DNA of 23,239 bases from a virus. The stretch lies in the IMG/VR virus record IMGVR_UViG_3300042691_040085, positions 1-23,239 of that record; one strand, written 5' to 3'. A program made the position numbers and the translations under genes. Below, piece after piece: positions 1 through 23,239 of the stretch (within the stretch, counting starts at the first letter, position 1; every line of letters starts with the position of its first letter). The notes under the pieces are model-generated. The model saw nothing but the letters and a program-made list of their open reading frames with translations, made no database searches and was not told where the DNA came from.

Positions 1-2
1 TT

Positions 3-1010
3 CAAGTTGCTCGTATGACAGCAGGTGGTGTTCCTAAAAAGAAAGCAATTGCTAAAGCAACAAGCGATAATGTCGAAGAGTCATCTAATCCATTTAGCAA
101 AGATTATAAATCACAGATTCCTGATGAAAAGGGATCTAAAACAGGTCATAAGCATAAAAAAACATCCACAGGCGATGTCTATACAAAAAAAGCATCTAAA
201 GAAACTCCTACTAAGGAATCTGCCAAGTCTTGCAATCATACCATGGAAGGTAAAATGTGCCCAGTTCACGGTAAAAAAGAATGCCCAAAAATGGAATCTG
301 TTGTAGCAGAAAAAGCTGATAAGAAAGCAAAGAATCCATTTGCTGTAGGTATGGCTGCTGCTAAAAAAGAAGCCGGTATTAAAAAGACTCCTGCAAAAGA
401 TCTACCTAAGAAAGTTGTTAAAAAAGGACACGAAATAGGTAAATCGATTAAGAAATCACAAAAAGACGAATCTATTAATGTGTTTCGTCGTAATGTAAGG
501 CTTGTTAATGAAAGTTTACAATATCTAATTAATGAAGACGAAGAAGAAAAGGCACAAGCAATTACTTCAGCTAGCGATATGGCAAATGATTTTACAAGCT
601 GGATGCAACGTGTCGGACAATATCAAACAAAAGTTATGATCGAATTAAGCGACGAAATTCGTCATAATTTTGGACCTACAGAAGCTGAAGCTTTTAAACA
701 AGCTGTTGCTCCTGCATTAGCAGCAACATTAGAAACTTTAACTTCTCAACGAGAAATTATCAGCGGTGCTATTGCAGCATTAGCAGGAGGGCAAGTTCCC
801 GAACCAATGGGTGCTGCACCGACACCTGAAATGCCAGTCGAGCCAACGCCGGCGCTATCAGAGCCCGACACAATGAACGAGCCTAACGATGAATTTGCAG
901 CAAGCGACGCTGCTGCTGGCGCAGGTGCATCAGGACGTGAAATGCGCGAAAGCTCTTTTATGCGTAAACTTGCAGAATCACATAGTATTATGAGCAAGCT
1001 TGCAAAATGA
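3..1010 (+). CDS. Lysine-rich virion-type protein (5' partial)
   Basis: The frame is open to the left edge and the first ATG (base 15) has no ribosome binding site, so this is probably the C-terminal part of a longer protein. Numbering from that ATG, residues 1-150 are very rich in Lys, Ser and Thr with two 'NPF' segments and a Cys/His cluster (C73, H75, C82, H85, C90) that could bind a metal. Residues 175-260 are predicted mostly helical and hydrophobic-patterned, followed by a Pro/Glu/Ala-rich linker and a basic C-terminal helix. Similar Lys-rich proteins with a 'CPVHG' cluster occur in T4-like aquatic phages as virion proteins; that link is from memory and moderate. The stop overlaps the next start by ATGA, which suggests translational coupling. 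The exact role (scaffold, neck or internal protein) is not known. Confidence 0.7.
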   Translation, partial: QVARMTAGGVPKKKAIAKATSDNVEESSNPFSKDYKSQIPDEKGSKTGHKHKKTSTGDVYTKKASKETPTKESAKSCNHTMEGKMCPVHGKKECPKMESVVAEKADKKAKNPFAVGMAAAKKEAGIKKTPAKDLPKKVVKKGHEIGKSIKKSQKDESINVFRRNVRLVNESLQYLINEDEEEKAQAITSASDMANDFTSWMQRVGQYQTKVMIELSDEIRHNFGPTEAEAFKQAVAPALAATLETLTSQREIISGAIAALAGGQVPEPMGAAPTPEMPVEPTPALSEPDTMNEPNDEFAASDAAAGAGASGREMRESSFMRKLAESHSIMSKLAK

Positions 1011-1366
1011 AATTATTTGAAATGTTAGATAGTGGAGGCCTACTCTTAAGTTTAAGAAATTATAGAGATCAAGCCGACACCAAAGGTAATACATTATCAT
1101 TAAAATTTGATGCATTTAAAAAACAATTCAACCTTGATGACTACGGATTAAGTGATCCTGAAAGATTAAAACAATGGATAGAAAAAACTCCAGGTGCAAA
1201 ATCTGTAATTGACTCTGTAGGAATTCAAGATATAAACGAACCAAATCCTACAGTAATGTTTAAAACAGAGAAGCCCGGTAAAGTTCCAGGCCAACCTGAT
1301 TCAAATCCAAGAACTCCTAGCTTAGATGCTATGGCCAGTAGAGCTGCTAAAAAAGCATTAGGATAA
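1007..1366 (+). CDS. Small hypothetical protein coupled to the virion-type gene
   Basis: 119 residues, starting inside the ATGA overlap with the upstream gene, so it is probably translated by coupling. The first 75 residues are predicted helical, with a 'LSDPERLKQWIEKTPGAKS' segment. The tail (about residues 80-110) is Pro/Asn/Lys-rich and probably disordered, ending in a short Ala-rich helix. No catalytic motif, signal peptide or membrane segment is visible. Its position suggests a structural or assembly partner of the upstream protein. I do not recognise a family. Confidence 0.75.
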   Translation: MKLFEMLDSGGLLLSLRNYRDQADTKGNTLSLKFDAFKKQFNLDDYGLSDPERLKQWIEKTPGAKSVIDSVGIQDINEPNPTVMFKTEKPGKVPGQPDSNPRTPSLDAMASRAAKKALG

Positions 1367-1368
1367 AT

Positions 1369-1398
1369 TTGACATGCTATGATCTAAGAGAGTATAAT
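1369..1398 (+). promoter_or_regulatory. Sigma70-type promoter, TTGACA-18-TATAAT
   Basis: TTGACA at 1369-1374 and TATAAT at 1393-1398, both perfect hexamers with an 18-base spacer. The ATG of the exonuclease begins 8 bases after the -10 box, about where transcription should start. The message would therefore be leaderless or nearly so, and no Shine-Dalgarno sequence is present. It probably drives early expression by unmodified host RNA polymerase. Confidence 0.8.
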
Positions 1399-1405
1399 TA
1401 AATTT

Positions 1406-2110
1406 ATGAATTATACTCCACCTGCATTTATTGAAAAATTTCAATACAAAAATTGTCAACAAATAACTGACTCTGTTACCGGTAAACGTGTATATAAAAC
1501 TCCTGACGGCGAACGTCTTCCTAGTGTAACTACTATTCTCGGAGCAACTAAAGATATGACTGCTCTTAATGAGTGGAGGAAACGTATCGGAGAAGAAAAG
1601 GCAAATCAGATCACTAAAGAAGCTGCCGGTGTTGGGACAGCAATGCATGCCAATCTTGAACGCTTTATAGCAGGTATGCAAAGGAAACCAGGAAATAATC
1701 CTGTGCATGTTCAAGCAAATAAAATGGCTGATGTAATTATTGAAAATGGATTAAGAAAAGTTAATGAAGTATGGGCCATGGAACAAAGTTTATATTTCCC
1801 CGGTTTATATTCAGGAACAACTGACTTAGTGGGTGTATTTGATAATCGACCAGCTGTAATGGATTACAAACAAACTAATAAACCTAAAAAAGAAGAATGG
1901 ATTGAAGATTACAAAATTCAATTAGTAGCATACATTATGGCTCACAATGAAGTTTACGGAACAGATATTAAGGAAGGGCACGTCTTTATGTGTAGTAGAG
2001 ATTTACAATATCAACAATTTGATCTATGGCCTAGTGACTTTAACAAATATCAAGATTTGTGGCTTAATAAAATTGAACAATATTATAAAGAAAATTCATT
2101 AAAGAGCTGA
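1406..2110 (+). CDS. PD-(D/E)XK superfamily exonuclease (RecB/Cas4-like)
   Basis: 234 residues with the signature of RecB-family nucleases: 'SVTTIL' near residue 38, 'GTAMH' with H81, 'GTTDLVG' with D140, 'MDYKQ' with D153 and K155, and the 'QLVAY' motif with Q172 and Y176. H81, D140 and D153 should bind the metal and K155 completes the catalytic D-x-K. The protein has the size of stand-alone phage exonucleases and lacks the Cas4 iron-sulfur cysteine set, so a DNA-degrading or recombination nuclease is more likely than Cas4. A strong promoter ends just before the ATG and there is no ribosome binding site, pointing to leaderless, early translation. This gene separates the structural genes upstream from the tail-fibre unit downstream. 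Confidence 0.85.
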   Translation: MNYTPPAFIEKFQYKNCQQITDSVTGKRVYKTPDGERLPSVTTILGATKDMTALNEWRKRIGEEKANQITKEAAGVGTAMHANLERFIAGMQRKPGNNPVHVQANKMADVIIENGLRKVNEVWAMEQSLYFPGLYSGTTDLVGVFDNRPAVMDYKQTNKPKKEEWIEDYKIQLVAYIMAHNEVYGTDIKEGHVFMCSRDLQYQQFDLWPSDFNKYQDLWLNKIEQYYKENSLKS

Positions 2111-2131
2111 CACCTATTAACCTGTATTTTG

Positions 2132-2139
2132 TATAAATA
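2132..2139 (+). promoter_or_regulatory. T4-type late promoter (TATAAATA)
   Basis: Exact match to the T4 late promoter octamer, placed 21 bases before the tail-fibre ATG. A good ribosome binding site (AGGGGAAA, 2148-2155) lies between them. In T4 this motif is read by the gp55/gp33/gp45 late-transcription machinery, which would be encoded outside the window. The position before a structural gene fits. Confidence 0.75.
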
Positions 2140-2159
2140 TCAAATATAGGGGAAAAATA

Positions 2160-3833
2160 ATGGCTATAGTTGAAATAGCAAGAATTCAAGTAAGACGCGG
2201 ACAAGAACTTCAAAATGGTGTTCCTCAATTAGAACCCGGAGAATTTGGCTGGGCCCAAGATACTGAAAATTTATATATTGGAAAAAGAATTAGCGAAGGT
2301 GCTAGTTCGAATGAAAATACAAGAATTTTAACTGAAAACGATATAGAAAATATCTTTTCCATATTAAATGTAACTAGCACTGCTACAATAATAAGTCCAT
2401 ATAAATATCGTTCAGAAACTCCACATATTGCTAGTGCATCAGTTCCACGTTTTATTCAAAATAAACTTGACGAAGAAGTGAGTATCTGTGAATTCGGTGT
2501 GATACAAAGCTTTACAGCAACTGATATTTCAACAGAATTTCAAACCGGTGTTAATACAATCTTTTATAATTCTACTTGGAATTCATTTCAAAGAAAAGAC
2601 GCTCGAAGAAAATTAAAAATTCCAGCAGGCCACTATCTTATCAGTAATGCTATTGAGTTACCCCCTTATACATTTTTAGAAGGTGAAGGTGAAGAACTAA
2701 CTAAATTAACATTAGTTTCAACTACTACAAACATATTTAGAACCATAGATGCTGATGGTAATACTTTTGAAACTGGCTCAATGGAATCAGGTGTAAAACG
2801 TTCAAGGCAAATTACTATAAAAGGAATAACTTTAGAATACGATCCTAACTATGCATCAAATAACGCTTTAATATCTATTGATAACGTTCTTGATGCGTCT
2901 ATAGAAGATTGTATTCTTAGAACAGCCTTTAATTCAACTAGCACTACTACATATGGTCTTGTTAATGCCGGCATTGGTATAAGCATTCGAGGAACAGGCG
3001 GCGGACTAGGTTCAGGTGATGTTAACTTGTGTGAAAATGTTACTATACAAAATTGTAAATTAGATGGGTTGTATATCGGTGTTAGAACAACAGGAACAGT
3101 TATTAGACCTACAATAGAACAAAACGTTTTTAGCAATTTAAATAGAGGAGTAGAATTTTATACTATAGATTCATTACCTGGACCTAGTAACGGTATTATT
3201 AAAAATAATAGATTTGAAAATATTGTAAGAGAAGGTATTTTTGTCGGTGAAAATCCTGATAATTTATACAGATCAAATCATTTATCTGAAAATAACTTTT
3301 TTATTCAAACCGGAAATGGTGCAGGATTGACTGATAATATTACTTCAAGCACTAATACAAATCCTATTATTAGATTTAATAGCCAAGGTAATAAATCAAT
3401 TAATGACTACTTTAATCGTCGGGCATTGGCTAATAAATCATCGTCGACTTTTTATTATGCTCCGTTAGTCAACGGTATTGCAGTAATTAGTTCAGTAGAA
3501 ATTACATCTGCAACTGTTTCATCGAGTGCAACGACATCAATTACTAAAATACCGCTAACAGGCGGAAATCAATTTGTTTCAGTAATATATCAAATGTTTA
3601 ACGGATCACTTTCAAGATCTGGAGAAATTTCATTAAACATTGCTAACGATGGATATCCTTCTTTAACAGATACATATAATTATGTAGAGACAATAGAAGA
3701 AGGTGCAGAGTCACCTGAAATATATTTTGAAGTTAGTGATACCTATAAAAATTCTAAAAATTATCTTGATCTAATGTGTGTAAATAATTCTACACAATTA
3801 ACTGTGGAATATAGTATTAATACGTTAATTTAA
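2160..3833 (+). CDS. Tail fibre / tailspike protein with beta-helix body
   Basis: 557 residues. Residues 1-75 match the N-terminal module of many T4-like phage fibres: 'ARIQVRRG', 'VPQLEPGEFGWAQDTENLYIG', then a 'TRILTENDI' stretch. Residues about 120-400 look like a right-handed parallel beta-helix of the pectate-lyase fold, with 'KIPAGHYLISNAIELPPYTFLEGEG' and repeated short Asn/Ile-rich strands such as 'ITIKGITLEYD' and 'VTIQNCKLDGLYIG'. Residues 430-557 form a Ser/Thr-rich beta C-terminal domain, probably for trimerisation or receptor binding. Beta-helix spikes often bind or cleave host polysaccharide, but no catalytic residues can be assigned here. It has its own late promoter and a strong ribosome binding site. 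Confidence 0.8.
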   Translation: MAIVEIARIQVRRGQELQNGVPQLEPGEFGWAQDTENLYIGKRISEGASSNENTRILTENDIENIFSILNVTSTATIISPYKYRSETPHIASASVPRFIQNKLDEEVSICEFGVIQSFTATDISTEFQTGVNTIFYNSTWNSFQRKDARRKLKIPAGHYLISNAIELPPYTFLEGEGEELTKLTLVSTTTNIFRTIDADGNTFETGSMESGVKRSRQITIKGITLEYDPNYASNNALISIDNVLDASIEDCILRTAFNSTSTTTYGLVNAGIGISIRGTGGGLGSGDVNLCENVTIQNCKLDGLYIGVRTTGTVIRPTIEQNVFSNLNRGVEFYTIDSLPGPSNGIIKNNRFENIVREGIFVGENPDNLYRSNHLSENNFFIQTGNGAGLTDNITSSTNTNPIIRFNSQGNKSINDYFNRRALANKSSSTFYYAPLVNGIAVISSVEITSATVSSSATTSITKIPLTGGNQFVSVIYQMFNGSLSRSGEISLNIANDGYPSLTDTYNYVETIEEGAESPEIYFEVSDTYKNSKNYLDLMCVNNSTQLTVEYSINTLI

Positions 3834-3836
3834 ATA

Positions 3837-4271
3837 ATGTTTGATAAAACCGTAGATCAACGACTGTCTTTATGGTATGCGTTTCGTAGTTCATTAGAAA
3901 ATGATAGCGAACCATTAGCTTCAACATGGAATTTTTGGAAAAACGCACCATTTATTCCATTCAATCATAAAATTGATAGGTATAACAATAATATTTGGCC
4001 TACTCCTTGGGAAATAATTGTCGAAAACAAGTATGATGATTTTACTAAAGCATTAATGATTGGTTGGACAATAAAACTTACAGAACGATTTAAAAATAAT
4101 TGTATAGAACTTAAGTCAATTGTTGACAACACTAAAAACACCTACTACAATATAGTATGTGTTGATAATTTTTGGGTTATTAATTATTCTGATATAGGTC
4201 CTGTTAAAACTGATTTGTTACCGAAAACAATTTTTATAGAATATCTTATCGAACTCACTTTACCTAAATAA
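3837..4271 (+). CDS. Conserved phage hypothetical protein, aromatic-rich
   Basis: 144 residues, starting 3 bases after the fibre stop with no ribosome binding site of its own, so probably coupled to it. It is rich in Trp and Tyr. The segment 'IDRYNNNIWPTPWEII' (about residues 46-61) resembles a conserved block I associate with small unannotated proteins of T4-like aquatic phages. No signal peptide or membrane segment is visible. Function unknown; tail-fibre assembly is only a guess from position. Confidence 0.75.
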   Translation: MFDKTVDQRLSLWYAFRSSLENDSEPLASTWNFWKNAPFIPFNHKIDRYNNNIWPTPWEIIVENKYDDFTKALMIGWTIKLTERFKNNCIELKSIVDNTKNTYYNIVCVDNFWVINYSDIGPVKTDLLPKTIFIEYLIELTLPK

Positions 4272-4302
4272 ATATTTTCCTTATTACACAAAAAGGTAAA
4301 AA

Positions 4303-6660
4303 ATGATTACAGTAGTTAAAAGAAACGGAACCAAGGTTCCTCTTGATATTTCAAAAATACAGAGACAGGTAGCCTACGGTTGTAGAGGTATCGACGGTGT
4401 AAGCCCGTCAATGATTGAAATTAAAGCTCAGATAGAACTGCATGACGGGATATCAACAAAAACTATCGATGGACTACTGTTAAAAGCAATGGTCGATCTT
4501 ATTGACGAAAATGAAAATCCCGACATTAATAATGTAAACTATCAATATGTAGCAGGACGTCAACGTGTTAGTATGCTTCGTAAAGAAGTATACGGAATTT
4601 ATACTCCGCCTCCTTTATACGAAATAATAAAAAAGAACGTAGAACTAGGAATGTATACCAAAGAATTATTAACTTGGTATTCTAAAGAAGAATGGGATAT
4701 TATTAATTTATTCATCGATCACGATAAAGATGAAAAATATACATATGCTGCTATTGCCCAACTTTGCGAAAAATACCTAGTTCAAAATAGAGCTACAGGG
4801 CAAATTTATGAAACACCTCAGATACGTTATGCAATTGCAGCAGCAACAGCATTTCATTCAGAGCCAAAAGAAACACGTTTAAAATATGTAAAGGACTACT
4901 ATGAATGTGCAAGTGATGGTCACTTTACTTTGGCAACTCCTGTGCTTGCTGGGTTGGGTACTACTACCAAGCAATTTAGCTCCTGCGTTCTTATATCTAG
5001 TGACGATACTTTGGATAGTATATTTGCCGCCGGCGAAATGATGGCCAAATATGCTTCAAAACGAGCCGGAATTGGCCTAGAAATTGGTAGAATTCGACCC
5101 TTAGGCTCCCCGATTCGCAATGGCGAAATTAAACATACGGGTATGATACCATTCTTGAAAAAATGGTATAGCGATCTACGTAGTTGCAGTCAAGGCGGTA
5201 TTCGTAATGCCAGTTGTACAATAACTTTCCCCGTTTGGCATTATCAATTTGAAGACCTAATTGTTCTAAAAAATAATCAAGGCACAGATGAAACCCGTGT
5301 ACGTCAAATGGATTATAGCATTGTTGTAAATGCCATGTTCTGGCGTCGTTATAAACACGGTGAAGATATTACTCTATTTGATCCGCACGAAGTTCCTGAC
5401 CTCTATGAAGCATACTACAGAGACAGCAAAGAGTTTGAAAAACTATACTTACAATATGAGCAAGATAAAACAAAAAAGAAAAAAGTTATATCCGCCGAAG
5501 AAATTTTCAAGAACGGCATTCTTAAAGAGCGTACGGATACTGGAAGAATCTACCTTGTTAACATTGACAACGTCATCAACCAAGGCCCGTTTGATACAAA
5601 GACTGACCCGATATATCAATCAAATCTCTGTCAAGAAATACTCTTGCCCACCCGACCTTTTCAACGAATTGAAGACCCGGAGGGGAGAATTGCTCTTTGC
5701 ACTCTTGGATCGATAAATTGGGGTGCTTTCCGTAATCCTCAAGATATGCGTAAGGCTTGTCGTGTGCTAGTTCGCAGCCTAAGCAATCTACTAAATTATC
5801 AAGACTTCCTAAGCATTCAGAGCAAATTAGCAAATGAAGATTTTGAACCACTTGGTGTTGGTATTACTAATCTAGCATATTGGCATGCTCGTCGTAATTT
5901 GAAATACGGGGAAAAAGATGCTCTTGCTGAAGTAAAACGTTGGATGGAACATCAGGCCTATTACTTAACAGAAACCAGTGTAGAACTTGCACAAGAACGT
6001 GGTGCTTGTAAACGTAGTGAATATACCTATTATGGAAAAGGAGTATTTCCTTGGGAACGTCGAGCAGCAGGTGTTAATGAATTAACTGATTTTAAACCTA
6101 GCTTAGATTGGGAACCATTGCGTGATCGTATGAAACAATACGGAATTCGTAATGGAACATTAATGGCAGTTGCTCCGGTAGAATCAAGTTCAGTAGTTCT
6201 TAATTCTACGAATGGTATTGAAATGCCGATGGAATTGATTAGTGTCAAAGAAAGCAAAGCTGGTAGCTTTGTTCAGGTTGTTCCCGAATATAGAAAACTT
6301 AAAAATAGATATCAGCTTATGTGGGAACAAACAGATTGTATAGGGTATTTAAAAACCTCTGCGGTATTGGCAGCTTACATTGACCAAAGTCTAAGCACAA
6401 ATACATTTTACAATCCTGCACATTTTAAAGATAATAAAGTTCCTGCTACATTAATTGCTAAGAATCTTATGTTGGTTTATAAATGGGGATTAAAGACCAT
6501 TTACTATAGTTTAATTAATAAAGTAGGTGCAAAAGCATCGATTACAGGGACGACCATTTATCCTTTATTAGAAGGTAATACTATTCCAGCAGTTAGTATT
6601 TCTCCAACTACTAAAGAAATAGATATGGATGAAGAATCCTGCGAAGCATGTAAACTTTAA
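4303..6660 (+). CDS. nrdA: Ribonucleoside-diphosphate reductase, alpha subunit (class I)
   Basis: 785 residues, full length for NrdA. It reduces ribonucleotides to deoxyribonucleotides in the cytoplasm together with NrdB (7246-8346). Residues 1-95 form an N-terminal ATP-cone ('VVKRNGTKVPLDISKIQRQV'), so allosteric activity control may be kept. Active-site residues align with E. coli: C228 (E. coli C225) in 'QFSSC', C443 and E445 in 'NLCQE', C466 in 'ALCTLGS', and the radical-transfer pair Y734-Y735. The C-terminal redox pair is C780-E-A-C783, a C-x2-C instead of the C-x4-C of E. coli; a glutaredoxin gene at 9248 may reduce it. Ribosome binding site AAAAGG lies just upstream. No intron or intein is present. 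Confidence 0.97.
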   Translation: MITVVKRNGTKVPLDISKIQRQVAYGCRGIDGVSPSMIEIKAQIELHDGISTKTIDGLLLKAMVDLIDENENPDINNVNYQYVAGRQRVSMLRKEVYGIYTPPPLYEIIKKNVELGMYTKELLTWYSKEEWDIINLFIDHDKDEKYTYAAIAQLCEKYLVQNRATGQIYETPQIRYAIAAATAFHSEPKETRLKYVKDYYECASDGHFTLATPVLAGLGTTTKQFSSCVLISSDDTLDSIFAAGEMMAKYASKRAGIGLEIGRIRPLGSPIRNGEIKHTGMIPFLKKWYSDLRSCSQGGIRNASCTITFPVWHYQFEDLIVLKNNQGTDETRVRQMDYSIVVNAMFWRRYKHGEDITLFDPHEVPDLYEAYYRDSKEFEKLYLQYEQDKTKKKKVISAEEIFKNGILKERTDTGRIYLVNIDNVINQGPFDTKTDPIYQSNLCQEILLPTRPFQRIEDPEGRIALCTLGSINWGAFRNPQDMRKACRVLVRSLSNLLNYQDFLSIQSKLANEDFEPLGVGITNLAYWHARRNLKYGEKDALAEVKRWMEHQAYYLTETSVELAQERGACKRSEYTYYGKGVFPWERRAAGVNELTDFKPSLDWEPLRDRMKQYGIRNGTLMAVAPVESSSVVLNSTNGIEMPMELISVKESKAGSFVQVVPEYRKLKNRYQLMWEQTDCIGYLKTSAVLAAYIDQSLSTNTFYNPAHFKDNKVPATLIAKNLMLVYKWGLKTIYYSLINKVGAKASITGTTIYPLLEGNTIPAVSISPTTKEIDMDEESCEACKL

Positions 6661-6672
6661 TTAAGGATTAAA

Positions 6673-7242
6673 ATGAACGGATTGTGGTGTTATCATAAAC
6701 AAGCGTGGACTCCTGAGTATTGTTCTTCTATTTTACATAGGGTCGGATATAATGATTTCTTACATGGAACTATCGACGACGGAAGAGTTAATCATGATAT
6801 TCGAAGAAGTAAAGTAAAATTTATTCAGGCTTCTGATCAAAATTATAAAGATGTTTTTGATAGATTATGGATCATGGCAGTCGAAGCCAATAAAATGTTT
6901 TTTGACTTTCACCTTTCAAAACTCGATTATGTGCAAATAGGTAGATATGATGATGTTGATAAAGGAGAATATACTAGCCATCAGGATGTTTTTTGGATGA
7001 ATAAAGATCCGAAATTTCATAGAAAATTAAGTTGTTCAATACAATTATCAGATCCTCGAGTTTATGAAGGTGGAGATTTGAGATTTGATCAATTAGGTGC
7101 TGAAGAACCACCTTCGGACGAGTTAAGATTACAAGGAACATCTATATTTTTTCCATCATTTGTATTTCATAGGGTAACACCTGTTACAAAGGGGACAAGA
7201 TATAGTTTAGTAGCATGGTTTGACGGACCAAAATGGAGATAA
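6673..7242 (+). CDS. 2OG-Fe(II) oxygenase (prolyl-hydroxylase-like)
   Basis: 189 residues with the double-stranded beta-helix signature of Fe(II)/2-oxoglutarate dioxygenases: the iron ligands H103-x-D105 in 'SHQDVFW' and H166 in 'VFHRV', with R176 in 'GTRYSLVAWF' to hold 2-oxoglutarate. 'GGDLRF' before the distal His is typical of the P4H/PKHD group. The substrate cannot be read; proline, lysine or another protein side chain is possible. Ribosome binding site AAGGA, 12 bases after nrdA and 3 bases before nrdB, so it is co-transcribed with the reductase genes. Such oxygenases are common in T4-like aquatic phages. Confidence 0.88.
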   Translation: MNGLWCYHKQAWTPEYCSSILHRVGYNDFLHGTIDDGRVNHDIRRSKVKFIQASDQNYKDVFDRLWIMAVEANKMFFDFHLSKLDYVQIGRYDDVDKGEYTSHQDVFWMNKDPKFHRKLSCSIQLSDPRVYEGGDLRFDQLGAEEPPSDELRLQGTSIFFPSFVFHRVTPVTKGTRYSLVAWFDGPKWR

Positions 7243-7245
7243 TAT

Positions 7246-8346
7246 ATGAGCAAAGAACAATATAACTTAAGCAAACAAACAAATTATCTAAAAAGAAAAA
7301 TGTTTTTAGATCCCGATGGCCCAGTTACAGTTCAACGGTTTGAAGAAGTAAAATATCCTAAACTTCAAAAATTTGAAGAACTTGCTAGAGGATTTTTCTG
7401 GGTCCCTGAAGAAATTTCTTTAACTAAAGATAAAATAGATCATAAAGACGCATCTGATGCAGTGAAACATATATTCACTAGTAATCTTCTTAGGCAAACT
7501 GCATTAGATAGTATCCAAGGTAGAGCACCTAGTCAAGTATTTGGCCCTGTATCTAGTATTCCTGAACTAGAAGCATTGACATTAACTTGGGGATTTTTTG
7601 AAACCAGTATCCATTCAAAAAGCTATAGTCATATAATTAGAAATGTCTATAGTGTTCCTAAAGAAGAATTTAATAAAATTCACGATACTAGCGAAATTAT
7701 CGGAATGGCTGCAAATATAGGGCGTTATTATGAAAATTTACATCAACTTAACTGTCGTAAAGAATTGGGCGAAAATGTTCCAATCTATGATCACAAACGA
7801 GCAATTTGGCTTGCATTACACGCATCATATGCACTTGAGGCGCTACGATTCATGGTGTCCTTCGCTACCTCCCTCGCTATGGTAGAAAATAAGATCTATA
7901 TAGGAAATGGAAATATTATTAGCTTAATTTTACAAGATGAAATATTACATGCAGAGTGGACTGCATGGATTATTAATACTGTAATAAAAGACGATGCTGA
8001 TTTTGTAAAACTACAAGACGAATGTAAAGAAGAAGTCTATACTCTTTACAAAGAAGTTATTCAAGAAGAAAAAAATTGGGCAGACTATCTTTTTAGTAAG
8101 GGCGTAGTAATCGGGTTAAATGCTAATATTTTAAAAGATTTTGTTGATTATACTGCATTTACAAGATTGAAGGAAATTGGTATTAAATATCAAGAAGATC
8201 ATCCTAGATCAAATCCAATCCCTTGGTTTAACAAACATGTTCAATTAAATAAAAAACAATCAGCACTTCAGGAAACAGAATCTACATCATATGTTATTGG
8301 AGCAATGTCAGATACTGTTAGCTATGAAGAATTACCAGATCTATAA
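7246..8346 (+). CDS. nrdB: Ribonucleoside-diphosphate reductase, beta subunit (class I)
   Basis: 366 residues, ferritin-like radical subunit partnering NrdA. Expected ligands by comparison with E. coli are D88 (D84), E119 (E115), H123 (H118), E198 (E204), E232 and H235 (E238, H241), with the radical tyrosine Y127 (Y122) in 'HSKSY'. The oddity is at the first E-x2-H motif, which reads E119-T-S-I-H123, one residue longer. The distances D88-E119 (31) and E198-E232 (34) equal E. coli's, so the extra residue lies between E119 and H123. The overall family match is strong and the reading frame intact. The start has a GGAG site 8 bases upstream, inside the oxygenase gene. Confidence 0.95.
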   Translation: MSKEQYNLSKQTNYLKRKMFLDPDGPVTVQRFEEVKYPKLQKFEELARGFFWVPEEISLTKDKIDHKDASDAVKHIFTSNLLRQTALDSIQGRAPSQVFGPVSSIPELEALTLTWGFFETSIHSKSYSHIIRNVYSVPKEEFNKIHDTSEIIGMAANIGRYYENLHQLNCRKELGENVPIYDHKRAIWLALHASYALEALRFMVSFATSLAMVENKIYIGNGNIISLILQDEILHAEWTAWIINTVIKDDADFVKLQDECKEEVYTLYKEVIQEEKNWADYLFSKGVVIGLNANILKDFVDYTAFTRLKEIGIKYQEDHPRSNPIPWFNKHVQLNKKQSALQETESTSYVIGAMSDTVSYEELPDL

Positions 8347-8354
8347 GGATATAG

Positions 8355-9035
8355 ATGGAAAAAAATAAAGAAACATTAAACGGTAATTGGAAATTACCAG
8401 AAACAGAACCGGTAATAAATGCATATTTTGCTGCATCGGCTATGTATCATAATTTACCGGACCATATTAGATATATGGACGGAATGAGCGGGAGAAAATA
8501 TCGATATTTCATTAACAATTTGATATCAAATATAAAAGATCCTAGATATTTAGAAATTGGTAGTTGGAAAGGAAGCACTGCATGTAGTGCAATGTGGGGT
8601 AATTCTTGTAAAGCATTATGTATAGATAATTGGGCTGAGTTCGGTGGACCAAAAAATGAATTTCAACAAAACATAAATCATACTTTAACAAAAAATATAG
8701 ATTTTCGATTTATTGAAAAAAATTATAGAGAGATAGACTATTCTAACGTAGGAAAATTCAATGTGTATTTGTTCGATGGTCCGCACAAAGAACAAGATCA
8801 ATACGATGGAATTATTATTGCACAACCTGCGTTGGATGATACATATATATTAATTGTAGACGACTGGAATTGGAACCCTGTTAGAAAAGGAACTATGGAT
8901 GCTTTAAATAAATTAAAATCAACAATTATTTCTAGCATTACAATTAGAACAACTGACGATGAGAGTCACCCTGAAATTTATGGTCAATACAGTGATTGGC
9001 ACAATGGGTATTTTATCGGAGTTATAAAAAAATAA
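8355..9035 (+). CDS. SAM-dependent methyltransferase (class I, Methyltransf_24-like)
   Basis: 226 residues. The SAM-binding motif I is 'YLEIGSWKGSTACSA' (about residues 66-80), followed by an acidic strand end 'ALCIDNW' and the motif-IV-like 'FNVYLFDGPH'. 'ILIVDDWNWNPVRKGT' is typical of the Methyltransf_24 group found in glycan and small-molecule clusters. The substrate is unknown. Ribosome binding site AAGGA. It sits in the nrd run, 8 bases after nrdB. Its product S-adenosylhomocysteine would be a substrate for the ahcY product encoded downstream. Confidence 0.8.
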   Translation: MEKNKETLNGNWKLPETEPVINAYFAASAMYHNLPDHIRYMDGMSGRKYRYFINNLISNIKDPRYLEIGSWKGSTACSAMWGNSCKALCIDNWAEFGGPKNEFQQNINHTLTKNIDFRFIEKNYREIDYSNVGKFNVYLFDGPHKEQDQYDGIIIAQPALDDTYILIVDDWNWNPVRKGTMDALNKLKSTIISSITIRTTDDESHPEIYGQYSDWHNGYFIGVIKK

Positions 9036-9084
9036 TGAAAATATATTACAGAATAATTTTCGGCCGGATTAAGGAGGAAATAAC

Positions 9085-9255
9085 ATGGCAAAAATAGAAA
9101 CAAAAAAAATAACACTGACTTTTAATAAGTTAATAAAAAATGGAGAAAAAGTAGAATTTCAATTACCGAAAGAAATGAAATCTACTTTAGAAGCAGTAGC
9201 ACAAGAAATGTGTGATCCTTCTGTTATTGTTGAAATAGAGGAAACAAATGAGTGA
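9085..9255 (+). CDS. Small hypothetical protein, 56 residues
   Basis: A short gene with an excellent ribosome binding site (AAGGAGGA, 9071-9078) 6 bases before ATG 9085. It reads M-A-K-I-E-T-K-K through to ...E-E-T-N-E and overlaps the glutaredoxin start by 8 bases. The protein is charged, with a basic amphipathic beta/alpha N-half and a 'LEAVAQEMCDPSVIVEIEE' C-half with one Cys. The overlap and strong initiation site support real translation. I recognise no family; a small regulator or accessory factor is possible but unsupported. Confidence 0.7.
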   Translation: MAKIETKKITLTFNKLIKNGEKVEFQLPKEMKSTLEAVAQEMCDPSVIVEIEETNE

Positions 9256-9487
9256 AGTTATTGTATGGAGCAAATACTATTGTCCTTATTGCGATCAAGC
9301 TAAGGCATTATTAAAACAAAAAGGTATTACTTTTGAAGAACGCAAAATCGGTGACGGCTGGTCTAAAGAAGAATTATTAGAAAGTGTACCGACTGCACGT
9401 ACAGTTCCGCAAATCGTTATCGATGGAAAAAATATTGGTGGATTTGCAGAATTAAAAGAATACTTAGGAGTTAATGATGTCTACTAA
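9248..9487 (+). CDS. grx: Glutaredoxin
   Basis: 79 residues, a complete small glutaredoxin. The dithiol active site is C12-P-Y-C15 in 'YYCPYCDQAK', the cis-proline motif is 'TVPQIVIDG', and the glutathione-binding 'GG' follows in 'NIGGFAELKEYL'. It should pass electrons from glutathione to ribonucleotide reductase, which fits its place downstream of nrdA and nrdB. It overlaps both neighbours (8 bases with the 56-residue gene, 11 with the next gene), an arrangement typical of a phage operon. T4 encodes a comparable glutaredoxin (NrdC). Confidence 0.95.
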   Translation: MSEVIVWSKYYCPYCDQAKALLKQKGITFEERKIGDGWSKEELLESVPTARTVPQIVIDGKNIGGFAELKEYLGVNDVY

Positions 9488-9875
9488 AGATTATAATTAT
9501 GAAGATACTATAACTATTAGTTGCAGTGATACATTAGATTTAGACACTATGGTAAACTCGCTTAATGTTAATTCGAGTGTATTAAATTCTGGACTTACAT
9601 ACCCAAACTATACATTTACAACAAACGGTACAACAGGATATAGTCAACCTTGGGTAACAACAACTGGTGTACCAAACACATTAGATGTTAAAGGTGATGC
9701 TAATTTTGAAGGTGATATAAAATTCAAAGGTCGTAGTTTACAAGAATTATTTTCTAAAATCGAAGATCGTTTAGCTATATTACAGCCGGATCCAAAAAAA
9801 TTAGAAAAATACGAAGCTTTACGCAAAGCATATGACCATTATAAGATAATGGAAAAATTAATAAACGAGGATTAA
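9477..9875 (+). CDS. Small virion-type protein with coiled-coil tail
   Basis: 132 residues from ATG 9477. Another ATG lies immediately upstream at 9474, but AGGAG (9466-9470) is spaced 3 bases from that one and 6 from 9477, so I prefer 9477. The N-terminal half is Thr/Asn/Ser-rich with 'NYTFTTNGTTGYSQPWVT', then a fibre-like motif 'LDVKGDANFEGDIKFKGRSL', then a charged helix (about residues 88-130) likely to form a coiled coil. The 'DANFEGDIKFKGRSLQELF' block resembles fibre tips and small structural proteins of T4-like aquatic phages. It overlaps grx and abuts ahcY with no gap. Exact role unknown. Confidence 0.75.
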   Translation: MSTKDYNYEDTITISCSDTLDLDTMVNSLNVNSSVLNSGLTYPNYTFTTNGTTGYSQPWVTTTGVPNTLDVKGDANFEGDIKFKGRSLQELFSKIEDRLAILQPDPKKLEKYEALRKAYDHYKIMEKLINED

Positions 9876-11162
9876 ATGGATTATAAAGTAAAAGACATCA
9901 GTTTAGCTAGTTGGGGACATAAAGAAATATCAATTGCTGAATCGGAAATGCCGGGATTAATGGCAATATTAAATGAATACCAAGATCAACAACCTTTGAA
10001 AGGTGCTTGCATTGCTGGTAGTTTACATATGACTATACAGACTGCTGTATTGATTAAAGTATTAGTGAAACTTGGAGCCAGTGTCCGCTGGTCTAGTTGT
10101 AACATTTTTTCTACACAAGACCATGCAGCCGCAGCAATAGCCGATCTCGGAATTCCTGTATTTGCGTGGAAAGGTGAAACAGAAGAAGAATATTGGTGGT
10201 GCATTGAACAAACTGTAAAAGGGCCCGATGGTTGGAAACCTAATATGTTACTAGATGATGGACACGATCTAACATGGTATGTGCATGAAAAACATCCAGA
10301 ATTACTAAATGATATAGTAGGAGTTAGTGAAGAAACAACTACAGGGATACATAGAATTAAAGAAGGTATTGAATCGGGCACATTTAAATTACGTGCTATA
10401 AACGTTAATGATTCTGTAACTAAATCTAAATTTGATAATCTATATGGATGTAGAGAAAGTTTAGTTGATGGAATTAAACGTGCTACTGATGTAATGATTG
10501 CTGGTAAAGTAGCAGTAGTAGCTGGTTACGGTGATGTTGGAAAAGGCTCTGCACAAGCATTAAAGGCATTGTCTGCACAAGTTTGGGTTACTGAAGTTGA
10601 CCCCATTAATGCACTACAAGCAGCAATGGAGGGATATAAAATTGTTACAATGGATTATGCCGCCGATAAAGCAGATATATTTGTAACAGCAACAGGTAAT
10701 GTAAATGTAATTACTCGCGAGCATATGAATAAAATGAGGGATCAAAGTATAGTCTGTAATATAGGACACTTTGATAACGAAATTGATGTAGCAGGATTAT
10801 CGGATCTTACATGGGAAGAAATTAAACCACAAGTAGATCACATTATATTTCCTGACGGTAAAAGAATTATACTGTTAGCAAAAGGACGTTTAGTGAATTT
10901 AGGTTGTGCGACTGGCCATCCTAGTTTTGTTATGAGTAATAGTTTTACTAATCAAGTATTGGCACAAATTGAATTATGGAGTAATCCTTCAAAATATGAA
11001 ATTGGACAATTGTATACATTGCCTAAGCATCTTGATGAAAAAGTTGCACGTTTGCATTTAGATAAAATAGGTGCTATGCTAACTACACTAACTTCTGAAC
11101 AAGCAACTTATATTGGAGTCGACATTAACGGTCCTTATAAATCAGAAGCCTATAGATATTAA
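9876..11162 (+). CDS. ahcY: Adenosylhomocysteinase (S-adenosyl-L-homocysteine hydrolase)
   Basis: 428 residues, complete. It reversibly splits S-adenosylhomocysteine into homocysteine and adenosine using bound NAD+. Visible signatures: '[13 protein letters not shown]' with the catalytic His, '[13 protein letters not shown]', '[10 protein letters not shown]', '[13 protein letters not shown]' with the Lys/Asp pair, the NAD-binding 'GYGDVGKG' at 217-224, 'GHFDNEIDV', and a C-terminus ending K-S-E-A-Y-R-Y, close to the family's K...YRY. It lacks the roughly 40-residue insertion of many bacterial enzymes. Start: GAGG in the upstream gene end, ATG directly after that gene's stop. It would relieve product inhibition of the several methyltransferases encoded nearby. 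Confidence 0.97.
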
Positions 11163-11175
11163 AAGAAAGAAAGTT

Positions 11176-11463
11176 ATGTTAATTAATAAAGGATTTAGTT
11201 CAGGTGATGTTGTAAGTCTTAAACTTATCAATGGAGACGAACTTATTGCACGATTTGAATCAGAAACACTGGACGAAATTACTGTTGTGAAACCATTGGC
11301 TATAACAATCGGTGCACAGGGTCTTGGAATGATGCCTTGGATGTTTTTAGCAGATAAAGATAATATTACTCTTAAGAAAAATCATATTTTTGTAATAGCT
11401 ATAAGCAAAAAAGATGCATCTGATCAATATGTTCAAGGAACTACAGGTATAGCATTACGTTAA
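11176..11463 (+). CDS. Small Sm/SH3-like beta-barrel protein
   Basis: 95 residues from ATG 11176, chosen because AAAGAAAG precedes it and the longer reading begins inside ahcY. The N-terminal half, 'SGDVVSLKLINGDELIARFESETLDEITVVKPL', looks like the strand pattern of an Sm/LSm or SH3-type barrel, in which a 'xxLxNGxExxGxF' strand pair is typical. 'GMMPWMFLADKDNITLKKNHIFVI' may form the closing strands. RNA binding is possible if it is LSm-like, but residues of the Hfq RNA site cannot be assigned. Small proteins of this type are frequent in T4-like aquatic phages. Confidence 0.75.
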   Translation: MLINKGFSSGDVVSLKLINGDELIARFESETLDEITVVKPLAITIGAQGLGMMPWMFLADKDNITLKKNHIFVIAISKKDASDQYVQGTTGIALR

Positions 11464-11484
11464 ATATACTAAAGGAATTAATAT

Positions 11485-12360
11485 ATGCCGTATGTTCAGG
11501 GTGCAGCAGTCCACGGTGTTATACATGTCAGTGATGTATATCATAGCGAAAATGTTTTTATAAATTTTGTTCCAGCAGCATTATGGTTAGATGCTCAAGG
11601 ACCAGAAGCTGCTATAGCTAATGCACTGGCTAGTCCATCATTTGCAACTGACTCGGCAACTATTTCTTATGACGGATCTGAAAATCCTACAGCAGTTGAC
11701 TTAGAACAACAAAGATTGTTAAGAGACGGCGTTATCACACAAGAAGAATTAGATGCAGGAAAAAATGCAACAGCTACTTCTTCTGATTTAACTTTAGCAA
11801 AAGGCGGTAGAGGTGATGTAGAAGGAACTGTATCTGTATCCGATACAGTTGACGATACATTACTTTATGACAGCCCTTTGACTAAGATTAAGTATTATGT
11901 TAAAACTGTGACAAAACAACCTAATGTAATATTTCCCTACGATGTTGCTACGGTGGCTCCGAAAAATGGAGTAACAGTTCAGAGTGTGTGTAATAATCTC
12001 AGATTCTTAATCATAAATTGTTATGATCCTATAAAAAAACAATTTCCTGATGCTTTTATGACAAATTCGTTCCGTGCAAAAAGCACCAATGCAACAAGCC
12101 AACATCCGTTAGGTATGGCATGTGATATACAATATTCAAAAGCATCTAAAGCAGAATATTTTACTAGAGCTCAATGGATCAGAGAAAACACTGTTTTTGA
12201 TCAATTTATATTAGAATATAAAACAACTGGTAGTAAAAAACCATGGCATCATATCAGTTTCAATAGCACAGGTAATAGAGGGCAAGTGCTAACTTTTTTA
12301 AATGATAAAAATTTTAAAGGACCCGGAGTTCAGGGTTTATATAATCTAACAAGCGTGTGA
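11485..12360 (+). CDS. Peptidase M15-type cell-wall hydrolase, probably virion-associated
   Basis: 291 residues. The C-terminal half (about 150-275) carries the M15 D,D-/L,D-peptidase signature: H207 and D214 in 'SQHPLGMACD', a catalytic-type E244 in 'FILEY', and the 'KPWHH' motif with H255/H256 as third zinc ligand. The N-terminal domain starts 'MPYVQGAAVHGVIHVSDVYHSENVFINFVPAALW', resembling PAAR/baseplate-tip style sequences with the name-like pattern of repeated Val-Asn-Val strands, then a low-complexity linker (about 60-120). The two-domain build suggests a tail-borne hydrolase that cuts peptidoglycan peptides during entry, but a lysis endolysin is possible. Ribosome binding site AAAGGAA. 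Confidence 0.82.
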   Translation: MPYVQGAAVHGVIHVSDVYHSENVFINFVPAALWLDAQGPEAAIANALASPSFATDSATISYDGSENPTAVDLEQQRLLRDGVITQEELDAGKNATATSSDLTLAKGGRGDVEGTVSVSDTVDDTLLYDSPLTKIKYYVKTVTKQPNVIFPYDVATVAPKNGVTVQSVCNNLRFLIINCYDPIKKQFPDAFMTNSFRAKSTNATSQHPLGMACDIQYSKASKAEYFTRAQWIRENTVFDQFILEYKTTGSKKPWHHISFNSTGNRGQVLTFLNDKNFKGPGVQGLYNLTSV

Positions 12361-12366
12361 ATAATA

Positions 12367-13200
12367 ATGATTTCGATTCCTATTGCAGTATATAACGACC
12401 ATTTTAAATGGCAATTAGATCTTTTTTGGTTCCAACACAAAAAAGTATATGGTGATTTAGCAGCATCTAAAGCATTTGCTGCAATAGCAAAAAGAAATCG
12501 AAGTTACGAAATAAAACAAGAAAATTTTAATTGGAATTTAGATATACCCCATGCAATGGTTGATTCTTTTTTTGATTATCTAAACATACCAACTTCTTCA
12601 AATGAAGACGTGTCTTTACCGCTTAATATACAAACCAATCTTGCACAGATTATAGAAAATTTTAATGACGAACTTGTAATAGAAGTATTAGATTGTGATA
12701 TGTTTCATATGGATAGATATCCAGAATATCGTATTCGTGATGACGAATTAATTGTAAGTGATATTTACGAATCGTGGCATCTTGAAAGCCTTTCAAAACA
12801 TCGTGATATAATTAGTATGTATTTTGAAAATGGTGGAAGATTTTATAATGGCGGATTTGTTCCTATAATAGGAAAAGTTCGAACTTTTAAAAAAATTCTC
12901 CCCGAATGGATCGCTGTTCATCAAGATATATTAGCTAGACCTTATGATAGTTTAATCCATTGGTGGGGAGGAATGTATGGATTGCAAGCTGCTTGTGAAA
13001 AAAATAAAGTTCGTATGATAGCAGAAAATTGTTGCTATATTCCGGGAATTAACTCTTTGTCACACGAACACTATATTGGGCATTACTCAGTAGATCGACG
13101 TTTTAACAAAAGAACTTGGCCTAATATAAATATTTCTAATTTTGAAAATAATGTATTTTACAATCGAATTCAAGAATGGTTGAGTGTGTATAAGCCTTAA
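12367..13200 (+). CDS. Glycosyltransferase-like protein (GT-A type, tentative)
   Basis: 277 residues. The segment 'VIEVLDCDMFHMDRYPEY' (about residues 104-121) carries a D-x-D after hydrophobic strands, as in GT-A glycosyltransferases, and 'SLIHWWGGMYGLQAAC' resembles the acceptor-side helix in such enzymes. No signal peptide or membrane segment. It begins 6 bases after the M15 peptidase stop without a clear ribosome binding site, suggesting coupling. Substrate unknown; DNA-base, virion or host-glycan modification are all open. The family assignment is by pattern and moderate. Confidence 0.62.
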   Translation: MISIPIAVYNDHFKWQLDLFWFQHKKVYGDLAASKAFAAIAKRNRSYEIKQENFNWNLDIPHAMVDSFFDYLNIPTSSNEDVSLPLNIQTNLAQIIENFNDELVIEVLDCDMFHMDRYPEYRIRDDELIVSDIYESWHLESLSKHRDIISMYFENGGRFYNGGFVPIIGKVRTFKKILPEWIAVHQDILARPYDSLIHWWGGMYGLQAACEKNKVRMIAENCCYIPGINSLSHEHYIGHYSVDRRFNKRTWPNINISNFENNVFYNRIQEWLSVYKP

Positions 13201-13230
13201 ATTAACTGATATATAATTTTTACTATAAAT

Positions 13231-13259
13231 TTGACAAATAGATACAAATCTGCTATAAT
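13231..13259 (+). promoter_or_regulatory. Consensus sigma70-type promoter, TTGACA-17-TATAAT
   Basis: TTGACA at 13231-13236 and TATAAT at 13254-13259 with the optimal 17-base spacer, a full consensus promoter. The ATG of the DNA methyltransferase follows after only 6 bases, so transcription should start on or next to the start codon and give a leaderless message. Very strong early transcription is expected. Confidence 0.85.
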
Positions 13260-13265
13260 TTCTTA

Positions 13266-14207
13266 ATGAAGAAAAACATCATTCATTTACAAGATTGTGT
13301 CGAAGGCATGCAAAATCTTCCGGCAAAATCGATCGATATTATTACTACTTCCCCTCCCTATAATTTAGGGATCGAATATGGAACATATAAAGATAATAAA
13401 CCGAGACAAGAATATTTAACTTGGCTTGATTCTGTTTTTGCTGCTGCAAAATATTGTTTAAAAGATGACGGACATTTTTGGTTAAATGTAGGATATAGTA
13501 ATATTGATCCTTGGGTAGGTATGGATGTGGCCCAAGTAGCTAGAAATCATTTTGTATTACAAAATAATTTTAATTGGGTTAAAAGTATTACTATAGATGA
13601 TGTAACCACAGGCCATTTTAAGCCGATTAATAGTAATCGATTTGCAAATCCAACTTGGGAGCATTTGTTTCATTTTACAAAAACAGGAAATATTCCTTGT
13701 GATAAATTATCAATCGGTGTTCCCTATATGTGGGACTGCAATATTGATAATAGCGGACGGATTAAAGGTAGATTAGCTAAAAAGTATGGGTTTGCAAATA
13801 TTAAAGACTTTCAAAAAAATGCTAATCAAGAAATTAAAGACGAATTAGAAAAAGAATTTGCAAATCGAATTAAAAACTCTAAACCAAAAGCTGATCGTAG
13901 ATGTAGAGGAAATTCTTGGTTTGTTCCTTATGATACTATTGCTAACAGAGAAAAACATAGAGGAAGCCATCCTGCAACTTTTCCAGTTGCATTAATTGAA
14001 AATTGTATTAAATTTAGTGGACTTACTTCTGGTATTTTAGTTGATCCTTTTATGGGATCCGGAACTAGTGCTATAGCTGCTATCCGGCAAGGATTAAATT
14101 ATGTAGGATTTGACATTGATTCAAATTATATGCAATTTGCAGTCGACCGTATTAAAAGCGAAAATATTAATGATTTATTTGAAATAACGGATCATAAGTG
14201 TAAATAA
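13266..14207 (+). CDS. DNA methyltransferase, beta class (N6-adenine or N4-cytosine)
   Basis: 313 residues, N6_N4_Mtase family. Catalytic motif IV is 'TSPPYN' (S29-P-P-Y32) near the N-terminus, and the SAM-binding motif I 'DPFMGSGT' (260-267) is near the C-terminus. This IV-before-I order defines the beta class. The target-recognition part lies between (about 110-230). No restriction partner is nearby, so it is best read as an orphan phage methyltransferase protecting phage DNA from host restriction or altering regulation. SPPY occurs in both N4C and N6A enzymes, so the base is undetermined. The message appears leaderless: the -10 box ends 6 bases before ATG and no Shine-Dalgarno is present. 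Confidence 0.92.
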   Translation: MKKNIIHLQDCVEGMQNLPAKSIDIITTSPPYNLGIEYGTYKDNKPRQEYLTWLDSVFAAAKYCLKDDGHFWLNVGYSNIDPWVGMDVAQVARNHFVLQNNFNWVKSITIDDVTTGHFKPINSNRFANPTWEHLFHFTKTGNIPCDKLSIGVPYMWDCNIDNSGRIKGRLAKKYGFANIKDFQKNANQEIKDELEKEFANRIKNSKPKADRRCRGNSWFVPYDTIANREKHRGSHPATFPVALIENCIKFSGLTSGILVDPFMGSGTSAIAAIRQGLNYVGFDIDSNYMQFAVDRIKSENINDLFEITDHKCK

Positions 14208-14217
14208 TTATACTTTC

Positions 14218-14302
14218 GCAGGGGCAGGTTCACATAGTGAATATGCGGTAGGTCAAATTCCTACAGGCTTGGCAGAGGCCCTACACGCCCTGGGAAGTCT
14301 GC
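14218..14302 (+). ncRNA. Candidate structured RNA / 5' leader element
   Basis: About 85 GC-richer bases between the DNA methyltransferase and the next gene, in otherwise very AT-rich DNA. It can fold as a closed multibranch: an outer helix CAGGG (14219-14223) with CCCTG (14288-14292); hairpin GTTCAC-ATA-GTGAAT (14228-14242); hairpin GTAGG-TCAAATT-CCTAC (14248-14264, 5 pairs, 7-base loop); and a weaker third hairpin around 14266-14280. No protein frame explains it. It ends 15 bases before an ATG that lacks a ribosome binding site, so a cis-regulatory leader is possible. It does not match a complete tRNA, nor any riboswitch whose consensus I can recall. Confidence 0.5.
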
Positions 14303-14317
14303 TATTAATTAATTCCT

Positions 14318-14920
14318 ATGTTTTATAATCCTTTATATCCTGGATGGTATTTTAGTTATGTAAATATTCCTAACTTTGAAGATATTAGATTAGAATTAGT
14401 AAACTTAATATCAACTGGTATTAGATCATATCAAACTAATTCTCAATACTATAATGTATTAAAAAAAGATATTAACAATTGTCCAAAATTTTTTGAATAT
14501 TTAAATGATACAAAATTAATTAACAAATTTAATAGAATTTTATTTTCAACAAATATTCCTAGACAACCAGTTGCTCACGTTGATGGGTATAATGAAAAAA
14601 CAAAAAATCATTTTTCTTTAAACTTACCGTTAATTGATTGTGAAAATTCATATACTGTTTTTTATGAATTTAACGGCAAACATCTTTATTTTAATCCTGA
14701 AACTTATGATTATTATGCGTGGATGTCATTTGATAAAGTTAAAGAAATTTCAAAAGTAGAATGTAATAAACCAGTTTTAGTTAATACAACTATACTTCAT
14801 TGCGGATCAACTGATAAATCATCAAGAACTATAGCTGGTATAAGATTTAAAGAACCATTGTCAATGGAAGATATGAAACAACTTGGTATTAAAAATCCAT
14901 TGATGCAAGAAGACAATTGA
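14318..14920 (+). CDS. 2OG-Fe(II) oxygenase-like / aspartyl-hydroxylase-like protein
   Basis: 200 residues. The likely iron ligands are H87-V-D89 in 'VAHVDGY' and H161 in 'TTILHCG', with R170 in 'SSRTIAGIRF' as the 2-oxoglutarate-binding Arg. 'HFSLNLPLIDCENSYTVFYEFNG' fits the beta strands between them. The layout resembles small phage oxygenases of the aspartyl/asparaginyl hydroxylase type and differs from the P4H-like protein at 6673. No Shine-Dalgarno precedes the ATG; the structured element at 14218-14302 lies directly upstream. Substrate unknown. Confidence 0.72.
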   Translation: MFYNPLYPGWYFSYVNIPNFEDIRLELVNLISTGIRSYQTNSQYYNVLKKDINNCPKFFEYLNDTKLINKFNRILFSTNIPRQPVAHVDGYNEKTKNHFSLNLPLIDCENSYTVFYEFNGKHLYFNPETYDYYAWMSFDKVKEISKVECNKPVLVNTTILHCGSTDKSSRTIAGIRFKEPLSMEDMKQLGIKNPLMQEDN

Positions 14921-14942
14921 TACTAAAAATAAATAATTTAGA

Positions 14943-14971
14943 TTGACAACCAATTAAATTTTATATATAAT
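14943..14971 (+). promoter_or_regulatory. Consensus sigma70-type promoter, TTGACA-17-TATAAT
   Basis: TTGACA at 14943-14948 and TATAAT at 14966-14971, 17-base spacer. No protein gene on this strand lies within reach. The next recognisable element is the degenerate tmRNA acceptor piece at 15051-15112, so this may be a relict promoter of an earlier tmRNA gene copy or feed a short RNA running under the HNH gene as antisense. Confidence 0.65.
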
Positions 14972-15050
14972 TATGATTGAAGCTTGTTTAATATTTTTAT
15001 TCATAGCAGCCTTAGTTTGGTTGGATGACTACTATAATAAACAATGATTA

Positions 15051-15112
15051 TTGCTGTATGAAGCAAAGAGAAACGTGTTCCGGACGGCGGTTCGACTAAG
15101 CCTGTTTTACCA
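15051..15112 (+). pseudogene. Degenerate copy of the tmRNA acceptor piece
   Basis: This stretch copies the landmarks of the intact acceptor piece at 15646-15721 in the same order: TTGCTGTA (P2 strand, identical 8 bases), a GAAGCAA block, GACGGCGGTTCGACT (intact copy GACGCGGGTTCGACT, 13 of 15), and CTGTTTTACCA (intact CTGGTCCACCA). The T-stem is broken (GGCGG against AAGCC) and three of the acceptor bases are changed to T, so it cannot form a good T-arm or pair properly with the 5' acceptor strand at 15792. The HNH gene's stop codon lies inside it. Read as a decayed duplicate left by a recombination event. Confidence 0.65.
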
Positions 15113-15575
15113 TGAAACCACCATGTGTCTTATTGCCTCGCAATGACGCATTGGCAAAAGCATTAGCATTGTATCCGCGATCCATACACCATTGACGCAA
15201 TCCTTCTACTCGCTCAACGGTTCCGTCTGGGTGAGTAACATCATACACTTTTCCATTCCAAGTTTTTCCTGGATTTTTTGTTCTCCATTCTTTCATTCTG
15301 ACACTTTGTTTTTGCTTTTCAATAGAATTTTGCCAGCGAAGATTACTTTTGGCAGCACCTTTCTTTCCACCTTCAATAATGGCTTGTTTGGCAGCATCAA
15401 AATTGGCATCAAGTTGAGCAAGACCTTGCCAAGCAACATAATCTTGCCAATGACCATGTTGCTCATACAACAAACGATGTGCTTCGGCGTGTTCTCCAGG
15501 TGTTAGTTCAATAAGATTACTTGGATCGTCCGAGCCGCCCATGTGTTTTGGTATGATATGATGTTTGTGTTTCAT
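15096..15575 (-). CDS. HNH homing-type endonuclease
   Basis: 159 residues on the minus strand, the only clear gene in that orientation. The HNH motif is at the N-terminus: H5-H6-I-I-P, 'GGSDDPSNLIELT' with N20, then E28-H29 and H33. After a basic linker, residues about 105-157 ('GKVYDVTHPDGTVERVEGLRQW') look like the small DNA-binding repeat (NUMOD/IENR type) of phage free-standing homing endonucleases. The start at 15575 is chosen because the HNH motif begins right there; the frame continues upstream to 15863 only through tmRNA sequence. No Shine-Dalgarno precedes it. It lies between a decayed and an intact tmRNA acceptor piece, so the tmRNA gene is a plausible homing target. Confidence 0.88.
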   Translation of the reverse strand: MKHKHHIIPKHMGGSDDPSNLIELTPGEHAEAHRLLYEQHGHWQDYVAWQGLAQLDANFDAAKQAIIEGGKKGAAKSNLRWQNSIEKQKQSVRMKEWRTKNPGKTWNGKVYDVTHPDGTVERVEGLRQWCMDRGYNANAFANASLRGNKTHGGFMVKQA

Positions 15576-15586
15576 ACTATTATTTA

Positions 15587-15623
15587 GTCGAAACCACGTA
15601 AAACTCTTGACAATAGTTTCGAC
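15587..15623. repeat. 8-base inverted repeat over the tmRNA promoter
   Basis: GTCGAAAC at 15587-15594 and GTTTCGAC at 15616-15623, perfect inverted arms 21 bases apart. They bracket the -35 box of the tmRNA promoter and lie in the leader of the HNH gene on the other strand. It could be an operator, a nuclease recognition site, or a hairpin in the HNH message. Confidence 0.55.
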
Positions 15624-15635
15624 ATGCGTTAGAAT
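15607..15635 (+). promoter_or_regulatory. tmRNA promoter, TTGACA-17-TAGAAT
   Basis: TTGACA at 15607-15612 and TAGAAT at 15630-15635, 17-base spacer. The predicted start (about 15642) falls 4 bases before the first conserved tmRNA base, TTGCTGTA at 15646, so the tmRNA has its own host-type promoter. Confidence 0.8.
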
Positions 15636-15645
15636 AAATACTTGA

Positions 15646-15955
15646 TTGCTGTAGAGACCGAAAGGAAAGAAGCAACGTAGATGCAGGCAAGACGCGGGTT
15701 CGACTCCCGCCTGGTCCACCAAAAGAATATTGTCAGTTACATTGTCTGGCGAGCCGAAAGGTAAGGATGCCGTAACCAGTATTCTTTTGACGGGCCAGTC
15801 ATGGTTTCGATTGCGTGAGTAAACAGAGTGGACAGCACGGTAGATGACGACCGTAAATCGCATAAAACAAATAGTCGCAAACGACGAAGTATTCGCACTA
15901 GCAGCCTAAAAAACTGGCTATGCGGGGGGCAGGAAAGGCCTTCTAACCCAACAAA
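15646..15955 (+). ncRNA. ssrA: Permuted (two-piece) tmRNA
   Basis: Trans-translation RNA with its halves in reversed order. Acceptor piece 15646-15721: P2 strand TGCTGT, T-arm GCGGG-TTCGACT-CCCGC (15694-15710), acceptor strand CTGGTCC, A, and encoded CCA (15719-15721). Intervening segment 15722-15791, to be removed. Coding piece from 15792: GGGCCAG pairs over 7 bases with CTGGTCC, including a G3-U70 wobble (15794 with 15715), the alanyl-tRNA synthetase identity element. ACAGCA (15832-15837) pairs with TGCTGT to form P2. AATAGTCGCAAACGACG is the conserved resume region; the tag frame 15877-15909 reads ANDEVFALAA-stop. A GC-rich pseudoknot-like segment follows. The 3' end is near 15955. Permuted ssrA is known in alphaproteobacteria, some cyanobacteria and some betaproteobacteria. 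Confidence 0.93.
15722..15791 (+). other. Intervening segment of the permuted tmRNA precursor
   Basis: 70 bases joining the CCA end to the 5' end of the coding piece. AAAAGAATA (15721-15729, sharing the terminal A of CCA) is complementary to TATTCTTTT (15780-15788), so in the precursor the acceptor stem continues into a long hairpin with this segment as its loop. An inner GC-rich part (CTGG...CCAG, 15745-15779) can also fold. Such a structure would present both mature ends to tRNA-processing nucleases. Confidence 0.75.
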
Positions 15956-15958
15956 CCT

Positions 15959-15987
15959 AAAAAGCACCTTCGGGTGCTTTTTATTTT
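15959..15987 (+). terminator. Factor-independent terminator of the tmRNA
   Basis: AAAAAGCACC-TTCG-GGTGCTTTTT followed by ATTTT: a perfect 10-base-pair hairpin with a UUCG tetraloop and a U-rich tail, a few bases after the coding piece. Confidence 0.93.
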
Positions 15988-15997
15988 ACCATTTCAA

Positions 15998-16026
15998 TTA
16001 ACAATATCAGTGAAAACACTTATAAT
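15998..16026 (+). promoter_or_regulatory. Sigma70-type promoter, TTAACA-17-TATAAT
   Basis: TTAACA at 15998-16003 and TATAAT at 16021-16026 with a 17-base spacer, right after the tmRNA terminator. The lipoprotein ATG follows 30 bases downstream with ribosome binding site GGAG (16047-16050). Confidence 0.7.
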
Positions 16027-16056
16027 AAATAAATGTTTTTACAGACGGAGAAATTT

Positions 16057-16230
16057 ATGAAAACTATTGTTACTATGGCATCTTTGTTAGCAGTTATGAC
16101 CTTGGCCGCTTGTGGCAAAAAGGAAGAAACAAAACCAGTTGAAGCAGCACCAGTTGCTGCTCCGACTGTTCCAGCTTCTGCACCTACTACACCAGTAGAA
16201 CCTGCTAAACAAGAAGAAGCTAAGAAGTAA
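16057..16230 (+). CDS. Small Ala/Pro/Glu/Lys-rich lipoprotein
   Basis: 57 residues from ATG 16057 (GGAG 6 bases upstream; an in-frame ATG at 16033 lacks a site). A lipoprotein signal peptide, M-K-T-I-V then a hydrophobic core, ends in the lipobox L-A-A-C19, so the mature protein should be lipid-anchored. The rest is low-complexity Ala, Pro, Val, Glu and Lys, ending K-Q-E-E-A-K-K, and is probably extended. It has its own promoter and terminator. The C-terminus and 3' region match those of the gene at 18073. Function unknown; outer-membrane spanin or superinfection-exclusion lipoproteins are possibilities only. Confidence 0.85.
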   Translation: MKTIVTMASLLAVMTLAACGKKEETKPVEAAPVAAPTVPASAPTTPVEPAKQEEAKK

Positions 16231-16240
16231 TTTTACTTCA
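16213..16240 (+). repeat. 28-base direct repeat, copy 1 (with stop-codon hairpin)
   Basis: Identical over 28 bases to 18247-18274. It encodes the last residues (E-E-A-K-K, stop) of the small exported protein and contains the palindrome GAAGTAA-TT-TTACTTC (16224-16239), with the stop codon in the stem. The downstream terminators also match. Confidence 0.85.
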
Positions 16241-16248
16241 TATAAGAT

Positions 16249-16275
16249 AAAGGCTACTTGGGTAGCCTTTTCTTT
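16249..16275 (+). terminator. Factor-independent terminator after the lipoprotein gene
   Basis: AAAGGCTAC-TTGG-GTAGCCTTT then TCTTTT: a perfect 9-base-pair hairpin with a U-rich tail. The same hairpin, one loop base different, closes the gene at 18073. Confidence 0.92.
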
Positions 16276-16289
16276 TGACTATATTAAAC

Positions 16290-16326
16290 CTGTAACAATT
16301 TTGTAACAATTTTCTGCTAATATAAT
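16290..16326 (+). promoter_or_regulatory. Pho box and -10 of pstS
   Basis: Two direct 7-mers, CTGTAAC (16290-16296) and TTGTAAC (16301-16307), separated by AATT, giving the 11-base period of PhoB sites (E. coli consensus CTGTCAT repeats). TATAAT at 16321-16326 lies 13 bases after the second 7-mer, so the Pho box stands in for the -35 region, as in PhoB-activated promoters. The host PhoR-PhoB system should switch this gene on during phosphate shortage. Confidence 0.85.
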
Positions 16327-16360
16327 TGTAAATATTTTATACACAGAAAAGGAGAAACTC

Positions 16361-17365
16361 GTGAAGAAATTATTTGCAATTTTATTGGCTACAGTTAGTA
16401 TCACAGCAAGTGCAGCTGATATTACCGGAGCAGGAGCCACATTCCCGTTCCCTGTTTACGCTAAATGGGCTGAACTTTATAAGAAAGAGACTGGTGTTGG
16501 ACTTAACTATCAAAGCATTGGTAGCAGCGGTGGTATACGCCAGATCAACAATAAAACCGTCACATTTGGTGCAACAGACGCACCCGTTAAAGGTGAAGAC
16601 CTTGACAAAAACGGACAGATACAATTTCCTGCTATCATAGGAGGTACTGTACCGATTATTAATTTAGATGGGTTCAAACCAGGTGAACTACGTGTTACTG
16701 GTCCAGTCATGGCTGAAATGTTTATGGGTATAATCACAAAGTGGAATGATCCTAAACTTGCAGCATTAAATCCAGGTAAGCGACTGCCTGATCAATTGAT
16801 CACCGTTGTGCATCGTGCAGACGGTTCAGGTACAACATTTAATTGGACTGACTATCTTACTACCGTAAGTAAAGATTGGGCAGATAAGGTTGGACGTGGT
16901 GCAGCAGTAAAATGGCCCGCAGCGACTTCTGTTGGTGGTAAAGGTAATGAAGGTGTTGCTGCAAACGTATCACGTATCAAAGGTAGTATAGGTTATGTTG
17001 AGTATGCTTATGTTAAGAAAAACAACCTAGTATTCATGCAGCTACAAAACAAGAGCGGCAAGTGGGTTAGCCCAGATGATCTAACATTTGCTGCTGCTGC
17101 GGCAGGTGCTGACTGGTTTAGTGTTCCTGGTATGGGGTTAAGTATTGTTGATCAACGTGGCGATAATGTATGGCCAGTATCTACTGCTAGTTTTATTATC
17201 ATGTATAAAAATCCGGAAAATAAAGCAGCTAGTCAAGATGTCCTAAAGTTTTTTGATTGGGCATTTAAGAATGGCAAGCAAGCAGCATTGGAGTTAGACT
17301 ATGTTCCGTTGCCGGATGTTTTGACAAAACAAATACGTGAGCGTGTCTGGAGTCAAATTAAATAA
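16361..17365 (+). CDS. pstS: Phosphate ABC transporter substrate-binding protein PstS
   Basis: 334 residues from a GTG start with GGAG (16351-16354) 6 bases upstream. A Sec signal peptide ends at A-S-A18 before A-D-I-T. The mature protein shows PstS phosphate-binding segments: 'GAGATFPFPVYAKW', 'SIGSSGG', 'FGATDAP', and 'HRADGSGTTFNWTDYL'. It would bind periplasmic phosphate and feed the host PstCAB transporter, since no transporter subunits are encoded here. Aquatic T4-like phages often carry pstS alone. The promoter has a Pho box. Its base composition is visibly more GC-rich than the surrounding phage genes, consistent with acquisition from a host. Confidence 0.97.
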   Translation: MKKLFAILLATVSITASAADITGAGATFPFPVYAKWAELYKKETGVGLNYQSIGSSGGIRQINNKTVTFGATDAPVKGEDLDKNGQIQFPAIIGGTVPIINLDGFKPGELRVTGPVMAEMFMGIITKWNDPKLAALNPGKRLPDQLITVVHRADGSGTTFNWTDYLTTVSKDWADKVGRGAAVKWPAATSVGGKGNEGVAANVSRIKGSIGYVEYAYVKKNNLVFMQLQNKSGKWVSPDDLTFAAAAAGADWFSVPGMGLSIVDQRGDNVWPVSTASFIIMYKNPENKAASQDVLKFFDWAFKNGKQAALELDYVPLPDVLTKQIRERVWSQIK

Positions 17366-17369
17366 ATCG

Positions 17370-17409
17370 CCTACAACGATAGAGTAGGGCTGGAATTCGT
17401 AACCAGCAG
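17370..17409 (+). other. Paired hairpins in the pstS 3' UTR
   Basis: Directly after the pstS stop, CCTAC-(9)-GTAGG (17370-17388) is immediately followed by GCTGG-(9)-CCAGC (17389-17407) and then by the terminator hairpin. Loops AACGATAGA and AATTCGTAA contain complementary ACGA and TCGT. Three back-to-back helices in a short untranslated tail could be a processed 3'-UTR small RNA or a stabilising end. Confidence 0.5.
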
Positions 17410-17434
17410 TAGAGCCGAAAGGCTCTATTTTTTT
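17410..17434 (+). terminator. Factor-independent terminator of pstS
   Basis: TAGAGCC-GAAA-GGCTCTA followed by seven T: a 7-base-pair hairpin with a GAAA tetraloop and U-run. Confidence 0.93.
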
Positions 17435-17447
17435 GATAAATAAAATT

Positions 17448-17648
17448 ATGAAAAAACTATTAAGTTTTTTGTTGCTTTTAACAATAGCTTTTGCTAGTCC
17501 TGCTGCTGTTATGCGAGGACAAGATGGTCGTTGGTATGGCAATATTTGTGTCACACAGGCAGGATGGCAACAAATACCTTGGCAATTGGTAGGTAGTATG
17601 TGCTATTCACCGGTGTGGCGTCAATATGGATTTATAGCAAACGTATGA
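17448..17648 (+). CDS. Small secreted protein, 66 residues
   Basis: Starts at ATG 17448 (M-K-K-L-L-S-F); the upstream in-frame TTG lies in the terminator. A signal peptide runs to about residue 19, with a cleavage site near A-S-P-A. The mature part is Trp/Gln-rich with two cysteines ('NICVTQAGW', 'GSMCYSPVW') that could form a disulfide in the periplasm. No clear ribosome binding site or promoter is seen between the terminator and the ATG, so expression may depend on read-through. It overlaps the next gene by ATGA. Function unknown. Confidence 0.7.
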   Translation: MKKLLSFLLLLTIAFASPAAVMRGQDGRWYGNICVTQAGWQQIPWQLVGSMCYSPVWRQYGFIANV

Positions 17649-17929
17649 GTCTAAAAGAAATTATTGATATATCTAAACAATTTACAGGAGCTCAATGGGC
17701 TGCTGTTATTTCAATTATAGGCGCAGGTATATATGGATATAATTGGGTAGAAGATCGATATGCACATAAAGATAGCGTTGAACTGGTGCTCGAAAATATT
17801 ATACGTGTTGATAGTAAAATCAGTGCTTTGATTACAACACAATATACTCCAGAGCAAATTGATAAAATTAATCAAAATGCTAAACTCTACGAAGATCAAA
17901 TGCGTAGATATTTAGACACTAAGAAATAA
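17645..17929 (+). CDS. Small single-span membrane protein
   Basis: 94 residues from ATG 17645, in the ATGA overlap with the secreted-protein gene. One transmembrane segment (about residues 16-33, 'WAAVISIIGAGIYGYNWV') follows a short N-terminus; the remaining 60 residues are polar and predicted helical, ending 'LYEDQMRRYLDTKK'. The overlapping pair of a secreted and a membrane-anchored protein is reminiscent of phage lysis accessory (spanin) gene pairs, but the secreted partner has no lipobox, so that reading is weak. A membrane-bound accessory factor is all the sequence shows. Confidence 0.72.
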   Translation: MSLKEIIDISKQFTGAQWAAVISIIGAGIYGYNWVEDRYAHKDSVELVLENIIRVDSKISALITTQYTPEQIDKINQNAKLYEDQMRRYLDTKK

Positions 17930-17994
17930 TCTAAATGTCCAATAATAGGAACAACACATTTTAATTTTTGGTAAAATAAATATTATTCTATGTA

Positions 17995-18023
17995 TTGATA
18001 ATTGCCGTTAAAGGCGTTATAGT
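17995..18023 (+). promoter_or_regulatory. Sigma70-type promoter, TTGATA-17-TATAGT
   Basis: TTGATA at 17995-18000 and TATAGT at 18018-18023 with a 17-base spacer, each one base from consensus. The spacer holds GCC-GTTAAA-GGC. The gene at 18073 follows with GGAG (18063-18066). Confidence 0.65.
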
Positions 18024-18072
18024 ATATACATACATAGAAATATGTCATTTCATTTAACTTAATGGAGAATAT

Positions 18073-18264
18073 ATGAAATCAATCGTTGCAACGATCGCTG
18101 CTCTTTTTGCAGTAACCGCTATGGCTCAAACTCCTGCTCCTAAGGCAGAAGAAAAGAAGGCCGCACCTGCTGCTCCTGCTGCAAGTGCTCCGGCTAAGAA
18201 GGAAGAAAAGAAGGCTGATGCAAAGCCTGCTGCTCCTGCTAAGAAGGAAGAAGCTAAGAAGTAA
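18073..18264 (+). CDS. Small Ala/Lys/Pro-rich exported protein
   Basis: 63 residues with a Sec signal peptide (M-K-S-I-V..., cleavage after A-M-A18). The mature part is only Ala, Lys, Pro, Glu and a few others, with internal near-repeats at DNA level (CCTGCTGCTCCTGCT twice, GCTAAGAAGGAAGAA twice), suggesting growth by slippage. It has no lipobox, unlike its relative at 16057, but the two share N-terminal pattern, C-terminal E-E-A-K-K, a 28-base 3' repeat and the terminator. Strong GGAG site, own promoter and terminator. Similar small periplasmic proteins are common in betaproteobacteria. Role unknown; a cell-surface or periplasmic decoy is a guess. Confidence 0.8.
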   Translation: MKSIVATIAALFAVTAMAQTPAPKAEEKKAAPAAPAASAPAKKEEKKADAKPAAPAKKEEAKK

Positions 18265-18274
18265 TTTTACTTCA
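18247..18274 (+). repeat. 28-base direct repeat, copy 2
   Basis: Identical to 16213-16240, with the same stop-codon palindrome (18258-18273). The flanking coding sequence differs, so the 3' ends are either recently copied or exchanged by recombination. Confidence 0.85.
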
Positions 18275-18282
18275 AGCAGAAC

Positions 18283-18309
18283 AAAGGCTACTTAGGTAGC
18301 CTTTTTTTT
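18283..18309 (+). terminator. Factor-independent terminator after the exported-protein gene
   Basis: AAAGGCTAC-TTAG-GTAGCCTTT followed by more T residues: a perfect 9-base-pair stem, the near twin of the one at 16249-16275. Confidence 0.93.
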
Positions 18310-18329
18310 ATGACGGCAAAAAATCATAA

Positions 18330-18337
18330 TATAAATA
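18330..18337 (+). promoter_or_regulatory. T4-type late promoter (TATAAATA)
   Basis: Exact late octamer 36 bases before the gmd ATG and directly after a terminator. It would place the sugar cassette under the phage late programme, when virions or surface glycans are made. Confidence 0.7.
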
Positions 18338-18372
18338 TTGATCATACAAAAGATTATCGCTATACTTAATAG

Positions 18373-19389
18373 ATGAAAACAGCACTAATAACAGGAATAA
18401 CTGGGCAAGACGGTTCTTATCTCGCAGAATTGCTTTTAAGCAAAGGATACGAAGTTCATGGGTTAGTTAGGAGAAATTCAAATTTTGAATTTATTCCTAA
18501 TATATCACATATTCGATCACAGATTAAATTACATTATAGTGATTTAGCAGATTCTGCTAATTTAAGAAATATCATCATGGCAGTAAAACCCGATGAGATT
18601 TATAATCTAGCAGCTCAAAGTCATGTCCATGTTAGTTTTGAATTGCCAGAATATACTGCTGATTCTAATGCAGTAGGAGTGCTTCGTTTGCTCGAAGCTA
18701 TTAGATCGTTAAATGAAATAAAACAAGTAAAGTTTTATCAAGCATCCACTAGTGAAATGTTCGGGCACGTTCAAACTGTTCCTCAAAACGAAAAAACTCC
18801 GTTTTACCCAAGAAGCCCATACGGTGTTGCAAAACTTTATGGATATTGGATTACAGTTAATTATAGAGAAAGCTATAACATTTTTGCCTGTAACGGTATT
18901 TTGTTTAATCATGAAAGTCCTCGTCGTGGAGAAACTTTTGTTACAAGAAAAATTACTAAAGGATTTGTTAATGTAATGAACGGTAACCAAGATGTAGTTT
19001 CACTAGGAAACATCGATTCTTTAAGAGATTGGGGCCATGCTCGTGATTTTGTTAAGGGAATGTGGATGATCTTACAGCATGATACTCCTGATGATTATGT
19101 ATTGTCTACAGGTCGTCAGTTTTCAGTTCGTGATTTTTGTAATAAAACTGCGGAATGGCACGGCATCGATCTTGTATGGCAAGGCACTGGGCTTAACGAA
19201 AAAGGTCTTGACTCAAAAACAGGCAAAGTCTATTTTAACATAGATGAACGTTTTTATCGTCCTGCTGATGTTAATACATTATTAGGAGATAGCACTAAAG
19301 CTAGACAAATTTTAGGATGGTCTCCTGAATACGATTTGACTGCTCTTGTTAACGATATGTGTGAACATGAGATGAAAGGAATAAAATGA
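18373..19389 (+). CDS. gmd: GDP-mannose 4,6-dehydratase
   Basis: 338 residues, short-chain dehydrogenase fold. It converts GDP-mannose to GDP-4-keto-6-deoxymannose. Signatures are G8-x2-G11-x2-G14 ('GITGQDG'), '[12 protein letters not shown]', 'STSEMFG', the catalytic Y150-x3-K154 ('YGVAK'), '[16 protein letters not shown]' and '[13 protein letters not shown]', which separate Gmd from other sugar dehydratases. It is slightly shorter than typical Gmd. It heads the sugar cassette behind a late promoter and overlaps the next gene by ATGA. No reductase (Fcl or Rmd) follows, so the keto-sugar is probably used by another enzyme such as the C-methyltransferase at 20870. Confidence 0.96.
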
Positions 19390-20156
19390 AAATTGTTTTA
19401 GCTACAGGTGGATTTGATCCGATACATAGCGGACATTTAGAATATTTTAGAGAAAGTGCTAAATTAGGTGATATTTTCGTTGTAGGTCTAAATAGTGATT
19501 CTTGGTTAACTCGTAAAAAAGGTCGAGCATTTATGCCAATGGTCGAACGTCGAACCATAATTGAAAATTTAAAAATGGTCGATAAGGTAATGGAATTCAA
19601 TGACGACACTAATAATAGTGTAAATTGTATTAATCAATTACTTAAAAACTATCCCAATGACGAAATTATATTTGTTAATGGTGGTGATAGAGATCATACC
19701 AATGTTCCTGAACAATTTGAGTTTGCAAATAATCCAAAGGTGTCTTTTGTATTTGGTGTAGGCGGCAATAATAAACGTAATAGTAGTCGATGGATTTTAG
19801 ATGAATGGCGAGCTCCTAAAACTGATAGGCCTTGGGGTAACTACAGGGTTATTCACGAAACTGGAAAACATTTTAAGGTAAAAGAATTAAACATAAATCC
19901 TAATAGTGCATTAAGTATGCAAAAGCACGAGCTTAGATCCGAATTTTGGTTTGTAGCCGAAGGCTATGCTACAGTATATACTTTTGAAAATGGAAGTAAA
20001 AAATTATTAGGTGTGTTCGGCGAACATCAAGATATATGGATCCCAAAAAATAATTGGCATTGTTTATCTAACGAAACAAATAATGCATTAAGGTTACTTG
20101 AAATACAATTTGGAGACGAATGCACTGAATTGGATATTTTAAGACAAAATTTTTAA
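19386..20156 (+). CDS. Cytidylyltransferase-cupin fusion (sugar metabolism)
   Basis: 256 residues with two domains. Residues 1-135 form a nucleotidyltransferase of the cytidylyltransferase/RfaE2 type: '[14 protein letters not shown]' with H14-S-G-H17, and '[11 protein letters not shown]' in the place of the usual ISSTxxR motif. Residues about 145-256 form a cupin like the C-terminal domain of type II mannose-6-phosphate isomerases: 'RPWGNYRV', '[14 protein letters not shown]' with H181 and E186 as metal ligands, 'IPKNNWHCL', and 'LDILR' near the end. Start by ATGA overlap with gmd plus AAGGA. A cupin isomerase feeding mannose-6-phosphate toward GDP-mannose would support Gmd; the transferase substrate is open. 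Confidence 0.85.
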
Positions 20157-20173
20157 TATAAAGAAGTAAACAC

Positions 20174-20857
20174 ATGTCAACAATGTATACAAATCAATGG
20201 AATAATTCGAGCTATCGATATCCATTTCCGAATTGTTTATCAATGCAAGAAACTTATAGCCTTACTTGGCAAGATATATTTGTTTCTACAGTTACAAAAG
20301 GAAAAAAGAATGGCACTTATTTAGAGATAGGTGCCCAATGGCCGGATAATGGAAATAATACATACTTAATGTCAAAACATTTAAACTGGACTGGCTTAAG
20401 TATTGAATTGCTAGATCAATATAAAGATAATTGGAAACAATTGCGACCAAATAATAAATTTTTAGCTCATGATGCACTGACTTTAGACTACACTCGTTTA
20501 CTAGCTGAAAATTACAATAGCAATGTAATTGATTATTTACAATTAGATATAGAACCGAGTGAAAATACATTTATTGCTTTAACGAAACTACCTTTAGAAA
20601 AGTATCGATTTGCTGTTATAACATTTGAAACTGATTTATATCAAGGGGGATCAGGTCCTAAAGTAAGAGAAGAAAGCAGAAAGCTGTTACAAAAGCACGG
20701 ATATGAACTAATCATTGGTGATGTATTACATCACGGAAGCCCTTATGAAGATTGGTATGTTGATTTAAACTTAGTAGATAAATTAGTTGCATTAGATATA
20801 AAAAGACAAGCAAAATATAATCAAAATCCCAATGATTTACTTTTAATACACCGATAA
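20174..20857 (+). CDS. FkbM-like SAM-dependent methyltransferase
   Basis: 227 residues. Motifs are 'GTYLEIGAQWPDNGNNTYLMSKHLNWTGLSIEL' (SAM motif I and the acidic residue of strand 2, about residues 47-79), 'FLAHDALTLDY', and 'VIDYLQLDIEPSENTFIAL', characteristic of FkbM-family O-methyltransferases carried by phages and O-antigen clusters. 'YRFAVITFETDLY' and a C-terminal 'GSPYEDWYVD' complete the family pattern. The ribosome binding site is weak (AAAGAAG). It probably O-methylates a sugar made or transferred by the cassette. Confidence 0.82.
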   Translation: MSTMYTNQWNNSSYRYPFPNCLSMQETYSLTWQDIFVSTVTKGKKNGTYLEIGAQWPDNGNNTYLMSKHLNWTGLSIELLDQYKDNWKQLRPNNKFLAHDALTLDYTRLLAENYNSNVIDYLQLDIEPSENTFIALTKLPLEKYRFAVITFETDLYQGGSGPKVREESRKLLQKHGYELIIGDVLHHGSPYEDWYVDLNLVDKLVALDIKRQAKYNQNPNDLLLIHR

Positions 20858-20869
20858 AGAGAATAAACA

Positions 20870-22093
20870 ATGAAAAAAATATTAGACTTAGGATCTTACT
20901 ATGTAAGTGATTTTTTAAAAAATGATAATGATTTAGAAAATAGAAAAAAATATAGCCTGGATCTTTATTTAGATGAGGATATAGGTGCTGTTAGATTAAA
21001 AGATATTGCACCAGCAGAATCTATGTGGGGCCAATATTGGTATCGAAGCGGAATTAACGCTAGTATGATTAAAGAATTACAAGGGATAGTTGGCGAAATT
21101 ACATCTCGTGTAAAATTAACAGAAGGCGATAAATGGCTTGATATTGCTTGTAACGACGGAACGTTACTAAAAGCGGTTCCTAATCATATTTCTAAATATG
21201 GAATCGATCCTTGCGACGATTCTTATCATAATGAAAGTAGTCAAGTAGCGACAGTTGTCCAAGATTATTTCACTTATGATGCATGGGAACGCTGTGGTAA
21301 TAAAAATCAAACTGCTAAAGTTATTACTTGTATAGCAATGTTTTATGATTTAGATGACCCTAGACCTTTTGTAAAAGATCTATATCGTGTGCTCGACGAT
21401 GACGGTGTTTTAGTTTTACAAATGAGCTACACTCCGCTAATGGTTAAACAAATGGCATTTGATAACATTTGTCACGAACATGTATATTATTATGATTTAA
21501 CTAGTATTAAAAAATTATTCGAAGAACACGGATTTAAAATAGTCGATTGTAGCCTAAATGACACCAATGGTGGAAGTTTTAGAATCTACCTTCAAAAAAA
21601 TATTGCTAAAAAATCATCTTTTGGAACAGCACCATTTCGAGATGTATGTGATGTAAGAATTGCATCTATATTAGAATACGAAAGAACGGTATGTAATATT
21701 AGAGATATTGCAGTCTGGGAAGATTTTAATCGCAGATTAAATGATTTAAAAAATCAAGTAATGGGTTTTATAAAAAATGTAAAACTACAAGGAAAAACAA
21801 TTTATGGATATGGTGCTAGCACAAAAGGAAATACCTTACTTCAATATTTTGGATTAGATTCGAATTATATTACTGCTATAGCCGAACGTAGCTCTTATAA
21901 ATTCGGGTTGAAAACTGTAGGAACATTAATCCCTATTATCAATGAAGATGAAATGCGTAAAGCAAATCCGGATTATGCTTTAGTATTACCGTGGCATTTT
22001 ATTGATGAATTTACAAAAAGAGAAATTAATTATTTAGAGGCCGGCGGAAAATTAATAGTTCCGTGCCCGATATTTAATATTATCGAAAAATAA
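20870..22093 (+). CDS. Sugar C-methyltransferase (TylC3-like), N-terminally short
   Basis: 407 residues. A central SAM methyltransferase domain ('WLDIACNDGTLLKAV', about 88-102, with 'VITCIAMFYDLDDPRPFV') is followed by the C-terminal domain of NDP-hexose C-methyltransferases: 'ICHEHVYYYDLTSI', 'NGGSFRIYL', 'YGYGASTKGNTLLQYFG' and 'LPWHFIDEF'. Such enzymes add a methyl to a 4-keto-6-deoxy sugar nucleotide, the type of product Gmd makes. Most relatives begin with a zinc-binding C-x2-C module; here the protein starts at 'ILDLGSYYVSDFL', just after where it would be, and a TAA lies two codons upstream, so the module is absent. Confidence 0.88.
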   Translation: MKKILDLGSYYVSDFLKNDNDLENRKKYSLDLYLDEDIGAVRLKDIAPAESMWGQYWYRSGINASMIKELQGIVGEITSRVKLTEGDKWLDIACNDGTLLKAVPNHISKYGIDPCDDSYHNESSQVATVVQDYFTYDAWERCGNKNQTAKVITCIAMFYDLDDPRPFVKDLYRVLDDDGVLVLQMSYTPLMVKQMAFDNICHEHVYYYDLTSIKKLFEEHGFKIVDCSLNDTNGGSFRIYLQKNIAKKSSFGTAPFRDVCDVRIASILEYERTVCNIRDIAVWEDFNRRLNDLKNQVMGFIKNVKLQGKTIYGYGASTKGNTLLQYFGLDSNYITAIAERSSYKFGLKTVGTLIPIINEDEMRKANPDYALVLPWHFIDEFTKREINYLEAGGKLIVPCPIFNIIEK

Positions 22094-22094
22094 A

Positions 22095-22892
22095 ATGTTT
22101 AACGAAAATAATACAACATTAGTAATACAAGGAAATTTGTATGAAAATTGGACATTATCTTTTATAGAAACATATAAAAAATATTTTAAGCATATTGTTT
22201 TATCTACTTGGGATAATGAGACAGTTGATGTTGATGGAATACAAATTGTTAAAAGTCCTTTACCAGAAATTACAGGACCAGGAAATATCAATTGTCAATT
22301 AAGATCAAGTTTAGTTGGTTGTCAACATGCTACTACGGAATTTATTATTAAAGTAAGGACTGATATTTTAATTAAAAAACCCGAAGTATGGTTAAAGTTT
22401 TTTTCTAATTATTGGAATCAAAATAGAATTTTTGTATTAGGATTAACATCTTGTCCGTTATTTGCTCCAAGAGATCAAATTTTTGCTGGATCAAAAGAAG
22501 ACATGATACATCTTTTTGATATACCATTTATTAATTCTAATTATAATCCTTCGTGGGGTAATTTATTTCCAGAGTTATATATAGGGGCTATGTATCATTC
22601 AAGGTTCAGTGAGACTGTTAAAAAATTCTTAGAACAACCTTACGATTACCTTATTAGTGAACACGAATATTATTGGGTTAATCCAAAGAAAAGAAATGAA
22701 ACAAATGACGAATGGTTAAAACTAAGACACAAATATATGTATCCTGTGTCTAAAAACTTAAAATATTCGTGGTATAAAAAATTTCCAAACGGAGAATATT
22801 ACTACGATTATGTTGCAGAAACAGCAGGCGAATACTGGCATGAAGATATTGTAGAAAATCATTACCGTATAGATCCTGCGTTTTATAAATAA
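22095..22892 (+). CDS. WavE-like lipopolysaccharide synthesis protein
   Basis: 265 residues matching the WavE family pattern: 'TLVIQGNLYENW' at the start, 'HIVLSTWDNE', the conserved 'FIIKVRTDILI' (about 83-93), 'RDQIFAGSKEDMIHLF', and a C-terminal aromatic-rich region 'HEYYWVNPKK...'. WavE proteins are linked to LPS core or O-antigen assembly and are probably glycosyltransferases; the R-T-D may act as a D-x-D equivalent. It starts one base after the C-methyltransferase stop without its own ribosome binding site (coupling). It would transfer the cassette's sugar to a virion or host-surface acceptor. Confidence 0.8.
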   Translation: MFNENNTTLVIQGNLYENWTLSFIETYKKYFKHIVLSTWDNETVDVDGIQIVKSPLPEITGPGNINCQLRSSLVGCQHATTEFIIKVRTDILIKKPEVWLKFFSNYWNQNRIFVLGLTSCPLFAPRDQIFAGSKEDMIHLFDIPFINSNYNPSWGNLFPELYIGAMYHSRFSETVKKFLEQPYDYLISEHEYYWVNPKKRNETNDEWLKLRHKYMYPVSKNLKYSWYKKFPNGEYYYDYVAETAGEYWHEDIVENHYRIDPAFYK

Positions 22893-22909
22893 TTTTTAGA
22901 GGAAAACTA

Positions 22910-23023
22910 TTTTATCATTGGCATTTTATTGATGAGTTTGAAAAAAGAGAACAAGAATATCTTAAATCTAGTAGTGCATTAGTTCTTCCTTGTCCTCAAT
23001 TTAAAGTTATAGCAGCTCAATAA
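22910..23023 (+). pseudogene. C-terminal remnant of a second sugar C-methyltransferase
   Basis: The frame reads F-Y-H-W-H-F-I-D-E-F-E-K-R-E and ends ...A-L-V-L-P-C-P-Q-F-K-V-I-A-A-Q-stop. The end of the intact C-methyltransferase reads W-H-F-I-D-E-F-T-K-R-E ... L-I-V-P-C-P-I-F-N-I-I-E-K-stop. There is no start codon and a TAA lies at 22886-22888, so only the last ~38 codons survive. The first 33 bases from TGGCATTTT differ from 21992-22024 at only about 3 positions, while later bases differ more: a diverged paralogue tail rather than a fresh duplication. Confidence 0.82.
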
Positions 23024-23063
23024 GGAATAATAATGGAAATAAAATTTGAATTTTAATTTTAGT

Positions 23064-23239
23064 ATGATAAAGATTTATAATTCTATTTTTAATGATCGGC
23101 AATCTAAATACATCGCCGACGGCATGTTAAAAAAATTTAAAGATAATCTCACAGAAGTAGAAACATCAATATACTCATTTAGAGCTGATGGATTTTATGA
23201 TCTGGAGGAAGCATTATGTTTTGTACCTTTTTTACATGA
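23064..23239 (+). CDS. Hypothetical protein, 3' partial
   Basis: ATG 23064 opens a frame of 58 codons that runs off the right edge: M-I-K-I-Y-N-S-I-F ... E-E-A-L-C-F-V-P-F-L-H. The start has no clear Shine-Dalgarno; a 7-codon mini-frame (23033-23056, GGA upstream) ends 8 bases before it and could couple translation. A basic stretch 'MLKKFKDNLTEV' is predicted helical. Too little is present to name a family; by position it likely belongs to the glycan cassette. Confidence 0.55.
   Translation, partial: MIKIYNSIFNDRQSKYIADGMLKKFKDNLTEVETSIYSFRADGFYDLEEALCFVPFLH

Follow-up and report, generated by a model that had tools for sequence, protein, structure and literature searches.

We report that the circularly permuted tmRNA gene carried by a 23,239-base IMG/VR virus record (this whole stretch is called the window below) is functional-looking and has probably been rebuilt by the intronless homing of an HNH endonuclease, whose gene, together with the relic of a dead acceptor half, stands just upstream of the working copy. 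Comparing this locus with its relatives, we conclude that phage permuted tmRNAs appear to be recurrent targets of homing endonucleases, rebuilt block by block. Taken alone, the window tmRNA is nothing out of the ordinary for a kind already described; what is new is the rebuilding of a tmRNA around an HNH gene and the more general tie between homing endonucleases and these genes, while the components, phage tmRNA and intronless homing, are known. This novelty lies outside the region covered by an earlier note on this DNA, in two elements that precede position 15646, the HNH gene and the relic half-gene. The features of the locus, in order, are as follows:

14943-14971, plus strand: native promoter of the tmRNA locus, a perfect sigma-70 consensus (TTGACA-17-TATAAT) read from the sequence, also present before the tmRNA in the related stretches L160 and L116
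14973-15047, plus strand: micro-ORF of 24 aa, hydrophobic, MIEACLIFLFIAALVWLDDYYNKQ, read from the sequence and found immediately 5' of the tmRNA in L160, L161, L162 and L116
15050-15095, plus strand: former acceptor half (allele A), now a relic that ends in the T-loop after GGTTCGA (96% identity to the L160 and L162 halves)
15096-15575, minus strand: gene for an HNH homing endonuclease of 159 aa, with the stop codon inside the T-loop of the relic (PHROG 655, residues, fold match)
15587-15623, no strand: inverted repeat GTCGAAAC-N21-GTTTCGAC, 5' of the HNH start; it contains the tmRNA motif GGTTTCGA and overlaps the tmRNA -35 box (clade comparison)
15607-15635, plus strand: substitute promoter of the working tmRNA, TTGACA-17-TAGAAT, 11 of 12 matches (promoter scan)
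about 15645-15721, plus strand: acceptor half of the working tmRNA (allele B), with T-arm, acceptor 3' strand and encoded CCA (ARAGORN, Infernal, sequence)
15722-15791, plus strand: spacer, 70 nt, hairpin-forming, predicted to be absent from the mature RNA (fold, comparison)
15792-15955, plus strand: coding half, with the acceptor 5' strand and its G3-U70 pair, the tag frame and a downstream structured region (ARAGORN, Infernal, sequence)
15877-15909, plus strand: tag reading frame ANDEVFALAA and stop (ARAGORN)
15958-15983, plus strand: terminator-like hairpin, followed by T-rich sequence (sequence)

The working tmRNA (15645-15955) was called by ARAGORN as a permuted tmRNA at 15627-16000 with the tag ANDEVFALAA, and was matched over the full length of two Infernal models, beta_tmRNA (RF01850) at 122.4 bits (E 3e-37, cut-off 84) and tmRNA_permuted (RF04321) at 103.5 bits (E 2e-19, cut-off 47). 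In a virus record that also has phage-type genes for a virion structural protein, an exonuclease, an endolysin and others, these calls uphold what the earlier note had read from the letters, a permuted tmRNA in a phage, and show it to be of the beta type; in the covariance search, proposed there as a check, the beta and the general permuted model both match above their cut-offs. The acceptor half does stand ahead of the coding half, the two being contained in a single match above the curated cut-off, and the finer details given there were verified in the sequence as well, namely the 7-bp acceptor stem (GGGCCAG/CTGGTCC) with its G3-U70 pair, the encoded CCA, the 70-nt spacer, a promoter of its own and the same tag, the frame of which has the resume codon, the hydrophobic end and the stop of a tmRNA. 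As for the terminator claimed for the gene, the hairpin and the adjoining T-rich sequence are there, but the terminator rule of the scan lists this hairpin on the minus strand only, because the T-run belongs to the stem.

The spacer folds as a hairpin (z = -2.5) and is 99% identical to that of L160. Among 94 distinct permuted tmRNAs of phages that share this architecture, two T-stem pairs and three acceptor pairs are each kept, with several pair types, in 93-94, as against means of 48-87 when the partners were shuffled, a test that addresses the group and not the window copy alone. Since the pairs are kept so far above the shuffled means, phage permuted tmRNAs are evidently selected as folded RNAs, in agreement with the functional look that had been ascribed to the window tmRNA.

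Upstream of this copy, the native promoter now has only the micro-ORF and a dead half-gene downstream of it. In L160 and L162 the corresponding flank and acceptor half are continuous, whereas the window carries about 608 extra bases at the T-loop, and the insert is thus present or absent at one site among otherwise matching relatives, with relics of several alleles. The order after the HNH gene is the substitute promoter and then a different acceptor half, only about 67-69% identical to the halves of L160 and L162; in L116, an HNH-free relative, this allele B and the same spacer are found in their native setting. The HNH protein matches the PHROG 655 homing endonucleases (9e-16), falls just below the cut-off of Pfam HNH (20.9 bits against 21.4), has the HNH-type residues HH, N and H, invariant in the alignment, and finds its best fold match in I-HmuI (probability 1.00, but E 0.03); it combines the catalytic motif and the fold of a free-standing homing endonuclease. 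No intron family, and hence no group I intron, came up in a whole-window Rfam scan at gathering scores, and the T-loop of the working tmRNA copy is uninterrupted.

HNH homologues gathered by protein sequence alone lead back to tmRNA. Each of the 10 loci with an HNH protein at least 73% identical ends straight in an acceptor half that is cut short, and all 12 distinct HNH proteins of the clade adjoin a tmRNA or its remnant, the remnant in L196 being a degraded one judged by eye. The junction TAR|TCGAACC falls exactly at the stop in 9 of the 12 clade genes and in 0 of 117 other HNHs (the exact junction is missing in L194-L197), and a junction-pattern search found the relic/HNH junction in 12 contigs. 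We quote this junction count rather than an early Fisher count (12/12 vs 6/117, 7e-13), because the latter understates the tmRNA links in the comparison set, which the spacer cases described below raise to at least 15/117. The relics belong to several different alleles and their outer flanks are unrelated, which suggests that insertion happened repeatedly and not in a single ancestral event. In those contigs that also yielded an intact tmRNA, the acceptor half of that tmRNA shows 77-85% identity to the relic, and in L185, L187, L189 and L190 the intact tmRNA lies 0.6-2.4 kb from the HNH gene, so that the extent of co-inheritance varies. The window-type HNH family was found in none of the 120 permuted-tmRNA loci listed, and thus it is the endonuclease that predicts a tmRNA nearby and not the tmRNA that predicts the endonuclease, and this clade is present at only a small fraction of phage tmRNAs. 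No tmRNA lies within 1.5 kb of the HNH relatives in the Synechococcus phages S-SKS1, S-SRM01, MA10 and S-H34.

Ahead of the start codon, every one of the 12 clade genes has an inverted repeat that contains the tmRNA motif GGTTTCGA, as against 0 of 111 other HNH genes. I-TevI, which is autorepressed, binds an operator resembling its own homing site (PMC2988022), and in the window, too, the site upstream of the endonuclease gene resembles the target gene; this likeness, which is one of sequence in GGTTTCGA, offers the faint suggestion that the repeat may act like the I-TevI operator in HNH regulation.

The explanation that we favor applies to the window the model of intronless homing with co-conversion known from T4 free-standing endonucleases, with SegB, SegG and MobE as precedents (PMC2988022). 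A free-standing HNH gene would have inserted itself into the acceptor half already present (allele A), at its T-loop, killing that half, and would have been inherited with a second tmRNA allele (B, an acceptor half and its matching coding 5' end) and a substitute promoter, in such a way that a working gene was retained via allele B while the dead half of allele A stayed as a scar. During mixed infection, the HNH enzyme would cut or nick alleles of the tmRNA in the conserved T-loop or close to it, and repair off the HNH-bearing phage would copy in the endonuclease and co-convert the adjacent tmRNA, whose differing sequence may guard against recutting. This protection by sequence difference is uncertain in the window, since the T-stem of its allele B (GACGCGGGTTCGA) matches the relic target in other phages. 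tRNA-processing enzymes would remove the spacer to leave a mature tmRNA in two pieces, which would add ANDEVFALAA to stalled proteins for their proteolysis and free the ribosomes, and ribosome rescue by a phage tmRNA during infection is plausible. The tmRNA, its kept pairs, the relic, the relatives without the insert, the recurring junction and the mosaic blocks described below are seen in the sequences; that the enzyme cuts and homes, that an allele is protected, that the RNA is processed and that ribosomes are rescued are steps that we infer.

Could the HNH gene instead be the chance neighbour of an ordinary permuted phage tmRNA, with the relic derived from an unrelated tandem duplication? 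T4-like phages commonly carry homing endonuclease genes, and most phage permuted tmRNAs are without the window-type HNH (the 0 of 120 loci listed above), but the linkage of every clade member to tmRNA, the shared T-loop stop that the other HNHs lack, and the relics from different alleles already disfavor this reading strongly, and we hold it to be improbable. In its precise T-loop junction and its restored gene end, the locus also resembles genomic islands integrated into tmRNA genes, in which case the element would move by site-specific recombination with the HNH protein as mere cargo. This is very unlikely, given that the insert is too small for an integrase and encodes the HNH protein as its sole product, that neither an integrase nor att repeats were found at it, and that only one junction is precise and fixed across loci, the distance on the tmRNA side ranging from 42 bases to more than 2 kb. 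As for an assembly chimera of two phages joined at the tmRNA, which the mosaic structure of a single metagenome contig might bring to mind, we give it next to no credence, the relic/HNH junction being present also in 12 other contigs and mosaics of the same blocks in L160, L161, L162 and L116.

The earlier note had also seen in the gene a capture from a two-piece host. A recent capture of this sort, for ribosome rescue alone and with the endonuclease irrelevant to the history of the gene, would agree with the best score going to the beta-type model and with the 15 of 399 Burkholderiales genomes that exceed the beta_tmRNA cut-off. The virus has a host of the freshwater bacterial type, and the likely host family is Comamonadaceae, as hinted by the phage PstS gene (16361-17365), the product of which is 75-84% identical to proteins of Comamonadaceae and other Burkholderiales, this being one gene that was possibly itself transferred. 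The 12 genomes taken from the PstS search yielded one-piece tmRNAs with ARAGORN and no permuted tmRNA above cut-off, and the comparison with bacterial tmRNAs through which a donor was to be found led back to phages instead: the coding half of the window is 93% identical to its nearest phage counterpart vs. 82% to the best bacterial one, and spacers measure 5-33 nt in bacteria vs. a median of 72 in phages. With a one-piece host family, nearer phage tmRNAs and longer phage spacers, recent capture from the present host therefore appears unlikely from these comparisons, and the account of the locus by host capture alone is highly improbable; ancient capture from some two-piece lineage is possible. 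A megablast search for a close isolated relative of the record gave no match. The record also holds an S-adenosylhomocysteine hydrolase gene (9876-11162), rare among phages, with 3 of 50,697 phage records matching.

A permuted tmRNA in a phage is, in itself, of a known kind. The earlier view of the permuted form as a trait of bacterial lineages is outdated, two-piece phage tmRNAs having been published in 2022 (PMC9004378). The part of that paper used here describes one such tmRNA in phage Melnitz and, in a set of 133 phage tmRNA structures, counts 53 two-piece genes, of which 50 come from marine or aquatic phages. The Melnitz tmRNA is like that of the window in being phage-encoded and circularly permuted, with a proteolysis tag and a place in aquatic myophages, but it is alpha-type and under a glutamine riboswitch, whereas the window tmRNA is beta-type and accompanied by a homing endonuclease and a relic half-gene; the same part of that paper makes no mention of an HNH link to phage tmRNA. 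In our own pattern scan, at least 120 viral stretches showed the permuted order, and a nucleotide search of phage records with the window tmRNA, besides giving mainly short T-arm matches, led to five unannotated permuted tmRNAs in isolates, namely Xanthomonas phages X1 and Rb1, Stenotrophomonas phage QDWS359, Alcaligenes phage QDWS595 and Caulobacter phage CcrPW (records OQ427096, PQ569993, ON331942, OK149171 and MH588545). The hosts of some of these phages presumably have a one-piece tmRNA.

T4 SegB (PMC2988022, PMC13096335), like the window HNH, is encoded beside small stable RNA genes; it is a GIY-YIG enzyme with its gene between tRNA genes, whereas the HNH gene of the window splits the tmRNA gene itself, which another allele replaces. 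Group I introns in the T-loop of tmRNA (PMC11915505), some with LAGLIDADG homing endonucleases, are likewise insertions in the T-loop region, but there the gene is kept by splicing, whereas the window gene survives by replacement and no intron was found; that paper treats only those endonucleases in tmRNA that lie within group I introns. Among open-licence papers searched by title and abstract for homing endonucleases together with tmRNA, the present arrangement was not found described.

When the window, L160, L161 and L162 are compared, the acceptor half and the coding 5' end group together (the window with L161 vs. L160 with L162) despite the spacer between them, while the spacer itself groups the window with L160 and the tag region groups L160 with L161. 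The acceptor stem requires matching halves, and selection to keep its ends paired in the face of frequent exchange would therefore account for these two blocks travelling together. The tmRNA sequences are themselves short and recombined.

Other endonucleases are also lodged in phage tmRNA genes. Ten further HNH genes lie exactly between the acceptor and coding halves, compared with 0 of 1833 random positions in the same test; in seven of the ten, all with readable tags, the stop codon is one base ahead of the first G of the coding half, and in L199 and L202 the RF04321 match (76 and 62 bits, respectively) extends across the endonuclease. In L160 and L161, an endonuclease matching PHROG 314 (9e-12), with a weak Pfam GIY-YIG match, has a new tag and 3' end before it and a displaced old tag remnant and 3' end after it, this old 3' end being 97-98% like that of the window. 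The loci are as follows:

L199, L202, L220, L239, L257, L259, L260, L262, L332 and L336: HNH genes filling the tmRNA spacer
L160:3502-4170 and L161:3771-4439, minus strand: GIY-YIG-like endonuclease in the tmRNA tag region (PHROG 314)

We give somewhat better than even chances to the broader idea that the phage permuted tmRNA is a general home for homing endonucleases, the spacer sheltering them without an intron and those directed at the T-loop or tag driving an allele-by-allele replacement of acceptor halves, spacers and tags. If true, selfish DNA would account for the spread and the tag diversity of phage tmRNA, and repeated splitting, replacement and occupation by homing endonucleases would provide a concrete mechanism for the spreading and diversifying of a bacterial RNA gene among phages, including those whose hosts have a one-piece tmRNA. 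The spacer of a permuted RNA gene is suggested here as an intron-like safe site at which splicing is unnecessary.

Some smaller features of these loci may be recorded as well. A late-promoter-like TATAAATA often lies in a hairpin just 5' of the spacer HNH gene. The spacer of L161 is 217 nt long (3381-3597) and is filled by an open frame of 67 aa (64 aa from an inner ATG), for which Pfam and phage searches gave no match. In L200 (553-1022), the HNH gene starts within the 5' part of an acceptor half, with a short direct repeat, GAATTGCTGTAT, on either side of it that makes the RNA strand whole again.
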